Shown here: positions 1 to 64,000 of the stretch, piece after piece
How the letters are laid out: each line of letters starts with the position of its first letter
How positions within the stretch are numbered: position 1 is the stretch's first letter
Assembly: GCF_001294335.1 (NCBI RefSeq)
Contig: NZ_LGKG01000113.1
Coordinates: 57,262-121,261, forward strand
Direction of reading: 5' to 3'
Source: Streptomyces chattanoogensis
GTDB lineage: Bacteria > Actinomycetota > Actinomycetes > Streptomycetales > Streptomycetaceae
DNA: 64,000 bases
Position numbers and translations under genes: made by a program
Notes under the pieces: model-generated
Databases searched by the model: none
Told to the model about the DNA's origin: nothing
Seen by the model: only the letters and a program-made list of their open reading frames with translations

Positions 1-60
1 GTTTCCGTAGAACCTCCGATTGAACGGTAAACCATCAAGCGGCGTTCCGGTTCTCTCACC

Positions 61-82
61 CCGGGTGACGCTCGTCACCCGG
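61..82. promoter_or_regulatory. Perfect inverted repeat with GTGACG/CGTCAC core
   Basis: Two 10-bp arms (CCGGGTGACG at 61-70 and its exact complement at 73-82) are separated by two bases. The spacing is too tight for a good RNA hairpin, so a protein-binding site is more likely than a terminator. The target gene would lie to the left of the window. The same GTGACG-NN-CGTCAC core recurs at 21481-21494. The protein that binds it is unknown. Confidence 0.4.
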
Positions 83-146
83 TCCCGGGACCGGCGGACC
101 GGCGGCGGGGGCGTACGCCCGGGAAATCGGGGACGCCCAGAGAATC

Positions 147-160
147 GGGGACGTATCCCC
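147..160 (-). terminator. Short hairpin just downstream of the antiporter gene
   Basis: On the minus strand a GGGGA/TCCCC stem closes on a four-base loop within 20 bases of the antiporter stop codon. It is short and has no T-run, so it is only a candidate terminator. Two direct copies of AATCGGGGACG (125-135 and 143-153, period 18) overlap it. Confidence 0.3.
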
Positions 161-166
161 ACGACA

Positions 167-1267
167 TCAGGGACTGACCGCCAGCACGATGTACGCCGCC
201 AGCAGGGCGAGATGGACCCCGCCCTGCAAGGGGGTGGCGCGGCCGGGGATCACCGTCAGGGTGCCCACCATGATGGTCAGCGCGAGCAGCACCATGTGGG
301 TGGCGCCCAGGCCCAGATAGAGCGGGCCCGCCAGCCAGACGGAGGCGACCGCGACCGCGGGGATGGTGAGGCCGATGCTGGCCATCGCCGAGCCGAGGCC
401 GAGGTTGAGGCTGGTCTGGACGCGGTCCCGGCGGGCGGCCCGCACGGCGGCGATGGTTTCCGGCAGCAGCACCAGCAGGGCGATGACGATGCCGACGACG
501 GAGGCGGGCAGGCCCGCCGCGGCCACGCCGGACTCGACGGCCGGTGAGACCCCCTTGGCCAGCCCGACCACCGCGATCAGCGCCAGCGCCAGCAGCCCGA
601 GGCTGGTCAGCGCGGCCCGCCGGGACGGGGGACGGGCATGGTCCTCGGTGTCGATCACCTCGCCGGACGAGGTCACGGGGAGGAAGTAGTCCCGGTGCCG
701 CAGGGTCTGGGTGGTCACGAACATGCCGTACAGCACCAGTGCGGCGATCGCGGCGAAGACCAGTTGCGGGGTGGAGAACCGCGGCCCGGGGGTGGTCGTG
801 GTGAAGTTCGGCAGGACCAGGCTGAGGCCGGACAGCGTCGCCACCGTCGCCAGGGCGGCGCCGGTGCCCTCGGAGTTGAAGACGGCCACCCCGCGTTTGA
901 GGGCACCCACCAGCAGACACAGGCCGACGATGCCGTTGCAGGTGATCATCACCGCGGCGAAGACGGTGTCCCGGGCCAGCGAGGCGGCCTTGTCGCCGCC
1001 GTCGGCCATCAGGGTGACGATCAGCGCCACCTCGATGATCGTCACCGCGACCGCCAGGACGAGGGACCCGAACGGCTCGCCCACCCGGTGCGCGATCACC
1101 TCGGCGTGATGCACCGCGGCCAGCACGGCCGCGGCCAGAAAACACGAGACCAGCACGACCAGGGCGACCGGCAGGGTCGCCCCCCACGTCAGCGCCAGGA
1201 GCACGACCGCCAGGACCGGCACCGCACCGGTCCAGTGCAGGAGGGCGGCGCGCAGGCGGGCGATCAT
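167..1267 (-). CDS. chaA: Calcium:proton antiporter (ChaA/Cax family)
   Basis: The 366-residue integral membrane protein is predicted to exchange cytoplasmic Ca2+ (and possibly Na+ or K+) for protons at the plasma membrane. Two inverted Na+/Ca2+-exchanger halves are visible. The first alpha-repeat has EPFGSLVLAVAVTIIEVALI, with the Glu pair typical of ChaA. The second has LLPETIAAVRAARRD followed by an SLNLGLGSAMASIGL helix. About eleven hydrophobic helices can be counted. The ATG at 1267 (MIARLRAALL) is chosen because upstream in-frame sequence is Arg/Pro-rich non-membrane sequence overlapping the next gene. It lies downstream of and on the same strand as the 1347-2090 gene, 79 bp away. The family call is firm; the ion is by homology only. 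Confidence 0.85.
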   Translation of the reverse strand: MIARLRAALLHWTGAVPVLAVVLLALTWGATLPVALVVLVSCFLAAAVLAAVHHAEVIAHRVGEPFGSLVLAVAVTIIEVALIVTLMADGGDKAASLARDTVFAAVMITCNGIVGLCLLVGALKRGVAVFNSEGTGAALATVATLSGLSLVLPNFTTTTPGPRFSTPQLVFAAIAALVLYGMFVTTQTLRHRDYFLPVTSSGEVIDTEDHARPPSRRAALTSLGLLALALIAVVGLAKGVSPAVESGVAAAGLPASVVGIVIALLVLLPETIAAVRAARRDRVQTSLNLGLGSAMASIGLTIPAVAVASVWLAGPLYLGLGATHMVLLALTIMVGTLTVIPGRATPLQGGVHLALLAAYIVLAVSP

Positions 1268-1346
1268 GCCCCGAGCCTCGCAGATCCTGTGGGCCGCCGC
1301 CCGCCGAGTGCGCCGGGCCGGTGGACGCCTCGGGGCGCCGCCTGCC

Positions 1347-2090
1347 TCAGGCCGCCGCCCGGTGGCCCTTCGGCTCGGCGGGCGAGGTCGCGGCCTTGGT
1401 GACATCCGCGACCAGCTCGACGACGTCGGGCCCGTACGCCTGCGAGTTCACGACCTTCAGCAGCAGCGCGAACTGGCCCCCGGTGCCGTGCTTACGGGCC
1501 AGCTTGGCCCGGTTGCGTACGAGGTGCCGTACCGCGGCCCGGTGGGTGACCGGCCGCTGACCGGCCGCCAGGAACACCGGCCGGTCGCCCTCACCGGCCG
1601 TCAGCCGCGCCAGCAGGACGTACTCGACCGCACCCGGCTCCATCCGGTACGCCGTGCCGCCGATCGTGAACGTGCCGCGGCCCGCGCCGGACTCGTCGCC
1701 CGGGTGCACCGCGACGCCCGGCAGCAGATTGGCCATATGGGCCGCCAGCCGGCGGTGCGCGGTCGGGTCGCCGACGCAGAACTCGGTGCGCGCGCCGAAA
1801 CCCTGCAGCCCGGTGTCGTGCGGCGCGACCTCCGGGTGCGCACCGCAGTTCTCGATCACCCCGGCCAGCCCGAGCAGCGCCATCGCGTCATGACGCGGGA
1901 TGCTCCAGTGGGCCGAGGAGTTGTCGCGGTGCGTGACCAGCACGCACTCCGAACCGTCCGGCAGCCCGAAGAAGTCTTGCTCGCGGGTCAGCTTCCGGCG
2001 GGCCGCCGCCGATTGCACGGCCCAGCCGGCCGCCAGGCCCACCACGAGGGCCGCGACCGCCACGGTCAGGAGCAGCAGGGTGTCGTCCAT
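1347..2090 (-). CDS. Membrane-anchored conserved protein of unknown function
   Basis: This 247-residue protein has one N-terminal membrane helix (residues 4-27, LLLLTVAVAALVVGLAAG) and a soluble C-terminal domain with no motif I recognise. The topology suggests a membrane-tethered protein with the bulk probably inside the cell, judging from the RRKLTR stretch after the helix. The ATG at 2090 is chosen because the preceding in-frame residues are low-complexity Arg/Gly/Pro. It is transcribed away from the divergent gamma-glutamyltranspeptidase gene (2249), and the 158-bp gap must hold both promoters. Function unknown. Confidence 0.7.
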   Translation of the reverse strand: MDDTLLLLTVAVAALVVGLAAGWAVQSAAARRKLTREQDFFGLPDGSECVLVTHRDNSSAHWSIPRHDAMALLGLAGVIENCGAHPEVAPHDTGLQGFGARTEFCVGDPTAHRRLAAHMANLLPGVAVHPGDESGAGRGTFTIGGTAYRMEPGAVEYVLLARLTAGEGDRPVFLAAGQRPVTHRAAVRHLVRNRAKLARKHGTGGQFALLLKVVNSQAYGPDVVELVADVTKAATSPAEPKGHRAAA

Positions 2091-2248
2091 GGCGGGCGAG
2101 CGTAGCGGCTGCCCGGGTGTGCGTTCGAGGGCGGCCCGGGGGATGGGGCGGCTTGCCCCGCTATGCCCTCTGCCGAGGCGATGCCTCCGCGAGTAGGCTC
2201 CGGGCCCCTGTCGCCTCCCGCCGCGCACGCCTTGGAGGTCAATCCGGT

Positions 2249-4057
2249 ATGTCCCACGTCCGACGTCTCACCGTCCTGGGGGCCGCCGCCGCGCTGGCCG
2301 GCTCCCTGCTGACGGTCCCGGCCGCCGCCCGCTCCACCCCGCCCCCCGGCCCCCCGCCCCAGGGAAACACCAAGACCCCGGTCGCCGTCGGCCACGGCGG
2401 GGCGGTCGCCAGCGTCGACGCGGACGCCTCCGCCGCCGGCATAGCCGTCCTCAGAAATGGCGGCAACGCCGTGGACGCCGCGGTCGCCACCGCCGCCGCC
2501 CTCGGCGTCACCGAGCCCTACTCCGCAGGCATCGGTGGCGGCGGCTACTTCGTCTACTACGACGCCAAGACGCGCACCGTACGCACCCTCGACGGCCGGG
2601 AGACCGCCCCGCGCTCCGCCGGCAAGAACCTCTTCCTGGAGAACGGGGCACCGATCCCGTTCGAGGAAGCCGTCACCAGCGGCCTGAGCGTCGGCACCCC
2701 CGGCACCCCCGCGACCTGGGACACCGCCCTGCACAAATGGGGCAGCCGCTCGCTCGGCCAGGTGCTCCGGCCCGCCCGGAAACTCGCCCGGGACGGCTTC
2801 ACCGTCGACGAGACCTTCCGCCGCCAGACCGCCGCCAACGAGGCCCGCTTCCGGGACTTCCCCGCCACCGCGGACCTCTTCCTCCCCGGCGGCAGGCTCC
2901 CGGCCGTCGGCTCGACGCTCAAGAACCCCGATCTGGCGCGCACCTACGGGGAGTTGGCGGCCAAGGGCGTCCGCGCGCTCTACGCCGGCGACCTGGGCCG
3001 CGATCTCGTACGGACCGTCCGCACACCGCCCGTACGCCCGGGATCGGACCGCCGCGTACGGCCCGGCGACCTGACCGCCGACGACCTCCGCAGCTACGAG
3101 GCCCTCGGCCAGGCGCCCACCCGCACCGCCTACCGCGGCCTCGACGTCTACGGCATCGGCCCGTCCTCCTCCGGCGGCACCAGCGTCGCCGAGGCGCTCA
3201 ACATCCTTGAGAAGACCGGCCTTTCCCACCTGACCGAAAAGCAGTACCTGCACCGCTATATCGAGGCCAGCCGGATCGCCTTCGCCGACCGCGGCCGCTG
3301 GGTCGGCGACCCGGCGTACGAGGACGTCCCGACCCACGGCCTCACCTCGCAGCGCTTCGCCGACTCCCGCGCCTGCCTCATCCACGACGACAAGGCCCTG
3401 ACCAGCCCGCTCGCCCCCGGCGACCCGCGCGACCCCAAGCCCTGCGGCACCACCGGCAAGGCCGCCCCGACCACGTACGAGGGCGAGAACACCACCCACC
3501 TCACCGTCGCCGACAAGTGGGGCAATGTCGTCGCCTACACCCTCACCATCGAGCAGACCGGCGGCAGCGGCATCGTCGTGCCCGGCCGGGGCTTCCTCCT
3601 CAACAACGAGCTGACGGACTTCTCCTTCGCGCCCGCCGACCCGGCGGTACACGACCCGAACCTGCCCGGCTCCGGGAAGCGCCCGCGCTCGTCCATCTCC
3701 CCGACCATCGTCCTGCGGCACGGCAAGCCGGTCGTCGCCCTCGGTTCACCCGGCGGCGCCACCATCATCACCACTGTCCTGCAGAGCCTGCTGAACTTCC
3801 TGGACCGCGGTCAGCCCCTGGTCGACGCCATCGCCGCGCCGCGCGCCAGCCAGCGCAACGCGGCGGCCACCGAGCTCGAACCGGCCCTGTGGAACAGCCC
3901 GCTCCGCGGCCAACTCGAGGCCCTCGGCCACACCTTCAAACAGAACCCGGAGATCGGCGCGGCGACCGGCGTCCAGCGGCTGCCGGACGGACGCTGGCTG
4001 GCGGCGGCCGAAAAGGTACGGCGCGGCGGCGGCTCGGCGATGGTGGTCCGGCCATGA
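2249..4057 (+). CDS. ggt: Secreted gamma-glutamyltranspeptidase
   Basis: The predicted secreted Ntn-hydrolase transfers or hydrolyses the gamma-glutamyl group of glutathione and related peptides outside the membrane. Its 602 residues begin with a signal peptide (about residues 1-28, hydrophobic LTVLGAAAALAGSLL, AxA site before RSTPPP). The large-subunit motif GGNAVDAAVA is at 71-80. The autocleavage nucleophile is Thr415 in NTTHLTVADKWGN, and downstream GSPGG elements of the small subunit are intact, so one chain should self-process into two subunits. The ATG at 2249 has a GGAGG Shine-Dalgarno 10 bp upstream. A paralogue of the YwrD type lies at 37777-39663. The call is strong; physiological substrate unknown. 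Confidence 0.93.
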   Translation: MSHVRRLTVLGAAAALAGSLLTVPAAARSTPPPGPPPQGNTKTPVAVGHGGAVASVDADASAAGIAVLRNGGNAVDAAVATAAALGVTEPYSAGIGGGGYFVYYDAKTRTVRTLDGRETAPRSAGKNLFLENGAPIPFEEAVTSGLSVGTPGTPATWDTALHKWGSRSLGQVLRPARKLARDGFTVDETFRRQTAANEARFRDFPATADLFLPGGRLPAVGSTLKNPDLARTYGELAAKGVRALYAGDLGRDLVRTVRTPPVRPGSDRRVRPGDLTADDLRSYEALGQAPTRTAYRGLDVYGIGPSSSGGTSVAEALNILEKTGLSHLTEKQYLHRYIEASRIAFADRGRWVGDPAYEDVPTHGLTSQRFADSRACLIHDDKALTSPLAPGDPRDPKPCGTTGKAAPTTYEGENTTHLTVADKWGNVVAYTLTIEQTGGSGIVVPGRGFLLNNELTDFSFAPADPAVHDPNLPGSGKRPRSSISPTIVLRHGKPVVALGSPGGATIITTVLQSLLNFLDRGQPLVDAIAAPRASQRNAAATELEPALWNSPLRGQLEALGHTFKQNPEIGAATGVQRLPDGRWLAAAEKVRRGGGSAMVVRP

Positions 4058-4155
4058 CGCAGAGCGCGCCACCACCGGCCGCTGTGCCGTCCGTGTACCG
4101 TCCATGTGGCCTACCGCGCGGCGTCATTGCTGGCCATGGTGGTGACGACTAACCT

Positions 4156-4186
4156 CCTGGGACCGTTCGTCGAGAACGGTCCCAGG
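4156..4186 (+). promoter_or_regulatory. 13-bp hairpin abutting the amidase ribosome binding site
   Basis: Perfect 13-bp arms (4156-4168 and 4174-4186) enclose a five-base loop between the ggt stop and the amidase GTG start. The right arm ends inside the AGGGAGG Shine-Dalgarno at 4184-4190. It could be the ggt terminator, but folding would also occlude amidase translation initiation. No T-tract follows. Both readings are inference. Confidence 0.6.
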
Positions 4187-4199
4187 GAGGGCGCGCACC

Positions 4200-5660
4200 G
4201 TGAGCGTTGACGAGAGCCAGGACAGCGGAACCGGGTCCCGCCGTACCGGTTCGCCGGCCGGAGGACCGGAAGGGCTCGCCGAACAGGCGCGGGCGCTGGC
4301 CGAGGGGCGGATCACCTCCACCGCACTGGTACGGCGTTCCCTGGAGCGCATCGAGGCCACCCAGAACACCGTCAACGCCTTCCGGCGGGTACGGGCCGAG
4401 GCGGCGCTCGCCGAGGCCGCGGAAGCCGACCGCCGGCTGGCCGCCGGCGAACGGCTGCCGCTGCTCGGGGTGCCCGTCGCGGTCAAGGACGACACGGATG
4501 TGGCCGGCGAGCCGACCGCGTTCGGCTGTGCGGGGGAGTTCCCGCCCAAGGAACACGACGCCGAGGTCGTACGGCGGCTGCGCGCGGCCGGCGCGATCAT
4601 CGTCGGCAAGACCAACGCCTGCGAACTGGGCCAGTGGCCGTTCACCGAGGGCCCGGCCTTCGGCGACACCCGCAACCCCTGGAACCTCGACCACACCCCC
4701 GGCGGCTCCTCCGGCGGTTCGGCCGCCGCGGTGGCCGCGGGCCTGGTACCGGCCGCGCTCGGCACCGACGGCGCGGGCTCGGTCCGTATCCCCGCCGCCT
4801 GGTCCCACCTCATCGGCATCAAACCGCAGCGCGGCCGCATCTCCACCTGGCCGGACGCCGAATCCTTCCAGGGCATCACCGGCATCGGCCCGCTGGCCCG
4901 CACCGTCGAGGACGCGGCGCTCCTCCTGGACGTCGCGAGCGGCAACCACGCGGGCGATCTGCACCGGCCCCCCGCCATCGCGGCGCACGCCGCCGCCGGC
5001 CGGGACCCCGGGCGGCTGCGCATCGCCCTCTCCTGGAAACCGGCCCTCACCTTCACCCGCAAACCGCTGCACCCGGACGTCCGGGCCGCGGTCACCGGCG
5101 TGGCCCGCACCCTCTCCCGGCTGGGCCACTTCGTCGAGGAGGCCGAACCCGACTACGGTCTGGTCGGTCTCTCCTTCGTCCCCCGCGCCACCGCCGGCGT
5201 CGGCGAATGGGCCGCCCGCGTCCCCGACCGCACCCTCCTCGACCCCCGCACCCGCGGCTCCGTCCGCATGGGCCGCATCCTCGGCGGCCCGGTCCTGCGC
5301 CGCGCCCGCGCCGCCGAACAGCGCCAACAACGCCGCATCGGCGCCCTGTTCGGCCCGTACGACATCCTGCTGACCCCGACCACCGCCACCCCGCCGCCCC
5401 GCATCGGCACCCTCGCCAAACTCAACGGCTGGCGCACCGACCAGGCCATGATCGCCGCCTGCCCCTACGCCTGGCCCTGGAACGTCCTGGGCTGGCCCGG
5501 CGTCAGCATCCCCGCCGGATTCAGCAAGGACGGCCTGCCCCTGGGCGCCCAGCTCCTGGGCCCGGCGCACGGCGAGCCGCGGCTGATCTCGTTGGCGGCG
5601 CAGCTGCAGGACGATCTGCGGTGGCACGAGCGCAGACCGGTGGGACATCCGACGTCCTAG
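4200..5660 (+). CDS. Amidase signature family enzyme (GatA-like amidohydrolase)
   Basis: This 486-residue cytoplasmic Ser-Ser-Lys amidase is predicted to hydrolyse carboxamides or amide bonds. The catalytic Lys is Lys96 in VAVKDDTD. The Gly/Ser-rich signature GGSSGGSAAAV (residues 168-178) supplies the cis-Ser. The nucleophile is Ser194 in GTDGAGSVRIPA. The length is that of GatA-type amidases, but no gatB/gatC lie beside it, so it is probably a catabolic amidase rather than the tRNA amidotransferase subunit. The GTG start at 4200 is used because its Shine-Dalgarno (AGGGAGG) lies 9 bp upstream, embedded in the hairpin at 4156-4186. Confidence 0.87.
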   Translation: MSVDESQDSGTGSRRTGSPAGGPEGLAEQARALAEGRITSTALVRRSLERIEATQNTVNAFRRVRAEAALAEAAEADRRLAAGERLPLLGVPVAVKDDTDVAGEPTAFGCAGEFPPKEHDAEVVRRLRAAGAIIVGKTNACELGQWPFTEGPAFGDTRNPWNLDHTPGGSSGGSAAAVAAGLVPAALGTDGAGSVRIPAAWSHLIGIKPQRGRISTWPDAESFQGITGIGPLARTVEDAALLLDVASGNHAGDLHRPPAIAAHAAAGRDPGRLRIALSWKPALTFTRKPLHPDVRAAVTGVARTLSRLGHFVEEAEPDYGLVGLSFVPRATAGVGEWAARVPDRTLLDPRTRGSVRMGRILGGPVLRRARAAEQRQQRRIGALFGPYDILLTPTTATPPPRIGTLAKLNGWRTDQAMIAACPYAWPWNVLGWPGVSIPAGFSKDGLPLGAQLLGPAHGEPRLISLAAQLQDDLRWHERRPVGHPTS

Positions 5661-5697
5661 GTCCTCTCCGGCGGCAGGCGGCTCGTACGCTGGGCCC

Positions 5698-6144
5698 ATG
5701 CCCACCTCAGCGGACCACCTGCCCCCCTTCGAGCTGGCCTTTCCCGGGCCGCTGCGCGACAAGTTGGTCGCCGCGGTGCTGTCCGGCGCGAAGACGGCGA
5801 CGACGGGGCTGCTCGCAGGATACGAAGCTGAGAACGAACCGCTGCCGAAGCCGGGGGAGCGGTCTGCGCTGCTCGACTCCCAGGAACGCCGGGTCGCCGT
5901 CCTGGAGATCACCGACGTGCAGGTGCTGCCGCTCGGAGAGGTCGGGCTGCGGCATGCCGTCGACGAGGGTGAGGGATACGGGTCCGTCGCCCAATGGCGG
6001 GCCGCGCACGAGCGGTTCTGGCACGGCGCCGAGCTGCGCGAGTTCCTTGGGGACCCCGAGTTCACGGTGTGTGACGAGACCTTCGTCGTCACCGAACGCT
6101 TCCGGGTCGTGGCGCGACTGCGGTCCGCGGGCGGTGCGGGCTAA
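5698..6144 (+). CDS. ASCH-domain protein
   Basis: The 148-residue single-domain cytoplasmic protein carries the ASCH fold (beta-barrel related to PUA, thought to bind RNA or modified nucleosides). Visible hallmarks are the early LVAAVLSGAKTATTGLL segment, the PGERSALLD loop, VAVLEITDVQVLPL, and YGSVAQWRAAHERFW near residues 90-106. It starts 37 bp after the amidase stop on the same strand and may be co-transcribed with it. Some ASCH proteins hydrolyse N4-acetylcytidine; whether this one is an enzyme cannot be told from the sequence. Confidence 0.8.
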   Translation: MPTSADHLPPFELAFPGPLRDKLVAAVLSGAKTATTGLLAGYEAENEPLPKPGERSALLDSQERRVAVLEITDVQVLPLGEVGLRHAVDEGEGYGSVAQWRAAHERFWHGAELREFLGDPEFTVCDETFVVTERFRVVARLRSAGGAG

Positions 6145-6199
6145 GGCCTGGTCCGGCGGATCGCGGCGGCCTTTCCGACCCCGGTCCGCCGGACAGGCC
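6145..6199. terminator. Bidirectional stem-loop between convergent genes
   Basis: Arms GGCCTG-G-TCCGGCGGA (6145-6160) and TCCGCCGGACAGGCC (6185-6199) pair over 15 bp with one bulged G, enclosing a 24-base loop. It fills the gap between the convergent ASCH and isochorismatase-fold genes, as expected of a shared terminator. Confidence 0.65.
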
Positions 6200-6211
6200 C
6201 CGGACCCCGAC

Positions 6212-6766
6212 TCACCCCAGCAGCCCGATGATCTCCTCCGTCGTGCCGGTCTCGCCCAGCCGCGGGAAGATCTTCTCCAGGCTGTTGCGGTGCGCCGCCT
6301 CGTCCAGGTCGGTGACCGCGTCGGTGGCGACGGTGACGTGGTAGCCGTGCTCGTGGGCGGCGCGGGCGCTGGATTCGACGCCGATGCTGGTGGCGATGCC
6401 GGCCAGCACGACCTGGGTGATCCCGCGGCGGCGGAGTTCCAGGTCGAGGCGGGTGCCGTAAAAGGCGCCCCACTGCTGCTTGGTGACGGTGATGTCGGAG
6501 GGCTGCCGGTCGAGTGCGGGGACCAGCTCGGCCCAGTCGGCGGGCGGGGTGAAACCGCCCGGGCCGGATTCGGTGCGGCCCGGTGCGCCGCCGGTGACGT
6601 TCACCAGGACGACGGGCAGCTCGCGGGCGCGGAAGGCGGCGGCCAGGCGTGCGCCGCGCTCGATGACCTCGGCGGACGGTTGCGGGGCGGTAGGCAGGGC
6701 GGCGATGCCCTTCTGCAGGTCGATCAGGACCAGGGCGGTGCGGGCGTCGAGGGTGGTGGCGGGCAC
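6212..6766 (-). CDS. Isochorismatase-fold hydrolase with Gly at the catalytic Cys position
   Basis: The 184-residue alpha/beta hydrolase belongs to the isochorismatase/nicotinamidase-like superfamily. The N-terminal catalytic Asp16 (LVLIDLQKG) and Lys96 (TKQQWG) are present. The third position, normally Cys in amidase members, is Gly129 in GIATSIGVESSARAA. The same Cys-to-Gly change occurs in vinyl-ether-cleaving isochorismatases such as EntB/PhzD, so an amidase or nicotinamidase function is unlikely. The GTG start at 6766 follows an AAGGAG site. It lies 47 bp downstream of the MFS gene on the same strand and is probably the third gene of a MarR-MFS-hydrolase operon. Substrate unknown. Confidence 0.82.
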   Translation of the reverse strand: MPATTLDARTALVLIDLQKGIAALPTAPQPSAEVIERGARLAAAFRARELPVVLVNVTGGAPGRTESGPGGFTPPADWAELVPALDRQPSDITVTKQQWGAFYGTRLDLELRRRGITQVVLAGIATSIGVESSARAAHEHGYHVTVATDAVTDLDEAAHRNSLEKIFPRLGETGTTEEIIGLLG

Positions 6767-6813
6767 GGGGGCTCCTTGAGTCGTGAGGGAGGTGAACCGG
6801 CTTGGATATGCGG

Positions 6814-8277
6814 TCAGTTGGTGGCCGCAGCGGGGCTTCCGGCGCGCAGGGTGCGGTCGGTCAGGGTGAGGGCGAGGAGGAGCGCGCCGAGGCCGAGCCC
6901 GATCGCGGCCATGTGGTGCAGGCCGGGATCGGAGGCGCGCTGTCCGTACAGGACGCCGATGAGGCCGGAGGCCGTGATGGCTCCGAGGTACTGGGCGGTG
7001 CGCTGGAGCCCGGCGGCCGCGCCGACGCCGTCGGCCGGGGCCTGGGCGTAGACGGCGGCCTGGTTGGCGGTGGACGCCAGGCCCTGCGGGATGCCGAGCA
7101 GGGCGCCGGCGCACAGCAGCGCGAGGAGCGGGCTGGTGCCGTGCACGACGAGGAGGACCGCGCTGCCGGCCGCGAGACAGAGCGCGGCGAGGGTCAGTGG
7201 CGCGCGGATCCCTTTCGTACGGGCGCCCGCGATCGAGCAGAAGGCGGCCACGCCGGACATCGGCAGCATGATCAGTCCCGCGTGGAAGGACGAGTAGCCG
7301 TGCACCTGCTCCAGCCACTGGCTGAAGCCGTAGAGCGCGCAGTAGATGACGAGGTAGGTGAGGCCGTGGCGCAGGTAGGTGCGTACCAGCCCGCCGTTGG
7401 CCGCGAGCATGCGGAGGTCGAGAAACGGGGCCGGGTGACGCAGCTGCCACCAGACGAGGACGGCTGCCAGGACGGCAGCGGGGGCGAGCAGGAACCAGCG
7501 GGGATCCGCGAGGTCGTTGAGGAAGAACATCGTGGTGGTGAGCGTGGCCGCGAAGAGGGCGATGCCCAGGGGGTCGAGGGCGCCGGCGCGGGCGGAGTCG
7601 CGGCCGGACCTCTCGTCGCGGGCGGCGTTGGCGTCCCGGGTGGACTTCTCGTCGCGCGGCAGCCACACCAGCGCGAAGACCAGAGCCAGCAGCGCCAGCG
7701 GCACATTGACGGCGAAGACCGCGCGCCAGCCCGCCGTGGCGGCGAGCAGGCCGCCGAGCGTGGGGCCGACGGCGGCGCTCGCCAGCGCGGCGAGCGAGAG
7801 CCGGCCCAGAACGGCGCGGGGCGTGGGCCGGCCGGTCCGCCGCGACTCGGCGCGCAGCATCGCCATCGCGGCGGGGTAGGCGGCCGCCGTGCCGATGCCG
7901 AGCACGACCCGGGAGACGATCAGCAGGGTGAAGACGGGGGCCAGCGCCCCGATCAGCCCCGCCGCGCAGACCATCAGCGCACCGGCGACGAACACCCGCC
8001 GCGGCCCGACGCGGTCGGCGAGCCGCCCCATCGACGGCTGCCCCACCGCGCTGGCCAGATACATCGCGGAGAGCAGCCAGGCGGTGTCGGCGGGCCCGAC
8101 CCGGAAGTCCTGCCCGATGGCCACCAGAGCGGTGGCGATCATCGTGGAGTTGATGGGGTTGAGGAGCGAGCCGAGGAGCAGCGGAGTCATCAGGCGCGCG
8201 CCGAAGGCCCGGTGGGGGACGCCGGCGGGTGTACCGTCCAGGCCGGCGGGCTTCGTCGAACGGCTCGGCGCGCTCAT
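6814..8277 (-). CDS. MFS drug-efflux transporter (DHA2/EmrB-QacA-like)
   Basis: The 487-residue major facilitator protein is predicted to export drugs or metabolites by proton antiport. About 14 hydrophobic helices are visible, as in the DHA2 group. The loop 2-3 motif A (GRLADRVGPRRVF) and motif C-like stretch (RVVLGIGTAAAYPAAMAML) are intact. The hydrophilic stretch ARDERSGRDSARAG (about residues 215-230) is a central cytoplasmic loop. Its ATG overlaps the stop of the upstream marR gene by four bases (ATGA), so translation is coupled. It should be de-repressed together with marR when the effector binds. The exported compound is unknown. Confidence 0.88.
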   Translation of the reverse strand: MSAPSRSTKPAGLDGTPAGVPHRAFGARLMTPLLLGSLLNPINSTMIATALVAIGQDFRVGPADTAWLLSAMYLASAVGQPSMGRLADRVGPRRVFVAGALMVCAAGLIGALAPVFTLLIVSRVVLGIGTAAAYPAAMAMLRAESRRTGRPTPRAVLGRLSLAALASAAVGPTLGGLLAATAGWRAVFAVNVPLALLALVFALVWLPRDEKSTRDANAARDERSGRDSARAGALDPLGIALFAATLTTTMFFLNDLADPRWFLLAPAAVLAAVLVWWQLRHPAPFLDLRMLAANGGLVRTYLRHGLTYLVIYCALYGFSQWLEQVHGYSSFHAGLIMLPMSGVAAFCSIAGARTKGIRAPLTLAALCLAAGSAVLLVVHGTSPLLALLCAGALLGIPQGLASTANQAAVYAQAPADGVGAAAGLQRTAQYLGAITASGLIGVLYGQRASDPGLHHMAAIGLGLGALLLALTLTDRTLRAGSPAAATN

Positions 8278-8705
8278 TCCTGCGTCAGCCGTCGTATCAG
8301 CGCGGTAGCCGCGGTCAGGGTGCGCTGTTCCTCCGGGGTCAGCCGTTCCGCGATGGTCACGGCGAGCCAGTTCTGCTTGGCCTGGCGTGCGGCCTTGAGC
8401 AGCCGGCGCCCCTCCTCGGTGAGGGAGAAGACGACCTGCCGCCCGTCGGTCGGATGCGGGCTGCGGGCGAGGACGCCCATGTCCTCCAGCGCGCCCACGG
8501 TCATCCGCATGGACTGCGGGCGGACCAGCTCGGCGCGGGCCAGCGCCGCGGTGGTGGCCGGCCCGTCGGCGTCGATCCGGGCGATGACCGAGCGCTGGGT
8601 GGGGCTCAGCTCACCCTGCGGCGACGCCGCGCGCAGGCGTCGCATCAGCACGCCCACGGCCGCGCCCAGATCCGTGGCGAGGCGTTCCTGGTTTTGGTCC
8701 GGCAT
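8274..8705 (-). CDS. MarR-family transcriptional regulator
   Basis: The 143-residue winged-helix repressor probably acts as a dimer on the palindrome at 8725-8752, 20 bp upstream of its own start. The MarR core is clear: LSPTQRSVIARI, recognition region RPQSMRMTVGALEDMGVLARSP split across residues 60-82, and the wing DGRQVVFSLTEEGRRLL. The ATG at 8705 (MPDQNQERL) is chosen because further-upstream codons overlap the operator. The stop overlaps the MFS start, making a regulator-target operon of the emrR/emrB type. Ligand unknown; probably a phenolic or lipophilic compound, as in the family. Confidence 0.9.
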   Translation of the reverse strand: MPDQNQERLATDLGAAVGVLMRRLRAASPQGELSPTQRSVIARIDADGPATTAALARAELVRPQSMRMTVGALEDMGVLARSPHPTDGRQVVFSLTEEGRRLLKAARQAKQNWLAVTIAERLTPEEQRTLTAATALIRRLTQE

Positions 8706-8724
8706 GGCGCCAGCGTATGTAATC

Positions 8725-8752
8725 GACAGGGAAACTTGCAAGTTTTCCTGTC
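8725..8752. promoter_or_regulatory. 28-bp MarR operator palindrome
   Basis: Fourteen-base arms (GACAGGGAAACTTG and CAAGTTTTCCTGTC) are complementary with one mismatch, centred at 8738/8739. It is AT-rich for this genome and lies between marR (start 8705) and the divergent gene at 8876. On the minus strand the central TTGCAA could serve as a -35, with TACGCT 18 bases later as the -10, so a bound MarR would block RNA polymerase. Confidence 0.75.
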
Positions 8753-8875
8753 TTCTTTTCGTTCCTGTGCGCGGTCTGTAACGCGTGCGTAGCGCGCCGT
8801 CGCCGCCGTCGAAACATTTGCGGTGTGCCATGCGGACGAGGGGGCAAGTCCGGCCGAGGGGGAGCTGCTCAGTCC

Positions 8876-10213
8876 ATGTCGGGAACTCAACTCCGGGATC
8901 CAGTCCAAGAGTTCGCGTACTTCCTGGTCTGCCTCACCCAGCGGCTCAATCCCTCCGCGGGGTGGTACGGCGTCTTCGCCCGGCGCGATCCCGAGGGGCT
9001 GCGGGCGTGCCTGGAGGGGCGGGACGTACCGCCCTGGGACGTGGTGGAGTCCCTGCTGTACGACCTCTCTGAGCTGCCCGGCGAGCATGCGGTGACCACC
9101 GCGAGCGCACGGGCCCGCCAGCTGCACGCGCAGGCGGTGGCCGTCCACGACGCGCGGCCGGGCGGCCGCCCCGCGCTCCAGGAGCGGCTGCAGGTGATGC
9201 TGCGCGAGGAGCGGCGCACCGCATTCCGTGTCCGTGAGCTGGAGGCGGCCCTGGCCGTGGCGGGCCCCCGGGAGGCGGACCGGCAGGCCGAGGACCTGGC
9301 CTGGGCGCGCGACGACCATCTGCGCGCGGGCGCCCGGGTCGGCGAGCTCCGCGCCCGGCTGGAGGCGCTGGGGCGGAACGAGGGCAGGCGCCAGGGGAAG
9401 ATGCGCTCCAGGCGTCGGGCCAAGCCCCCTGCCCGCCCGCGCGGCGCCCGCTTCGCCGGGCTGGAAGTGCCGGAGGAAGTGCCGGAGGAAGAGACGGAGG
9501 AAGAGACGGAGGGTGATACGGAAGCGGAGTGGCAGGTCGAGCCGGCGGCCGAGGAGTACGAGAGCGCCCCGGCTCCCGCACCCGCCGCCCCGCGCGGCGC
9601 CCGCTTCGCCGGAGCGTACGGCCAGGACCCGATGGGCGACGTCGAGCCGGCGGACGGCCGCGCCCACCCCGCGCCGGCCCCGGCCGTCGCCGAGGCCCGC
9701 CGCGCCGCCGCCACCGCCGTCGCCCGTCTGGCCCACCTCCGCGCCACCACCGACGGCGGCCTCGTGTACGCCGAACTCTGCGCCGCCGCCAGCCGTCCCG
9801 CACAGGAACTCCCCTTCCTCATCGAGGAGTTGGAGCGCGCCGGACTCGCCTCCGACGTCCCCACCCTGCTCTGGGAAGCGGCCTGCCTGCCGCCCGCGGG
9901 GCTCGCCGCGGCGGCCGATGCGCTGGCCGCCGCGGGCCGTACGGAGGACGGCATCCAGCTGCTGCGGCAGTGCGTGTCCCGCCCCGTCGGCGAGGTGGCG
10001 CAGGCCGCGCTGGCGCTGCTCGAGCGGGACCGCACCGCGCAGGCGCTGGAGCTGCTGGCCGCGCTCGTGCGGTCCCGTACGCCGGACGAGGCCGCCGCGG
10101 CGGAGGCCGTGGCGCCGGACACCCTCGGCCCACTGCTGCTGGCGGCCGCCGAACGCGTCTCCCCGCACCGGCACAGCGATATCGCCCATGCCCTCCGCGT
10201 CGCCCACCGCTGA
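8876..10213 (+). CDS. Unknown protein with acidic linker and helical repeat C-terminus
   Basis: The 445-residue protein has no domain I can name. Residues 1-90 are compact (VQEFAYFLVCLTQRLNP, WYGVFARRDPEGL, PWDVVESLLYDLSEL). Residues 90-180 are rich in Arg/Glu/Leu heptad-like sequence suggesting a coiled coil. A linker carries tandem VPEE/ETEE repeats and is flanked by two copies of RGARFAG. The C-terminal 160 residues are Ala/Leu helices in pairs (IEELERAG, ALEEWEAACLPP-like), resembling helical repeats. The ATG at 8876 follows GAGGGGGAG. It is divergent from marR across the palindrome at 8725. It is probably cytoplasmic, since no signal or membrane helix is seen. Confidence 0.72.
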   Translation: MSGTQLRDPVQEFAYFLVCLTQRLNPSAGWYGVFARRDPEGLRACLEGRDVPPWDVVESLLYDLSELPGEHAVTTASARARQLHAQAVAVHDARPGGRPALQERLQVMLREERRTAFRVRELEAALAVAGPREADRQAEDLAWARDDHLRAGARVGELRARLEALGRNEGRRQGKMRSRRRAKPPARPRGARFAGLEVPEEVPEEETEEETEGDTEAEWQVEPAAEEYESAPAPAPAAPRGARFAGAYGQDPMGDVEPADGRAHPAPAPAVAEARRAAATAVARLAHLRATTDGGLVYAELCAAASRPAQELPFLIEELERAGLASDVPTLLWEAACLPPAGLAAAADALAAAGRTEDGIQLLRQCVSRPVGEVAQAALALLERDRTAQALELLAALVRSRTPDEAAAAEAVAPDTLGPLLLAAAERVSPHRHSDIAHALRVAHR

Positions 10214-10350
10214 GCGCTCCGTGGACGCGCCGCGCTGAGAGATGGTCTTGCCACCGTGCGTGACGGGGCTTACGGTCACCTCCACACGCGTAGATCGCGG
10301 CGCAGATCCCGCGTGGGCTGCAGGCTGACGCATCGACAAAGGAGCAGCTC

Positions 10351-11193
10351 ATGGCCGATGTTGTGCGTGCCGCACTGGTCCAGGCGACCTGGACCGGCGA
10401 CACCGAATCGATGATCGCGAAGCATGAGGAGCACGCCAGAGCGGCGGCCGCCCAGGGCGCGAAGATCATCGGCTTCCAAGAGGTCTTCAACGCCCCGTAC
10501 TTCTGCCAGGTCCAGGAGCCGGAGCACTACCGCTGGGCCGAGTCCGCGCCCGACGGCCCGACCGTACGCCGGATGCAGGCGCTCGCCCGCGAGACCGGCA
10601 TGGTCATCGTCGTCCCGATCTTCGAGATCGAGCAGTCCGGCTTCTACTACAACACCGCGGTCGTCATCGACGCCGACGGCTCCCTCCTGGGCATCTACCG
10701 CAAGCACCACATCCCGCAGGTCAAGGGCTTCTGGGAGAAGTACTACTTCAAGCCGGGGAACATGGGCTGGCCGGTCTTCGACACGGCCGTCGGGAAGGTC
10801 GGCGTCTACATCTGCTACGACCGCCACTTCCCCGAAGGCTGGCGGCAGCTCGGTCTCAACGGCGCCCAGCTGGTCTACAACCCCTCCGCCACCTCCCGCG
10901 GCCTGTCCGGCTACCTCTGGCAGCTGGAGCAGCCCGCGGCCGCCGTCGCCAACGAGTACTTCATCGCGGCGATCAACCGCGTCGGGGTGGAGGAGTACGG
11001 CGACAACGACTTCTACGGGACCAGCTACTTCGTCGACCCGCGCGGTCAGTTCGTCGGCGAGGTCGCCAGCGACAAGGAGGAGGAACTCGTCGTCCGCGAC
11101 CTCGACTTCGGGCTGATCGACGAGGTCCGGCAGCAGTGGGCGTTCTACCGGGACCGCCGCCCCGACGCGTACGGGGGGCTGGTGCAGCCGTGA
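10351..11193 (+). CDS. pydC: Beta-ureidopropionase-like carbon-nitrogen hydrolase (nitrilase superfamily)
   Basis: The 280-residue enzyme is predicted to hydrolyse N-carbamoyl-beta-alanine (or N-carbamoyl-beta-aminoisobutyrate) to the beta-amino acid, CO2 and NH3, the last ring-derived step of reductive pyrimidine breakdown. The nitrilase Glu-Lys-Cys triad is present: Glu44 (FQEVFNAPYF), Lys118 (YRKHHIP) and Cys155 (YICYDRHFPE). FNAPYF and KHHIP are characteristic of carbamoylases rather than true nitrilases. The ATG at 10351 follows AAGGAG. It overlaps the aminotransferase gene by four bases and sits upstream of dihydropyrimidinase and an NCS1 permease, which fixes the pathway. An N-carbamoylputrescine amidase is the main alternative. 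Confidence 0.85.
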   Translation: MADVVRAALVQATWTGDTESMIAKHEEHARAAAAQGAKIIGFQEVFNAPYFCQVQEPEHYRWAESAPDGPTVRRMQALARETGMVIVVPIFEIEQSGFYYNTAVVIDADGSLLGIYRKHHIPQVKGFWEKYYFKPGNMGWPVFDTAVGKVGVYICYDRHFPEGWRQLGLNGAQLVYNPSATSRGLSGYLWQLEQPAAAVANEYFIAAINRVGVEEYGDNDFYGTSYFVDPRGQFVGEVASDKEEELVVRDLDFGLIDEVRQQWAFYRDRRPDAYGGLVQP

Positions 11194-12503
11194 CTCACGA
11201 CTCCGCGGGCCTGTACGCCCGCCACCGCGCCGTCCTGCCGTCCTGGCTGAGCCTCTACTACGACCGGCCGCTCGAACTCACCCACGGCGAGGGCCGCTAC
11301 GTCTGGGACGCCGAGGGCAACCGCTACCTCGACTTCTTCGGCGGCATCCTCACCACCATGACCGCCCACGCACTGCCCGAGGTGACCAAGGCGGTCGGCG
11401 AACAGGCCGGCCGCATCATCCACACCTCCACGCTCTACCTCTCCCGCCCCATGGTGGAACTGGCCGAGCGGATCGCGGCACTCTCCGGAATCCCCGACGC
11501 CCGGGTCTTCTTCACCACCTCCGGTACCGAAGCCACCGACACGGCCCTGCTGCTGGCCACGTCCTACCGCCGCTCCAACCAGGTCCTGGCGATGCGCAAC
11601 AGCTACCACGGCCGGTCCTTCTCCGCCGTCGGCATCACCGGCAACCAGAGCTGGTCGCCCACCAGCCTCTCGCCCCTCCAGACGCTGTACGTACACGGCG
11701 GGGTGCGCAGCCGCGGCCCGTACGCCCGTCTCTCCGACGCCGACTACATCAAGGCCTGCGTCGCCGACCTCGAGGACGTGCTCCAGCAGACCGCGGGCGG
11801 CGTCGCGGCGCTGATCGCCGAACCGGTCCAGGGGGTCGGCGGCTTCACCGCGCCCCCGGACGGCCTCTACGCCGCCTTCCGTGAGGTTCTCGCCCGCGAG
11901 GGCATCCTCTGGATCAGCGACGAGGTGCAGACCGGCTGGGGCCGCACGGGAGACCACTTCTGGGGCTGGCAGGCGCACGCCGACAACGGCCCGCCGGACC
12001 TGCTCACCTTCGCCAAGGGCATCGGCAACGGCATGTCCGTCGGCGGCGTCGTCGCCCGCGCGGACGTGATGAACTCCCTGTCCGCGAACTCCATTTCCAC
12101 CTTCGGCGGCAGCCCCGTCACCATGGCCGCCGGCCTCGCCAATCTCACCTACCTCCTCGAACACGACCTCCAGGGCAACGCCCGGCGCGTCGGCGGCCTG
12201 CTCATCGAGCGGCTGCGGGCGATCTCGGCCGGACTCGAGGTGGTACGCGAGGTGCGCGGCCGCGGCCTGATGATCGGCGTCGAGCTGGTGCGCCCCGGTA
12301 CGGACGAGCCCTCCGCCGAGGCCGCGTCCCTGGCCATCGAGGCCGCCCGGGAACGGGGTCTGCTGGTGGGCAAGGGCGGTCACGGCGGCGCCACGCTGCG
12401 GATCGCACCCCCGATGACGCTCACCGTCGCGGAGGCGGAGGAGGGGGCGGAGCTGCTCGCCGAGGCGCTGCGGGCGGCGCAGGGGAGGCTGGTGGGTTCG
12501 TAG
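11190..12503 (+). CDS. Class-III aminotransferase, probable beta-alanine (AGXT2-like) transaminase
   Basis: The 437-residue PLP enzyme (fold type I, class III) has a PLP Schiff-base lysine at Lys276 (LLTFAKGIGNG), the cofactor Asp244 in DEVQTGWGRTG, and phosphate-binding SGTEATDTAL at 111-120. Its closest look is to alanine-glyoxylate aminotransferase 2, which also uses beta-alanine and beta-aminoisobutyrate. With the upstream carbamoylase it would turn beta-alanine into malonate semialdehyde, using pyruvate or glyoxylate as acceptor. The GTG at 11190 overlaps the previous stop (GTGA), so translation is coupled. No malonate-semialdehyde dehydrogenase lies in the window. Confidence 0.85.
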   Translation: MTHDSAGLYARHRAVLPSWLSLYYDRPLELTHGEGRYVWDAEGNRYLDFFGGILTTMTAHALPEVTKAVGEQAGRIIHTSTLYLSRPMVELAERIAALSGIPDARVFFTTSGTEATDTALLLATSYRRSNQVLAMRNSYHGRSFSAVGITGNQSWSPTSLSPLQTLYVHGGVRSRGPYARLSDADYIKACVADLEDVLQQTAGGVAALIAEPVQGVGGFTAPPDGLYAAFREVLAREGILWISDEVQTGWGRTGDHFWGWQAHADNGPPDLLTFAKGIGNGMSVGGVVARADVMNSLSANSISTFGGSPVTMAAGLANLTYLLEHDLQGNARRVGGLLIERLRAISAGLEVVREVRGRGLMIGVELVRPGTDEPSAEAASLAIEAARERGLLVGKGGHGGATLRIAPPMTLTVAEAEEGAELLAEALRAAQGRLVGS

Positions 12504-12562
12504 CGGGACCGTGTGGAGGGGTGGGCGACTGCGGTGGCCTGCCCCTTTGTCCCAGCAGATCA

Positions 12563-12614
12563 ACTCCCGCTCGTCCACGGCAGATTGAGGCCGTCCGTGG
12601 TGGGCTCCGGGAGT
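12563..12614. terminator. Compound stem-loop between convergent genes
   Basis: Outer arms ACTCCCG/CGGGAGT (12563-12569 and 12608-12614) enclose an inner CCACGG/CCGTGG stem. It lies between the aminotransferase stop (12503) and the stop of the convergent gene (12653). Plausible shared terminator; no strong T-tract. Confidence 0.45.
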
Positions 12615-12652
12615 GGGGGGTTCCGGTTCCCGGGGCCCGCAGGTGCGGTGCG

Positions 12653-13537
12653 CTAACGTCCCGTCACCACCTCCCGTACGGCGTCCGCCACCAGCGTGAA
12701 GAAGCGGGTGTGCGCGCGGCGGCTGCACGGGGCCTCAGGGTTCCACGGCAGCAGCCGCGCCACGGCCTCCAGGGCGCGCCAGTGCTCGTCGGCCCGCAGC
12801 TGCGCGGGCCGGGCGGCGTTGGCCCGTTCGTCCGACAGCACGATGTCCGGGCGCATGCCGGCGGCCTCCGCCCAGCCCACCGTGGACCAGTTGGCGCCCG
12901 ATCCGGCGGCCGGCTCCAGCAGGTCGACGCCGTGCTCGGACAGCGCCCGCAGATCCGGCCAGGCATTGGGCCGGGCCAGATGGACCCGCTCACGGCCACC
13001 GGGCGACAGCGCCAGCACCCGGGGCCGCACCGGCCCCCCGGTCACCTGCCGCAGTACGTCCTCCGCGGCGTCCAACTCCCGTGCCGCGCCCAGCGGTTCA
13101 CCCTTCCCCAGCGAACCGGCGAGCGCCGCGAACCGTTCCCGTACCTCGGCGAGCCCGCGCCCGGGACCCACCGCGATGGCCGCCACCGGGACATGCGCCT
13201 CCAGTTCCAGCGCGGTCTTCGGCTCGAGCCCGTAAATCTGCTCGCCGTCGTACGTGACGGCGACCACGAGGTCCGGCCCGGCCTCCAGCAGCGCGTCCGG
13301 GTGCAGCGTGCCGCCCGACCCCAGAAACGGGATCTCCGCCAGCGGCAGCTCACCGGCCTTGGACGGGTCGGGCGCGGGGCCGTCGTGCTGGGACCCGAAG
13401 AGCCCCACGGGGCGGATGCCGTGGTCCCACAGCGTGGCGCCCGCCTGTATGTAGGTGACGATCTTCAATGGTCGGTTCCCGGCCACCGCCAGGCGCCCGC
13501 GGTCGTCGGAGAACTCCCACGGCGTGCTCTGCTCCAT
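12653..13537 (-). CDS. Helical-backbone metal-receptor-like protein without signal peptide
   Basis: The 294 residues resemble the TroA/BtuF-type periplasmic binding fold used by iron-siderophore and cobalamin ABC importers: LKIVTYIQAGATLWDHGIRP near the N-terminus, LLEAGPDLVVAV, the linking helix VRERFAALAGSLGK, and MRPDIVLSDER. Unlike true substrate-binding proteins it has neither a lipobox nor any hydrophobic leader. It starts MEQSTPWEFSDDRGR, so it should be cytoplasmic. No ABC permease or ATPase lies nearby. It is reverse-oriented inside the pyrimidine catabolic locus. An enzyme or intracellular metal/cofactor sensor built on this fold is possible. Its long leader carries the repeat at 13555-13665. 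Confidence 0.75.
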   Translation of the reverse strand: MEQSTPWEFSDDRGRLAVAGNRPLKIVTYIQAGATLWDHGIRPVGLFGSQHDGPAPDPSKAGELPLAEIPFLGSGGTLHPDALLEAGPDLVVAVTYDGEQIYGLEPKTALELEAHVPVAAIAVGPGRGLAEVRERFAALAGSLGKGEPLGAARELDAAEDVLRQVTGGPVRPRVLALSPGGRERVHLARPNAWPDLRALSEHGVDLLEPAAGSGANWSTVGWAEAAGMRPDIVLSDERANAARPAQLRADEHWRALEAVARLLPWNPEAPCSRRAHTRFFTLVADAVREVVTGR

Positions 13538-13554
13538 GACGTGTCGCCTTTCTG

Positions 13555-13665
13555 ATGTCCTGTTTCGTGTCCTGGTCCGTGTCGTATTCCGCGTCCTGAT
13601 CCGTGTCCTGTTGTGGTGTCCGGTGCCCGTGTCCCGTTCCGGTGTCCGGGTTTCGGTGTCCTGCG
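13555..13665 (-). repeat. 12-13-nt tandem GTGTCC-type repeat upstream of the receptor-like gene
   Basis: The pentamer GTGTC (or ATGTC/GCGTC) recurs at 13555, 13567, 13579, 13591, 13603, 13616, 13629, 13642 and 13656. The period is exactly 12 for four steps, then 13, 13, 13 and 14. On the minus strand the unit reads about GGACACGGAACA and begins about 18 bp upstream of the ATG at 13537. It may be an expanded microsatellite-like tract or a multi-site regulatory leader. The remaining 13666-14014 has no gene I can support. Confidence 0.7.
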
Positions 13666-13966
13666 TGAGGTCGGCTGCCTGTGGGCGTGTGTCGCCCTAG
13701 GTCCGTCGTCCCGGCCGCCCCCCTTCCTGACGGGTCGTGCGCCCCGCCGCCCGCGTCCCGTTCCGGCGTCCTCGTTCTGCCCGCCGCGGCGCCCCCGCAT
13801 CCCTCCCGGGCCGGTCCCCCACAAGCGGTGTGCCGCGCTCCGATCGCGCCCGGCGTTCAACCGTCCAGCTGATCGTCGGCGCAACACGGCCGTCGCCCAT
13901 GATCAACGGTCACGGTATTGCCACGGTGGGTGACATGCTTCTACGGTGTCTCCTTCTCGACCGGTA

Positions 13967-13980
13967 TCTACGGGTGTAGA
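13967..13980 (+). promoter_or_regulatory. Small inverted repeat upstream of dihydropyrimidinase
   Basis: TCTAC-GGGT-GTAGA is a perfect five-base inverted repeat 35 bp before the hydantoinase start. A related half site, CTACGGTGT, occurs at 13941. It could be an operator of the locus, but the regulator is unknown. Confidence 0.3.
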
Positions 13981-14014
13981 CCAGCTATGACGTGGCGTCA
14001 GGTAGGGAGCAGCG

Positions 14015-15424
14015 ATGGTGAGCCGTACGGTCATCCGAGGCGGACTGGTGATCACCGCCGCCGACGAGATGCACACCGATGTCCTGGTGGAGGAAGGACG
14101 GATCGCGGCCCTCGCCGCACACGGGAGCCCCCATGCGGAGAGCTGGAGCCGGTCGGCCGACCGCACCATCGACGCCACCGGCAAATACGTCATCCCGGGC
14201 GGGGTCGATGCGCACACGCACATGGAGTTGCCGTTCGGTGGCACCTTCGCCTCGGACACCTTCGAGACCGGCACCCGCGCCGCCGCCTGGGGCGGCACCA
14301 CCACCATCATCGACTTCGCCGTCCAGACCCGCGGCCATTCGCTGCGCCAGGGCCTGGATGCCTGGTACGCCAAGTCCGACGCCCAGTGCGCCATCGACTA
14401 CGCGTTCCACATGATCGTGTCTGACGTCAACGATGCGACGCTCAAGGAAATGGACGGCCTTGTCGCCGAAGGCGTGAGCTCGTTCAAACTGTTCATGGCA
14501 TATCCGGGGGTCTTCTACTCCGACGACGGCCAGATCCTGCGTGCCATGCAGCGAGCCGGCGAGAACGGCGGCCTGATCATGATGCACGCCGAGAACGGCA
14601 TCGCGATCGATGTGCTGGTGAAGCAGGCGCTGGAGCGAGGCGAGACCGACCCGCGGTATCACGGCGAGGTCAGGAAGGCGCTCCTGGAGGCGGAGGCGAC
14701 GCATCGCGCGATCAAGCTGGCCCAGGTCGCCGGGGCGCCGCTGTACGTCGTGCACGTGTCGGCACAGGAAGCCGTCGCCGAGCTGGCGCGCGCCCGCCAC
14801 GAGGGTCTGCCGGTCTTCGGCGAGACGTGCCCGCAGTACCTGTTCCTGTCGGCGGACAACCTCGCCGAGCCCGACTTCGAGGGCGCAAAGTACGTCTGCA
14901 GTACGCCACTTCGCCCGAAGGAGCACCAGGCCGCGCTCTGGCGCGGCCTGCGCACCAACGAGCTCCAGGTGGTGTCGACGGACCACTGCCCGTTCTGCTT
15001 CTCGGGGCAGAAGGAGCTGGGCCGCGGCGACTTCTCCAAGATCCCGAACGGGCTGCCCGGCGTCGAGAACCGCATGGACCTGCTCCACCAGGCCGTCGTC
15101 GACGGACAGATCTCGCGCCGCCGCTGGATCGAGATCGCCTGCGCGACACCGGCCCGGATGTTCGGCCTGTATCCGAAGAAGGGCACGATCGCGCCGGGCG
15201 CCGACGCCGACATCGTGATCTACGACCCGCACGCCGAACAGACCCTTTCGGCGGCCACCCACCACATGAACGTCGACTACTCGGCCTACGAGGGCAAGCG
15301 CCTGACCGGACGGGTGGAGACGGTCCTGTCGCGCGGCGAATTCGTCCTCACCGACCGGGAGTTCACGGGCCGGGCCGGGCACGGCGCGTACATCCCGCGC
15401 GGCACCTGTCAGTACCTGCACTAG
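14015..15424 (+). CDS. hydA: Dihydropyrimidinase / D-hydantoinase
   Basis: The 469-residue cytoplasmic amidohydrolase opens the ring of 5,6-dihydrouracil or dihydrothymine (and hydantoins) to the N-carbamoyl-beta-amino acid. All binuclear-metal ligands are visible: His67 and His69 (DAHTHME), carboxylated Lys158 (SSFKLFMAYPG), His191 (MMHAENG), His247 (YVVHVSA) and Asp323 (STDHCPF). The family C-terminus GRVETVLSRGEFVLTDREFT is intact. A degraded copy of that end survives at 31425-31530. The ATG at 14015 follows GGGAGC. It supplies the substrate for the carbamoylase at 10351 and is followed by the LLM oxidoreductase and permease genes on the same strand. Confidence 0.92.
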   Translation: MVSRTVIRGGLVITAADEMHTDVLVEEGRIAALAAHGSPHAESWSRSADRTIDATGKYVIPGGVDAHTHMELPFGGTFASDTFETGTRAAAWGGTTTIIDFAVQTRGHSLRQGLDAWYAKSDAQCAIDYAFHMIVSDVNDATLKEMDGLVAEGVSSFKLFMAYPGVFYSDDGQILRAMQRAGENGGLIMMHAENGIAIDVLVKQALERGETDPRYHGEVRKALLEAEATHRAIKLAQVAGAPLYVVHVSAQEAVAELARARHEGLPVFGETCPQYLFLSADNLAEPDFEGAKYVCSTPLRPKEHQAALWRGLRTNELQVVSTDHCPFCFSGQKELGRGDFSKIPNGLPGVENRMDLLHQAVVDGQISRRRWIEIACATPARMFGLYPKKGTIAPGADADIVIYDPHAEQTLSAATHHMNVDYSAYEGKRLTGRVETVLSRGEFVLTDREFTGRAGHGAYIPRGTCQYLH

Positions 15425-15514
15425 CCGGATCAGTACCTGCACCAGCCGGACCTGCACGTCGCGTGCTGCGGACGCGCCGATTCGTACTCGATCAGTAAGG
15501 GGCGTACACCAACC

Positions 15515-16534
15515 ATGGACTTCGGACTCGTCCTGCAGACCGACCCGCCCGCCTCCGCGGTCGTGGAGTTGATGAAGCGTGCGGAGGATGCCGGCTTCAC
15601 GCACGGGTGGACGTTCGACTCGTGCGTGCTGTGGCAGGAGCCGTTCGTCATCTACAGCCGCATCCTCGCGGAGACGGACCGCCTGACCGTCGGCCCGATA
15701 GTGACCAACCCGGGCACACGGACGTGGGAGGTCACGGCCTCCACCTTCGCCACGCTGAACGACATGTACGGCAACCGGACCGTGTGCGGCATCGGCCGCG
15801 GGGACTCCGCGATGCGTGTGGCGGGCCGTAAGCCGAACACGCTCGCGCGGATCAGCGGGGCGATCAAGGTGATCCGGGCGCTCGGCCGCGGCGACGAGGC
15901 GGATCTCGGCGGCACGGTGGTCAGGTTCCCGTGGGTACGGGAGGGGGCCGAGCTTCCGGTATGGATGGCGGCGTACGGCCCCAAGGCGCTGAAGATGGCC
16001 GGTGAGGAGGCCGACGGCTTCATCCTCCAGCTCGCGGACCCGTTCCTGACGGAGTGGATGGTGAAGGCGGTACGGGACGCGGCGGTGGCCGCCGGACGCT
16101 CGGTGGACGACGTCAAGATCTGTGTCGCCGCGCCCGCGTACGTCACGCAGGACGACTCCCCCGAGGCCCTCGCCCACGCGCGTGAGCAGTGCCGGTGGTT
16201 CGGCGGGATGGTCGGCAACCACGTGGCCGACCTGGTGGAGAAGTACGGCGCCGACTCCGGCGTGGTGCCGCAGCAGCTGACGGATTACATCAAGGCGCGT
16301 GAGGGGTACGACTATGCGCACCACGGCCGCTCCGGGAACCCGGACACGAAGTTCGTACCGGACGGGATCGTGGACCGGTTCTGTCTGATCGGCCCGGTGT
16401 CGGCGCATGTCGAAAGGCTGCGTGCGCTGCGGGCGCTGGGTGTCGACCAGTTCGCGGTGTATGCGATGCACGACGCGAAGGAGAAGGTCATCGACGAGTA
16501 CGGCCGGCACGTCATCCCCGCACTGACCTCATGA
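15515..16534 (+). CDS. LLM-class F420-dependent oxidoreductase (CPS_4043-like family)
   Basis: The 339-residue luciferase-like TIM-barrel protein is of the group close to methylene-tetrahydromethanopterin reductase, members of which are usually flagged F420-dependent. Recognisable features are MDFGLVLQTDPP at the start, TVGPIVTNPGTR, the CGIGRGDSAM strand-turn, PVWMAAYGPKALKMAGEEADG, and DRFCLIGPVSAHVERLRAL near the C-terminus. It lies 90 bp behind dihydropyrimidinase and before the NCS1 permease. That position suggests a redox step in pyrimidine or hydantoin metabolism: reduction of the pyrimidine ring, or an oxygenase step as in RutA. The function of this family is not established; the pathway link is inference. 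Confidence 0.8.
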   Translation: MDFGLVLQTDPPASAVVELMKRAEDAGFTHGWTFDSCVLWQEPFVIYSRILAETDRLTVGPIVTNPGTRTWEVTASTFATLNDMYGNRTVCGIGRGDSAMRVAGRKPNTLARISGAIKVIRALGRGDEADLGGTVVRFPWVREGAELPVWMAAYGPKALKMAGEEADGFILQLADPFLTEWMVKAVRDAAVAAGRSVDDVKICVAAPAYVTQDDSPEALAHAREQCRWFGGMVGNHVADLVEKYGADSGVVPQQLTDYIKAREGYDYAHHGRSGNPDTKFVPDGIVDRFCLIGPVSAHVERLRALRALGVDQFAVYAMHDAKEKVIDEYGRHVIPALTS

Positions 16535-16682
16535 CCGGCGCGTTACCGGCCCCCTCGGCACCACCCTCTTCAACCAGCCTCTCCCGCACGGCAGTTCACG
16601 GCACCCGCACGGCCAAGCTCCCGCGTCCCCCGTAGGGCCTGCGCACCGGCCCTTCACCGGTCCCTCATCGAACGGACTGCCC

Positions 16683-18266
16683 ATGACCGACGCCCTCCCC
16701 TCCCCGTCCTCGTCTCCGATACCGGCCGAAGGCGCCGGCGTCGAGCTGACCGCCGATGTCTGTCCTTCCGGCAGCCGCTACGCCAATGAGGACCTGCGTC
16801 CCGTCCCGCTCGCCGAACGCCGCTGGACCACATACAACTTCGTCGCCCTGTGGATCGGCATGGCCCACTGCATCCCGTCCTGGACCCTGGCCTCCGGGCT
16901 GGTCGCGCTCGGCATGGACTGGAAGCAGGCGGTCCTCACGATCGCCCTCGCCAATGTGATCGTGCTGCTGCCGATGCTGCTCACGGGCCATGCCGGACCG
17001 AAGTACGGCATACCCTTCCCGGTCCTGGCCCGGGCTTCGTTCGGCATCCGCGGCGCGAACCTGCCCGCCATGGTGCGGGCCGCGGTGGCCTGCTGCTGGT
17101 TCGGCATCCAGACGTGGATCGGCGGCCAGGGCATCTTCGTACTGCTGGGGAAGATCTTCGGGGGGTGGGCCGACGCGGGGAAGATCGGCGGCTACCCGTG
17201 GACGCTCTGGCTGTGCTTCGTCATCTTCTGGGCGCTCGAACTGGCCGTCATCCACCGGGGGATGGACACCCTGCGCCGCTTCGAGAACTGGGCGGCGCCG
17301 TTCGTGCTCGTCGGCGCCGTCGTGCTGCTGGTCTGGATCGCGAACAAGGCGGGCGGCTTCGGCCCGTTGCTGCACGAGCCGTCGAAGGTGGGGTGGGGTG
17401 CGGACTTCTGGAAGGTGTTCTTCCCGGGGCTCATGGGCATGATCGGCTTCTGGTCGACCTTGTCGTTGAACATTCCTGACTTCACCCGCTTCGGGAAGGG
17501 CCAGCGGGCGCAGGTCTGGGGCCAGACCCTCGGCCTGCCGACCACCATGACCGCCTTCGCCCTCATGTCGGTGCTGGTGACGGCCGGTTCGGAGAAGGTG
17601 TACGGGGCGGCGATCTGGGACCCGGTCGAGCTGGCAGGCAAGACGGACAACGTGTTCGGCCTGCTCTTCGCACTCGTCACCGTCTTCGTGGCGACGATCT
17701 CCGTGAACATCGCGGCCAACGTCGTCTCCCCTGCCTACGACCTTGCGAATCTCGCGCCGAAGGTCATCACCTTCCGTACCGGCGCGATCATCACGGGCAT
17801 CGTCGGTGTGCTGGTCATGCCATGGAAGCTGACGTCCACGCCCGAGCTGTACATCTTCACGTGGCTCGGCGTCGTCGGCGGGCTGCTCGGCACGGTGGCC
17901 GGGATCCTGATCGCCGACTACTGGATCATCCGGCGGACCGTGCTGCACCTCGCCGACCTGTACGTGGCGGAGGGAAGGTACTGGTACGGCGGTGGGTGGA
18001 ACTGGCGCGCCGTCGTCGCGTTCGCGGCCGGGGGTGTGCTGGCCGTCGGCGGGTCCTACTCGACGCTCGACGCGAAGGGGAACAAGGCCGGGCCGTTCCC
18101 GGCCGACGGACTGATCCCGTCCCTCAAACCGCTCGCGGACTACGGGTGGGCCGTCGGGCTCGGGGTGTCGCTCATCGTCTATGCGGCTCTGATGGCAGCA
18201 GAGCGGCAGAGGGGATCCGCCGGGCACGTGACTGCGGCGGATTCTCACGCACCGGACGGCGGGTGA
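16683..18266 (+). CDS. NCS1-family nucleobase/hydantoin:cation symporter
   Basis: The 527-residue inner-membrane importer has twelve predicted helices. It resembles Mhp1 and PucI: the N-terminal NEDLRPVPLAERRWTTYNF, the PFPVLARASFGIRGAN loop, and CCWFGIQTWIGG, which contains the Trp-Phe-Gly-x-Gln-Thr-Trp substrate-site motif. Sodium- or proton-coupled uptake of uracil, thymine, hydantoin or allantoin is expected. The ATG at 16683 is preceded by a 148-bp leader. Its place at the end of the catabolic locus makes it the likely uptake system for the substrate ring. Which nucleobase it prefers cannot be read from sequence. Confidence 0.88.
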   Translation: MTDALPSPSSSPIPAEGAGVELTADVCPSGSRYANEDLRPVPLAERRWTTYNFVALWIGMAHCIPSWTLASGLVALGMDWKQAVLTIALANVIVLLPMLLTGHAGPKYGIPFPVLARASFGIRGANLPAMVRAAVACCWFGIQTWIGGQGIFVLLGKIFGGWADAGKIGGYPWTLWLCFVIFWALELAVIHRGMDTLRRFENWAAPFVLVGAVVLLVWIANKAGGFGPLLHEPSKVGWGADFWKVFFPGLMGMIGFWSTLSLNIPDFTRFGKGQRAQVWGQTLGLPTTMTAFALMSVLVTAGSEKVYGAAIWDPVELAGKTDNVFGLLFALVTVFVATISVNIAANVVSPAYDLANLAPKVITFRTGAIITGIVGVLVMPWKLTSTPELYIFTWLGVVGGLLGTVAGILIADYWIIRRTVLHLADLYVAEGRYWYGGGWNWRAVVAFAAGGVLAVGGSYSTLDAKGNKAGPFPADGLIPSLKPLADYGWAVGLGVSLIVYAALMAAERQRGSAGHVTAADSHAPDGG

Positions 18267-18310
18267 CCACGTCGAAGGTTCGGCCGGCCGTGGCCTCGCG
18301 CGCTGACCGC

Positions 18311-19120
18311 TCAGGTCTGCCGCAGTGTCGCGGTGGCGATCTCCAGGAAGTCGCGTAGCAGCTTCTCGTGCCGGTCCGCCGCAACGGCCAGGCAGCTCTC
18401 GATCCCTGGGGCGTCTGTGACGGGGAGGTGGGCGAGGTCGGGGCGGGAGTAGGACCGCGCGACGCTCAGCGGGATGAGCGCGATGCCGTGCCCGGAGGCG
18501 ATGAGCTCGAACTTCTCTTCAAGCGTCGACGTCCGCCGCTTTGGTATGTCGAGCATCCGCTCGCCGTCGAGGTCCGCGGAGGTGAGTTCCTGACGGCATG
18601 CCAGCGGGTGTGCCGCGGGCATGCAGGCGACCCTGGGCTCGTGGCCGATGGGAATGATGCGCAAGCCCGCGTCGTCGAACGGCCGCCGCAGGTAACCGAC
18701 CTGGGCACGGCCGTCCCGGAGCGGCCGGTCCTGCTCCCACCAGCGTGCCGGGACGACGTCGGTCTCGACGTCCGGGTGGCGCGAGGCGAACGCCCGGATC
18801 GCATCCGACACATGGAGCCCGGGGGAGAAGGCGACCACGAGCCGTTGGACGCCCTGACCGACGTCGTGCACGCGCCCCACCGCCGCGGTGACCGACGGGA
18901 GGATCTGCTGCGCCTCCTCGTAGAGCTGTTTCCCGGCGGCGGTCAGCTCCACGCTGCGGGTGCTCCGCACGAACAGCGTGCACCCCAACTCCTGTTCCAG
19001 GGACCTGATCTGACGGCTGAGAACCGGCTGGGTGATGTAGAGCTGCTTCGCCGCGCGGCCGAAATGCCGGTGCTCGGCCACCGTGGCGAAGTAGCGGAGC
19101 TTGCGCAGATCGAGATCCAT
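18311..19120 (-). CDS. LysR-family transcriptional regulator (short)
   Basis: The 269-residue protein is shorter than the usual 290-330 residues. The winged HTH is at 1-62 (LRKLRYFATVAEHRHFGRAA, QPVLSRQIRSLEQELGC). An effector-binding domain follows, with FSPGLHVSDAIRAFASRHPD and GHGIALIPLSVAR. It is divergent from the NmrA-SDR gene pair, whose start is 68 bp away, so it most likely regulates them. It converges with the NCS1 permease gene (44-bp gap). Regulation of the pyrimidine locus is possible but less supported. The inducer is unknown. Confidence 0.87.
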   Translation of the reverse strand: MDLDLRKLRYFATVAEHRHFGRAAKQLYITQPVLSRQIRSLEQELGCTLFVRSTRSVELTAAGKQLYEEAQQILPSVTAAVGRVHDVGQGVQRLVVAFSPGLHVSDAIRAFASRHPDVETDVVPARWWEQDRPLRDGRAQVGYLRRPFDDAGLRIIPIGHEPRVACMPAAHPLACRQELTSADLDGERMLDIPKRRTSTLEEKFELIASGHGIALIPLSVARSYSRPDLAHLPVTDAPGIESCLAVAADRHEKLLRDFLEIATATLRQT

Positions 19121-19187
19121 GCCCTGAAGGTATCAATTGCCGGAAAGGGTATTGGACGCCGCGGATGGCCGCCCCAAGACTTGACGC

Positions 19188-20084
19188 ATGATCGTCATTA
19201 CCGCTCCCACCGGCCAGATCGGCAGCCGGCTCCTGGAGATCCTCCTCGGCGAGAGCCACACACGCGGCGAAGAGCTGCGCGTCATCGTGCGTGACCCCGG
19301 GAGACTTCCCGGCGCGGTCCGCGCGCGCGTCGACGTCGTCACCGGCTCGCACGGCGACGCGGAGGTCGTCGACCGGGCCTTCGCCGGTGCGGACGCCGTC
19401 TTCTGGCTGGTCCCCCCGAACCCGCAGGCGCCGAGCCTGGACGCCATGTACTCCGGGTTCACCGGCGCCGCCGCGAAGGCGTTCACGACCCACGGAGTCG
19501 GACACGTCGTCGGCGTCTCGGCGCTCGGCCGGGGCACCCCCGTCGCCGGCCGCGCCGGGCACGTGACGGCGTCGCTGGCCATGGACGACCTCATCGCGAG
19601 CACGGGCGTGGCCTACCGGGCGCTCGCCAACCCGACGTTCATCGACAACCTGCTGTGGCAGGCGGCTTCGATCCGCGACGACGGCGTGTTCACCGGCACC
19701 GTCACCGCCGACCGCAAGGCACCGACGGCCGCCACCCGGGACATCGCCGCGGCCGCCGCCGGCCTGCTGCTCGACCGCTCGTGGACGGGGACGGGCGAGG
19801 TCCCGGTGCTGGGCCCCGAGGACCTTTCGCCGAACGACCTGGCGCGCATCATGTCCGAGGTGCTCGGCCGCCCGATCCGCTACGAGCGGCAGACGCTCGA
19901 CGCATTCCGCACCTCACTGGCCGGACACGGCATCGGGGACGCGCTCGTGCAGGGCTACCTCGACATGATGCGGGCCAAGGACGAGGGCCTCGACGACGGG
20001 GTGCGGCGCACTCCGGGGACCGCGAGCCCGACGACCTTCCGCGCGTGGTGTGAGCAGGTCCTCAAGCCGGCGGTCCAGGCGTGA
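19188..20084 (+). CDS. NmrA-like NAD(P)-binding protein
   Basis: The 298-residue atypical short-chain dehydrogenase has Rossmann start IVITAPTGQIGSRLLEILLG (the GxxGxxG variant) and the strand VVGVSALGRG, where the usual SDR Tyr-x-x-x-Lys is not evident. Family members act as NADPH sensors or as quinone/azo reductases. The C-terminal part (VPVLGPEDLSPNDLARIMSEVLGRPI) is the typical NmrA substrate lobe. It opens a two-gene unit with the SDR gene, overlapping it by four bases, and is divergent from the LysR gene. Confidence 0.82.
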   Translation: MIVITAPTGQIGSRLLEILLGESHTRGEELRVIVRDPGRLPGAVRARVDVVTGSHGDAEVVDRAFAGADAVFWLVPPNPQAPSLDAMYSGFTGAAAKAFTTHGVGHVVGVSALGRGTPVAGRAGHVTASLAMDDLIASTGVAYRALANPTFIDNLLWQAASIRDDGVFTGTVTADRKAPTAATRDIAAAAAGLLLDRSWTGTGEVPVLGPEDLSPNDLARIMSEVLGRPIRYERQTLDAFRTSLAGHGIGDALVQGYLDMMRAKDEGLDDGVRRTPGTASPTTFRAWCEQVLKPAVQA

Positions 20085-20770
20085 GCGCCGGGACCGCCCT
20101 CATCGTCGGGGCGTCCCGGTCCCTCGGGCTCGGTCTGGCCACCGCGTACGCGCAGCGGGGTTGGGACGTCATCGGGACGGTCCGGGGCGATCGGCGCACC
20201 GGCCTGCACGACCTGGCCGAGGCATCGGACGGCCGCGTCACCGTCGAGTCGCTGGACATGACGGAGCCGGAGGAGATCGCCGCGCTGCGCGAACGCCTGG
20301 CGGAGCGCACCCTCGACCTGCTGTTCGTCAACGCCGCCATCACGCGGGGCAACATTCCCGTCGGCGAGGTCCCGACGGAGATGTTCGCCGAGGTCATGGT
20401 CACCAATGCGCTCAGCCCGATGCGCGTGGTCGAGTCCTTCCGCTCGCTGGTCGCGCCGACCGGGACCATCGGCGTCATGTCCTCGCGCCAAGGCAGCCTC
20501 GGCCTGAACACCAACGGCGGTCACGACGTCTACCGCGCCAGCAAGTCCGCCCTGAACCAGCTGATGCGCAGCTACGCCGCCCGGTACGCCGACGCCACGC
20601 ACACCCTGCTGCTCATCTGCCCCGGCCACGTCCGCACCGAACTCGGCGGACCGGACGCACCTCTGACCATCGGCCAGTCCGTCCCGGGCGTCGTGGACAC
20701 GATCGACCGCCACGGCGGCGAACCGGGCCTGAAATTCCTCAACTACCAGGATCAGCCGGTGCCCTGGTAG
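20081..20770 (+). CDS. Short-chain dehydrogenase/reductase
   Basis: The 229-residue classical SDR has the cofactor motif TALIVGASRSLGLGLA (residues 4-19), VNAAI for adenine-ring stabilisation, the catalytic Ser in VMSSRQGS, and Tyr-x-x-x-Lys as YRASKSALNQL near residue 150. The acidic residue after strand 2 is replaced by VRGDRR, which suggests NADPH preference. The GTG start overlaps the NmrA-like gene stop, so the two are translationally coupled. It is followed by a strong intrinsic terminator at 20839-20870. Substrate unknown. Confidence 0.87.
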   Translation: MSAGTALIVGASRSLGLGLATAYAQRGWDVIGTVRGDRRTGLHDLAEASDGRVTVESLDMTEPEEIAALRERLAERTLDLLFVNAAITRGNIPVGEVPTEMFAEVMVTNALSPMRVVESFRSLVAPTGTIGVMSSRQGSLGLNTNGGHDVYRASKSALNQLMRSYAARYADATHTLLLICPGHVRTELGGPDAPLTIGQSVPGVVDTIDRHGGEPGLKFLNYQDQPVPW

Positions 20771-20838
20771 AGGCCCGGCTCACCGCCCTGCGCTGCTTCA
20801 CCTGGTGAATCGGGCGAACGTTGCCTGATGCGGCACCA

Positions 20839-20870
20839 GGGCCTTCCTCCGACGGGTCGGAGGAAGGCCC
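20839..20870 (+). terminator. Strong intrinsic terminator
   Basis: A perfect stem of at least 13 bp (GGGCCTTCCTCCG with its complement CGGAGGAAGGCCC) on a six-base loop sits 69 bp after the SDR stop. It is followed by TCGCTCGTGCT. It ends the NmrA-SDR transcript and may also stop readthrough from the degraded gene on the other strand. Confidence 0.85.
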
Positions 20871-20928
20871 TCGCTCGTGCTGCACCCCGTCGAGGGAAGG
20901 GGGTGTCGGGGAACTGGGCCGCGAACAC

Positions 20929-21339
20929 CTAGTCCCGTCGGCGGAAGCCGCTTTGGGAACCGGTGAGCCGAAGCCGCTGGACCATGCCGGCCAGGGGGTG
21001 CGGGGTGGTCCGTGGGTCCAGGAACGCGAACGGCTCGATGCCGATGCCGTCGGCCGAGGCGCCCTCGATGTACCACTGGCGCTGGGCGTCGGTGGTCAGG
21101 CTCCACGCGGAGTCTCCGTCGCCGGGCAGGAACGCGTCCACGTAGTCCACCGAGTCGATCCGCTCAGGGACCCGGTCGGCGGCTCCCCTGACGACCATTC
21201 CGGCATCGCCGATACCGGACAGGGTCACGCAGTGGGCCGCGTGCCCGTGCCGCCGCAGCTCTTTCGCAAGCGGCTCGAAGTACCAACCGCCGTGGCAGGC
21301 ACCCGGGATGAGTGTGAAGGTGATCACGCTCCCCATCAT
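20929..21339 (-). pseudogene. Internally deleted alpha/beta hydrolase lacking the nucleophile
   Basis: Only 136 codons remain where this family usually has about 230. The start (VITFTLIPGACHGGWYFEPL) and the later part (AADRVPERIDSVDYVDAFLPG, DAQRQWYIEG, DPRTTPHPL) are well conserved. The region between strand 2 and the strand-5/helix-C turn is missing. The sequence jumps from HCVTLSGIG straight to DAGMVVRGAAD, so the Gly-x-Ser-x-Gly nucleophile elbow is gone and the reading frame is kept. The C-terminus stops short, without the catalytic His segment. It cannot be an active serine esterase and is most likely a pseudogene. Confidence 0.75.
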
Positions 21340-21478
21340 CTCGCGGGCGGTACTTGCCTGAGGGGGAAACTGCCGCCCTCATCCCGCCGGCCATGTCTGT
21401 GGGGCGAGTGAGGCTTTCGGAACCCGGCTGGCGCATTCCCACGTGGGATACGGCTTGAAGGTGTACAACCTCGCCGCA

Positions 21479-21496
21479 GAGTGACGGGCGTCACTC
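21479..21496. promoter_or_regulatory. 18-bp palindrome with GTGACG/CGTCAC core
   Basis: GAGTGACG-GG-CGTCACTC is a perfect inverted repeat upstream of both the deleted hydrolase (start 21339, minus) and the FAD gene (start 21974, plus). It shares GTGACG-NN-CGTCAC with the site at 61-82. The rest of the 634-base stretch 21340-21973 shows no convincing gene. Confidence 0.45.
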
Positions 21497-21973
21497 GACC
21501 CCGTGAAGCGATTCGCCGTTTTTGCTCCATGAGTGTCATCCGCGGGGCTTGTGGGCGGTTGGGGGTGCGCTTACCTTCTTGCGCACAAGTTCTTCATAGA
21601 ACCTTCACGATTGTGGGCGGGGGGACGATGGTGATGTCCGTCTGGGTGCGTCGAAGCGGCTTATGTCGCGTGATGTCGGCGGGGATGGGCGGGTTCGTGG
21701 CCGCAGGCGTAAGCGACCTCCCTGCATGGTGAGTTGGCCGATCTCGCGGCTACTCCTGACCGCAGGCTTCAAGCCCGGCACTCCCTGCGCCCAGTTCGGA
21801 GACCGCCGCTGGGGACTGAGCGCGGCGGGCAAGGGTTCGCACGTCGATGTACCCCTGCTCGCCGGCTCCGGCCACCCACGTCATGAGGCCCCCACCTCAA
21901 CAACTCCCGTGGTTCTTCCGCGAGGTGGAGCCACCGAGACCAGGCATGCCCTGACGAGTCCAAAGGAGAGAAC

Positions 21974-23536
21974 GTGATTTCCGCGCAGTCCACAGTGCCC
22001 TGTCCTGCACCAGCCGGAAGCGCCCCGCATCAGCGGCGGCGGATCGCCGTGATCGGTGGCGGCGCTTCGGCTACGGCGTTCCTGGTCGCCCTCGTGAAGC
22101 AGATCTCGGCCGAGTCCGTTGTGGAAGCTCCCGACGTCGTGGTGTTCGAACCGGACGGGCCGTGCGGGCCGGGCTTCGCCTACCGGGACGACACCGACAG
22201 CGCTCTGCTCAACCGGCCGGTCTCCGCGATGTCGGTGGACTACGGGGACCGCGGTCACTTCCGGCGTTGGCTCGGGCAGCACGGGCCGGCGACCGCCCGC
22301 ACCGATGCCGGAAGCGCCCTGTTCGCACCGCGATCGAGTTTCGGCAGATATCTGGCAGACGTGTTCGCCACGGCCTGCCGTGACTTAGGCAACCTCGGCG
22401 GTTCCGTGGAGGTCGTCCGAGAGCCGGTGCGCGAGGTGCAGCCCACCGCGGAACGGTGCGCGGTCGGTCCCGAGAGGTCCGCCCCGCGCTGGGTGGATGA
22501 CGTGATCCTTTGCCTGGGATCGCTGCCCGCACGTGACGTGTACCGGCTGTCCGGCGCGCCGGGCTACCTCCACCAGCCCTATCCCGTGCAGCAGAGTGCG
22601 CATGCCGTACCGCACGGCGGTGAGGTGCTGGTGCTCGGCTCCGGACTGACGGCGATCGACGTGGCCCTGGAGCTGGGGCGCAGAACGGACGGAGTGCGCG
22701 TCACACTTGGCTCGCGCAGCGGTGCGTTGCCGGATGTGCGCTGCGACCTCGGGGCGGGCGACTGCGCCCGGGAACTCGTCGAGGACGTCCGGCGCATGCT
22801 CGCCCAGCGGGAGACCATCAGCCTGAAAGACCTTGCCGGGCTTCTCGACGGAGAGCTGTCGCGCCGGGGTACGACCCTGCGGGAAGCGCTTCGCCCCTTC
22901 CTGGCCCGGACCGGCGGCGACGAGCTGCTTCGCACCCGGCTCGGCGAACCAGGCCCCGCGGCTGCCGTACAGCGCTGCATCGTCGCGCTGACCCCCTGGT
23001 ACTCGCGGCTCTGGAGAGCCCTGGACCCGGCGAGCGGCAAGGCGTTCACGCGGCACTACAGCCGGGTCTTCACCTGCCTGCGAAGTCCGATGCCTCCCGT
23101 CAACGCCCGGCGGCTGCTGGCACTGGCCGACTCCGGAAGACTCTCGTTCCGCGCCGGCATCCTCGACGTCCGCGCCGAAGACCGCCACTTCCGGGCGCTC
23201 TACCGCGGCGGACAGGAACGGCGCTACGACGTGGTGGTCAACGCGACGGGACGGGGCATCGACGTGAGCGCCGCCCGCCCCGGCACCCTGGTCGAGACGC
23301 TCACCCGCAGCGGATTCGCCCGCCCGCACCCGCTCGGCGGACTGGACGTCGACCCCGACACCAACGAGGTGCTCGATGCCTGCGGGGTGCCGATCCCCCG
23401 GTTGCACATCGTCGGAGACCTCTCGTCCGGCGTGCACTTCCACACCAGCTCGATGGAGTACGCGGCCACCCAGGCGGGCCGGGTCGCGGAGCGGGTCGCC
23501 TCCCGTCTTCCCACCCGCGCCGGAGTGCTGCTGTGA
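21974..23536 (+). CDS. FAD/NAD(P)-binding oxidoreductase-like protein
   Basis: The 520-residue protein has two dinucleotide-binding motifs: RRIAVIGGGASATAFLVAL near residue 25 (FAD) and VLVLGSGLTAIDVALELG near residue 220 (NADP). The FAD-loop region PDGPCGPGFAYRDDTDSALL resembles the FAD-NAD(P)-binding family related to N-hydroxylating monooxygenases. Conserved VVNATGRGID and PRLHIVGDLSSGVHFHTSS sit near the C-terminus. The GTG start at 21974 follows AAGGAGAG. The stop overlaps the start of the MFS gene, so the two form a coupled pair. A tailoring or detoxifying redox role with an exporter partner is likely; the substrate is unknown. Confidence 0.8.
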   Translation: MISAQSTVPCPAPAGSAPHQRRRIAVIGGGASATAFLVALVKQISAESVVEAPDVVVFEPDGPCGPGFAYRDDTDSALLNRPVSAMSVDYGDRGHFRRWLGQHGPATARTDAGSALFAPRSSFGRYLADVFATACRDLGNLGGSVEVVREPVREVQPTAERCAVGPERSAPRWVDDVILCLGSLPARDVYRLSGAPGYLHQPYPVQQSAHAVPHGGEVLVLGSGLTAIDVALELGRRTDGVRVTLGSRSGALPDVRCDLGAGDCARELVEDVRRMLAQRETISLKDLAGLLDGELSRRGTTLREALRPFLARTGGDELLRTRLGEPGPAAAVQRCIVALTPWYSRLWRALDPASGKAFTRHYSRVFTCLRSPMPPVNARRLLALADSGRLSFRAGILDVRAEDRHFRALYRGGQERRYDVVVNATGRGIDVSAARPGTLVETLTRSGFARPHPLGGLDVDPDTNEVLDACGVPIPRLHIVGDLSSGVHFHTSSMEYAATQAGRVAERVASRLPTRAGVLL

Positions 23537-24792
23537 ACCCCGATGCGGTCCCCGACCGGTCCACCCTGCGCACCTGTCTCATCCTGCTGGTCGTCGTGCC
23601 GCAGGCGACGCTGGCGGCGTTCGTACCCGCCGTGCCGCACATCGCCGGGGACCTCGCGACGTCGCCCGCGGCCATCGACCGCAGTCTCGTGCTGTACATG
23701 GCCGGGTACGCCCTGGCCATGGCCGCGGCCGGGATGCTGGCCGCGCGAACGGGTCCCCGCACGGTGCAGCTAGCTGCCTTGGTACTGCACATCGTGGCGT
23801 CGGTGGCGGTGGCGGCCGCGCCGGATGTCCGCACACTGACCGCCGCCCGGGTACTGCAGGCGTTCGGTGGCGGCGCAGGCACCGTCCTCGCCCGGGTCTA
23901 CGTGCAAGAAGCCCTTCCGGAACGCCAGAGGCTGGCGGCACTCACGGGGTTGTCCACAGCCATCGCCCTCACCCCCGCGCTCACACCCCCCGTCGTCGGG
24001 CTGCTGGTCGACCACCTGTCATGGAGGCCGATCATGCTGGGGCTCGGCCTGCTCAGCGCCGGTACGTTCCTCGTCGCCCGGCGCACCCTGCCCCATTCGG
24101 AGGCCCGGACCGCCGACAACGGACCAGGGCTGCGGCAGGTCCTCGCCAGGCCCCAGTACTGGTGGTTCACCGCAGCGATCTGCCTGGCGTGGTGCGTGTA
24201 CTTCACGTTCACCACCTTCTCCAGCCACACCCTCCAGGTGCGCCTCGGCACCACATCAACGGTCTTCAGTCTCCTCTACGCGCTCGTGGTCGCCGGATAC
24301 ATCGTGGGGAGCAGGACCGCCCGGAGAATGCATCAGCGCCACAGGCTGGAGCGGATACTGCTCGTCTCCGGCCTCGTGTCCCTGGCCGCGACGGCGGCAA
24401 TGACCCTGGGCGCGTACCTGTTCCCGCGCGAACCTCTCGTTCTCGTCGTGCCCATGGCCGTAGCGATGACAGGCATCGGCGCCGCCTTCCCCGTCTGCCA
24501 GGCCGGCATGCTGCGCTCGGTGGGAGCCAACGCCCGCAGTGCCTCCGGCCTGTTCTTCTTCCTGCAGATGACCAGCGGTGCCGCCTATACGGGTGTGCTG
24601 TCCTGGGCGGACCCGACCGAAAGCGTCGCGCTGAGCCTCGCGGTACTGGCCCCGGCTGCGGCGCTCGCCGTGTTGGTCACCGCCGTTCGCCCGCCACGGA
24701 ATATCCCAGGCAGCACGGCGTCCCGCCCGGCCCGCACCGGCGGGTCGGCATGGCCGCGGCGAGACTCCCACCGCTCGCCCGCCCAGAAGTGA
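23533..24792 (+). CDS. MFS transporter of the Bcr/CflA type
   Basis: The 419-residue protein has twelve predicted helices. The DHA1 hallmarks of Bcr/CflA drug exporters are visible: VVPQATLAAFVPAVPHIAGDL in the first helix, AARVLQAFGGGAGTVLARVYV (motif C/D region) and LTPALTPPVVGLLVDHLSWR. The GTG start overlaps the FAD gene stop by four bases. It presumably exports the product or substrate of that flavoprotein. The C-terminal 25 residues are a hydrophilic Arg/Pro/Ser tail. It converges with the Eis-like gene. Confidence 0.86.
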   Translation: MNPDAVPDRSTLRTCLILLVVVPQATLAAFVPAVPHIAGDLATSPAAIDRSLVLYMAGYALAMAAAGMLAARTGPRTVQLAALVLHIVASVAVAAAPDVRTLTAARVLQAFGGGAGTVLARVYVQEALPERQRLAALTGLSTAIALTPALTPPVVGLLVDHLSWRPIMLGLGLLSAGTFLVARRTLPHSEARTADNGPGLRQVLARPQYWWFTAAICLAWCVYFTFTTFSSHTLQVRLGTTSTVFSLLYALVVAGYIVGSRTARRMHQRHRLERILLVSGLVSLAATAAMTLGAYLFPREPLVLVVPMAVAMTGIGAAFPVCQAGMLRSVGANARSASGLFFFLQMTSGAAYTGVLSWADPTESVALSLAVLAPAAALAVLVTAVRPPRNIPGSTASRPARTGGSAWPRRDSHRSPAQK

Positions 24793-24794
24793 GC

Positions 24795-24825
24795 CTTGAA
24801 CGAGCCGCAGCACAACCGGCTCAAG
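24795..24825. terminator. Weak stem-loop between convergent genes
   Basis: GAGCCG/CGGCTC (24802-24807 and 24817-24822) with flanking CTT/AAG bases forms a bulged hairpin just past the MFS stop. No T-run; weak support. Confidence 0.3.
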
Positions 24826-24899
24826 CCCTGACCGCCCCGGGACCGGTCCAGTGGAAGACGGCGCCTGACGAGACGTGTGCAGGGTCGGCGAGCGCGCGG

Positions 24900-26144
24900 T
24901 CAGAACCAGTGCAGGCAGTGCGGGGAGCGCTCGGCGCGGAAGAGGGCGTCGGCGAGGGCGGCCGCGCCCGGGCGGTGGGCCCGGATGTGTCCGGCGCGCA
25001 CGAGCGTGCTCGGGGCGGTGCCGCCGAGGTAGACGGAGCCCAGGTCGCGCACGTCCAGGGACAGGTCGGGCTCCCGGTCCGTCGGTACGCAGTCGGCCTT
25101 GCCGTCCCGGACGGTCAGCAGGTAGCGGCCGTGCTCGCCGAGGAACGGGTCCTCGACGTCGAGGACGAGCTCGCCGTCCATGAACCAGCCGCGTGCGGTC
25201 AGCGCACGCGGGACGTCCAGCAGCCGCACCCAGAGCCAGTCGGTGTCGCCGCTCACCTCGCCGGCGCGGAAGTCCGCGAACTGCCAGCGCAGCGGGTGCT
25301 CGGGCGGGATGTGCTTGAACACGACCTGAGAGACCAGGTCGTGTCCGAGTACGAACCGGGCCAGGGCCGTGAAGACCGCGTCGTCGGCGGCGATGGTCTC
25401 GTCGACCGTCAAGGTCTGGGGCTCGCCGATCGAGTAGCTGGCGTACCCGTCCGGGACGCCGTCGGCGTCCCGGTGAACGGCGACGTAGCGCGGCGCCGGC
25501 GATATCGGGGGCTGCCCCGCGCGCAAGGCCCACCAGCGGTGCGGCCGGGACAGCGCGCCGGGCCGGGCGCGGCGGTACCGGTCGTAGACCTCTTCCAGGA
25601 TCTCGCCGCACTCGGCACGACGCAGCACCTCGACCGAGCCGGTGTCCGAGTCGCCGTCCGGGCCGGTCGCCGGGGTGTCGGCCGTTCCGCGCGCCCGGGG
25701 GACGGCAAGGGCGGCCTGGTGGCGTGGCACCGTCAGCTGCTGCGTGTAGGTCGCAGGTCCGTAGCCGAACCTGCCGTAGATCGGGGCCTCGGAGGCCAGC
25801 AGTACGGAGAGGAACTCCCCGCGGGCCCGCAACTCGGCGAGCTGATGCCGCATCATCGCGCTGAGCACGCCCTGGCGTCGGTGCGAGGGTATGACGCCGA
25901 CGGCGGTCACCCCGCCGGCCGGGGCGAGGATCTCACCGGGCAGGGTGAGCTCGAAGGAGTACGCACCGGCGGTGCCGACGGGCCGCCCGTCCGCCGTCAG
26001 GGCGAGCAGGCAGCGGTCCATTTCGAGCGCCGACCACCAGAGCCCGCCGCCCTCGGTCGGGGATTCCGGGAAGCGCCCGAACGCGGCATGGAGTGTGCCG
26101 ACGAAGACGTCAAGGTCCTGGTCGGTCGTGGGACGGATCTCCAT
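24900..26144 (-). CDS. eis: Eis-like GNAT N-acetyltransferase
   Basis: The 414-residue protein has the three-part layout of mycobacterial Eis: an N-terminal GNAT domain with acetyl-CoA loop VGVIPSHRRQGVLSAMM (V-x-P-x-x-R-x-x-G-V), a second divergent GNAT domain, and a C-terminal sterol-carrier-like domain. It ends in HCLHWF; in Eis the terminal Phe carboxylate acts as general base, and the terminal Phe is conserved here. Such enzymes acetylate lysines or several amines of aminoglycosides. The ATG at 26144 (MEIRPTTDQDLD) fits the family N-terminus. It stands alone, convergent with the MFS gene. An endogenous target cannot be inferred. Confidence 0.9.
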   Translation of the reverse strand: MEIRPTTDQDLDVFVGTLHAAFGRFPESPTEGGGLWWSALEMDRCLLALTADGRPVGTAGAYSFELTLPGEILAPAGGVTAVGVIPSHRRQGVLSAMMRHQLAELRARGEFLSVLLASEAPIYGRFGYGPATYTQQLTVPRHQAALAVPRARGTADTPATGPDGDSDTGSVEVLRRAECGEILEEVYDRYRRARPGALSRPHRWWALRAGQPPISPAPRYVAVHRDADGVPDGYASYSIGEPQTLTVDETIAADDAVFTALARFVLGHDLVSQVVFKHIPPEHPLRWQFADFRAGEVSGDTDWLWVRLLDVPRALTARGWFMDGELVLDVEDPFLGEHGRYLLTVRDGKADCVPTDREPDLSLDVRDLGSVYLGGTAPSTLVRAGHIRAHRPGAAALADALFRAERSPHCLHWF

Positions 26145-26232
26145 TGCTGCCGCTGCCTCCTCGAAATGCCGGCACCACGACGCGTGGTGTCTGGCCACAG
26201 TGCAGCGTTGACCCATGGCCAGGGCAACCGAA

Positions 26233-26511
26233 TTACGGCCGGGCCCGCGGCCGGTCACCGCACTGTCCGCCGGGCTGGTGGCCGGGCTTGGTGGCGCCCC
26301 TTTCCAGCAACTGCCTCTCGGCTTCCCGGACGTCCTCGACCACCTCCGCGCCCTCGCCCACCGCACGCTGCGCGCCATGCACCGACCCCATCACGGCCAC
26401 CGCCGTTCGCTGAACTGCACGGCGCAGGAACCCCGTTGAAGGGTGTAGGGGCGGGGATGCCGAACGCACGGCGGAGGCCACCGCAGCCAGATCACCCATC
26501 ACCCGATCCAT
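26233..26511 (-). CDS. Possible small unknown protein in a 456-bp intergenic stretch
   Basis: A 92-codon frame starting at 26511 (MDRVMGDLAAVAS) has Streptomyces-like third-position GC and a predicted helical, charged C-terminal half (GEGAEVVEDVREAERQLLERG). No family is recognised, and the AAGGG upstream is too close to the start to be a convincing ribosome site. It lies between the Eis-like gene (start 26144) and the divergent FAD gene (26601). If it is not a gene, this stretch is empty apart from promoters. Confidence 0.3.
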   Translation of the reverse strand: MDRVMGDLAAVASAVRSASPPLHPSTGFLRRAVQRTAVAVMGSVHGAQRAVGEGAEVVEDVREAERQLLERGATKPGHQPGGQCGDRPRARP

Positions 26512-26600
26512 AACCCTTGACAATCGATCATGTTCCTGACAGCAGTGGCACTGCACGACTCCCACGAACCGCACCACACCCCGAAGGGGGCGATCAGCGC

Positions 26601-27887
26601 ATGACCAAGCCTGAGAGCGCGGGATACGACTACGACGTCGTCATCAGCGGAGCCAGCCTCGCCGGCAGCGCCGCGGCGATCCTGCTCGCCCGGCGCGGTG
26701 TCCGCGTCGCACTGCTGGAACGCCGCGCGGACCCCGAAGCGTACAAGGCGCTGTGCACCCACTCCATCACGGCCAACGCGTACCCGGTGCTGGACGAACT
26801 CGGCGTCATCCCCGCTCTCGAGAAGGCGGGAGCCGTCCGCAACGAGGCCCGCTGGTACACCCGCTGGGGATGGATCGAGCCGAGGGCCGCGCCGACGGGC
26901 CCCGAGCTACCGTACGCGTACAACATTCGGCGCAGCACCCTCGACCCGTTGCTCAGGTCCCATGCGGCCGAGACCCCTGGCGTCGATCTGCTCCTCGGTC
27001 ACCGTGTGACCGGGCTGGTCCGGGAAGCCGGGCGCACCGTGGGGGTGCGCACGGCGACACCACAGGGCGAGCGCGAGATCCGGGCCCGCCTGGTGGTCGG
27101 CGCCGATGGCAAGGACTCGGCCGTGGCGAAGTTCGCCGGGGTACCGGCTCGGCTGTACGAGAACGCGCGGTTCGGCTATCTCGCGCACTTCCGCAATCTT
27201 CCGCTGCCCGGCGGGATCGGTCACGTCTGGTTCCTCGAGCCCGACATGGCGTACGCGTTTCCGAACGACGACGGGGTGACGGTCCTCGCGGTGCTCCCGG
27301 ACAAGAAGCGGCTGCCGGCCTTCCGGGAAGACCTGGAGGGCAGCTTCTCCGCATTCGTCCGCGCCCTGCCCGAGGCACCGCCCATCGACTCCGCCGAGCG
27401 CATCACGAAGATCACCGGCGCCGTCAACTACCCGCTTCACAGCCGCAAGCCGACCGCACCGGGCGTCGCGCTGATCGGCGACGCCGCCCTGACCGGCGAT
27501 CCCCTGTGGGGGGTGGGATGCGGGTGGGCCCTGCAGTCCGCGCAATGGCTGGCAGAGGCGGTCGCCTTGGCCGCGAGCGGTCGGGGTGACCTCGACAGGT
27601 CGCTCGTGGTGTACGCCCGCAGACACCGGCGCCGGCTGCGCGGTCACCAGTACCTGGCCGCCGACTTCGCCACGGCACGCCCGTTCAATCCCTTGGAGCG
27701 GCTGGTGTATGCGGCGGCAGCGCGCGACGAGTCGGTGGCGCGGCACATGTATCTCTTTGCCTCCCGCCTGATCGGTCCGCTGCGCTTCTTGAATCCCGTG
27801 GTGCTGGCCAAGGCTTCGGCCGTCAACATCAAGCATCGCCGGGCGGCCGCAGTACGGCTTGGCGGCCCGCCATCGCCGACGCCCTGA
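26601..27887 (+). CDS. FAD-dependent monooxygenase-like protein (PHBH/geranylgeranyl-reductase fold)
   Basis: The 428-residue flavoprotein has N-terminal GxGxxG-type motif DVVISGASLAGSAAAILLARRG, the middle DG motif (VVGADGKDSAVAKFAG) and the C-terminal GD motif (PGVALIGDAALTGDPLWGVGCG). These three motifs define the p-hydroxybenzoate-hydroxylase fold. GDPLWGVGCGWAL resembles FAD-dependent halogenases and prenyl reductases as well as aromatic hydroxylases, so the reaction is open. The ATG at 26601 lies 84 bp inside a longer open frame, whose extra residues show no homology. It stands alone on its strand. Confidence 0.82.
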   Translation: MTKPESAGYDYDVVISGASLAGSAAAILLARRGVRVALLERRADPEAYKALCTHSITANAYPVLDELGVIPALEKAGAVRNEARWYTRWGWIEPRAAPTGPELPYAYNIRRSTLDPLLRSHAAETPGVDLLLGHRVTGLVREAGRTVGVRTATPQGEREIRARLVVGADGKDSAVAKFAGVPARLYENARFGYLAHFRNLPLPGGIGHVWFLEPDMAYAFPNDDGVTVLAVLPDKKRLPAFREDLEGSFSAFVRALPEAPPIDSAERITKITGAVNYPLHSRKPTAPGVALIGDAALTGDPLWGVGCGWALQSAQWLAEAVALAASGRGDLDRSLVVYARRHRRRLRGHQYLAADFATARPFNPLERLVYAAAARDESVARHMYLFASRLIGPLRFLNPVVLAKASAVNIKHRRAAAVRLGGPPSPTP

Positions 27888-27926
27888 CGGCTTGCGCGCG
27901 GGCGGATCAGCCTGGGTCGCCCGACC

Positions 27927-28301
27927 TCAGCGGTCCTCGCAGGCAAGTGTCAGGCACAGCATCAGCGGCTCGTAGGGAGTGCTGTCGCTCTGCGCGGTGG
28001 ACGTCTTCTCGGAGTCGGCCACGAACCGCCACTGCGACGGCTGGGCGTGCGTGGTCTCTCCCTTCTTCTCCACCTCGACGTGGAGCGTGCGGGCCTGCGG
28101 ATCGTTCGTCTCGACGAGCACTTCGTCGCTGTCGACCGAGAAGTGGTCGTGTAACAGGACCAGGCCGAACCGGTCCAGGTTTCCGTGCTTCTCCAGCACG
28201 GCCTTGATTTCCCGGGCGAACTCCGCGTCCTGCGGGCCGAGCGGTTCTGCGTCTTCGAAGCGAGGAAGGCTGTGCGATGCGCGGCTGGTCTGCGTAGGCA
28301 T
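27927..28301 (-). CDS. Small conserved protein of unknown function
   Basis: The 124-residue soluble, acidic protein has no signal or membrane helix. Features seen are FAREIKAVLEKHGNLDRFGLVLLHDHF, DEVLVETNDPQARTLHVEVEKK and a C-terminal LMLCLTLACEDR. The second ATG (28301) is chosen over 28307 because the GGGAG Shine-Dalgarno touches the first ATG and is six bases from the second. It converges with the FAD gene and is divergent from the riboswitch-thioesterase unit. No family recognised. Confidence 0.65.
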   Translation of the reverse strand: MPTQTSRASHSLPRFEDAEPLGPQDAEFAREIKAVLEKHGNLDRFGLVLLHDHFSVDSDEVLVETNDPQARTLHVEVEKKGETTHAQPSQWRFVADSEKTSTAQSDSTPYEPLMLCLTLACEDR

Positions 28302-28470
28302 GAGCATCTCCCTTCGACCGCGCTCTGCGGTCTCAAGTAACCATAGGCCAATGGTGAGTTGGGGCAGAAGTGCCCGAAGGGGACGGGGGGGCCTTGTGCG
28401 GGCGTATCCCTTCGGGGCGAGTGGGGCACTCGGGGCACATCCCGCGAGGCCGTGCCCTCGTTGCGGTTAC

Positions 28471-28690
28471 CCTGGCGCTGCAGCTGGTTCACCCCGTCAG
28501 CCAGACGGGCGTGTCGTAAGAGGGAACCCGGTGGGAATCCGGGACTGCCCCGCAGCGGTGAGCGGGAACGACCGCCGTCATACGCACTGGGCCCACGCTC
28601 GAGCCCGGGAAGCGACGGCCAGTAGATGCCTCGCACGTACGACTCGTTCGTACGCGAGGCGTGCCCGCGAGTCCGAAGACCTGCCGCTGC
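28471..28690 (+). ncRNA. Cobalamin (adenosylcobalamin) riboswitch
   Basis: The conserved core is read directly. GGGAACCCGGTGGGAATCC (28522-28540), then ACTGCCCCGCAGCGGTGAG, CACTGGGCCC, and the B12 box GGGAAGCGACGGCCAGTAG (28607-28625) appear in order. A peripheral stem follows (GCCTCGC...GCGAGGC, 28628-28660), and the closing segment GCGAGTCCGAAGACCTGCC is at 28667-28685. Order and spacing match actinobacterial cobalamin riboswitches. A TANNNT -10 (TACCCT, 28468-28473) lies just before the 5' edge. The expression platform appears to be the hairpin at 28778-28822. The only downstream gene is a hotdog thioesterase rather than a B12 transport or synthesis gene. Confidence 0.92.
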
Positions 28691-28749
28691 CCGTACGCCA
28701 CGGGCGTGCGGTGATCCCGGCGGCTCGACGGAGACCGGCCGGCGGCTCC

Positions 28750-28766
28750 GGGCACGCGGCGTGCCC
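28750..28766 (+). promoter_or_regulatory. GC hairpin in the riboswitch leader
   Basis: GGGCACG and CGTGCCC pair perfectly across three bases between the aptamer and the Shine-Dalgarno hairpin. No T-run follows, so it is more likely a structural spacer than a terminator. Confidence 0.45.
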
Positions 28767-28777
28767 CTCCGCCGTCG

Positions 28778-28822
28778 TCTCCTTCGCGCCCCGGGCCTGC
28801 CTGCCGCGACTCGCGAAGGAGA
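28778..28822 (+). promoter_or_regulatory. Shine-Dalgarno-sequestering hairpin (riboswitch expression platform)
   Basis: TCTCCTTCGCG (28778-28788) is the exact complement of CGCGAAGGAGA (28812-28822), which contains the AAGGAG ribosome site of the gene starting at 28829. The 11-bp stem with a 23-base loop would shut off translation when formed. This fits a translational cobalamin riboswitch switching the gene off when B12 is bound. Confidence 0.75.
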
Positions 28823-28828
28823 GTTGAC

Positions 28829-29284
28829 GTGGCCGACCGAACCGTCGCGCTGAACTCCGCTGCCAAGAAAACCCCGGCCGATTCCCGGGTCACGCTCGCG
28901 CACATCATGAGCGAGCACGACACCAACCTCTACGGCACCATCCACGGTGGCGTCGTGATGAAGCTCATCGACGACGCCGCTGCGGCCGCCGCCGGGCGCC
29001 ACGCCGATGGCCCGGCCGTGACCGTCTCCGTCGACCGGATGACCTTTCTCGCCCCGGTGCGCGCCGGGGACCTGCTCAGCGTGCACGCCACACTCGAACG
29101 CGCCGGCCGGACATCGATGACAGTGGCGGCGCGCGTCACCGCCGAACGCTGGAACGCCGCCGGGCCCGTCGCCGAGGTGGCCACCGGCCGGCTCACCTTC
29201 GTCGCGATCGATGCCGAAGGCGCGCCGCGCCCGGTTCCTGCTCTCGACGACGGGACGAACGCGAGCGGAGACCCACTCGCCTAG
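28829..29284 (+). CDS. Hotdog-fold acyl-CoA thioesterase (YciA/BFIT-like) under riboswitch control
   Basis: The 151-residue single hotdog domain is predicted to hydrolyse acyl-CoA to free acid and CoA in the cytoplasm. The signature is HIMSEHDTNLYGTIHGGVVMKLIDDAAAAAA split across residues 25-55, where the GTIHGG turn and the Asp two helical turns later form the active site. VTVSVDRMTFLAPVRAGDLL is the central strand region. The GTG at 28829 follows AAGGAG by seven bases. This site is paired within the leader hairpin, so expression is expected to rise when cobalamin is scarce. No gene follows on the same strand; a LysR gene converges. The substrate acyl group is unknown. Confidence 0.85.
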   Translation: MADRTVALNSAAKKTPADSRVTLAHIMSEHDTNLYGTIHGGVVMKLIDDAAAAAAGRHADGPAVTVSVDRMTFLAPVRAGDLLSVHATLERAGRTSMTVAARVTAERWNAAGPVAEVATGRLTFVAIDAEGAPRPVPALDDGTNASGDPLA

Positions 29285-29380
29285 CAGCATGGGCACGTGT
29301 GGCTCCGTCCGGGCCAGTTGCACCGTGGTCTCGCTGCCCCGGGGCTCGTCCGCGCTCTCCGTCAGCTCGTCTGTGAAGGG

Positions 29381-30340
29381 TCAGCGGTTGCGCAGTCCGC
29401 CTTGGCGCGTCGCGGTCTTCTCATCCGGCCCTGGACCCCTCATGCAGCTCACTGCCGCTCGTGCCGCGGCCACGAAAGCGGCGATTGCCGGATGAGTGCC
29501 GCCGCCCGCGCGGAAGGCGACCTTCGAACGACGGAACAACGGCAACTTGGTCAGCACCACGCCTGAGGGGCCTTGCGCAGTGGCCATTTCCGGTACGAAT
29601 CCGGCCCCTTGCCCGGTGGCGGCCAGGGCCAGCACGGTACGGAAATCGTTGACCTGGTGGCGAATTCTCGGCTGAAACCCGGCCGCCTGGCAGGCGCGTA
29701 CGGCCATCGCATGACCGGTCGTGCCGTCCCGCGCGGTGATCCACGGGGCCTCGGCATAGGGGCCGAGCAGCTCTGCCAGCGTGTCGCTCGGGCCGGTGTT
29801 CTTGGCCGCGGTACGGGTGACGAGGTACATCGGCTCTTCCAGCAGGGGCACCTCGTCCACTGTGGTGTCCGGCGACGCGGGTACGAAGTCGTAGTCGTGG
29901 ACAAGGGCCACGTCGAGTTCGCCGGCACGCAGGCCGTCGGACACACGGGCAGAGTCGATTTCTTGCACCATCGGCTCCAGAGCGGGATGCCGTTGGGTCA
30001 GCTCGGCCAGCGCGGCGGGCACGATGCTGTGGCCGCCGGAGGGGAAGGTCCCGATCCGCAGCGGCCCCCCGATGCCGTCCCGCGCGCCGGCCAGCTCGGC
30101 GACCGCCAGTTCGAGGCGTTGCAGCACGGCGTCGGCGTGTGCGACGAGGGAGCGGCCCGCGGGCGTGAGGACCACACGCCTGCCGCTGCGTTCCAGCAAG
30201 GCCACGCCTGCCTCGCGTTCCAGTACGCCCAGCTGCTGGGAGACGGCGGATGCGGTGAAGGTCAGCGCCTCGGCCACGGCCGCGATCGTGCCGCGCCGGT
30301 CCAATTCGCGAAGCAGGTAGAGACGACGAACATCGAGCAT
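29381..30340 (-). CDS. LysR-family transcriptional regulator
   Basis: The 319-residue full-length LTTR has a winged HTH at 1-65 (LDVRRLYLLRELDRRGTIAA, TASAVSQQLGVLEREAGV). A substrate-binding-type effector domain starts at LRIGTFPSGGHSIVPAALAEL and contains ELDVALVHDYDF. It is divergent from the DHDPS-family gene, with 71 bp between starts. The shared gap contains the GTTCA-N9-TGAAC repeat at 30343-30361, directly beside its own start, so both autoregulation and control of that aldolase are likely. The start at 30340 leaves almost no leader and may be leaderless. Confidence 0.88.
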   Translation of the reverse strand: MLDVRRLYLLRELDRRGTIAAVAEALTFTASAVSQQLGVLEREAGVALLERSGRRVVLTPAGRSLVAHADAVLQRLELAVAELAGARDGIGGPLRIGTFPSGGHSIVPAALAELTQRHPALEPMVQEIDSARVSDGLRAGELDVALVHDYDFVPASPDTTVDEVPLLEEPMYLVTRTAAKNTGPSDTLAELLGPYAEAPWITARDGTTGHAMAVRACQAAGFQPRIRHQVNDFRTVLALAATGQGAGFVPEMATAQGPSGVVLTKLPLFRRSKVAFRAGGGTHPAIAAFVAAARAAVSCMRGPGPDEKTATRQGGLRNR

Positions 30341-30342
30341 AA

Positions 30343-30361
30343 GTTCAGCTTAGGCATGAAC
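30343..30361. promoter_or_regulatory. LysR-type operator (GTTCA-N9-TGAAC)
   Basis: A perfect five-base inverted repeat with the nine-base spacing common for LysR boxes (T-N11-A core) lies two bases from the LysR start and 50 bases before the DHDPS-family start. A good candidate for the regulator's binding site. Confidence 0.6.
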
Positions 30362-30411
30362 GTAGAAATCAGAAATGGATCTACCGGGTCGGTGTGAGCC
30401 AGGGTGGGACC

Positions 30412-31326
30412 ATGAAGCCCAATCCCCTCTTCGACGGCCTGTATGTCCCCTTGGTGACTCCGTTCACCCATGACCTGAGCCTGGCCCCCGATGCGCTCGC
30501 CCGGCTCGCCGACGAGGCGCTGTCGGCCGACGCCTCCGGACTCGTCGCCCTCGGCACCACCGCGGAATCGGCCACGTTGACCGCGGAGGAGAAGCAGACG
30601 GTGGTGCGCATCTGCGCGGCCGCCTGCCGCGCTCACGGCGCCCCGCTGATCGTCGGGGTCGGCACCAATGACACCGCCGCCGCCATCAAGTCGCTGCGCG
30701 AACTGGCGGCCACCGGTGACGTAGCTGCGGCGCTGGTTCCCGCGCCGCCCTACATCCGGCCCGGTGAAGCGGGGACACTGGCGCATTTCACCGCGCTGGC
30801 CGAACACGGCGGCCTCCCGCTGATCGTGTACGACATCCCCTACCGCACGGGACAGACGCTCGGCGTCGCCACGATCGCAGCACTGAGCCGCCTGCCGGGG
30901 ATCGTCGGGATCAAGCATGCGACCGGCGCGATCGACGCGACCACGGTGGAGTTGCTCGGCTGCCCCCTGCCCGGCTTCGCCGTGCTCGGCGGCGACGACG
31001 TCGTCATCTCACCGCTTGTCGCGGCGGGCGCCCACGGCGGAATCGTCGCATCGGCCAATGTGCGCACCGCCGACTACGCCGAGCTGATCTCGTTGTGGCG
31101 TCGCGGCTCCGGTGAACCCGCCCGCAAGCTCGGAGCCGAGCTGGCCCGGTTGTCCGCGGCCCTCTTCGCCGAACCGAACCCCACGGTGATCAAGGGGGTA
31201 CTGCACGCTCAGGAACGCATTCCCAGCCCCGCCGTCCGGCTGCCGTTGCTGGCCGCCTCCACCGGTACGGTCCGCCGGGCGGCGCTCCTGGCCGGCAGCC
31301 GTGCACGGCACGCGTCCCCGGCCTGA
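30412..31326 (+). CDS. Dihydrodipicolinate synthase/N-acetylneuraminate lyase family aldolase
   Basis: The 304-residue class-I aldolase TIM barrel has a Schiff-base lysine at Lys168 (GIVGIKHATG). The catalytic Tyr140 is in VYDIPYRTG, and Arg145 of the RTG triplet is present. The substrate loop reads GTTAESATLT where true DapA has GTTGESPTL. This change and the regulatory context (divergent LysR, no lysine genes) argue for a catabolic member acting on a sugar acid or a related 2-keto acid rather than for lysine synthesis. The ATG at 30412 is used (GGGTGGGA ahead of it); a GTG 18 bp upstream is possible. The 3' flank is the decayed region. Confidence 0.85.
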   Translation: MKPNPLFDGLYVPLVTPFTHDLSLAPDALARLADEALSADASGLVALGTTAESATLTAEEKQTVVRICAAACRAHGAPLIVGVGTNDTAAAIKSLRELAATGDVAAALVPAPPYIRPGEAGTLAHFTALAEHGGLPLIVYDIPYRTGQTLGVATIAALSRLPGIVGIKHATGAIDATTVELLGCPLPGFAVLGGDDVVISPLVAAGAHGGIVASANVRTADYAELISLWRRGSGEPARKLGAELARLSAALFAEPNPTVIKGVLHAQERIPSPAVRLPLLAASTGTVRRAALLAGSRARHASPA

Positions 31327-31919
31327 CCTCAAGCCAGGGGTCGTTTGGGTGGGCCAGTCGCTTGACGGTCGTGGCAGGGGCCGTTGAGCGGCCGGCGCCT
31401 GATGAGTTGTGGGAGGTGTTCCGGATGGACCTCCTCCACCCGGGCGTTGTGGAGGGCCGGGTCGAGACGGTCTTCTCGCGCGGTGAACTCCTCGTCGACG
31501 AGGGAGAGTTCGCCGGGCGCGCGGGACGGCGGCCACCGGGTCCGTATCCCCTGGATCGGGAACGGCAGGCGCCTCCGGCTCGCCGACTCCTTGCTCGCCG
31601 AGTGGACTTGCCGACAACCCCGACGCGGCCTTCGTGCCGGACGCCGTCGTCGGCCGCGGCCGGTCCGTTCGGTGTCGTACGGTCGTCTCGCCGAACCAGG
31701 AAACGCGCAGGTCAGAGGCGCCAACGTCAAGCTCTGGTCGCTGCGATGGCGCAGCACCGGAGGTGGTATATCGGGTCCACGTCGTACAATTCGACAACCT
31801 TCCACGGGCGGAGCACCATGATGTGTGGGAGGTGCACAGATGATTGCGAACCTCGGGCAACGGCGGCGCGGCCGGTGGGGTGTACGCCGAGCAGACGGGC
31901 CCCTCCGCGATCACCGCTC
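31327..31919. other. Decayed intergenic region
   Basis: This 593-base stretch has no intact gene. It contains the dihydropyrimidinase tail at 31425-31530. It also contains protein-like but frame-broken fragments around 31610-31720, such as DNPDAAFVPDAVVGRG in one frame and RGANVKLWSLRW in another, which look like gene remains I cannot identify. A promoter for the SARP-like gene must lie at its right end. Confidence 0.5.
31425..31530 (+). pseudogene. C-terminal relic of a second dihydropyrimidinase
   Basis: One frame reads GRVETVFSRGELLVDEGEF followed by AGRAG, which aligns residue for residue with the C-terminus of the intact enzyme (GRVETVLSRGEFVLTDREF then TGRAG, encoded near 15310-15380). 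No metal-binding core precedes it, and the following codons lose similarity. It is therefore the stump of a lost paralogue. Confidence 0.7.
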
Positions 31920-32690
31920 ATGAGCTCAGATGAGCTGATGTTCTCCACGCCGCACGTGAATCACTGGCCGTCCGTGCGCATCGCCCTTCTCGGTGGTTTC
32001 GACCTCGTGGTCGGCGATGTCCCGGTGGCGGTCCCCGTCGGCTCGAAGCGCCTTCTGGCCTTCATCGCGCTCACCGGCCGCACGGCCGTCCCTCGGTCTC
32101 TGATCGCCGGCAGCCTCTGGCCCGAAGCCTGCGAGCAAAGCGCGTACGCGAACCTGCGGTCGGCGTTGTCGCGCCTGCGCGACAACGGCAGGAAAGCCCT
32201 GGAGGTCAGCCCCGCCGACGTGCGTCTCGCGCGGGACGTGAGCGTCGATCTGTACCACGCTCGGTCACTGGCCCAGCGCATACTCGATCCCGGAGTCCCG
32301 GCCGATGAGCTCCCTCTCACCGCGGCGACCGTCGACCAGCTCTCCGGCGACCTGCTGCCCGGCTGGTACGACGACTGGGCATTGCAGGAGGCGGAACGAT
32401 GGGAGCAGCTTCGCCTGCACGCCCTTGAGTCGCTGGCGGGTGTGTTCATCGACGCGAAGCAGTTCGCCGGGGCGGTGGCGGCCGCCGGCGCGGCCGTACA
32501 GGCGAATCCGCTGCGGGAGAGCGGTCAGGCCTCGCTGATCCGCGCCCATCTGGCCGAGGGCAACCTGTCCGAGGCGCTGGACGACTTCGAACGCTACGAG
32601 CACCGCCTCCGCGACGAGCTCGGCCTTCGTCCCACACAGCGGCTGCGTCACCTGGTGGACGGGCTGCAGCGGTCACACCCCGGACGGTGA
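31920..32690 (+). CDS. Small SARP/AfsR-type regulator with BTAD domain
   Basis: The 256-residue protein has an OmpR-like winged helix (VRIALLGGFDLVVGDVPVAV, then KRLLAFIALTGRTAVPRSLIAG, SLWPEACEQSAYANLRSALSR) at about residues 20-105. A bacterial transcriptional-activation domain follows at 110-256 (DLLPGWYDDWALQEAERWEQLR, ALDDFERYEHRLRDELGL). This is the minimal SARP layout, without ATPase or TPR extensions. Such proteins activate specialised-metabolite genes by binding heptameric repeats. The ATG at 31920 is tentative; another lies at 31938. It precedes the DUF5819/HTTM pair on the same strand, its nearest candidate targets. Confidence 0.83.
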   Translation: MSSDELMFSTPHVNHWPSVRIALLGGFDLVVGDVPVAVPVGSKRLLAFIALTGRTAVPRSLIAGSLWPEACEQSAYANLRSALSRLRDNGRKALEVSPADVRLARDVSVDLYHARSLAQRILDPGVPADELPLTAATVDQLSGDLLPGWYDDWALQEAERWEQLRLHALESLAGVFIDAKQFAGAVAAAGAAVQANPLRESGQASLIRAHLAEGNLSEALDDFERYEHRLRDELGLRPTQRLRHLVDGLQRSHPGR

Positions 32691-32779
32691 CGAAACCGGG
32701 GGGGGGCGGTGTGGCGCCGCCTGCGTCGCGCACGGTCCTCTCGCACGGGACCGCCCCGTCAGCCATTCGGCCCAGTAGA

Positions 32780-32815
32780 GCGTTTATGTACTAATGGGTT
32801 TATTTATTCTGATTT
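32780..32815 (+). promoter_or_regulatory. AT-rich promoter island before the DUF5819 gene
   Basis: An unusually A/T-rich stretch (TTTATGTACTAATGGG then TTTATTTATTCTGATTT) interrupts otherwise GC-rich sequence 80-115 bp before the next start codon. It contains several TANNNT-type -10 candidates (TACTAAT, TTATTCT). It is probably the promoter of the DUF5819-HTTM operon and a candidate target of the SARP-like protein. Confidence 0.45.
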
Positions 32816-32896
32816 GGTGGCGGTGATCGCCTGAACGACCAGGTGATCCGTCAGTGAATTCGCCGAATGTCCGGGACCCGTGATCGGGGGAGCGCT

Positions 32897-33616
32897 GTGG
32901 AGCCACACGAGGCCTCGGACGCGACCGGCTCGGACGGCGCCGGCGACGGCCAGGCGCCCGGAAAGCCCGCAGCCGTCCGCGCGCTGCCGCCCGCGCCGAA
33001 CGGGTCCTGGCCGCTGCCGTCGCGGATCGTGATCGTCGCGACCATCGGGGTGCTGACGATCGGCGTCACGCTCCACCTGCTTCTGGTGTTCCTGTTCGTC
33101 GCCCCGTTGAACGCCATCAGCAAGGAGTACAACGGGCTGATCAAGGGCTACGTCTATCCGGAGTTCGATCAGAACTGGCAGCTGTTCGCCCCGAATCCGC
33201 TCCAGTCCAACATCGACGTGCACGCGCGCGCCGAGGTCGCGTTCCCCGACGGCTCCCGGCGTACGACGGGCTGGCTGTCCCTGACCGAACAGGACCTCCG
33301 CGAGATCAGGCACAATCCCGTGCCCAGTCATGCGCACCAGAACCTGCTGCGTCAGGCCTGGGACTTCTACAGCAGGACGCACGACGTCAAGGGGCGGGCG
33401 ATCGGCGCGCGCGGCGAACTCTCCGAGGACTTCGTGCGCCGGATCGCGGCTCACCGGCTCGGGCCGCGGATCGACGGCGGCCAGGTGGTCAAGGTGCAGA
33501 TCTACGCGTTGTACACCCCGATCATCCCGCCCAAGTGGAGTAGCGACCGGGGGAGCACCGAGAAGACCTCCCAGGTGCTTCCATGGTGGCCGGTCTCCAA
33601 GAAGGAGTTCCCGTGA
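32897..33616 (+). CDS. DUF5819-family membrane protein (SdpA-like)
   Basis: The 239-residue protein has a disordered Ala/Gly/Pro N-terminus, then one membrane helix (about residues 45-75, IVIVATIGVLTIGVTLHLLLVFLF in two pieces) and an extracytoplasmic domain. The family mark WQLFAPNPLQSNIDVHARAE follows the helix. The protein ends VLPWWPVSKKEFP. Members are almost always next to an HTTM gene, as here, with a GTGA overlap. SdpA of Bacillus, which helps mature the SDP toxin together with the HTTM protein SdpB, has the same topology. Orthology is inference. The GTG at 32897 follows GGGGGAG. Confidence 0.75.
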   Translation: MEPHEASDATGSDGAGDGQAPGKPAAVRALPPAPNGSWPLPSRIVIVATIGVLTIGVTLHLLLVFLFVAPLNAISKEYNGLIKGYVYPEFDQNWQLFAPNPLQSNIDVHARAEVAFPDGSRRTTGWLSLTEQDLREIRHNPVPSHAHQNLLRQAWDFYSRTHDVKGRAIGARGELSEDFVRRIAAHRLGPRIDGGQVVKVQIYALYTPIIPPKWSSDRGSTEKTSQVLPWWPVSKKEFP

Positions 33617-34845
33617 GCGTCGAGAAGGAGACTGCCCGGACGTCCTCCCCCTTCACGGGCATGGGCACCAAGCTCGACGTGGCGATCGCCAAGGGCCTGA
33701 ACAAGATCACGAGTGCGGCACTCGCGCCGTACCAGGCCGCGGTCGTCCGCATCGGCTTCTCCCTGACCTTCGGGCTCTACCTCCTCCGCGAATGGCCGTA
33801 CCGGCTGGACCTGTACGGCACCACCAACCCATGGGGGTTCGACCTGGCCCAGCGCCTCACCGGATCGAACCACGCGTTCACCGTCCTGCTGTGGTCGAAC
33901 CACAGGCTGTGGTTCGAACTGGTCTACCACGGGGTGATCGTCGCGAGTCTGCTGCTGCTCCTGGGGTGGCACACCCGCACGATGTCGATTCTGTTCATGG
34001 TCGGGGTGTTGTCACTGATGAACCGCAGCATCCTCCTGGGAGACGGCGGCGACACCCTCATCCACCTGATGGCGAGCTATTTGCTGCTCACGCGGTGCGG
34101 GCAGGTGTGGTCGCTGGACGCCCGACGGCGGGAGCGCACGGCGACGCCGCGTCCGGACGGCTGCGACCGGGTGAGCGTGGCGCTGTGGATCCTCGCCGGC
34201 GCGGGCCTCGCCCTCGCACAGGCGACGGGGTTCGCGAAACTCCCCTGGGGCTGGGTAGCGATCCTCTGGGGACTGTGGTCGGTCCAGGCCCTGTGGTTCT
34301 GGGCAGGGCGGCGTCGTTCCCCGGAGGTGCGGGCGCTGTTGGATGTCGTTGCCAACCTCGTCCACAACGCGGCGATGCTGGTGATCGCCGCCCAGGTATG
34401 CCTCCTCTACGCCACGGCCGGCTGGTACAAGATCCAGGGCGCCCGCTGGCAGGACGGAAGCGCCCTGCATTTCCCGCTTCATCTGCACTACTTCAGCCCG
34501 TGGGCCGGTCTGTCCCAGGCGCTCGACAGCCGCTCCATCATGGTCACGCTGATCACCTACGGCACCGTGATCGCGCAGGTCGCCTTTCCCTTCACTCTCC
34601 TCAACCGACGGGTGAAGAATGTGCTGCTCGCGATCTTGATCACCGAACACGCGACCATCGCGGTGATCTGCGGCCTGCCGTTCTTTTCGCTGGCGATGAT
34701 CGCCTCTGACATGGTCTTCCTGCCGACGAACGCCCTGCGATGGGGCGGGTCGAGGATGGCGGCCGCGCGGGACCGCATCACGGCACGACTACGCCGGGGC
34801 AAGGGCCCGGGCAGCCGTGACGAGGACCGGCGCGTGACCATCTGA
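33613..34845 (+). CDS. HTTM-domain membrane protein (SdpB/gamma-carboxylase-like)
   Basis: The 410-residue multi-helix membrane protein of the HTTM family is related to vitamin-K-dependent gamma-carboxylases and SdpB. Residues 35-60 (YQAAVVRIGFSLTFGLYLLR), the NRSILLGDGGDTLIHLMASYLLL segment and AGWYKIQGARWQDGSALHF are typical: the first two are conserved HTTM signatures, and the last is the YK-x-x-G-x-x-W motif. At least seven helices are visible. The GTG overlaps the DUF5819 stop. The partner gene and the nearby secreted Cys-containing protein suggest a role in exporting or modifying a secreted peptide; this is unproven. Confidence 0.8.
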   Translation: MSVEKETARTSSPFTGMGTKLDVAIAKGLNKITSAALAPYQAAVVRIGFSLTFGLYLLREWPYRLDLYGTTNPWGFDLAQRLTGSNHAFTVLLWSNHRLWFELVYHGVIVASLLLLLGWHTRTMSILFMVGVLSLMNRSILLGDGGDTLIHLMASYLLLTRCGQVWSLDARRRERTATPRPDGCDRVSVALWILAGAGLALAQATGFAKLPWGWVAILWGLWSVQALWFWAGRRRSPEVRALLDVVANLVHNAAMLVIAAQVCLLYATAGWYKIQGARWQDGSALHFPLHLHYFSPWAGLSQALDSRSIMVTLITYGTVIAQVAFPFTLLNRRVKNVLLAILITEHATIAVICGLPFFSLAMIASDMVFLPTNALRWGGSRMAAARDRITARLRRGKGPGSRDEDRRVTI

Positions 34846-35123
34846 CGCGCCGTGCGAGCCGACGGACCGGCCGTGTCAGCCCGGAGGACCGTACGAGCAG
34901 GCGGCCACGATGCTCGGCGCGCGGCCCTCCGGAGGAATCGGCCAAAGGGGGCGCGAACCGCCGGAGGGTTTGCGGGAGTTCGGATCGACCGTCCCGCGGA
35001 CGGTGAACGGCACTCCCGGGCAGGAGGATTGCGTTCGCCCCTCAGCAGGAGCCGAGAGCTCTGCCGAGTGCGTGGCCTGCCTCGGTCGTTGCCGGCCTGG
35101 CTGCCTGCGCTGACGCCATTCGC

Positions 35124-35690
35124 TCACTTGCCGGTAGTGGTGGTTGTGGTGGCGGTGGTGCCTCCGATTCCGCTGCCGGTGGTGGTCTGGGAGACGGTGG
35201 TGGACTGGGAGCCGGTCGTCGTGCCGGCGGTGGTGGTCTGGGCTCCGGTCGTCGTGCCGGCGGTGGTGGTCTGGGAGCCGGTGGTGGTCTGGGAACTGGT
35301 GGTGGTCTGGGCGCCGGTTGTTGTCTGGGCGCCGGTTGTCGTGCTTGCGCCGGTGGTGGTGCTGGAGCCGGTCGTCGTGGTGCTGCCGCCGGTTACGGTG
35401 GTGCTGCCGCCGCCCCCGCCTCCGCCGCCTCCGCCACCCCCGCCGCCCCAGCTGCCTCCGCGGCACAGGGCCCTGACCGAGCCCGGAGCGACATTGATGA
35501 CCTTGCCGTTGACCTTGCTGATGCAAAGCAGCGCCGGTGCGGCTGCTGCCGAATGCGCCGATTTTGTCGTAGCCTTCGCAGGCGCTGTTTCAGCGCCCGT
35601 CGCGCCTATCGCTCCCATCGTTCCGGTGAGTGCCGCAACCAGGAAAGCTGCGCCGACCACGTGGGGAAGACGCTTCCGGATGTTTGTCAT
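35124..35690 (-). CDS. Secreted two-Cys protein with poly-Gly and Thr-rich repeat tail
   Basis: The 188-residue precursor has a Sec signal peptide (residues 1-33, VVGAAFLVAALTGTMGAIGA) followed by an Ala/Lys-rich stretch. Next comes a compact core with two cysteines, Cys56 and Cys76 (LCISKVNGKVINVAPGS, then VRALCRGG), able to form one disulfide. After Trp81 there is a run of about 14 glycines and then about 90 residues of TTTG/TTTGAQ/TTTAG repeats. Such Thr-rich tails are usually cell-wall-spanning and O-mannosylated in actinomycetes. The ATG at 35690 follows GAGGAGG. It converges with the DUF5819-HTTM operon. Function unknown. Confidence 0.78.
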   Translation of the reverse strand: MTNIRKRLPHVVGAAFLVAALTGTMGAIGATGAETAPAKATTKSAHSAAAAPALLCISKVNGKVINVAPGSVRALCRGGSWGGGGGGGGGGGGGGSTTVTGGSTTTTGSSTTTGASTTTGAQTTTGAQTTTSSQTTTGSQTTTAGTTTGAQTTTAGTTTGSQSTTVSQTTTGSGIGGTTATTTTTTGK

Positions 35691-35961
35691 CGCTGTGCCT
35701 CCTCTTCTCTGGAGAGGCCATGGATGTTTCCAGCGTGGGGGGGCGGCCATGACCGCGGCGTTGAACCGGCGTGACCCTCGCGTGACACCCTTCCGCGTGG
35801 CGGGGGAGCCGACGCCATGTGCGGTGACGGTGCGCGTGGACGGGCCGTGCCGATCGGGCTCGTGGCGGCGTTGCCCTGTTCAACCGCCATAGGGCGGGCG
35901 GTCTTTCTCCCTCCTGAAGGGTTCCGCCGCTACGGCCACGGGCGCGCCGCGGCCACGGCCG

Positions 35962-36723
35962 TCAGCCCAGCCCCTCCAGCAGCCTGGGCAGGGCGCTGCC
36001 GATGGGCTCGCGGATCACCTCGTCGGCGAGTGCGTCGTACGGCGTCGGCTCGGCGTTCACGATGATCAGACGGGCACCGTGCTCGGCGGCCACGCCGGCG
36101 AGTGAGGCGGCGGGCTGTACCTGCAGCGTGGTGCCCACCGCGAGGAAGATCTCGGCGGCCTTGGCCACGCCCAGGGCCGTACCGAGCACCTGGGGATCCA
36201 GCCGCTCCCCGAACATCACCGTGGCCGACTTCAGGACGCCGCCGCACACCAGGCACGCCGGGTCCGGATCACCCGCCGCCACCCGCTCCAGCGCCTCCGC
36301 CATCGACGACCGGGCGTGGCACCGGGTGCAGGTGACGGCGCGCGCGGTGCCGTGCAACTCCAGGACCTTGCGCTCGGGCAGGCCGGCGAGCTGATGCAGC
36401 CCGTCCACGTTCTGGGTGATCACCCGCACCGGCGTCCCGGACCGCTCCAACCGTGCCACCGCCTCGTGCGCGGCATTCGGCCGGGCCCGGAACGCCGGGC
36501 TCTCCAGCCGCATCCGCCACGACCGCCGCCGGATCTCCGGATCGGCCATGTAGGTGTCGTAGGTGACCAGCTTCTCGGCCTCCGGGTCGCGCCGCCACAG
36601 CCCGTTGGGGCCGCGGTAGTCGGGGATCCCGGAGTCGGTGGAGATCCCGGCGCCGCTCAGGATCGCCACGAGGGGGCGGTGGGACGGCTGGTCGGGGGAC
36701 GGTTCGTGGTCGGTGCCGGTCAT
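35962..36723 (-). CDS. Sir2-family NAD-dependent protein deacylase
   Basis: The 253-residue sirtuin removes acetyl (or longer acyl) groups from lysines with NAD+, giving O-acetyl-ADP-ribose and nicotinamide. The motifs are complete: SGAGISTDSGIPDYRGPNG (NAD), ITQNVDGLHQLAG, the catalytic His in LELHGTARAV, four zinc cysteines (CTRCHARS and CLVCGG) and VMFGERL. VGTTLQVQPAASL is the adenine loop. The linker between Zn pairs is long. A macrodomain gene, whose family hydrolyses O-acetyl-ADP-ribose, lies 5.5 kb away. The gene upstream on the same strand (36761) may share its transcript. Confidence 0.92.
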   Translation of the reverse strand: MTGTDHEPSPDQPSHRPLVAILSGAGISTDSGIPDYRGPNGLWRRDPEAEKLVTYDTYMADPEIRRRSWRMRLESPAFRARPNAAHEAVARLERSGTPVRVITQNVDGLHQLAGLPERKVLELHGTARAVTCTRCHARSSMAEALERVAAGDPDPACLVCGGVLKSATVMFGERLDPQVLGTALGVAKAAEIFLAVGTTLQVQPAASLAGVAAEHGARLIIVNAEPTPYDALADEVIREPIGSALPRLLEGLG

Positions 36724-36760
36724 GGCGTGAGCGTACGCAGGCGACGCGTCTGCCGTCCTG

Positions 36761-37741
36761 TCAGTTTTCGGTGTCGGGGCGCCAGCCGGGGGCGTGGGTG
36801 CGGGCCAGGTCCTCCCAGGCGTTTACGCCGCCGGGCAGGGGCCAGGAGCGGGTGAGATCCGGGGTGGCGTCGAGGTCGTGCAGCTGCTGCCCCAGTTTGC
36901 GGCCGGCCGCGCCGGCGAGGACCGTTGCCAGCGCATCGCCGTCCGCGCAGGCACGTTCCAGGGGCGCGAGGCGGCGTTCGTAGTCGTCGATGACGGGCCC
37001 GGCCATCCACCTCACCCACCGTTCCGATGTCTCCCGGGCGAGGGCGAGGACGGCGGGACGGCCGCCCTCGGCGAGCGCCGCCGCGAGCCGGTCGTGCCCG
37101 TCCACCAGCACCAGCGAGTCGAGGCCGCCGACCCACCAGAGCAGGACGGGCGGCAGCACGCCCTCGCGGTACTGGCGGCGGTACGCCTTCACCCGCGGCG
37201 CGTCGGGCGCGGACAGCGGACGCAGCGGGAGGAGGTCGCGGCGGTCCTCGTCGGGGTCGCCGTAGCCGAACCAGGTGATGTGACCGATGGCCGGGTCGTG
37301 GTGCGGCAGCCGTTCCCAGTTCTCGGCCACGTCCCACCGGGGCGGCATCCCCCGCGTCATCTGCCAATCGCCTTCGTGCAGCGGCCCGTTGGCGCTGTCC
37401 CGCAGTCCGTCCGCGAAGTGGTTGGCCCAGCGGGCGAACCAGGCGTCGTCATCGTCCGGGCAGGCCTCCCGGTGCGTGCGGGCGAGGCCGGCGCGCAGGG
37501 GCGGCAGCGGCGATGCGTACCGGTCGGTGCGGGCATAGTGCACCCCGCGGTGCGTGACCCGCTGCCGTGCCAGCACCACGACCCGGTCTCCCCGGTCGCC
37601 GCCCTGGAGCAGCACCAGTCGGCGTCCGTCGGCGACCTCCCAGCGCAGTGGCGGTCGAGCCGGTCCGTCGACGGTCAGGGCGAGCCCGTCCCAGCGGACC
37701 CCCTGGGCGGCTCGGGGGAGGGTGGTGCGCTGCACGGCCAT
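36761..37741 (-). CDS. Unknown protein with ParB-like DGHDRL motif
   Basis: The 326-residue soluble protein has no named family I recognise. The stretch LLWWVGGLDSLVLVDGHDR followed by LAAALAEG recalls the ParB/sulfiredoxin DGHHRL turn. WFGYGDPDEDRRDLLPLRPL and WFARWANHFADGLRDS are other conserved-looking blocks. There is no signal sequence. It is 37 bp upstream of sir2 on the same strand and divergent from the YwrD-type gene, with 35 bp between the starts, so their promoters overlap. Enzymatic activity cannot be claimed. Confidence 0.7.
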   Translation of the reverse strand: MAVQRTTLPRAAQGVRWDGLALTVDGPARPPLRWEVADGRRLVLLQGGDRGDRVVVLARQRVTHRGVHYARTDRYASPLPPLRAGLARTHREACPDDDDAWFARWANHFADGLRDSANGPLHEGDWQMTRGMPPRWDVAENWERLPHHDPAIGHITWFGYGDPDEDRRDLLPLRPLSAPDAPRVKAYRRQYREGVLPPVLLWWVGGLDSLVLVDGHDRLAAALAEGGRPAVLALARETSERWVRWMAGPVIDDYERRLAPLERACADGDALATVLAGAAGRKLGQQLHDLDATPDLTRSWPLPGGVNAWEDLARTHAPGWRPDTEN

Positions 37742-37776
37742 GAGGGGAAGACTAGCCGGGCGTTGATCGTCACCCC

Positions 37777-39663
37777 GTGGACGAGGAGCCGCCCGTGTTC
37801 ACCACCCGCCCCACCCTCCAAGGCACCTTCGGGATGGCCTCCACCACCCACTGGCTGGCGTCGCAGTCCGCGATGGCGGTCCTGGAGGACGGCGGGAACG
37901 CCTTCGACGCGGCCGTCGCCGCCGGGTTCGTGCTGCATGTGGTGGAGCCGCATCTGAACGGCCCGGCGGGCGAGGTGCCGATCCTCCTGGCGCCGGCCGG
38001 GGGGCCGGTGCAGGTGCTGTGCGGTCAGGGGCCGGCGCCGGCCGGTGCGAGCGTGGCGCACTACACCGCGCTCGGGCTCGACCTGGTGCCCGGCACCGGG
38101 CCGCTCGCCGCCGCCGTACCGGGCGCCTTCGACGCCTGGATGCTGCTGCTGCGCGATCACGGGACCAAGTCCCTGCCCGAGGTCCTGCGGTACGCCATCG
38201 GGTACGCGGAACACGGCCACCCGGCCGTCGAGCGGATCGGCGAGACGGTGGAGACGGTACGCGGGCTGTTCGAGACGGAGTGGACGAGCTCGGCCGAGAT
38301 CTATCTGCCGGGCGGCCGGTCCCCCGTTCCCGGTGGCCTGCTCAGAAACCGTCCGCTCGCGGCCACCTGGCGGCGGCTGGTCGCGGAGGCGGAGGCCGTC
38401 GCGGCCGGCCGGGAGGCCCGGATCGACGCCGCGCGCAGGGTGTGGCGTGAGGGGTTCATCGGCGAGGCGCTCGCGGACTTCGCGGCCCGCCCGGCCATGG
38501 ACACCTCGGGCGAGCGCCATGCGGGCACCCTCACCGGGGACGATCTGGCCGCCTTCGCCGCCATCTACGAAGCCCCGGTCACCTACGACTGGCACGGCTG
38601 GACCATCGCCAAGGCGGGCGGCTGGTCCCAGGGCCCGGTGTTTCTGCAGCAACTCGCCCTGCTGCCAACGGAGTTGCCGGCCTACGGCGGTCCGGATTAC
38701 GTGCATCTGCTGATCGAGGGCTGCAAACTCGCGATGGCCGACCGCGAGGCCTGGTACGGCGATGCCGGGAACGGGGACGGCGGGGCCGGCAGGGCCGGGG
38801 GTGCCGGCGCGGTGCCGCTGGGGACGTTGCTCGGCGCGGACTACAACGCCGCGCGCCGGGCGCTGATCGGCGAGCACGCCTCGTACGCGCTGCGGCCCGG
38901 CCGCCCGGATGGCCGTATCCCGCGGCTGAGCAAGCACGCTTCGGCGGTCGCCTCCGGCGACGGCGGTTCCCTCGCCAGGGGGATCCCGGGGGATGGGACG
39001 GGCGAGCCGACGGTGGGACGGGCGGGGTCCGTGCCCGGGGTCGACCGGAACGGCGCCACCAGGGGCGACACCTGCCATCTCGACGTCGCCGACCGCTGGG
39101 GCAACCTGGTCTCGGCCACCCCCTCCGGCGGCTGGCTGCAGTCCAGCCCGGTCATCCCGGCCCTCGGCTTCCCGCTCGGCACCCGGCTGCAGATGGCCTG
39201 GCTGGAGGAGGGCCTGCCCAACACCCTCACCCCCGGGCGGCGCCCCCGTACGACCCTCTCGCCGTCCCTCGCGCTGCGGGACGGGGTCCCGGTGATGGCC
39301 TTCGGCACGCCCGGCGGCGACCAGCAGGACCAGTGGCAGCTGCACTTCTTCCTCGCCGTGGCGCTGCGCACGACGGTCCGCGGCGGGCTCGATCTGCAAG
39401 GCGCCATCGACGCCCCGAACTGGCACAGCGACTCCTTCCCCGGGTCGTTCTTCCCGCGCGGGATGCGGCCGGGAAGTGCCACGGTGGAGTCCCGGATCGG
39501 CACGGCGGTGATCGAGGAGCTGCGACGGCGTGGTCACCGCATCACGGTGGGTGATGCCTGGTCGGAGGGGCGGATCTGCGCGGTGGCGCGGGACCCGGAG
39601 ACCGGGGTGCTGTCGTCGGCGGCGAATCCGCGGGGGATGCAGGGGTACGCGGTCGGGCGCTGA
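37777..39663 (+). CDS. Gamma-glutamyltransferase family protein (YwrD-type)
   Basis: This 628-residue Ntn-hydrolase lacks a signal peptide and is presumably cytoplasmic, unlike the secreted ggt at 2249. GGNAFDAAVAAGFVLHVVEPH is the family N-terminal motif. The autocleavage Thr is in GDTCHLDVADRWGN, with GTPGGDQQDQWQ in the small subunit. The Gly-Gly-Asp-Gln-Gln-Asp-Gln element is typical of YwrD/oxamate-amidohydrolase relatives. A Gly/Asp-rich low-complexity insertion precedes the cleavage site (GNGDGGAGRAGGAGA and SGDGGSLARGIPGDGTG). The start is GTG 37777. Its substrate is probably not glutathione. Confidence 0.85.
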   Translation: MDEEPPVFTTRPTLQGTFGMASTTHWLASQSAMAVLEDGGNAFDAAVAAGFVLHVVEPHLNGPAGEVPILLAPAGGPVQVLCGQGPAPAGASVAHYTALGLDLVPGTGPLAAAVPGAFDAWMLLLRDHGTKSLPEVLRYAIGYAEHGHPAVERIGETVETVRGLFETEWTSSAEIYLPGGRSPVPGGLLRNRPLAATWRRLVAEAEAVAAGREARIDAARRVWREGFIGEALADFAARPAMDTSGERHAGTLTGDDLAAFAAIYEAPVTYDWHGWTIAKAGGWSQGPVFLQQLALLPTELPAYGGPDYVHLLIEGCKLAMADREAWYGDAGNGDGGAGRAGGAGAVPLGTLLGADYNAARRALIGEHASYALRPGRPDGRIPRLSKHASAVASGDGGSLARGIPGDGTGEPTVGRAGSVPGVDRNGATRGDTCHLDVADRWGNLVSATPSGGWLQSSPVIPALGFPLGTRLQMAWLEEGLPNTLTPGRRPRTTLSPSLALRDGVPVMAFGTPGGDQQDQWQLHFFLAVALRTTVRGGLDLQGAIDAPNWHSDSFPGSFFPRGMRPGSATVESRIGTAVIEELRRRGHRITVGDAWSEGRICAVARDPETGVLSSAANPRGMQGYAVGR

Positions 39664-39744
39664 CCCCGTCCCGTGCCCTCCGCGGCACCTGGAGTTCACT
39701 TGAGGTCCAGTCGCGGTGTCAGTGCCTCGTGTTTCCATGGACAC

Positions 39745-40671
39745 ATGATCGAAGCACTTCGTACCGAAGATTCGGGAGATACCACGAACATCACCGACGC
39801 CGTCGCGACGGCCTCCGCCACGCTGACCGCCACGCCCGCCCCCGATGCCCCCGACCTCTCCGCGCTGGACCTGGCCGCCGTGGAGGCCGCCGTCCGGCGG
39901 GCCGCGGCCGACGAGATCATGCCGCGCTTCCGGCAGCTCGCCGCCGAGGACATCGTCCAGAAGAACGGCCCGCACGACCTCGTCACGATCGCCGACCGGC
40001 TCGCCGAGGAGCACCTCACCCGTGCGCTCACGGCCCTGCTGCCCGGCTCCCGGGTCGTCGGCGAGGAGGCCGTGCACGCCGACCCCTCGGTGCTGGACGC
40101 ACTGCACGGCGACGCCCCCGTCTGGATAGTCGACCCGGTCGACGGCACCCGCCAGTTCGTCCACGGCGATCCCGGATTCGCCACGCTCGTCGCGCTGGCC
40201 CACCGGGGCGAGGTGCTCGCTTCCTGGACGTACGCCCCGGCGCTCGGCCTGATGGCCATCGCCCGCCGAGGCGCCGGCGCCGAGCTGAACGGCGTACCGC
40301 TGCGGGCCGGATCCCCGGCCCCCGATGCCGTCCTCGACGTCGCCACCTCCCACTTCGACTTCACCGACGACGACCAGAAGCGGGTCCTCGCCGCCCTGGA
40401 CACCGGCGGGATCGCCCCGCGCCCCTGTGGTTCGGCCGGTCTGGAGTATCTCCACATAGCCCGCGGCGACCTCGATGCCACGGCCTTCAGCTGGGAAAAC
40501 GCCTGGGACCACGCCGCCGGGCTGCTGCTGGTCCACGAAGCGGGCGGCGCCAGCGGTACGGTCGCCGGGCAGCCGTTCCGGATCGAGGGCGGCAATGCGC
40601 TGCCGTTCACCGCGGCCCGGGACGCCGAAACGGCCCGGCGTATCCTCGGACTGCTGGCAGCCGCCAACTGA
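39745..40671 (+). CDS. Inositol-monophosphatase family phosphatase
   Basis: The 308-residue Mg2+-dependent phosphatase has the metal ligands in order: GEEAVH (Glu), [12 protein letters not shown] (Asp-Pro-x-Asp-Gly-Thr) and [19 protein letters not shown] (Trp-Asp-x-Ala-Ala). An extra 50-residue Ala/Thr-rich N-terminus precedes the domain. Candidate substrates are myo-inositol-1-phosphate, histidinol phosphate or 3'-phosphoadenosine-5'-phosphate; the motifs do not separate them. The ATG at 39745 is used. It is followed 41 bp later by the oxidoreductase gene on the same strand. Confidence 0.87.
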
Positions 40672-40711
40672 TCCTCACCGACGAGGGTCGGACTTGAGGG
40701 GAGTGGCGCAG

Positions 40712-42133
40712 GTGCCGAGGATGCTCGATGCCGTCGTGATCGGGGCAGGACCCAACGGCCTGACGGCGGCGGTCGAACTGGCTCGCCGCGGGATGTCCGT
40801 CGAGGTCTTCGAGGCCCGGGACACCATCGGCGGCGGAGCCCGTACGGAGGAACTGACCCTTCCGGGCTTCCGCCACGACCCCTGTTCGGCGGTGCATCCG
40901 CTCGCCGTGGGCTCGCCCGCGTTCACCGCCATGCCCCTGGAGCGGTACGGCCTCGAGTGGCTGCACCCCGATCTGCCGCTGGCCCACCCGTTCCCCGACG
41001 GCACGGCCGGGGTGCTGGCCCGCTCCGTGGGCGAGAGCGCGATGTCCCTCGGGCCGCGCGACGCCGGGACCTACCGCAGGCTGATGGCGCCGTTCGTCGG
41101 CAAGTGGGAGTCCATGGCCCATGACTTCCTGCGCACCCAGTGGCTGGGCCTGCCCATGGACCCGGTGACCTACGCCCGCTTCGGCCTGCTCGCCGCGCAG
41201 CCCGTCAGCCTCTTCAACCGCCGCTTCCAGGACGAGAAGGCCCGCGCCCTGATGGCCGGCCTCGCCGCGCATGCCATCGCCCCGCTCGGCAGCTTCGGCA
41301 CCAGCGGCATCGCCCTGATGTTCGCGCTCGCCGCGCATGCGGTCGGCTGGCCGGTCCCGCGCGGCGGTTCCCAGGCCATCCCCGACGCACTCGCCGGACT
41401 GCTGCGCGCCCACGGCGGCGCGGTGCACACCGACTTCGAGGTCAAGCGGCTGGACGACCTGCCGCCGGCCCGTGCGTACATCTTCGACACCTCACCGACC
41501 GCGCTCGCCCGGATCGCGGGCCTGGGCAACGCCTACCGCGACGTGAAGTACGGGCCCGCCTCCTTCAAGATCGACTATGCGATGGCGGAGCCGGTGCCGT
41601 GGACGGCCAAGGAGGCCCGCCGGGCGGGGACCGTCCACATCGGCCCCACCAGCGGCGAGATCGGCGCCGCGCTCGACGCCGCCGCGAACGGCCGGGACCC
41701 GTCCGTACCCTTCCTGATCACCGCTCAGCCCAGCCTGATCGACGACAGCCGCGCCCCCGAGGGCAAGCACACCTTCTGGGCGTACGGCCATGTCCCCAAC
41801 GGCTGGGAGGGCGACGCCACGGACGTCATCGAGCGGCAGATCGAGCGCTTCGCGCCCGGCTTCCGCGATCTCGTCCTGGCCCGCGCGGTCGCCGGGCCGC
41901 CCGGGATCGCCGCCCGTAACGCCAACTACGTCGGCGGCGACACCGCCAGCGGCTCCGCGGCCGGGCTGCGCCTGCTCATCCGCCCCAAGCTCGCCCGCGT
42001 CCCGTACGAAACCGCGCACCCCGCCGTCTTCCTGTGCTCCCAGTCCGCCCCGCCCGGCCCCGGCGTCCACGGGATGTCCGGCCACTACGCCGCCAAGGCG
42101 GTGTGGCGCAGGCTGGTTGGGAGCCGTCGCTGA
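40712..42133 (+). CDS. Phytoene-desaturase-like FAD oxidoreductase
   Basis: The 473-residue amine-oxidase/CrtI-fold flavoprotein has an N-terminal FAD motif [21 protein letters not shown] followed by the acidic residue of [28 protein letters not shown] and the C-terminal [14 protein letters not shown] are typical of the desaturase-like subgroup found widely in actinomycetes outside carotenoid clusters. No other carotenoid genes are nearby, so carotene desaturation is unlikely. The GTG at 40712 is preferred (GGGGAG nine bases upstream); GTG 40703 and ATG 40721 are alternatives. Confidence 0.82.
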
Positions 42134-42251
42134 GGTGCGGCGGCGCGTCCGGTGCGCGCTGCGCCTCAGGCGGCGCCGGGCGATCGTGCGCACCGCCGCC
42201 CCGCCCGAAAAGGCCGGCCGCCCCCTGCCCGCCTGCCTACGATCAGACACC

Positions 42252-42773
42252 ATGAGCACCTCCCGCACCTCCCTCACCCTCGTCCAGGGCGATATCACCG
42301 AGCAGTCCGTGGATGCCGTCGTCAACGCCGCCAACTCCTCCCTCATGGGCGGCGGGGGAGTGGACGGCGCGATCCACCGCCGCGGCGGCCCCGAGATCCT
42401 CGACGAGTGCCGCGATCTGCGCGCTTCCCGGTACGGCCGCGGCCTGCCCACCGGCGCGGCGGTCGCCACCACCGCCGGCCGGCTGCCCGCCCGTTGGGTG
42501 ATCCACACCGTGGGGCCCCGCTTTTCCCGCGAGGAGGACCGGTCGGAGTTGCTGGCCTCGTGTTACCGGGAGTCGCTGAAGGTGGCGGACGCACTCGGGG
42601 CGCGTACGGTGGCGTTTCCGGCCGTCTCGGCCGGCATCTACGGGTGGCCGATGGAGGACGCCGCCCGGATCGCGGTGGAGACGGTGCGGGGCACGGAGAC
42701 ATCGGTCGAGGAGGTCAGGTTCGTCCTCTTCGACGACCGGGCATACGAGGCGTTCGCCGCGCAGCTGGGGTGA
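42252..42773 (+). CDS. Macrodomain protein, O-acetyl-ADP-ribose deacetylase type (YmdB-like)
   Basis: The 173-residue single macrodomain binds and hydrolyses ADP-ribose esters. The family blocks are LVQGDITEQSVDAVVNAAN, SSLMGGGGVDGAIHRRGG (catalytic loop 1), TGAAVATTAGRLPARWVIHTVGP and FPAVSAGIYGWP (phosphate loop). VNAAN and GGGVDGAIH match the MacroD/YmdB class, which removes O-acetyl from O-acetyl-ADP-ribose and mono-ADP-ribose from proteins. The ATG at 42252 is used. The sirtuin at 35962 makes this class of substrate. Confidence 0.92.
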   Translation: MSTSRTSLTLVQGDITEQSVDAVVNAANSSLMGGGGVDGAIHRRGGPEILDECRDLRASRYGRGLPTGAAVATTAGRLPARWVIHTVGPRFSREEDRSELLASCYRESLKVADALGARTVAFPAVSAGIYGWPMEDAARIAVETVRGTETSVEEVRFVLFDDRAYEAFAAQLG

Positions 42774-42948
42774 TACCGGTGCGGCGCAGCCGCGATGCGG
42801 TGCGCTTACGGGTGCGCTGACGGCAGGTCATCGGCGCGCGGCGGCGCCCTCGGTCGTGCTCGGACGCCCTCGAGCCGGAAGCCGCCGGTGAGTTCGTGGA
42901 TCCGTCAGGGACGCGAGGTGGGTGAGGTGCCTGCGCTGTTCGGCCGCC

Positions 42949-43593
42949 TCATCCGCCGGCCTGCCCGTCCTGGTCTGCCGGCGGCAGACCGAGCAGCCCC
43001 CGGACCGCCCGCTCGGCGAGCTCGGTGTCGTAGGGCGCCTGACCGGCGAGATGGATCCCGACCGCCTCCACCACGCCCAGATAGGCGTGGGCCGTCTCCT
43101 GGGGCGGCGGTCCGGCGGGGATCGCGCCGCTGCTGCGTCCGGCGCTGATCAGAGCGGCGCAGTGGGCGATGAACTCCTCGCCGATGTCGCTGATCGCCCG
43201 GCCGACCGGATGGCTCTGCCCGGTGAACTCGACGCGCAGGGTCAGCATGACGCGGGCCACCTCGCGGCGGCAGTAGACGGCGTGCCCCCGTGCGAGCGCG
43301 ATCAGTGCGGCGACCGGGTCGGGTGCGGCGTCCGCGAGGTGGCGCACCTCGGCGTTCCAGGTCTCCTCGACCCACTTCACGACCGCCAGCGCCAGGTCTT
43401 CCTTGTTGGCGAACAGGTGGTACAGGGCGCCGCGCGTATAGCCGGCCTCGCTCGCCACCCGCTCCAGCACCAAGTTGGCATACCCGTACTCGGACAGCCC
43501 GCGCGCCGCGGCCTCCAGCAGTGCGCTCCTGGTCCGGGCGCGCCGGTCCGCCTGCGTCCGGCGGGGGCTCTCCGGGGTCTCCGCCGTCGTCAC
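42949..43593 (-). CDS. TetR-family transcriptional repressor
   Basis: The 214-residue regulator has N-terminal HTH RTRSALLEAAARGLSEYGYANLV, with recognition helix region YTRGALYHLFANKEDL. The ligand domain follows from about residue 85. The start is GTG 43593; the palindrome at 43602-43623 lies immediately upstream, so it should repress itself. It is divergent from the Azt/Znu-like ABC genes (43777) and may control them, although zinc uptake is usually under Zur. The ligand is unknown. Confidence 0.88.
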   Translation of the reverse strand: MTTAETPESPRRTQADRRARTRSALLEAAARGLSEYGYANLVLERVASEAGYTRGALYHLFANKEDLALAVVKWVEETWNAEVRHLADAAPDPVAALIALARGHAVYCRREVARVMLTLRVEFTGQSHPVGRAISDIGEEFIAHCAALISAGRSSGAIPAGPPPQETAHAYLGVVEAVGIHLAGQAPYDTELAERAVRGLLGLPPADQDGQAGG

Positions 43594-43601
43594 GGCAGCT
43601 C

Positions 43602-43623
43602 ACATACACGCATGTCTGTATGT
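43602..43623. promoter_or_regulatory. TetR operator palindrome
   Basis: ACATACA and TGTATGT arms flank a central CATG: ACATACA-CG-CATG-TC-TGTATGT. The 22-bp AT-rich dyad lies 8 bp from the tetR start and 153 bp from the ABC ATPase start, in a region of much higher GC. It is a typical TetR-family autoregulatory site. Confidence 0.7.
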
Positions 43624-43776
43624 TACACGGGTCAGGCCGGTCGAGTGCGGGGCCGGGGCGGCGCGAACCCGTGGCCGCGCCACGGCATGTGGCCCCGGCG
43701 CCGCCCCCGCACCCCGTTCCGGGGAAGTTTCCTTCTGGCGGGAACTCGACGGCCCGGCGCACCGACTAAGTGGGCT

Positions 43777-44466
43777 GTGGGACGGAGCGAGGATCGGCCA
43801 GGGGCCCCGGAGGGGCGGCAGGGGAGCGGTTCGGGTGGCCTCGACGTGCGGCTTCGGGGCGTGGTGTGCCGGCACGGCCGTCTGGAGGCCGTGCGGGGGG
43901 TCGAGTTGGAGGTGGCCGCCGGGGAGCGGATCGCTCTGACCGGTACGAACGGGTCGGGCAAGACGACGTTGCTGCGGGCGGTGCTCGGGCTGCACCGGCG
44001 GTTCGAGGGGGAGATCCTGGTCGGTGGCCGGGGGTGCCGCAGCGCCGCCGAGTGGGCCTGGCGGCGGCGGGCGTGCGGCTGGATACCGCAGCGCCCGGCG
44101 GCCGGCCGGTTCCCGTTGCTGGCCGGGGAGTTGCTGGCGAGCAGCGGTGCCCCGGCGGAGGCGGCAGTTGCTGCCGGACGGCTGGGGGTGGGGGGTCTGG
44201 CGGACCGGCCGGTGGGCAGTCTCTCGGGCGGCCAGCTGCAGCGTATGCACCTGGCGCGTGCGGTGGGGTGTGTGGCGGCCGGGGCGGGCGTGCTGCTCGC
44301 GGACGAGCCGACCGCGGCGCTGGACTTCGCGGGGCAGGAGGAGGCGGCCGAGGTGCTCACCTCGCTGCCGGTGACGCTGCTCGTGGTGACCCACGACCGG
44401 GCGATGGCGGCGCGGTGCGACCGGACGCTGGAGATGGCTGCCGGACGGCTGCGGGAGGTGTCGTGA
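43777..44466 (+). CDS. Metal ABC transporter ATP-binding protein (AztA/ZnuC-like)
   Basis: The 229-residue ATPase energises the importer formed with the next two genes. Walker A is GTNGSGKTT, the signature is SLSGGQLQRMHLARA, Walker B is VLLADEPTAALD, and the switch His is in VVTHDR. Between them, CGWIPQRPAAGRFPLLAGELL is typical of the Azt/Znu-type ATPases. The GTG at 43777 is the best-placed start, but residues before LDVRLRGVV are not conserved and a later GTG is possible. The permease follows 88 bp later. Confidence 0.83.
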   Translation: MGRSEDRPGAPEGRQGSGSGGLDVRLRGVVCRHGRLEAVRGVELEVAAGERIALTGTNGSGKTTLLRAVLGLHRRFEGEILVGGRGCRSAAEWAWRRRACGWIPQRPAAGRFPLLAGELLASSGAPAEAAVAAGRLGVGGLADRPVGSLSGGQLQRMHLARAVGCVAAGAGVLLADEPTAALDFAGQEEAAEVLTSLPVTLLVVTHDRAMAARCDRTLEMAAGRLREVS

Positions 44467-44554
44467 GCGCCGTGCCCGTGGCCGCCGGGCCGCAGTCGAG
44501 GACGAGAGTCGCACCTCTGCGCCGCGGGGGCGGAGAAGCGAACAAGGGGGCACG

Positions 44555-45427
44555 GTGAGCACGCTCGGACAGATCGGTGACCTGCTGCAACTGGTCCCGG
44601 TGCAGCGGGCCGGGGTGGGGCTGCTGCTCGGCGCCCTCGGGCTGCCGGTGGTCGGTGTGGTGATCGTCGGCCTCGACATCATGCCGGTGCGTTTCGCGAT
44701 GATGCATGTGGCCCTGCTCGGCATCGCCATAGGTCAACTCGTGGGCCTGGACCCGGTGTTGTGTGCACTGGTGGCATGCGGGCTGGCCGGGGCGGGGGTT
44801 GCGCCGCTGGCTCGTACCGCCGAGGGCCTGTCCGGGGCGATGGGGCTGCTGATGAGCCTGGCGATCGCCGCCGCATTGCTGATGCTGGCGCTCTCCGGGG
44901 TGAACGCCAACGGGGCGTTCGCGCTGCTGTGGGGGTCGATTCTGGCGGTGGGGCCGGCCGATCTCGTCGTCCTGGGCGTGCTGGCAGCGGCGGTGCCCGC
45001 GCTGTTTCTCTGGAGCCGCCGCGATCTCGCCCTGCTGCTGCACGACCGGGAGCTGGCGATGTGCTCCGGCGTGGCGGTGCAGCGGCTGACCGTGGTGCTG
45101 CTGGTCCTGGTGGCGGTCGCGGTGGCCGGTGCCATCCGTCTGACAGGCGCACTGCTGGTGGACGCGCTGACGCTGCTGCCCGCACTCGCCGCCCGCCGCC
45201 TCGGCCGTTCGCTGGTGTCGATCACGCTCTGGGCGATCGGCATCGGCGTCGCCGTGAACGTCGCCGGTTTTCTGATCTCGCTCGCCTGGGACCTGCCGCC
45301 CGGTCCGGTCCTCGTCCTCGCCGCGGGGGCGGTCGCCCTTGCCGCGCATCTCGTACCCGAACGGAGAACCTCCTCATGGCGCACATCCGTCTCCTCGTCC
45401 GCCCCCTCGCCGCAGTCACCGCACTGA
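44555..45427 (+). CDS. Metal ABC transporter permease (AztB/ZnuB-like)
   Basis: The 290-residue membrane subunit has eight or nine predicted helices and belongs to the ABC-3 permease family for Zn, Mn or Fe uptake. VVGVVIVGLDIMPVRFAMMHVALLG at residues 32-56 is the conserved first block. ALLVDALTLLPALAARRLGRSL near 205-226 is the coupling region contacting the ATPase. The GTG at 44555 follows AAGGGGG. Its last 52 bases overlap the start of the binding-protein gene in another frame. Confidence 0.83.
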   Translation: MSTLGQIGDLLQLVPVQRAGVGLLLGALGLPVVGVVIVGLDIMPVRFAMMHVALLGIAIGQLVGLDPVLCALVACGLAGAGVAPLARTAEGLSGAMGLLMSLAIAAALLMLALSGVNANGAFALLWGSILAVGPADLVVLGVLAAAVPALFLWSRRDLALLLHDRELAMCSGVAVQRLTVVLLVLVAVAVAGAIRLTGALLVDALTLLPALAARRLGRSLVSITLWAIGIGVAVNVAGFLISLAWDLPPGPVLVLAAGAVALAAHLVPERRTSSWRTSVSSSAPSPQSPH

Positions 45428-46182
45428 GTGCGGGGCTGGCCCTGCTGACCGGCTGCGGCGACGGTTCCGGCACGTCCGGCGCATCGGGCCCGGCCGCGTC
45501 CGGCCCCGTCGTGGTCGCCACCTCGACCTGGGAGGCGGCGCTGGCGAAGGCGGCCGGGGCGAAGAACGTCACTTCCATCGTTCCCGCATCGATCCGCCAT
45601 GCGCCCGACTACGACCTCAAGCCGTCCGACCTGACGGCGGTCGCCGGGGCCGACTACGTCGTCTACGCGTCCTTCGAGCCCTGGGCCGGGCGGATCAAGG
45701 AGGCGGCGGGCTCCAAGGCCAAGCTGGTCGAGGTGAACCTGGACAACACACCCGCGGCGGCCAAGGCCGAGGTGACGAAGCTGGGTGCGAAGTTCGGGAC
45801 GGAGCGCGCCGCGGCCAAGTGGAACGCCAGGTTCACGACGGAGTGGAACGCCCTCGCCCGGCAGGTGAAGGCCACCTGGCCCGGTGGCAAGGCCCCGGCG
45901 GTGGCGGCCCAGATGTTCACCACGTGGGCCGCGAAACTGGCGGGGGCCAAGACGGTCGGTATGTACGGACCCGAGGCGGTCACGCCCGCCCAGCTGTCCG
46001 CGCTGTCGGCGAAGAAGCCCCAGTACGTGCTGGAGAACGCGAACATGTCGGCCGGGACCGTACTGCCGGGCTCGGGAGCCAAGCAGCTCGACATCGTCAA
46101 CTATCCCGGGAAGGACCTCGATCTGCTGGCGGTCTATCGCAACGCGGCCGGTCAGATGGAGAAGGCGTTCTCCGGTTCCTGA
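45376..46182 (+). CDS. Metal-type ABC substrate-binding lipoprotein with atypical metal site
   Basis: The 268-residue lipoprotein has signal peptide and lipobox ALLTGC with Cys27. It has the TroA/ZnuA-type fold: VVVATSTWEAALAKAAGAKNV, then IRHAPDYDLKPSDL (first metal His and the DYDLKPSD motif), and the C-terminal KQLDIVNYPGKDLDLLAVY. The mature chain contains only this one His. Family members bind Zn or Mn through two or three His plus Asp/Glu, so the site is degenerate or the ligand differs. It overlaps the permease gene by 52 bp and the convergent gene by 31 bp. Confidence 0.82.
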   Translation: MAHIRLLVRPLAAVTALSAGLALLTGCGDGSGTSGASGPAASGPVVVATSTWEAALAKAAGAKNVTSIVPASIRHAPDYDLKPSDLTAVAGADYVVYASFEPWAGRIKEAAGSKAKLVEVNLDNTPAAAKAEVTKLGAKFGTERAAAKWNARFTTEWNALARQVKATWPGGKAPAVAAQMFTTWAAKLAGAKTVGMYGPEAVTPAQLSALSAKKPQYVLENANMSAGTVLPGSGAKQLDIVNYPGKDLDLLAVYRNAAGQMEKAFSGS

Positions 46183-46790
46183 CCGGCCGGGTCGGCCAAG
46201 GGCTCGAAGGCCAGGCCGAGGCTCTTCCCCAGCGCCTCCGTCTGTTCGGGCGTGGCGAGGACCACGATGGTGTCGTGGAGGCGCCACCTCGTGCCCTCGA
46301 AGTCGACGACGCGGAAGGAGCGGGGATCGTCGTCGGGGGAGACCGCCTCGACGCACTCGAGGGCCGCCCCGATGTCGTAGTAGTCATCCGAAAGGTGTTC
46401 GGCCGAGAGGGATATGAGCCGGCCGTTGCGTTCGAACTCCAGACGGTCCCAGCGCGGAAATTCGCCGTCCCAGTCCTCTTCTTCGTGCAGCCGGACGTGG
46501 GCGACGGTGACGGCGCCTCCGGTGAGCGCCGCCGCGTCCTGCAGAAGGCTTTCGTCATCCGATTCCAGGAAGTCGAGGTCTTCGGTGTGGAGGGAGACCG
46601 CCACACCGAAGACCTCGAGGGCCTCCGCGACTTCATAGGGATTGAGCGTGTCGCTCGTACAGTCGGCGCATTCCCGAAGGACGCTGTGTGCCTTCTCCTG
46701 GGACAGCATGCCGATCTCCTGGAGGACCGCCGCTACCTGGACATACGTCATCGGCGGTGCGGTGGGTGCGGTGCGCGGTGTGGTCGACAT
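46152..46790 (-). CDS. Acidic soluble protein of unknown function
   Basis: The 212-residue strongly acidic protein has no signal or membrane helix. Visible blocks are MTYVQVAAVLQEIGMLSQEKAHSVLR, NPYEVAEALEVFGVAVSL, and DDPRSFRVVDFEGTRWRLHD near the middle. I recognise no family. Its 3' end overlaps the last 31 bp of the binding-protein gene on the opposite strand. It stands alone, 52 bp downstream of the ligase gene region on the same strand. Confidence 0.65.
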   Translation of the reverse strand: MSTTPRTAPTAPPMTYVQVAAVLQEIGMLSQEKAHSVLRECADCTSDTLNPYEVAEALEVFGVAVSLHTEDLDFLESDDESLLQDAAALTGGAVTVAHVRLHEEEDWDGEFPRWDRLEFERNGRLISLSAEHLSDDYYDIGAALECVEAVSPDDDPRSFRVVDFEGTRWRLHDTIVVLATPEQTEALGKSLGLAFEPLADPAGQEPENAFSI

Positions 46791-46842
46791 GGTGGCAGCC
46801 TGCCAGCCGAGGGACTCCCTCGTGGCGGGTTCGGCCGTGCCA

Positions 46843-48546
46843 CTACGACTGGCCCTCCCGGCCGTCTCCGGTGGGGAACTCGGCGGCCGCCCTCTCCCGT
46901 AGCGCGGCGCGGTCGGGCTTGCCCGCCGGGGTGAGGGGCAGTTCGTCGGTCACCAGCAGCAAGCGCTCCGGATGTTTACGGCGTTCCAGCCCACGCGCGT
47001 CCAAGTGGGCGCACAGGCCCTCCAGTTCGGGCTTGCGGCCGGGCCTCGGTACGACGCAGGCCGCGAGCCGTTCGCCCATCAGCGGATCGGGGACGCCGAC
47101 GCACATCACGTCCCGTATGTCGGGGTGGGAGGAGAGCTCCCCCTCGACCTCGGCGGGGCTGATGTTCGCACCCCCGCGGATGACGATGTCCTTCAGACGG
47201 CCGACGACGCGCAGGGTGCCGTCGGCGCCCAGCATGCCGAGATCGCCGGTACGGACCCAGCCGTCCGCCGTGCGGTAGCGCAGGTTCAGCTCGGGTGCGC
47301 CGACGTAGCACAGCGGGGTCATCGGGCCGCGCGCGAGGATTTCCCCGGTTTCCCCGGAGGTGCCGGAGGACAGGGGGTCGATACGGATCTCGCAGACGGC
47401 CGGATCCGGCCGGCCCACCGCGATCCCCGGGCCGTTGTCGGGGGTGCGGCAGGCGGTATCCGGGCCGGTCAGGCCGCCGTGGCAGTTGACGCCGTCGGCG
47501 GAACCGTAGAGGTTGACCACCGCACAGCCGAAGGCCCGGCGGGCCTCCTCGCGGGTGGCCGCGTCGAGCGCCGAGCCGCCGAGCACCAGCGCGGTCGGCC
47601 CGGCGGGCACCTCGGGTCCGGGCGCCATCCGGTCGAGCATCATGCGCACCATGGTGGGCACGCCCAGCACATGGGTGGGCCGGTGGGCGCGGATCGCCTC
47701 CAGGGCGGCGTCGGGCGTGAAGCGGTCGAGCAGGACGAGGGTTCCGCCGTGCCGGGCGAGGGTGACCGCGGTTCCCGCGCTGCCGAAGGCCGAAGCGAGC
47801 GGCCCGAGGAACAGACAGCGCGGCGGGCTGCCCTCGTGCAGCAGAGAGGCCAGCGTGTTGCCGCGCCCGCCGGCGAGCGCATTGTGCGAGTACGCCACCA
47901 TCTTGGGCTCGGCCTCGGAACCGGAGGAGACCAGGATCCGGGCCGCCGTGTCGGGGTCGGGGCGGGCGGGGGAGAATCCGGTCGCGTCGGTACGCAGAAG
48001 ACCGGCCAGCGACGGACAGCCGTCGGGGACGGGGCCCGGGCCGGCCGCGATCACCGTGCGCAGGGCGGGCAGTTCGCCGGACGCGGCCAGCCCGGCCAGT
48101 TCCCGTGCGTGCGCGACGCCCCGGTGCCCGGTGGCGGCGATGACCGCGCGGGCACCGGAGCGGCCGAGCAGCGAATGGGCCTCCCTGCCGCCCCGCCCGA
48201 CCGGGAACGGCAGCGCCACGGCGCCGAGCGCGGCCAGGGCGAGGTCGGCCGCCACCGCCTCTCTGGTGTTGGGGAGCTGGACGCCCACCACATCGCCGGG
48301 ACGGATGCCTGCCTCGGCGAGCCCGGCGGCCAGACATCGTGCCCGGCGGTCCAGTTCGGCGTAGTCGACCTCACCGTGTGCATCGATCACGGCGGTACGG
48401 CGGGGACCGGCGATCCGGTGGGCGCGGAACAGCGAGTAGAGGTCCAGATCCGGGCAGTGGCCCGCGGCGGCCCAGGCGCGCCGCAGCGATGCCGGGACCA
48501 GATCGCGAAACGGGCCGGACGGCAGGGACCGAGCGGGAGACGTCAT
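46843..48546 (-). CDS. AMP-dependent acyl-CoA synthetase/ligase
   Basis: The 567-residue ANL-superfamily adenylating enzyme converts a carboxylic acid to its acyl-CoA via acyl-AMP. Motif A3 is degenerate (ILVSSGSEAEPKMVAYSHN, against the usual TSGTTGxPKG) but keeps the Pro-Lys. A5 is LYGSADG, A7 is YRTADGWVRTGDLG, and A10 is PLTPAGKPDR with the catalytic Lys. The ATG overlaps the upstream CoA-transferase stop by four bases (ATGA), so the two are co-translated. The acid is unknown; context suggests a dedicated acyl-CoA pathway with the divergent dehydrogenase. Confidence 0.87.
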   Translation of the reverse strand: MTSPARSLPSGPFRDLVPASLRRAWAAAGHCPDLDLYSLFRAHRIAGPRRTAVIDAHGEVDYAELDRRARCLAAGLAEAGIRPGDVVGVQLPNTREAVAADLALAALGAVALPFPVGRGGREAHSLLGRSGARAVIAATGHRGVAHARELAGLAASGELPALRTVIAAGPGPVPDGCPSLAGLLRTDATGFSPARPDPDTAARILVSSGSEAEPKMVAYSHNALAGGRGNTLASLLHEGSPPRCLFLGPLASAFGSAGTAVTLARHGGTLVLLDRFTPDAALEAIRAHRPTHVLGVPTMVRMMLDRMAPGPEVPAGPTALVLGGSALDAATREEARRAFGCAVVNLYGSADGVNCHGGLTGPDTACRTPDNGPGIAVGRPDPAVCEIRIDPLSSGTSGETGEILARGPMTPLCYVGAPELNLRYRTADGWVRTGDLGMLGADGTLRVVGRLKDIVIRGGANISPAEVEGELSSHPDIRDVMCVGVPDPLMGERLAACVVPRPGRKPELEGLCAHLDARGLERRKHPERLLLVTDELPLTPAGKPDRAALRERAAAEFPTGDGREGQS

Positions 48547-50357
48547 GCGAACCTCCAGGGGGAGGGGACGATGAGGGAGCCGTGCGGATCGCGGGTGAAG
48601 GCCCCGCGCAGGCGCGGGTCCTCCGGCAGCGCGGTGAGGTCGGTGATGACAGCGGTCGCGGACAGGCCCCGTTCGCGCAGGACGGCGACCGCCTGATGTG
48701 ACGTCAGTTCCCGGATGCGCGCCGACTCCGCCGCTGCCTCGGCCGAGGAGCCGTCGGCCGGTGCCAGCCATCCGTCGGCCGTCGGCAGCGGCCGGCGGAA
48801 TCCGGCCGGGCGGCGCGGGTCCCGGCCGGCCGCGGCCCGACGCACCGCGGGCGCGGTGAGCGTCTCCGCGGCACCGAGCAGCGAGGACTCCACCGCCACA
48901 CCGCGGCCGGTGCGCTCGCGCAGCAGCAGGCCGGCCAGGACGGCCTCGGCGCCGACCAGCCCGCCGAGCACATCGATCAAGGTCATGAGGGACGGGGCGG
49001 GCGGCTCGTCGGCGGGCCGTACCGCCTCGCCGACGCCGGTACGGGCCTGCACCATGAAGTCGGTGCCCATGGGAGCGCCGGGCAGCCGGCCCGCCCAGCC
49101 GCTGGTGTACGCGTACACCAGGCGCGGGTTGACGGACGCGAGAGAACCCGCGCCCAGCCCCAGCTCCTCCGCCTTGCCCGGGGCCCAGTTGTGCAGGAAG
49201 ACATCCGCGCCGGCCACCAGCTCGCGCAACCCGGCCCGCCCGGCCGGGGACTTGATGTCGGCCTCCACGGCGCGCTTGCCCCGGTTGAGGGCGAGCCACC
49301 GGGCGGAGATCCCCGAGGCACACGGCGGCATACCGCGCAGCGGATCCCCGCCGGGCGGTTCGATCCGTACGACGTCCGCGCCGAGCAGGCCCAGCAGATG
49401 GGCGGCGAGCGGGGCCTGGATGCGGCGGCCCGCCTCCAGCACGGTCAGACCGGAGAGGGGGAGAGCGCCGGAGGGAGGCGAGGGGGCGGCCGCTGCGGGC
49501 TGCGCTCCGGCGTACGGCGTCAGGGTCCAGGGGGCGCCGGGGGCCGCCTCCGCCACCCGCTCGGCCAGCGTGTGCAGGGCGCACACCTCGGCCCCCGAGG
49601 CGGCCGCGGCCTCCCGGATCCGCGTCCAGGAAGCGGCGCGCGCCGTCCGGTGCAGCGCCTCGGGCAGCGGCGCGCAGGCGGTGGCGTAACGGAACTGGAA
49701 GGCGGGCCAGCCGGTGCGCAGCGCCTCCTCCGGCGCGCCGAGCGCCCGCCAGAACCGGGCCCAGGGGGCGGGCTCCAGCGCCTCCAGCTCGAAGCGGGTG
49801 CCGCAGGCGGCGGTGAACGGCGGGCCACCGGGAGCCGAGGGCACGGCCTCCGCCTCGGGCACGTTCGCCGCCGCCGCGTACTGGGAAACCGTCAGCAGTG
49901 CCGCCCGGTCGGCCCCGGTGGCCACCTCCGCGGCGACGCCCCCGCCCCGCGCCCGGCCCAGCAGCGCGGCCAGCAGTCCCTGCACGGTGAGGACGGACGC
50001 ACACGTGGCGGCGTAGTCGACGGCGAGTCCCCGGGGCCCGCCGTCGCGTCTGCCGTGCACCTGCATCATCCCGGTGGCCGCCTGCACGGTCGCCTCGTCG
50101 GCGGCGTCCGCATCCGGCAGGACATCGGCCCAGGCGGTGTGCGCGGTGACCGCACCCGCTCCCGGGCCCGTTGCGGCGAACCGGGCGGCGCCCGGCCGCC
50201 CGCCCGGCGACTCCCGTACTGTCGCGCCGAGCGCCCGCAGACGGCCGAGCGCCGGTGCGGTGAGCGCGGCCGGCCCCGACACCCGGAAGTCCACGTCCTC
50301 CAACGGCCGTTGAGTACCAACGGCAGCGGGCCGACCCACGGCATGCACGGCATTCAC
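48543..50357 (-). CDS. Class-III (CaiB/BaiF) CoA-transferase, two-domain fusion
   Basis: This 604-residue protein is about 1.5 times the usual size. The C-terminal 350 residues form a full CaiB domain: LTVLEAGRRIQAPLAAHLLGLLGADVVRIEPPGGD in two blocks, LNRGKRAVEADIKSPAGR, DVFLHNWAPGKAEELGL, and the catalytic-Asp region LIDVLGGLVGAEAVLAGLL. The N-terminal 270 residues look like a second, reduced copy (VQAATGMMQVHGRRDGGPRG, VDYAATCASVLTVQGLLAALLGRARGG) with its own Asp. It transfers CoA between carboxylates. The GTG at 50357 follows GGAGGGGG. It is coupled to the ligase gene and divergent from the acyl-CoA dehydrogenase. Confidence 0.85.
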   Translation of the reverse strand: MNAVHAVGRPAAVGTQRPLEDVDFRVSGPAALTAPALGRLRALGATVRESPGGRPGAARFAATGPGAGAVTAHTAWADVLPDADAADEATVQAATGMMQVHGRRDGGPRGLAVDYAATCASVLTVQGLLAALLGRARGGGVAAEVATGADRAALLTVSQYAAAANVPEAEAVPSAPGGPPFTAACGTRFELEALEPAPWARFWRALGAPEEALRTGWPAFQFRYATACAPLPEALHRTARAASWTRIREAAAASGAEVCALHTLAERVAEAAPGAPWTLTPYAGAQPAAAAPSPPSGALPLSGLTVLEAGRRIQAPLAAHLLGLLGADVVRIEPPGGDPLRGMPPCASGISARWLALNRGKRAVEADIKSPAGRAGLRELVAGADVFLHNWAPGKAEELGLGAGSLASVNPRLVYAYTSGWAGRLPGAPMGTDFMVQARTGVGEAVRPADEPPAPSLMTLIDVLGGLVGAEAVLAGLLLRERTGRGVAVESSLLGAAETLTAPAVRRAAAGRDPRRPAGFRRPLPTADGWLAPADGSSAEAAAESARIRELTSHQAVAVLRERGLSATAVITDLTALPEDPRLRGAFTRDPHGSLIVPSPWRFA

Positions 50358-50506
50358 GGCAACCCCCTCCGGCGGCGGCACTGCGCCCCGTGTCTCGCAC
50401 AGCTGCAGATGTACGGGAACCGGACGACGACCGGGGCCGACCAACTCCACGGCCAGTAAGTCGGACCGTCGGTTCACCGAGTTCCCGGTGAATGCGGAGG
50501 AAAGCC

Positions 50507-51730
50507 GTGAACCCAGTGAATCCCGTGCACCGCACCCCGAGCCCGAACCCGCCGCTGGGCCCCGCCCCGTCCGGGCTGCCCGAGTGTCCGCCCGAAGCGG
50601 CCGAACTGCGCGGCCGGGTAGCGGCGTTCGTACGGGAACGGGTGGTACCCGGCGAGCCGGTACTGGACGCGGGAGGCCCGGCCGCACGCACCGCGCTGCG
50701 CAGGCTCCAACGGGAGGCGAAGGACGCCGGGCTGTGGGCGCTGCCGCTGCCGGCCGAGTCCGGCGGAAAGGGGCTGCCACTGTCCCGGTACGCACACCTC
50801 GCCGAGGCCGAAGGGGCCAGCGACCACGGCCCCGCCGCCCTCGGTTCGGCCTCCCTGCTGGACGTGCTGATGCTCGGCCGGCACGCCACCGAGCCGGTCC
50901 GCGAGCGCCATCTGCAGCGCATCGCCGCGGGCGAGCTGCGCACCTGCTACGCCATGACCGAGCCCGGCACACCCGGCACCGACCCCGCGCTGACCGCCAC
51001 CCGCGCCGAAGCCGGGCCCGGCGGGACATGGACCCTGCACGGCCGTAAATGGTTCATCAGCGGCGCGGGCGACGCCGACCTGGTGACCGTGCTGGCCCGG
51101 ACCGGCGAGGGCGATGATCTGTCGCTGCTGCTGGTGCCCACGTCCGCGCCCGGGTTCAGCGTGCTGCGCGAACTGCCGGTCCTCGGCACGGGCGGCCAAT
51201 GGGAGATCGCACTCGACGGCGTCACCGTGCCCGCGGACCACCTCGTCGGCGAACGCGGCCGGGCCCTGCGGATCGCCGGGGAGCGGCTGCGGCTCGGCCG
51301 CGTGCTGCGCTGCCTGCGCTGGCTCGGACAGGCCGAGCGGGCCTTCGACCTGATGTGCGCCCGCGCCCGGTCACGGACCCAGACCGCCGGGCCGCTGGCC
51401 GACCGCCAGCTCGTCCAGCAGCTGGTCTTCGATTCCCTGCTGGCGATCCGCACCACCAGACCGCTGGTGTACGAGGCGGTGGCCCGCCTGGAGGCGGGTG
51501 ACGACGCCCGGGTGGAGACCGGGCTCGCCAAGGTCGCGGCGGCCCGGATGCTGCAGCAGGTCGCCGATGCGGCGATCCAGGTGTACGGAGCGGCCGGGCT
51601 CGGGCCGGACACCGCACTGCCGGGACTGTTCCGGACGGGCCGCGCGGCGCGGCTGCTGGACGGTCCGGACGAGCTGCACATCGCCTCGGTGGCGCGGCGG
51701 GTCCTGCGCACCTACGACGTCACATCGTGA
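50507..51730 (+). CDS. Acyl-CoA dehydrogenase (ACAD10/11-like)
   Basis: The 407-residue FAD enzyme introduces a 2,3-double bond into an acyl-CoA. FAD-site motifs are CYAMTEPGTPGTDPALTATRA and WTLHGRKWFISGAGDADL. The C-terminal IQVYGAAGLGPDTALPGLFR and RLLDGPDELHIASVARRVL carry the Asp-Gly-Pro-Asp-Glu variant of ACAD10/11-type enzymes, in place of the EGT segment that holds the catalytic Glu in other members. The GTG at 50507 follows GGAGG. It is divergent from the CoA-transferase gene (149 bp shared promoter region) and overlaps the convergent GH88-like gene by 11 bp. Confidence 0.86.
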   Translation: MNPVNPVHRTPSPNPPLGPAPSGLPECPPEAAELRGRVAAFVRERVVPGEPVLDAGGPAARTALRRLQREAKDAGLWALPLPAESGGKGLPLSRYAHLAEAEGASDHGPAALGSASLLDVLMLGRHATEPVRERHLQRIAAGELRTCYAMTEPGTPGTDPALTATRAEAGPGGTWTLHGRKWFISGAGDADLVTVLARTGEGDDLSLLLVPTSAPGFSVLRELPVLGTGGQWEIALDGVTVPADHLVGERGRALRIAGERLRLGRVLRCLRWLGQAERAFDLMCARARSRTQTAGPLADRQLVQQLVFDSLLAIRTTRPLVYEAVARLEAGDDARVETGLAKVAAARMLQQVADAAIQVYGAAGLGPDTALPGLFRTGRAARLLDGPDELHIASVARRVLRTYDVTS

Positions 51731-52820
51731 ACGGCCCGGCCCGCCCGGTGAGCATCGCCAGACCCCATGCGAAGAAGAAGTCCCCCCAGATCAGTTCATG
51801 ACGGGTGGCGAGGCCGCGCCCGGCGTCGTAACAGCCGTCCAGCAACGCGCCCGACGGGGACCGGTGCTCCGCGGCCAACCGGTGCAGGATCAGGCGCCCC
51901 CGGTCCGCCAGGCGGTCGCCCTCTGGCCCGTCGCCCGCTTTCCGCGCGAGGGCGGAAAGCTTCAGCGCGGCCACGGCCTCGACGGCGGCGGCGGAGGTAT
52001 CCACCGGGCCGCTCGGGCGGCCGTCCTGGGCGGGCGGCACAATCCGGGAACCGGGAGCGAGGCGCAGTGCGATCAACTCCCTTGCCGACCGCCCGAGTTC
52101 ACCTGCTGACGGCCCGAGTTCACCGTCCCCGCACCAGTGGATGCCGTCGGCGACCGCCAGCAGCAGCCACGCCACCGTACGGCTCCAGCCGGGTGCCGGT
52201 TCGGAGCGGGCCGCCCATGTACCGTCCGGCCGGGGCTGCCACGCGGGACGCGGCGGATCCTCGGCGAGGCACAGGCCGAGATGCCGGGCGAGATGGCCGC
52301 GCGCGGCGGCCTTCCCGCCGCCCGGCGCATGGGCCAGCAGCGGTACGAGCCCCGGCACCCCGTCCGCGCGCGCCAGCAACCGCGGACCGCCGAAGGCGCC
52401 GCCCCACGGCACCAGCCCCCACTCCGCGTCGTACGCGGCCAGACAGGCCCGCGCCGCATCCGTGCGCAGCCCGCCCGCCGCCTCGTCGCCACCCGGGCCG
52501 GCGGCCAGTGCGGTGCCGTACCAGAGGATCAGGCCGCGGGTGGCGGTGTCCTGCTCGACCCAGTACCGCAGCCGCCGGGTGCAGTCGGCGGCCGCCGCCC
52601 GGTGCTCCGGGGCGCCCGACGACAGCGCGCGCAGCCACAGCAGCCCGGCCCAGAAGCCCCCGGTCCACGAACCGCGCGAGGCGGACGTCCAGGACCCGCT
52701 GTCCGGATCCGCGTACAGGGGAAAGCGCGGGCCGACCTCGTCCGCCGTCACCGACACCCGCTCCCACAGGGCCGCGAGCGCCCGCTCGGCCCAACGCGCG
52801 TCACCCGGCGACGAATTCAC
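51720..52820 (-). CDS. GH88/GH105-like unsaturated glucuronyl hydrolase family protein
   Basis: The 366-residue (alpha/alpha)6-barrel protein resembles unsaturated chondroitin disaccharide hydrolases: SRGSWTGGFWAGLLWLRAL near residue 50, a WQPRPDGTW loop, VDTSAAAVEAVAALKLSALA, and the C-terminal LIWGDFFFAWGLAMLTG with the family Gly-Asp-Tyr/Phe-Phe-x-x-Glu/Ala region. Neither a signal peptide nor a polysaccharide lyase is seen nearby, so its glycan substrate is unclear. The ATG overlaps the stop of the MFS gene by four bases; the two are coupled. Some catalytic Asp positions could not be matched with certainty. Confidence 0.7.
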   Translation of the reverse strand: MNSSPGDARWAERALAALWERVSVTADEVGPRFPLYADPDSGSWTSASRGSWTGGFWAGLLWLRALSSGAPEHRAAAADCTRRLRYWVEQDTATRGLILWYGTALAAGPGGDEAAGGLRTDAARACLAAYDAEWGLVPWGGAFGGPRLLARADGVPGLVPLLAHAPGGGKAAARGHLARHLGLCLAEDPPRPAWQPRPDGTWAARSEPAPGWSRTVAWLLLAVADGIHWCGDGELGPSAGELGRSARELIALRLAPGSRIVPPAQDGRPSGPVDTSAAAVEAVAALKLSALARKAGDGPEGDRLADRGRLILHRLAAEHRSPSGALLDGCYDAGRGLATRHELIWGDFFFAWGLAMLTGRAGPFTM

Positions 52821-54121
52821 CGCTGCTCACCGGACCCCGACTTCGGTTCCCGTCCCGATCCCCGTCCCGATCCCCGTCCCGATCCCCGTTCCGACTCCCG
52901 TTCCGCTTCCCGCCGACGTCGTGACATCAGCGGAACGGCGACCACCGCCGCCGCCGCGAACTCGGCGGCCACCAGCAGCCATCCCGGCCAGTAGCCGGAG
53001 GCCGAGACCAGGCCACCGAACAGCGGCGGGCCCACCGCGAACCCGGCGAAGAAACCCGCCGACACCAGCGCCGAGTCCTGCCCCGCACGGCCCGGCGCCG
53101 CTCGTTGCATCACCAGCACCATGGACACCGCATTCGCCGACACCGCGAACGAACCGACGGCGATCGCGGCCACCCACACCAGCGGATGCACCAGGACCGC
53201 GACCGCGAGGAGCAGCGCGGCACCCACCGCACCGACCGCCAGCAGCGCGGGCAGCGCCTCGGCCCGTCCCGGCCGCCCCGCCGCCCGCGACCACCCCACC
53301 CGCCCGCCGATACCGGCCACGCCCAGCACGGCCACCAGCGCGGCGGCCGTGGTCGGCGCGAGCCCCAGCTGCTGCGAACCGAACAGCGCCAGATAGGTGT
53401 TGACCGAGGCGATACCGCAGCCGAGCAGAAGGGAGAAGACGGCCAGCCGCCTGGTGACGCCGTGCGGGGGCGATGCGGGGCGCCGGCCGGGAGCCGGTGC
53501 GGCCGCGTCGGGCGGCAGTACGCGGGCGGCCCACACCGCGGCCAGCGCCGCCGCGCCCGCCGCCGTCCACACCGCACCGCGCCAGCCCACCCCCGCGGCC
53601 AGCACCGACAGCGGAAGCCCCGCCGCGAAGGCACCGACCTGCACCCCGGACTGCTTGAGCCCGGTGACACCACCGCGGCGTGCGGCAGGAACGGCGGCCA
53701 GGATCACCTTGTTGGTGGCCGGGTTGGCCAGGGCCTGCGGCAGCCCGCCGAGCGCCACCGCCGACAGCAGCGACGCCGCCCCCGGAGCCGCCCCGATCAG
53801 CGCCAGCGATACGGCGGCGAGCAGCAGCAACGCCACCAGACAGCGCCGCGGACCCACCCGGTCGACCAGCCGCCCGGCCACCGGCGACAGCACCGCCGCC
53901 GCACCGAAGCCCGCCGTCGTGGTCAGGCCCAGCACCGTACGGGAGATCCCCCATTCGGCAACCAGGCGCGGGCCGAGGGCCCCGATCAGGAAGAGCTGCA
54001 GCATCGAGAACGCCATCGCGGAGGTCAGCAGCGACGTCACCGCCCGCCCGGATTCCCGCGACCGCACCGCGTCGCCGTCGGTCCCGGCGGCCACCGCTTC
54101 CGTATCCTGCTTCGCCCGCAC
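52817..54121 (-). CDS. MFS transporter with RGSG-repeat tail
   Basis: The 434-residue, twelve-helix major facilitator has motif A GRLVDRVGPRRCLVALLLL and a second-half counterpart. TSLLTSAMAFSMLQLFLIGALGPRLVAEWG is the first helix pair. The cytoplasmic C-terminus ends in RRRREAERESERGSGRGSG and further RGSG units, encoded by the 12-bp repeat at 52849-52908. The GTG at 54121 follows GGGAGG. It is the first gene of a coupled pair with the GH88-like gene, so it may import or export a sugar acid. Substrate unknown. Confidence 0.82.
   Translation of the reverse strand: MRAKQDTEAVAAGTDGDAVRSRESGRAVTSLLTSAMAFSMLQLFLIGALGPRLVAEWGISRTVLGLTTTAGFGAAAVLSPVAGRLVDRVGPRRCLVALLLLAAVSLALIGAAPGAASLLSAVALGGLPQALANPATNKVILAAVPAARRGGVTGLKQSGVQVGAFAAGLPLSVLAAGVGWRGAVWTAAGAAALAAVWAARVLPPDAAAPAPGRRPASPPHGVTRRLAVFSLLLGCGIASVNTYLALFGSQQLGLAPTTAAALVAVLGVAGIGGRVGWSRAAGRPGRAEALPALLAVGAVGAALLLAVAVLVHPLVWVAAIAVGSFAVSANAVSMVLVMQRAAPGRAGQDSALVSAGFFAGFAVGPPLFGGLVSASGYWPGWLLVAAEFAAAAVVAVPLMSRRRREAERESERGSGRGSGRGSGREPKSGSGEQR
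52849..52908 (-). repeat. 12-bp tandem repeat encoding RGSG/RESE units
   Basis: The first three plus-strand units of CCCGTCCCGATC are identical; the next two diverge (CCCGTTCCGACT, CCCGTTCCGCTT). The array lies in the 3' end of the MFS gene, encodes a flexible charged tail, and is a likely site of copy-number slippage. Confidence 0.85.
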
Positions 54122-54286
54122 GCAGCCCTCCCGGAGACTCCGCCCCTTACGGGGCCCCGGTCCAGTCAGTCGTACGGGCCGGGCGCCCGGTTCCCGTTCG
54201 GCGGTAACGTGGCGAACTCCTCGAACTCGTCGGTTTCCCCGGGCCCCAGGCTCCCTTTCGCCATTCCAGAAATACAGGAACAACAA

Positions 54287-54841
54287 TTGACCCCCTATTC
54301 CCTCGCGTTCTACATCGACGTCGTCACCTCCGGAACCGTGCTGGGTGCAAAGCCGACCGACGCTCCCGACCGGGTCACCAAGGTGCTGGGGCCGGACTTC
54401 GCCGAGAACTCCTCCGGCGATCACGGTATGTGGCGCGATTACGGCATGGCGGAGTTCTTCTGGGACCGCGAGGCGCCCGGCCACCCGTGGACGGGCCACC
54501 ACTTCACCCTGCAGGTGCACCGGCTTGCGCAGGGGCCGGGAAAGGTCGTCAACGAAACGATCCGGGCCCGGTACGGGAGATTCGACCGACGGCTGCGATT
54601 CGAGAAACTGCAGCGACTGCTGGCGAAGCGCGGCACACCTCTGCGGGAGATTCCGGAGCATCCGGTGCAGTCGTCGTACTACTGCACGTACTGGCAGCCG
54701 GATTCGCTGACGTCCCTCACCGTCGTCGCGGCACGCGGGGAGTACATGACCCCGGACGGTCTGCGGATCGGCGATGTGCTCAACATCAGCGCCCCGCTGA
54801 CCCCGGAAGAAGTGGAGTGGCGCAGGTCGCGTCTGTGCTGA
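54287..54841 (+). CDS. Soluble protein of unknown function with TTG start
   Basis: A 184-residue reading is supported by codon bias and protein-like sequence: YSLAFYIDVVTSGTVLGAKP, GMWRDYGMAEFFWDREA, HHFTLQVHRLAQGPG, YYCTYWQPDSLTSLTVVAARGE. No ATG or GTG fits; a TTG at 54287 follows a weak CAGGAA site. It resembles the many small streptomycete proteins of immunity or regulatory type, but no family is certain. It is divergent from the MFS gene (165-bp gap) and convergent with sixA. Confidence 0.6.
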   Translation: MTPYSLAFYIDVVTSGTVLGAKPTDAPDRVTKVLGPDFAENSSGDHGMWRDYGMAEFFWDREAPGHPWTGHHFTLQVHRLAQGPGKVVNETIRARYGRFDRRLRFEKLQRLLAKRGTPLREIPEHPVQSSYYCTYWQPDSLTSLTVVAARGEYMTPDGLRIGDVLNISAPLTPEEVEWRRSRLC

Positions 54842-54842
54842 G

Positions 54843-54856
54843 GCCGGAAAACCGGC
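54843..54856. terminator. GCCGG-AAAA-CCGGC hairpin between convergent genes
   Basis: A five-pair stem with an AAAA loop directly after the TGA at 54841 and before the convergent sixA stop (54887). Short but well placed. Confidence 0.45.
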
Positions 54857-54886
54857 GCAGGCCAGGACCGCAAGGCCGGACCGGCG

Positions 54887-55429
54887 TCAGGGCGAACCCT
54901 TGCGAGAAGAGCCCCGGGGGACGGCGAAGTCCGTGAGCGCGGTGGTGCCCGCCGCGAGTTCGGCCCAGGGGCTCCGCAGCAGCAGGACCGCGACAGCGGA
55001 CGTCGGGAACTTCTCGTCCGCCCGCGCCAGGGCATGGTCGTCGCCCCCGTCTCCCGCCAGCGACAACACCAGGTCCTGTACCCCGGGTTGGTGGCCGATC
55101 AACAGCACGGTCCGCCGCTCCTCGGGGACTTCGCGCAGTACGTCGAGCAGTGCGGTGGCGGTCGCTGCGTACACGCGCGGGTCGAGGATCACCGTCGGCC
55201 TGGTGCCGAGCTCCGGCGCGACCAGGTCCCAGGTCTCCCGCGTACGCGAAGCCGTGGAGCAGATGACCAGGTCGGGTACGCACCCCGCCGCGTGCAGCCA
55301 GCGCCCGGCCGCCGGCGCGTCCCGGCGGCCGCGATGCCCGAGCGGCCGGTCGTGATCGGGTACGTCTTCCGGCCAGGCGGACTTGGCGTGCCGCAGGACG
55401 GCCAGCCGGGCGGGAGCGGGCATCACCAT
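54887..55429 (-). CDS. SixA-like histidine phosphatase
   Basis: The 180-residue enzyme belongs to histidine-phosphatase branch 1. The phosphate-accepting His is in LAVLRHAKSAWPE (Arg-His-x-Lys as in SixA). The second catalytic His is in LLIGHQPGVQDL, and ASRTRETWDL provides a phosphate Arg. SixA removes phosphate from phosphohistidine proteins; small-molecule substrates are also possible. Two ATGs (55429, 55423) fit. No two-component gene is adjacent. Confidence 0.87.
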   Translation of the reverse strand: MVMPAPARLAVLRHAKSAWPEDVPDHDRPLGHRGRRDAPAAGRWLHAAGCVPDLVICSTASRTRETWDLVAPELGTRPTVILDPRVYAATATALLDVLREVPEERRTVLLIGHQPGVQDLVLSLAGDGGDDHALARADEKFPTSAVAVLLLRSPWAELAAGTTALTDFAVPRGSSRKGSP

Positions 55430-55488
55430 GGCGTCCTCTGCTTTCCGGTACGTAGGGGCCGAGGGGGCCGGGCCTGTCGGCCTTCACG

Positions 55489-55878
55489 TCATTTGCTGAG
55501 CGTGATGCAGGTGATCCCCACGCTCTCACCAGCCTGGAAGCCCTCCGCGCACAGCCGGGTGCCCTCCGGGAAGTGGCGTTGGGGATAGGCCTTGGCCCGG
55601 TAGGTCCGGGACGCGCTGACGGCCTGGGTCTTGGTGCGGGCACTCCAGCCATTGGTGGTCCACACCCGCGCGCTGATCTTGTGCTGCTGGTCCGTGTTGA
55701 CGACCGACACCTCCACCCTGCCCAGGTATGTGCCCGTGTCGTACGTCCTGATGCAGACGGAGTGGTCGCACCACTTGCCGTCGGCCGCTGCGGGCGGGCC
55801 TGCGGCGAAGACGAGGCCGACGGCCGCAGCCGTCGCAGCGGTCGCACCGAAGGCTGAAATGATGGTGTTCGGGCGCAT
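55489..55878 (-). CDS. Small secreted Cys-containing protein
   Basis: The 129-residue precursor has a signal peptide (about 1-32, ISAFGATAATAAAVGLVFAAG, cut after PPAAA). The mature domain of about 97 residues has four cysteines (WCDHSVC, RLCAEGF, ITCITLSK), enough for two disulfides, and beta-rich sequence (GRVEVSVVNTDQQHKISARV). This size and pattern is common among streptomycete secreted inhibitors and small effectors, but no family is recognised. The ATG at 55878 is placed at the signal-peptide start. It is preceded by a strong terminator of the upstream DUF305 gene. Confidence 0.72.
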   Translation of the reverse strand: MRPNTIISAFGATAATAAAVGLVFAAGPPAAADGKWCDHSVCIRTYDTGTYLGRVEVSVVNTDQQHKISARVWTTNGWSARTKTQAVSASRTYRAKAYPQRHFPEGTRLCAEGFQAGESVGITCITLSK

Positions 55879-56037
55879 GTGGGAGCTCCCCAAGTGTTGT
55901 TCGGGCCTTGTGACGAGGCGTCGAATCCCGGTCAGCACATGTCTACCAAGACGCGGCGCGCACGAAGCCGCTCACCACGCCCAGGTCAGCGCTGTGTGAT
56001 CCGTTGGGCCGGTGCCTCCGCTGCGAGCCGGGGCTGC

Positions 56038-56071
56038 GGGTGCCGGGCCTCGTGGAAGAGGCCCGGCACCC
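56038..56071 (-). terminator. Strong stem-loop after the DUF305 gene
   Basis: Fourteen-bp perfect arms (GGGTGCCGGGCCTC with GAGGCCCGGCACCC) close a six-base loop about 60 bp downstream of the DUF305 stop on the minus strand. One of the most stable hairpins in the window. Confidence 0.8.
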
Positions 56072-56132
56072 GCTCGCGGTCCGCGCGTCGGCGCGTCGGT
56101 GCGTCACCGCATCCGAGCACCGGAAGGGCAGG

Positions 56133-56822
56133 TCAGAGCCGGCCGAGGATCTTCCTGAACTTCCCGACTTCGGCGGTCTGCCCCTTGATGATGGCGCCGG
56201 CGAGCTTCTTGGCGTCCGCGTTGCGGCCGTTCTTCTGCTCGTCCTCGGCCATGCTGATGGCGCCGTTGTGGTGCTCGGTCATCATCGCGGCGAACTTCTT
56301 GTCGTACGCCGTGCCCTTGGACGCCTTCAGATCGGCCATGTCCTTCTCGGACATGATCCCGGACATGCCCGAACCGCCGGATCCGTGGTGCATGCCGGGC
56401 ATGCCGTGATCCATCGACTCCGGCTTGCCCCAGGCCTTCAGCCAGCCCTGGAGGGTCTTGATCTCCGGCCCCTGAGCGCGCTCGATGGCCGCCGAGAGCT
56501 CCTTGATCTCCTTGTCGGCAGCGCGGCTCCCCGACAGCTCCGCCATCTCCACGGCCTGCTGGTGGTGCGGGATCATCATCTGCGCGAACTTGACGTCCGC
56601 GTCGTTGAACGCACCCTTCGTGGACGATTCCGACGAGCCGGGAGAGGCCGTCGCGGAGTGGCTGCCGCCGTGGTCCGTGCCCGGCATGTGGTGGCCCTTG
56701 TCGCTCTTGCCGTCGCTGTCGTTGCCGCATGCGGCAAGCACCAGCGCCCCGGCGGCAACCGCGCCGACCACCGCCATCCGGCGACGACCGGTCCGGCCCA
56801 GGGATCGCTTGATCGAATTCAT
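56133..56822 (-). CDS. DUF305 lipoprotein, possible metal-handling protein
   Basis: The 229-residue lipoprotein has lipobox LVLAAC (Cys32), then a His/Asp/Gly-rich linker (SDKGHHMPGTDHGGSH) and two tandem four-helix DUF305 halves: KFAQMMIPHHQQAVEMAELSG and KKFAAMMTEHHNGAISMAEDEQ. Each carries the M-M-x-x-H-H pair. The second linker GMPGMHHGSGGSGMSG is Met/His-rich, which suggests extracellular copper or other soft-metal binding. The DUF6153 gene upstream on the same strand (93 bp) is its usual companion. The role in metal homeostasis is inference from composition. Confidence 0.85.
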   Translation of the reverse strand: MNSIKRSLGRTGRRRMAVVGAVAAGALVLAACGNDSDGKSDKGHHMPGTDHGGSHSATASPGSSESSTKGAFNDADVKFAQMMIPHHQQAVEMAELSGSRAADKEIKELSAAIERAQGPEIKTLQGWLKAWGKPESMDHGMPGMHHGSGGSGMSGIMSEKDMADLKASKGTAYDKKFAAMMTEHHNGAISMAEDEQKNGRNADAKKLAGAIIKGQTAEVGKFRKILGRL

Positions 56823-56915
56823 GGCTCTGCACCTCTGTGTCAGTACTGCGGAACGGGTTGTGCAAGGCAGGCGTCGGCGACGGACGACACAGCCGTCCGT
56901 CGCTCGAGCAGCGGC

Positions 56916-57434
56916 CTAAATCCGCAGAACCGAGAGCTGGAGAAGGCTGGGCGCGCGCGGGGGCGGCAGTTGGGGACGCAGCCCGGCCACGAACCTCGCG
57001 AGCGAGCCGAGTTGCCAGGCGCGGAAACGGCTCAGCAGGGCGCCGCACAGGACTGCCAGCATCCACACGCTCAGTACGGCCAGACACAGGGACGTCATGT
57101 CCGTGGCGTGGCCGGGGCGGTGGTGCTTGCCCGGGTCCGGTTTCGAGGCGGCGGGAGCCGGTGCGGCCCCGTGAGTCTTGGCGGTGGCGAGCAGACCGGC
57201 GTCCTTCACCGGGTCGCCGTCACGGCCGTTCCCGGGGCCGTGCACCGCGCCCGGGGCCATGCGCGGCCCCTGGCCCATCGCCGCATGCCGCGCCGAGGTG
57301 CCGCCTCCGGAAGGCTCCGCCGGATCGGCGGGGTGACCGAGGCCGTGCATGACGAGCACGCCGAGGGCGAGCGCGACGACGATCAGGAGGTGTGCCACAC
57401 CGCCCGGCCTCGCTCGCCTGCCCACGTAGCTCAC
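56916..57434 (-). CDS. DUF6153-type membrane protein
   Basis: The 172-residue protein has two membrane helices (HLLIVVALALGVLVMHGLGHP at 14-34 and LCLAVLSVWMLAVLCGALLS at about 116-135). The intervening loop is Gly/Pro/His-rich and probably extracytoplasmic (GHPADPAEPSGGGTSARHAA, KPDPGKHHRPGHATD). The His content and adjacency to the DUF305 lipoprotein point to metal binding at the membrane. The start is ATG 57434. Function unknown. Confidence 0.75.
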   Translation of the reverse strand: MSYVGRRARPGGVAHLLIVVALALGVLVMHGLGHPADPAEPSGGGTSARHAAMGQGPRMAPGAVHGPGNGRDGDPVKDAGLLATAKTHGAAPAPAASKPDPGKHHRPGHATDMTSLCLAVLSVWMLAVLCGALLSRFRAWQLGSLARFVAGLRPQLPPPRAPSLLQLSVLRI

Positions 57435-57555
57435 TGCTCTTTCTCGTCGACCCTCCGGCCGCCCGCACGGCCGGCCGGCACCGACTGTAGCGAACGTCTC
57501 CGCGGGGAGTACCGGCGGTGCGGGGAGTGTCGGCGGTACTGGTGGCGACCGCTGC

Positions 57556-58107
57556 TCAGGGCGTGTCGCCGGTCGCGGGCGGCCCCTCGGCGGGGAACAG
57601 GATCGGGCTGATCAGGTGGCGGGTGCGCCCGGCCGAGGGAGTGTTCCCCATCCGTGCGACGAGCGCCTCGCGCATCTCGCCGATCAGCTCGGCGAGTTCG
57701 TCCCGGCTGAGCCAGAGCGCGTGTTGGCGGTAGCCCACCAGGTCGGCGGCCGGGTCGGCGCCGTCCCGGTCGAGATAGGCGTTGAACTCGGCCAGCAGCG
57801 TGGCCATGGCCACGGCGAACACCCGCCGGTGGTCCTCCACCGAGACCGACGCCGCGGTGTCGGTGTCGATCACCGCCCGCTCCCCCCGCAGCCGGTACCG
57901 CCGCTCCACCGCACCGCGTACCCGCTGCTCGTCCGCCACATCCAGGAGGCCGCCGTCGGCCAGCAGTCCGACGTGCCGGTACACGGTGGCCTTCGATACG
58001 TCGGGCAGCAGCGCGCACATCTGCGAGGTGGTGAGCGTCCGTCCGCCGGACATGGCGTGCACGATGCGCAGCCGTACCGGGTGCAGCAGGAGTTCGACGG
58101 TATCCAT
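57556..58107 (-). CDS. ArsR-like winged-helix regulator
   Basis: The 183-residue protein has an N-terminal winged HTH: VELLLHPVRLRIVHAMSGGR, LTTSQMCALLPDVSKATVYRH (recognition helix) and VGLLADGGLLDVADEQ. A C-terminal domain of unknown ligand follows (DLVGYRQHALWLSRDELAELIGEM). It is divergent from the alpha/beta hydrolase gene with an 81-bp gap holding the palindrome at 58131-58154, so it probably represses that gene and itself. The ligand is not evident; it lacks the Cys motif of metal-sensing ArsR proteins. Confidence 0.83.
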   Translation of the reverse strand: MDTVELLLHPVRLRIVHAMSGGRTLTTSQMCALLPDVSKATVYRHVGLLADGGLLDVADEQRVRGAVERRYRLRGERAVIDTDTAASVSVEDHRRVFAVAMATLLAEFNAYLDRDGADPAADLVGYRQHALWLSRDELAELIGEMREALVARMGNTPSAGRTRHLISPILFPAEGPPATGDTP

Positions 58108-58130
58108 GGGTTTACGTTCTCACGACTGAT

Positions 58131-58154
58131 ACTGTTCTCAAAATTAAGAACAGT
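58131..58154. promoter_or_regulatory. Operator palindrome in divergent promoter
   Basis: ACTGTTCT and AGAACAGT are perfect eight-base arms separated by an AT-rich eight-base spacer. The dyad is midway between the HTH regulator start (58107) and the hydrolase start (58189). Very AT-rich compared with its surroundings. Confidence 0.7.
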
Positions 58155-58188
58155 AAGCATGACTTCGAGTGAAGGAGGAGAGCGGACC

Positions 58189-59097
58189 ATGACGCACTCA
58201 TCGCCACCGCTGGGACGCCACTACGACATCGGCGGACGGCAGCTGATGCTGCACCGCTCGGGCAGCTCAGGCCCGACCGCGGTGTTCCTGGCGGGAGTCG
58301 GGATGATGAGCCTGGACTACCTGAACATCCACCACCGCGTCGCCGAACTGACCGGCACCGTGCTCTACGACCGCGCGGGCAGCGGCTGGAGCGACCCGGC
58401 CGACCTGCCCCGTACGGCCGGGGAAGTCACCGACGAACTGCGCGCACTGCTGCGCACCGCCGCCGTCCCCGGCCCGTATCTGCTGGTCGGCCACTCGCTG
58501 GGCGGCGCCTACGCACGCCACTACGCGAGGCGCTTCCCCGGTGAGGTCGCCGGACTGCTCCTCCTCGACCCGTTCCACGAGGACATGGTCGTACGCGCAC
58601 CCCGCCGCGCCCGGGAGAGACTGGACGAGATGCTGGAACAGATGCGGGACCAGGAGCTGAAGGACCTCACGGAAGAACAGATCCAGCAGTCCCGCGACCA
58701 GATGGCACCCCACTTCGCGGCCTGGCCGGAGCCCGTCCGCGAGCCGCTGATCGAACGCCACCTCGCCACCTGGAGGGTCTCCGCACAGGAGAACGAGAAC
58801 CTCTACGACCAGGTCGCAGACGAGTTCCGGCGCGCACCGGACACGCCCGACGTGCCGCTGATCGTGCTCTCCGCCATGGGGCACGACGTCACACAGGCCC
58901 ACCTCTGGCCCGAAGACCTGCTGCGCGAGATCAACGAGGGCAAGCGCGCCCTGCACGCGGAACTCGCCGCCGAGGCCCCGCGCGGCGAACACCGCATCCT
59001 CGACGACGCAGGACACGGCTGGCTCCACGAGGAACGGCCGGATGCCGTGCTCCAGGCGGTCAACGACCTTCTCCGGACGGTGAGTCGGGTGTCGTGA
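58189..59097 (+). CDS. Alpha/beta-fold hydrolase
   Basis: The 302-residue soluble hydrolase has nucleophile elbow LVGHSLGGAYARHYARR (Ser near residue 105). The oxyanion region is AVFLAGVGMMSLDYLN, the likely acid is in VPLIVLSAMGHD, and the catalytic His is in DDAGHGWLHEE. A helical lid rich in Glu/Gln/Arg lies between residues 145 and 215. The ATG at 58189 follows AAGGAGGAG; an upstream ATG at 58159 is possible. It is controlled by the divergent ArsR-like regulator. Substrate (ester, epoxide or haloalkane) is unknown, with esterase most likely. Confidence 0.85.
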   Translation: MTHSSPPLGRHYDIGGRQLMLHRSGSSGPTAVFLAGVGMMSLDYLNIHHRVAELTGTVLYDRAGSGWSDPADLPRTAGEVTDELRALLRTAAVPGPYLLVGHSLGGAYARHYARRFPGEVAGLLLLDPFHEDMVVRAPRRARERLDEMLEQMRDQELKDLTEEQIQQSRDQMAPHFAAWPEPVREPLIERHLATWRVSAQENENLYDQVADEFRRAPDTPDVPLIVLSAMGHDVTQAHLWPEDLLREINEGKRALHAELAAEAPRGEHRILDDAGHGWLHEERPDAVLQAVNDLLRTVSRVS

Positions 59098-59150
59098 CCG
59101 GGTACGCACACCCGCCCGCGGCCTCGGCGTGAACCGCCGGACGGGCCGTG

Positions 59151-59184
59151 CCCCCGCGCCCGTCCGCAAGGCCGGGCGCGGGGG
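59151..59184 (+). terminator. 12-bp GC stem-loop terminator
   Basis: CCCCCGCGCCCG and CGGGCGCGGGGG pair perfectly around a ten-base loop, 54 bp after the alpha/beta hydrolase stop and before the alkA gene. Confidence 0.72.
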
Positions 59185-59265
59185 AGACCCGGCACCCCGG
59201 GCACCCCGACGCTGATGTCGCATTCTCGCCAGCCACACCCTCTCGGCTGCGGAATCCTTGAGGGC

Positions 59266-60741
59266 ATGCACACCGACACCGAGCGCTGTCTGCGGGCCGT
59301 GCAGTCCAAGGACGCCCGCTTCGACGGCTGGTTCTACACCGCCGTGCTCACGACCGGAATCTACTGCCGCCCCAGCTGCCCCGTGGTGCCCCCCAAGCCG
59401 GAGAACATGCGCTTCTACCCGAGCGCGGCCGCCGCCCAGCAGGCCGGATTCCGGGCCTGCAAGCGGTGCCGCCCGGACGCCGTCCCGGGGTCGCCGCAGT
59501 GGGACGAACGGGCCGATCTGGTCGCGCGGGCGATGCGGCTGATCGCCGACGGCGTCGTGGACCGCGAGGGCGTCCCCGGACTCGCGGGCAGGCTCGGCTA
59601 CAGCACCCGGCAGATCGAGCGCCAGCTGCTGGCCGAACTCGGCGCGGGACCGCTCGCGCTGGCCCGCGCGCAGCGCGCGCAGACCGCCCGGCTGCTCGTG
59701 GAGACCACCGCGGTACCGATGGCCGACGTCGCGTTCGCCGCCGGGTTCACCAGCATCCGTACCTTCAACGAGACGGTACGGGAGGTCTTCGCACTCTCCC
59801 CGACGGCGCTCCGCGAGCGCGCCCGGCCCGGCGCCGAGGCCGCCGCGGCGCCCGGCACCCTGACCCTGCGGCTGCCCTTCCGCCGGCCGCTGAACCCCGA
59901 CAACCTCTTCGGACATCTCGCGGCCACCGCCGTCCCCGGTGTCGAGGAATGGCGCGACGGCGCCTACCGCCGCACCCTGAGCCTCCCGTACGGGCCGGGC
60001 ATCGTCGCACTGTCCCCCCGGCCCGAGCACATCGAGTGCCGACTGGCGCTGACCGACCTGCGCGATCTCGCGGGCGCCATCGCCCGCTGCCGGCGGATGC
60101 TGGACCTGGACGCGGACCCGGAGGCCATCGACGGGCTGCTGCGGGAGGACGCACAGCTGGCCCCGCTCGTCGACAAGGCGCCCGGCCGCCGGGTGCCGCG
60201 CACCGCGGACGCCGATGAGTTCGCGGTCCGCGCCGTACTGGGCCAGCAGGTCTCCACCGCGGCGGCCCGCACACATGCCGGACGGCTGGTCGTCGCACAC
60301 GGCGAGAAGATCGACGACCCCGGGGGCGGCCTGACCCACCTCTTCCCCTCCGCCACCGCGCTCGCCGCACTCGACCCCGAATCCCTGGCGATGCCCCGTA
60401 CCCGCCGGGCCACCCTCACCGGCCTCATCGACGCCCTCGCCGCCGGCACGCTGCAACTCGGCATCGGCAGCGACCGGGAAGCCGCCCGCGTGCAGCTCGC
60501 GGCGCTGCCCGGCATCGGCCCCTGGACCGTCGAAGTCGTCGCCATGCGCGCGCTCGGCGACCCGGACGCCTTCACGCCGACCGACCTCGGGCTGCGCCGC
60601 GCCGCCGCCGGACTCGGCCTGCCCGCCACCCCGGCGGCGCTCATCCGGCACTCCGCGGTCTGGCGTCCCTGGCGCGCCTACGCCGTCCAGTACCTCTGGG
60701 CGACCGACGACCACCCCATCAACCACCTCCCCTCGAACTGA
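59266..60741 (+). CDS. alkA: AdaA-AlkA fusion: methyl-sensing activator and 3-methyladenine glycosylase
   Basis: The 491-residue protein has three parts. Residues 1-75 form the Ada metal-binding domain with Cys34, Cys38, Cys65 and Cys68 (GIYCRPSCP, RACKRCRPD), where Cys34 takes the methyl group of DNA methylphosphotriesters. Residues 80-180 are an AraC-type HTH (VPMADVAFAAGFTSIRTFNE). The rest is an AlkA glycosylase with the helix-hairpin-helix LPGIGPWTVEVVAMR and catalytic Asp in FTPTDLGLRRA. It both activates the response and removes alkylated bases. The ATG at 59266 is followed 10 bp after the stop by ogt. Confidence 0.93.
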   Translation: MHTDTERCLRAVQSKDARFDGWFYTAVLTTGIYCRPSCPVVPPKPENMRFYPSAAAAQQAGFRACKRCRPDAVPGSPQWDERADLVARAMRLIADGVVDREGVPGLAGRLGYSTRQIERQLLAELGAGPLALARAQRAQTARLLVETTAVPMADVAFAAGFTSIRTFNETVREVFALSPTALRERARPGAEAAAAPGTLTLRLPFRRPLNPDNLFGHLAATAVPGVEEWRDGAYRRTLSLPYGPGIVALSPRPEHIECRLALTDLRDLAGAIARCRRMLDLDADPEAIDGLLREDAQLAPLVDKAPGRRVPRTADADEFAVRAVLGQQVSTAAARTHAGRLVVAHGEKIDDPGGGLTHLFPSATALAALDPESLAMPRTRRATLTGLIDALAAGTLQLGIGSDREAARVQLAALPGIGPWTVEVVAMRALGDPDAFTPTDLGLRRAAAGLGLPATPAALIRHSAVWRPWRAYAVQYLWATDDHPINHLPSN

Positions 60742-60751
60742 GCCCGCCACC

Positions 60752-61360
60752 ATGACCGTTCACCCGACCGGCCGGCCCCTGCCCCGGCCCGCCGCCCCGC
60801 TCACCCACACCGTCCTGGCCGCCACCCCGGTGGGCCCGCTCACCCTCGTCGCCCTCGGGGACGCCCTCACCGGCCTCTACATGACCGACCAGCGCCACCG
60901 CCCGCCCCAGGAGACGTTCGGCGCCCCGGCGGCCCCCGACGACCCGCCCTTCGCCGCGGCCATCGCCCAGCTCCATGCCTATTTCCGCGGCGAGCTGACC
61001 ACCTTCGACCTGCCGCTGGAGCTCCGTGGCACCCCCTTCCAGCGGCGTGTCTGGGCGGCGCTGTGCACCATTCCGTACGGCACGACGGTCAGCTACGGCG
61101 AGCTCGCCGAGCGGCTGGGGGCGCCTACGGCGGCAAGGGCGGTCGGGCTGGCGAACGGGCGCAACCCGGTCGGGATCATCGTTCCCTGCCACCGGGTCGT
61201 CGGCGCCGACGGCAGCCTCACCGGCTACGGCGGCGGGCTGGACCGCAAGCGCAGGCTGCTGGCGTTCGAGCGGACGGGGAGCGGGTGCTTTCCGGGGACG
61301 GAGCGGGAGCCGTTTCCGGGGGAGGAGAGTGCGCTGTTCACGGTGGCGGACTGCAGCTGA
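60752..61360 (+). CDS. ogt: Methylated-DNA--protein-cysteine methyltransferase
   Basis: The 202-residue suicide repair protein moves the methyl group from O6-methylguanine to Cys146 in IIVPCHRVVGADGSLTGYGG. The DNA-binding part has TPFQRRVWAALCTIPYGTT, SYGELAERLG and the Arg finger RAVGLANGRNPV. It starts 10 bp after the Ada-AlkA stop, so the pair is an inducible alkylation-repair operon. The C-terminal 30 residues are a Gly/Glu/Phe-rich extension outside the domain. Confidence 0.93.
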   Translation: MTVHPTGRPLPRPAAPLTHTVLAATPVGPLTLVALGDALTGLYMTDQRHRPPQETFGAPAAPDDPPFAAAIAQLHAYFRGELTTFDLPLELRGTPFQRRVWAALCTIPYGTTVSYGELAERLGAPTAARAVGLANGRNPVGIIVPCHRVVGADGSLTGYGGGLDRKRRLLAFERTGSGCFPGTEREPFPGEESALFTVADCS

Positions 61361-61375
61361 CGGGGCGCAGGCCGG

Positions 61376-61398
61376 CGCGGCCATGGGGTGGGGCCGCG
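61376..61398. terminator. Stem-loop between convergent ogt and tetR
   Basis: CGCGGCC and GGCCGCG pair around a nine-base loop in the 39-bp gap between the two stops. Reasonable shared terminator. Confidence 0.5.
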
Positions 61399-61399
61399 G

Positions 61400-62071
61400 T
61401 TACGGGGCGGCGGAGCCGTCCGTCGGCGGGGCGATGCCTTCGACGAGGGCCCGTACGGTCTCCGTGGCGAACTCCTCGTCGTCGCGCGGGAGCAGGGCGT
61501 CCTCGGGTGCCTGCGCGCCGAAGAAGAGGTCGAGGAACGCCCGGTGGAAGCAGGCGCCGATGAGCAGGGTGGCCGCGGCGTGCGGGTCGATGCCGGACGC
61601 GATCCGGCCCAGCTTCTGCTCGGCGGCCAGATAGGCGGCCAGGTGCTGGGTGGCGTTCTGGGGGCCCACGGTGCCCAGCTCGTCGAGGCGGCGGCGGTGT
61701 GTTTCCAGCAGTTCCGGGCTGGCGAAGAGGGAGGCCGCCATCGGGAAGGCCCGGCGGTAGAAGCGGACGGCGGCCAGCGCCACCTGCCGCAGATGTGCGG
61801 CCGGGCCGCGGTCGTCGCCCGCCCTGCCCGGCAGCTGGGCCAGCACCTCGGAGAACTGCGGCGCGCGCTCGTGCAGCACCCGGACGAAGATCTCCTCCTT
61901 GTTGCGGAAGTGCTTGTAGAGCGTGGCCTCCGAGCAGCCCGCCTCCCGGGCGATCACCTTCGTCGTCGTACGGGTCAGGCCCACGGTGCTCATCAGCGCG
62001 GCGGCGGCGTCGAGGATGCGGGAGCGCGTCAGGGCGCCTCCGGTCAGCGGAGCGGCGGCGTCGTGAGTCAT
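61400..62071 (-). CDS. TetR-family transcriptional regulator
   Basis: The 223-residue repressor has HTH RSRILDAAAALMSTVGLTRTTTK, with recognition region CSEATLYKHFRNKEEIFVRVL. The C-terminal ligand domain follows (YRRAFPMAASLFASPELLETH; LLIGACFHRAFLDLFFG). The ATG at 62071 (MTHDAAAPL) is chosen because two operator-like palindromes lie just upstream at 62093 and 62132. It is divergent from the NAD(P)-binding protein gene and most likely controls it and itself. Ligand unknown. Confidence 0.88.
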   Translation of the reverse strand: MTHDAAAPLTGGALTRSRILDAAAALMSTVGLTRTTTKVIAREAGCSEATLYKHFRNKEEIFVRVLHERAPQFSEVLAQLPGRAGDDRGPAAHLRQVALAAVRFYRRAFPMAASLFASPELLETHRRRLDELGTVGPQNATQHLAAYLAAEQKLGRIASGIDPHAAATLLIGACFHRAFLDLFFGAQAPEDALLPRDDEEFATETVRALVEGIAPPTDGSAAP

Positions 62072-62092
62072 GGGCCTCAGCCTACATTGACA

Positions 62093-62110
62093 GGTGAGTG
62101 AACACTCACC
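62093..62110. promoter_or_regulatory. TetR operator 1
   Basis: GGTGAGTG-AA-CACTCACC, a perfect 18-bp inverted repeat 22 bp from the tetR start. Confidence 0.7.
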
Positions 62111-62131
62111 CACACTGGCCCATGAGGGTGG

Positions 62132-62143
62132 GTGAGTACTCAC
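62132..62143. promoter_or_regulatory. TetR operator 2
   Basis: GTGAGTACTCAC, a perfect 12-bp palindrome sharing the GTGAGT half site with operator 1. It is 80 bp before the divergent NAD(P)-binding gene. Centre-to-centre distance from operator 1 is about 36 bp. Further GAGTGAG-type half sites flank it. Confidence 0.6.
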
Positions 62144-62222
62144 TCACTTCTTGGCTCGTCCTCGCTCACCCTTCCTTGTCCTTGCTCGCCCCCGCTTGTC
62201 TTCGCTCGCCCTGGGAGAGGCC

Positions 62223-62858
62223 ATGAAACTCACCGTTCTCGGCGCATCAGGCGGTGTCGGCCGACACCTCGTCAGCCATGCCCTGGCCGACGGGCACGAG
62301 GTGACCGCCGCGCTGCGCAGCCCGCAGAAGCTGACCGTGCGGCACGAACGTCTGACGGTCGTCCGCGCCGATCCGCTCGACGCCACCTCCGTGAAGCCCG
62401 TCGTCGACGGCGCCGATGCCGTGCTCTCCGGTATGGGCCAGGTCGGCCGCCATGACCCGCTCCGCCCCGCGTCCACCTCGGCCCGCGCCGCCGTAGAGGC
62501 GCTGACCGCCACCGGCGTCCGGCGCCTGCTCGTGGTCAGCGCGGGCCCGCTCAACCGCACCGGTGCGGGGCAGCCGATGCTCACCCACCGGGTGTTCGGG
62601 CCCCTGCTGTGGGCGGTCCTGCGGGAGATCTACACCGACCTGGAACGGATGGAGGCCGTACTGCGCGACAGCGACCTCGACTGGACCGCCGTCCGCCCGC
62701 CCCGGCTCCTCGACAAGCCCGGCGAGGGCCGTTACCGGCACGCCGTCGAGGCCGGCCCGTCCGGCAGCGTCATCACCCGCTCCGATGTGGCCCGCGCCAT
62801 GCTCGATTTCGTCAGCGATCCGGCCACTTTCCGGCACGCGATCGGCATCAGCCGCTGA
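62223..62858 (+). CDS. NAD(P)H-binding SDR-like protein (NmrA/YwnB type)
   Basis: The 211-residue atypical SDR has Rossmann turn LTVLGASGGVGRHLVSHALADGH. VVSAGPLNRTGAG and LRDSDLDWTAVRPPRLLDKPG (the conserved D-W-T-x-V-R-P-x-x-L block of this group) are present. It is probably an NADPH-dependent reductase of small ketones or quinones, or a redox sensor. The classical Tyr-x-x-x-Lys is not apparent. The ATG at 62223 is used, preceded by GGGAGAGG. It is the target of the divergent TetR regulator. Confidence 0.85.
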   Translation: MKLTVLGASGGVGRHLVSHALADGHEVTAALRSPQKLTVRHERLTVVRADPLDATSVKPVVDGADAVLSGMGQVGRHDPLRPASTSARAAVEALTATGVRRLLVVSAGPLNRTGAGQPMLTHRVFGPLLWAVLREIYTDLERMEAVLRDSDLDWTAVRPPRLLDKPGEGRYRHAVEAGPSGSVITRSDVARAMLDFVSDPATFRHAIGISR

Positions 62859-62967
62859 CCGGCCGGACCGGCGGGCCGCCCTGCTGCGGTGTGTCCGCCG
62901 ACGGCGCGGCGGCGCGGCGGGCCGCCCGGCGCGGCCGTCCTGTCCGCCCCGGCCGGGCCGCATCGCG

Positions 62968-63219
62968 CTAACGGAAGAACGCGGCCAGCTTCCTGAACAC
63001 CCTGGCGAGCCAGTGCCTGCGGGCGGCGGGCGGGCGCGCGGCGGTGGCCGCCCGCGCGTCCGCCCGGTCGGCCGTGGAACGGTCCGGGGTCTCCGGTGCG
63101 GGCTCGTCGATGTGCTCGTGCGCGGCCTTGGTCAGGGGCCTGGGCACGGATTTCTTTCCGGTGCGGGCGGCCTCGGCGCGGACGAGCGCGCCAAGAGCGG
63201 CGAAGATGTCGATGGGCAT
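62968..63219 (-). CDS. Small basic protein of unknown function
   Basis: The 83-residue protein starts MPIDIFAALGALVRAEAARTG, has a charged Pro/Glu/Asp middle, and ends in an amphipathic helix RHWLARVFRKLAAFFR. An AGGAG site sits seven bases before the ATG. Strong codon bias supports translation. The Trp/Arg/Phe-rich end could associate with membranes; this is a guess from composition. No family recognised. Confidence 0.6.
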   Translation of the reverse strand: MPIDIFAALGALVRAEAARTGKKSVPRPLTKAAHEHIDEPAPETPDRSTADRADARAATAARPPAARRHWLARVFRKLAAFFR

Positions 63220-63324
63220 GCCGATCTCCTGCGGTAGGGAAGTCCTGGACCCGATGACGACAGGCCGAGATCGCCCCTCTGCCGAATGCAGGAAGGGGTG
63301 GGCGAATGCGTCGGCCGGGCCGGA

Positions 63325-63804
63325 TCAGCAGCGCAGGACGACCGACCGCCCGGGAGGTGCGCCGGCGGTGGTGCGGACGGCTCCGGGGGAGGCGTCCCCC
63401 GATGGCGCGACGGCGGTGCCGGGGGAGGCGTCCCCGAAGGTCTTACCGCAGTTTCCGGTGGGTGCCTGGTGGGGGCGCAGCTGGCAGCCCGACGCCTGGC
63501 TGTGGTGCCGGCCGCCGCTGGCCGGATGGTGCTTCTTGGCGGCTCCGGCCGATGTCAGCCCAGGGTCCTCGGTGACGCAGTGACCTGCGGACGCGCCGGA
63601 CGTGGCGGCGACACCGGACACGGTGGCGGTACCGGACGCGGCGGCGGCAGGGGGGCGGGTGAGGCAGTGGTCCGCCTGGGAGGACGTCAGATGGCAGGCA
63701 CCGGCGAGCAGTGCGGCGTGCAGCAGCGCGAGCAAGGCCACGAGCAGCAGACCGCGCACGCCGTTGGCGTCCGCAGAGCGGCCGCGGCTGACGGTGTCGC
63801 GCAT
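63325..63804 (-). CDS. Membrane-anchored or secreted Cys/His protein of unknown function
   Basis: The 159-residue protein has one hydrophobic segment at residues 17-36 (VRGLLLVALLALLHAALLAG), probably a signal anchor. A low-complexity exported region follows, with six cysteines after the anchor, several His (KKHHPASGGRHHSQASGCQL) and the repeat GDASPG. It ends in Cys. The ATG at 63804 follows GAGAAGG. A metal-binding or redox role is imaginable but not supported by a known family. Nothing further is recognisable from 63805 to 64000. Confidence 0.55.
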   Translation of the reverse strand: MRDTVSRGRSADANGVRGLLLVALLALLHAALLAGACHLTSSQADHCLTRPPAAAASGTATVSGVAATSGASAGHCVTEDPGLTSAGAAKKHHPASGGRHHSQASGCQLRPHQAPTGNCGKTFGDASPGTAVAPSGDASPGAVRTTAGAPPGRSVVLRC

Positions 63805-64000
63805 GCCCTTCTCCCAACGCTCTCCGCCAGGGGTTCCCCACGAAGACCGTCGAATACGCTAGAGAGGGCAAAAGAGGCGATATTTCCACCTGATCCGGGC
63901 ATTTGGTCGCACAGGTGTCCCTATCGGGTGACGCCTTCGCGACGCTTGGGGACGGGCCGCGCCGACCGCCCCGCATGGTTCCCTCTCCCCTCCCTCCCCC

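Follow-up and report, generated by a model that had tools for sequence, protein, structure and literature searches.

A cobalamin riboswitch conserved upstream of an acyl-CoA thioesterase gene: a probable link to B12 shortage in Streptomyces

Why should a cobalamin riboswitch stand before the gene of an acyl-CoA thioesterase? The targets named for this riboswitch class in the part of PMC3766115 used here, whose actinobacterial groups are Corynebacteriaceae and Mycobacteriaceae, are genes for B12 synthesis, for transport of B12 or its precursors, for cobalt transport and for isozymes of B12-dependent enzymes. In Streptomyces lividans TK24, two cobalamin riboswitches precede cobalt transport and cob genes (PMC8079986, in excerpt). 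A thioesterase falls outside the categories given in that part of PMC3766115, being no B12 gene, no transporter and no isozyme of a B12-dependent enzyme.

The question arises from a 64,000-nucleotide stretch of Streptomyces chattanoogensis DNA (the window; contig NZ_LGKG01000113.1, positions 57,262 to 121,261). A first-pass annotation, made from the letters alone, proposed that a riboswitch with a helix over the Shine-Dalgarno (SD) sequence controls a thioesterase (TE), which would free CoA when B12 is scarce. Here we follow up this proposal by comparing genomes. We favour, at a probability of roughly 0.6, the reading that TE is a B12-repressed thioesterase belonging to a B12-shortage response, in which it would hydrolyse acyl-CoAs lying behind stalled B12-dependent mutases.

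The aptamer is complete. Rfam's own covariance model, used for every RF00174 search reported here, matches positions 28467-28702 of the forward strand over its full length (model 1-189 of 189) with 88.2 bits and an E-value of 2e-20. The gathering threshold is 31.5 bits, and this is the sole gathering-level Rfam match in the window; the covariance-model search thus bears out the riboswitch that had been recognized by eye. All four core motifs lie where the first-pass annotation placed them: on the forward strand the P5/L5 motif GGTGGGAATCC at 28530-28540, then CACTGGG at 28585-28591 and GCGACGGCCAGTAG at 28612-28625, both read from the sequence, and on the forward strand the 3' core CGAAGACCTGCC at 28674-28685, which we take to be the B12 box. 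The first and last of these are supported by the sequence, by Rfam and by an alignment with 25 other aptamers.

The window aptamer scores best of the seven RF00174 matches in the genome. The other six stand before metE, a NicO transporter gene, cobD, the gene for the large chain of ribonucleotide reductase, cobN and a gene for a prenyltransferase-toroid-like protein; the B12 regulon of this genome is ordinary apart from one unusual member, TE. The match before the prenyltransferase-toroid-like gene (L007:1-1622) lies just above the cut-off at 32.0 bits, and the N-terminus of that protein looks signal-like. Assigning the window aptamer to a TE or a metE type by sequence was uninformative, the core being 86.8% identical to the nearest TE aptamer and 86.2% to the genome's own metE aptamer.

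Does the pairing of riboswitch and thioesterase recur? A protein-based search of genome contigs yielded 45 related TE loci in 44 genomes, two of them (L025 and L026) from strain ERV7; flanks are shortened in four loci. RF00174 lies upstream of TE in 41 of the 45. It precedes TE directly in 35 (L008-L025, L027-L030, L032, L035, L037-L039, L041-L043, L045 and L048-L051), among which we count L050, whose aptamer has its 5' half replaced and still scores 43.2 bits, and it lies upstream of metE followed by TE in six (L031, L033, L034, L036, L044 and L052). The four loci without a gathering-level riboswitch are L026, where it is 5'-truncated, L040, which carries a metE fragment, L046 and L047. TE proteins in the direct arrangement are 71-89% identical.

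As a contrast we read 30 loci of a paralogue, 51-61% identical, with 1.5 kb on each side; the window genome has a paralogue of its own, G000:C124, at 56% identity. None of the 30 loci has RF00174 within that 1.5 kb; any riboswitch further upstream would escape this reading. We also built a maximum-likelihood tree of 74 rows, leaving out L051 and L052 as short matches; bootstrap values were unsettled and some branches long. In it the TE clade (44 rows) splits from the 30 paralogues at 100/99. L046 and L047, first labelled with the paralogues for want of a riboswitch, fall inside the TE clade, and the direct arrangement is spread over the TE tree. The synteny that the first-pass annotation proposed to look for is therefore recurrent, and the case it named against itself, that a true B12 gene was recently deleted and TE thereby landed here, is at odds with a direct arrangement in 35 of 45 loci across the tree. 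Some lineages may have lost metE long ago, or the reverse may have happened.

The gene is nonetheless rare. At E <= 1e-52, TE occurs in 13 of 295 genomes of the genus, the window's included, so most streptomycetes manage without it; S. lavendulae and S. cinnamoneus are among the streptomycetes that carry it. Nine of the 13 non-window TE loci of this draw have a riboswitch within 1.5 kb. On longer reading, L101 and L102 have the order riboswitch-metE-TE; L099 is a second TE copy in genome G397, and in L089/L100 the aptamer is 5'-truncated. The draw and the 45-locus set are not independent, since at least two genomes are shared (L101 with L031, and L102 with L033). The pair also occurs outside the genus, in Saccharomonospora sp. 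NB11 (L019:4736-5417, TE 80% identical), which suggests horizontal transfer as a cassette.

Some loci show local rearrangement. In L026:4480-4780, L050:4650-4934 and L100:3600-4070 the aptamer has kept its 3' half and lost or replaced its 5' half, and the SD hairpin is retained; such 5' truncation of TE aptamers is recurrent, with an assembly artefact possible for L026 of ERV7. The two TE copies of ERV7 (L025 and L026) lie on two contigs and are identical from the aptamer's 3' end (4764) to 5425. G397 likewise has two copies, L094 and L099.

How might the aptamer act on TE? Its end lies 126 nt before the start codon, and the SD sequence AAGGAG occupies 28816-28821 on the forward strand. The 11-bp perfect helix of the first-pass annotation (28778-28788 with 28812-28822) exists in the sequence and spans AAGGAG, and an SD-covering complement of at least 11 nt arises in 6 of 20,000 dinucleotide shuffles of 28703-28806. 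This much of the claim stands; the minimum-energy fold, on the other hand, lacks the helix. It contains instead a competing hairpin of the expression platform (28716-28797, forward strand, ends approximate, a prediction only) and a local SD hairpin (28807-28826, forward strand; 28807-28812 with 28821-28826, loop GCGAAGGA). In the competing hairpin GGAGAC at 28730-28735 is predicted to pair with GUCUCC at 28777-28782, occupying the 5' arm of the 11-bp helix. That arm, the anti-SD arm (28778-28788, forward strand), is supported by the sequence, the shuffles and other leaders.

The minimum-energy fold is predicted at -82.5 kcal/mol and the fold with the 11-bp helix forced at -81.1, a gap of 1.4; in the whole-leader ensemble the predicted probability is about 0.2 for the helix and about 0.3-0.6 for the local SD hairpin. 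Two near-isoenergetic folds are thus predicted, a bistability that suits a switch. The overall fold energy of the leader is ordinary against shuffles (z -0.87). We found no terminator-like site in 28300-28850, which fits translational control.

The leaders of related genes speak to both elements. We counted anti-SD sequences in 43 leaders with an RBS motif, leaving out L036, L045 and L052, which lack it, and called a leader long if at least 113 nt separate the aptamer's GAAGACCTG from the RBS motif. Of the 20 long leaders, 15 contain an exact anti-SD of 7-11 nt; none of the 23 short ones does, and these give less sequence to search. Among the long leaders it is found in all seven of metE, the genome's own included, and in 8 of 13 of TE (L025 and L026 being twins). 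The RBS sequence CTCGCGAAGGAG is common to TE and metE leaders, including the metE leader of the same genome. L036 and L052 keep the stem of the local SD hairpin with a different loop; L045 has neither RBS motif nor hairpin.

The local SD hairpin is the more general of the two. Over 26 distinct leaders 89.1% of its cells are paired, as against 81.7 +/- 1.7 in shuffled controls, none of 500 reaching the observed value. Both-side changes occur in twelve cells (1 of 500 shuffles) and the covariation score is 0.228 (1 of 500), while two measures are ordinary: three pairs changed on both sides (192 of 500) and seven further pair types (99 of 500). When the register is shifted, pairing drops to 24-60%; a slide of +3 gives 13 both-side changes, though with 26.3% of cells paired. 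The motif by which rows were picked fixes most inner pairs, so the covariation evidence comes from the outer three, and these fail in 8, 3 and 4 of the 26 rows. The alignment thus indicates an SD enclosed in a short hairpin with some covariation. Across relatives, then, the proposal that a platform masks the SD survives, with the short local hairpin in place of the 11-bp helix as its general form.

A candidate anti-masking pair between RBS-side GACTCGCG and aptamer CGCGAGTC was rejected: its 8 nt are perfect in the window, L010 and L030 break it without compensation, and L036 and L052 alter the RBS side. By eye, a motif near GACCTCGAGGGCGGGTCGGCGGC recurs in the long leaders of L012, L028, L041-L043, L045 and L048, where it lies between the aptamer and the anti-SD.

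Could the riboswitch be vestigial here, leaving TE effectively constitutive or silent? The 5'-truncated aptamers before TE in L026, L050 and L100 and the ordinary fold energy of the leader would be in keeping with decay. But the window's aptamer is complete and the highest-scoring of the genome's seven, and the rarity of an SD complement of 11 nt or more among shuffles points the same way; we regard this explanation as very improbable. The leader resembles the actinobacterial metE-type AdoCbl riboswitch of RF00174 in its full aptamer, its SD-masking platform (here predicted) and its RBS CTCGCGAAGGAG, and the shared logic fits repression of B12-independent functions.

The genes around TE bear on the response to which it belongs. 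Of the 45 loci, 9 have metE within about 5 kb of TE (L040 as a fragment), 7 have the isocitrate lyase gene aceA there and 16 have one or the other. Within about 1.5 kb, metE, aceA, scfR or 3HCDH accompanies 15 of the 45 TE loci and 0 of the 30 paralogue loci. The window's own TE does not adjoin metE or aceA: upstream is a gene in the opposite orientation with no Pfam match (27927-28307), and downstream are a LysR regulator and a DHDPS-family gene.

We extended the reading in each of the seven aceA-bearing genomes, by one stretch in five of them and by two each in ERV7 (G213) and G230. Four carry a contiguous island of the order riboswitch-TE / scfR(-) / aceA / aceB / 3HCDH / metE (L011 with L104, L013 with L105, L023 with L103 and L050 with L108), and in all four a riboswitch core motif precedes metE as well as TE. 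In L023 the metE-side element is also an RF00174 match (10185-10381, cut by the end of the stretch) and aceB is matched in part; the L050 island has the 5'-truncated aptamer on its TE side. G215 (strain PR69) has a metE remnant after the island cluster, with no riboswitch core motif; it covers residues 27-97 only and follows aceB-3HCDH (L106:2333-2545). In G230 and ERV7 the stretches read show no metE close to the cluster. About 6 kb from TE, ERV7 has genes for methylmalonyl-CoA mutase and for its chaperone MeaB. Just behind TE in L093:2138-2843 are fragments of isocitrate lyase and malate synthase, which look like a decayed glyoxylate island.

Is TE then simply a passenger of metE, which kept the riboswitch after metE was lost and has little link to B12? 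The order riboswitch-metE-TE in six of 45 loci would agree with such a history, as would the window's long anti-SD leader, which resembles metE leaders (an anti-SD in all seven long leaders of metE and in 8 of the 13 of TE). Against it, L032 and L048 have the order riboswitch-TE-riboswitch-metE, each gene with a separate riboswitch side by side, and the same holds at both ends of the four islands; the direct arrangement also persists across the TE tree at 71-89% protein identity. We consider the passenger history improbable. Because the riboswitch-TE synteny is conserved and its neighbours include metE and the glyoxylate bypass, TE is better placed in the gene set of the B12-shortage response, as the first-pass annotation supposed; and since the pair recurs often beside genes that replace B12-dependent pathways, TE is probably switched on when B12 is short.

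What does the enzyme do? TE (28829-29284, forward strand, 151 aa, GTG start) matches PF03061, the 4HBT hotdog family, with 76.1 bits against a gathering threshold of 20.6, so that the call of a hotdog thioesterase downstream of the riboswitch holds. Its closest solved relative by sequence is the cytosolic acyl-CoA thioester hydrolase 4zv3 (E 1.3e-27), presumably of the ACOT7 type, a broad hotdog family. HI0827 (3bjk), the YciA of H. influenzae, also matches (E 4.9e-12). TE thus shares the 4HBT family with the YciA and ACOT7/BACH acyl-CoA hydrolases, but differs from them in its native riboswitch and in falling below the YciA equivalog cut-off: at 62.4 bits against 162 (NF007970, NCBIfam), it is not YciA.

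Asn33 is present in 100% of 42 clade rows and of 30 paralogue rows, and Asp48 in 100% and 97%, respectively; we take them to be the catalytic Asn/Asp pair of a hotdog thioesterase. Positions conserved at 95-100% in TE and different in the paralogue include V21, A24, S28, Y35, I47, A52, A59 and V68, and further A79, L83 and L139; TE always has H30, a position that varies in the paralogue. A substrate range separate from the paralogue's is plausible on these grounds. D44 of YciA is named as a catalytic residue in the consulted part of PMC10560148, and from the collinear match we judge that D48 of TE corresponds to it.

Would such an enzyme find its presumed substrates in these cells? The window genome has ccr with an adjoining mutase homologue (G000:C177) and five MM_CoA_mutase matches in all. 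All 61 genomes searched for ccr have it: 42 that came in through TE loci, the window's own and 18 TE-less members of the genus. Mutases occur in all 25 genomes searched for them, of which 18 came in through TE loci and 6 lack TE, the window's being the other. The steps presumed to stall therefore exist everywhere examined, yet are no marker of TE carriers. Isocitrate lyase is somewhat commoner with TE (21 of 43 carriers against 6 of 18 others). We set aside co-occurrence with either gene as support, these figures not being discriminating.

Experiments in methylotrophs, cited here from excerpts, give the closest parallel. Cobalt limitation of Methylobacterium increased methylmalonyl-CoA by a factor of more than 35 and ethylmalonyl-CoA by one of more than 6, and growth was restored in part by isocitrate lyase (PMC2773004). 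Heterologous YciA releases acids of the ethylmalonyl-CoA pathway, with a yield six-fold higher at low cobalt (PMC9529712, citing earlier work). The products were methylsuccinate and mesaconate, the other pathway esters giving none above the quantification limit in the part of PMC10560148 used here. This selectivity means that methylmalonyl-CoA and ethylmalonyl-CoA may not be the substrates of TE. As in Methylorubrum extorquens carrying YciA (PMC10560148, PMC9529712), a hotdog thioesterase would act here on the CoA esters of a cobalt-starved pathway; unlike that artificial construct in an alphaproteobacterium, TE is a native gene with a leader predicted to sense B12.

TE might also belong to the B12-shortage regulon and act elsewhere than on the mutases' own substrates: by tuning acetyl-CoA, 3-hydroxybutyryl-CoA or crotonyl-CoA, or general CoA recycling, in the shift to the glyoxylate bypass, or by limiting polyketide extender units. 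Its neighbours aceA, aceB and 3-hydroxyacyl-CoA dehydrogenase and the breadth of the ACOT7-type family are compatible with such roles, and YciA in crude extracts was active on 3-hydroxybutyryl-CoA and methylsuccinyl-CoA (PMC10560148, in excerpt). But 29 of the 45 TE loci (four of the 45 with shortened flanks) have neither metE nor aceA within about 5 kb of TE. Among the 43 genomes with TE, 22 lack an isocitrate lyase match. A role confined to the bypass is therefore unlikely. We rate action elsewhere as a whole as rather unlikely.

The likeliest role is the unloading of acyl-CoAs backed up behind B12-dependent mutases. We infer it from a neighbourhood that natively joins a leader predicted to sense B12 to a hotdog thioesterase, and in some lineages to isocitrate lyase as well, and it fits the cobalt-limitation data excerpted from PMC2773004. 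What sequence comparison shows is the riboswitch and its conserved position ahead of TE, together with the SD hairpin, the neighbours and the mutase genes. Given ample adenosylcobalamin, the aptamer would bind it and the leader would settle in a fold in which the local SD hairpin masks the SD of TE, keeping translation low; in long leaders, the window's included, the 11-bp anti-SD helix would mask it as well. When B12 runs short, the SD would become accessible and TE would be made along with MetE and, in lineages that have it, the glyoxylate bypass. The enzyme would then hydrolyse short, branched or dicarboxylic acyl-CoAs upstream of the stalled mutases, candidates being ethylmalonyl-CoA, methylmalonyl-CoA or neighbouring acyl-CoAs of the ethylmalonyl-CoA and propionate routes, which would free CoA and let the acid leave the cell. 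More tentative, and to our minds somewhat short of an even bet, is the fuller picture of a natural B12-sensing relief valve, in which the riboswitch does not replace a B12 enzyme but turns on a dedicated thioesterase that unloads CoA from stalled mutase substrates; it would sit in compact islands with metE and the bypass in some lineages and pass between lineages as a riboswitch-TE cassette, as in Saccharomonospora NB11.

Control of acyl-CoA metabolism by this riboswitch class has a precedent. In S. griseus a cobalamin riboswitch precedes the gene for methylmalonate-semialdehyde dehydrogenase, and premature transcription termination is reported (PMC8914203, in excerpt). There too a Streptomyces cobalamin riboswitch stands before a gene of acyl-CoA metabolism (valine to propionyl-CoA), not of B12 metabolism; the gene and enzyme are different, and termination there stands against the lack of a terminator-like site here. 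A search of the open-access literature found no link between riboswitch and thioesterase, and subscription journals or supplements may hold earlier reports. As far as the open-access literature shows, TE appears from its synteny to be a conserved, new target of a known riboswitch class.

If the main reading is true, cobalamin riboswitches would govern a third response, the clearing of CoA esters behind halted mutases, besides B12 supply and B12-independent isozymes. Acyl-CoA build-up occurs in B12 deficiency, and the system would offer a bacterial, genetically testable counterpart. It would also give a defined role to an orphan hotdog enzyme. Methylmalonyl- and ethylmalonyl-CoA are polyketide building blocks in streptomycetes, where a native pair of regulator and enzyme would be of use.

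Three further loci have unusual surroundings. In L045:4691-4980 the aptamer is complete (68.7 bits) and TE apparently starts much further downstream. Behind the riboswitch-metE-TE array of L031 are two weak RF00174 matches of 34.9 and 40.1 bits on opposite strands (7001-7309). Downstream of TE in L041, at 6257-6431, lies an M-box (magnesium) riboswitch that scores 133.7 bits.
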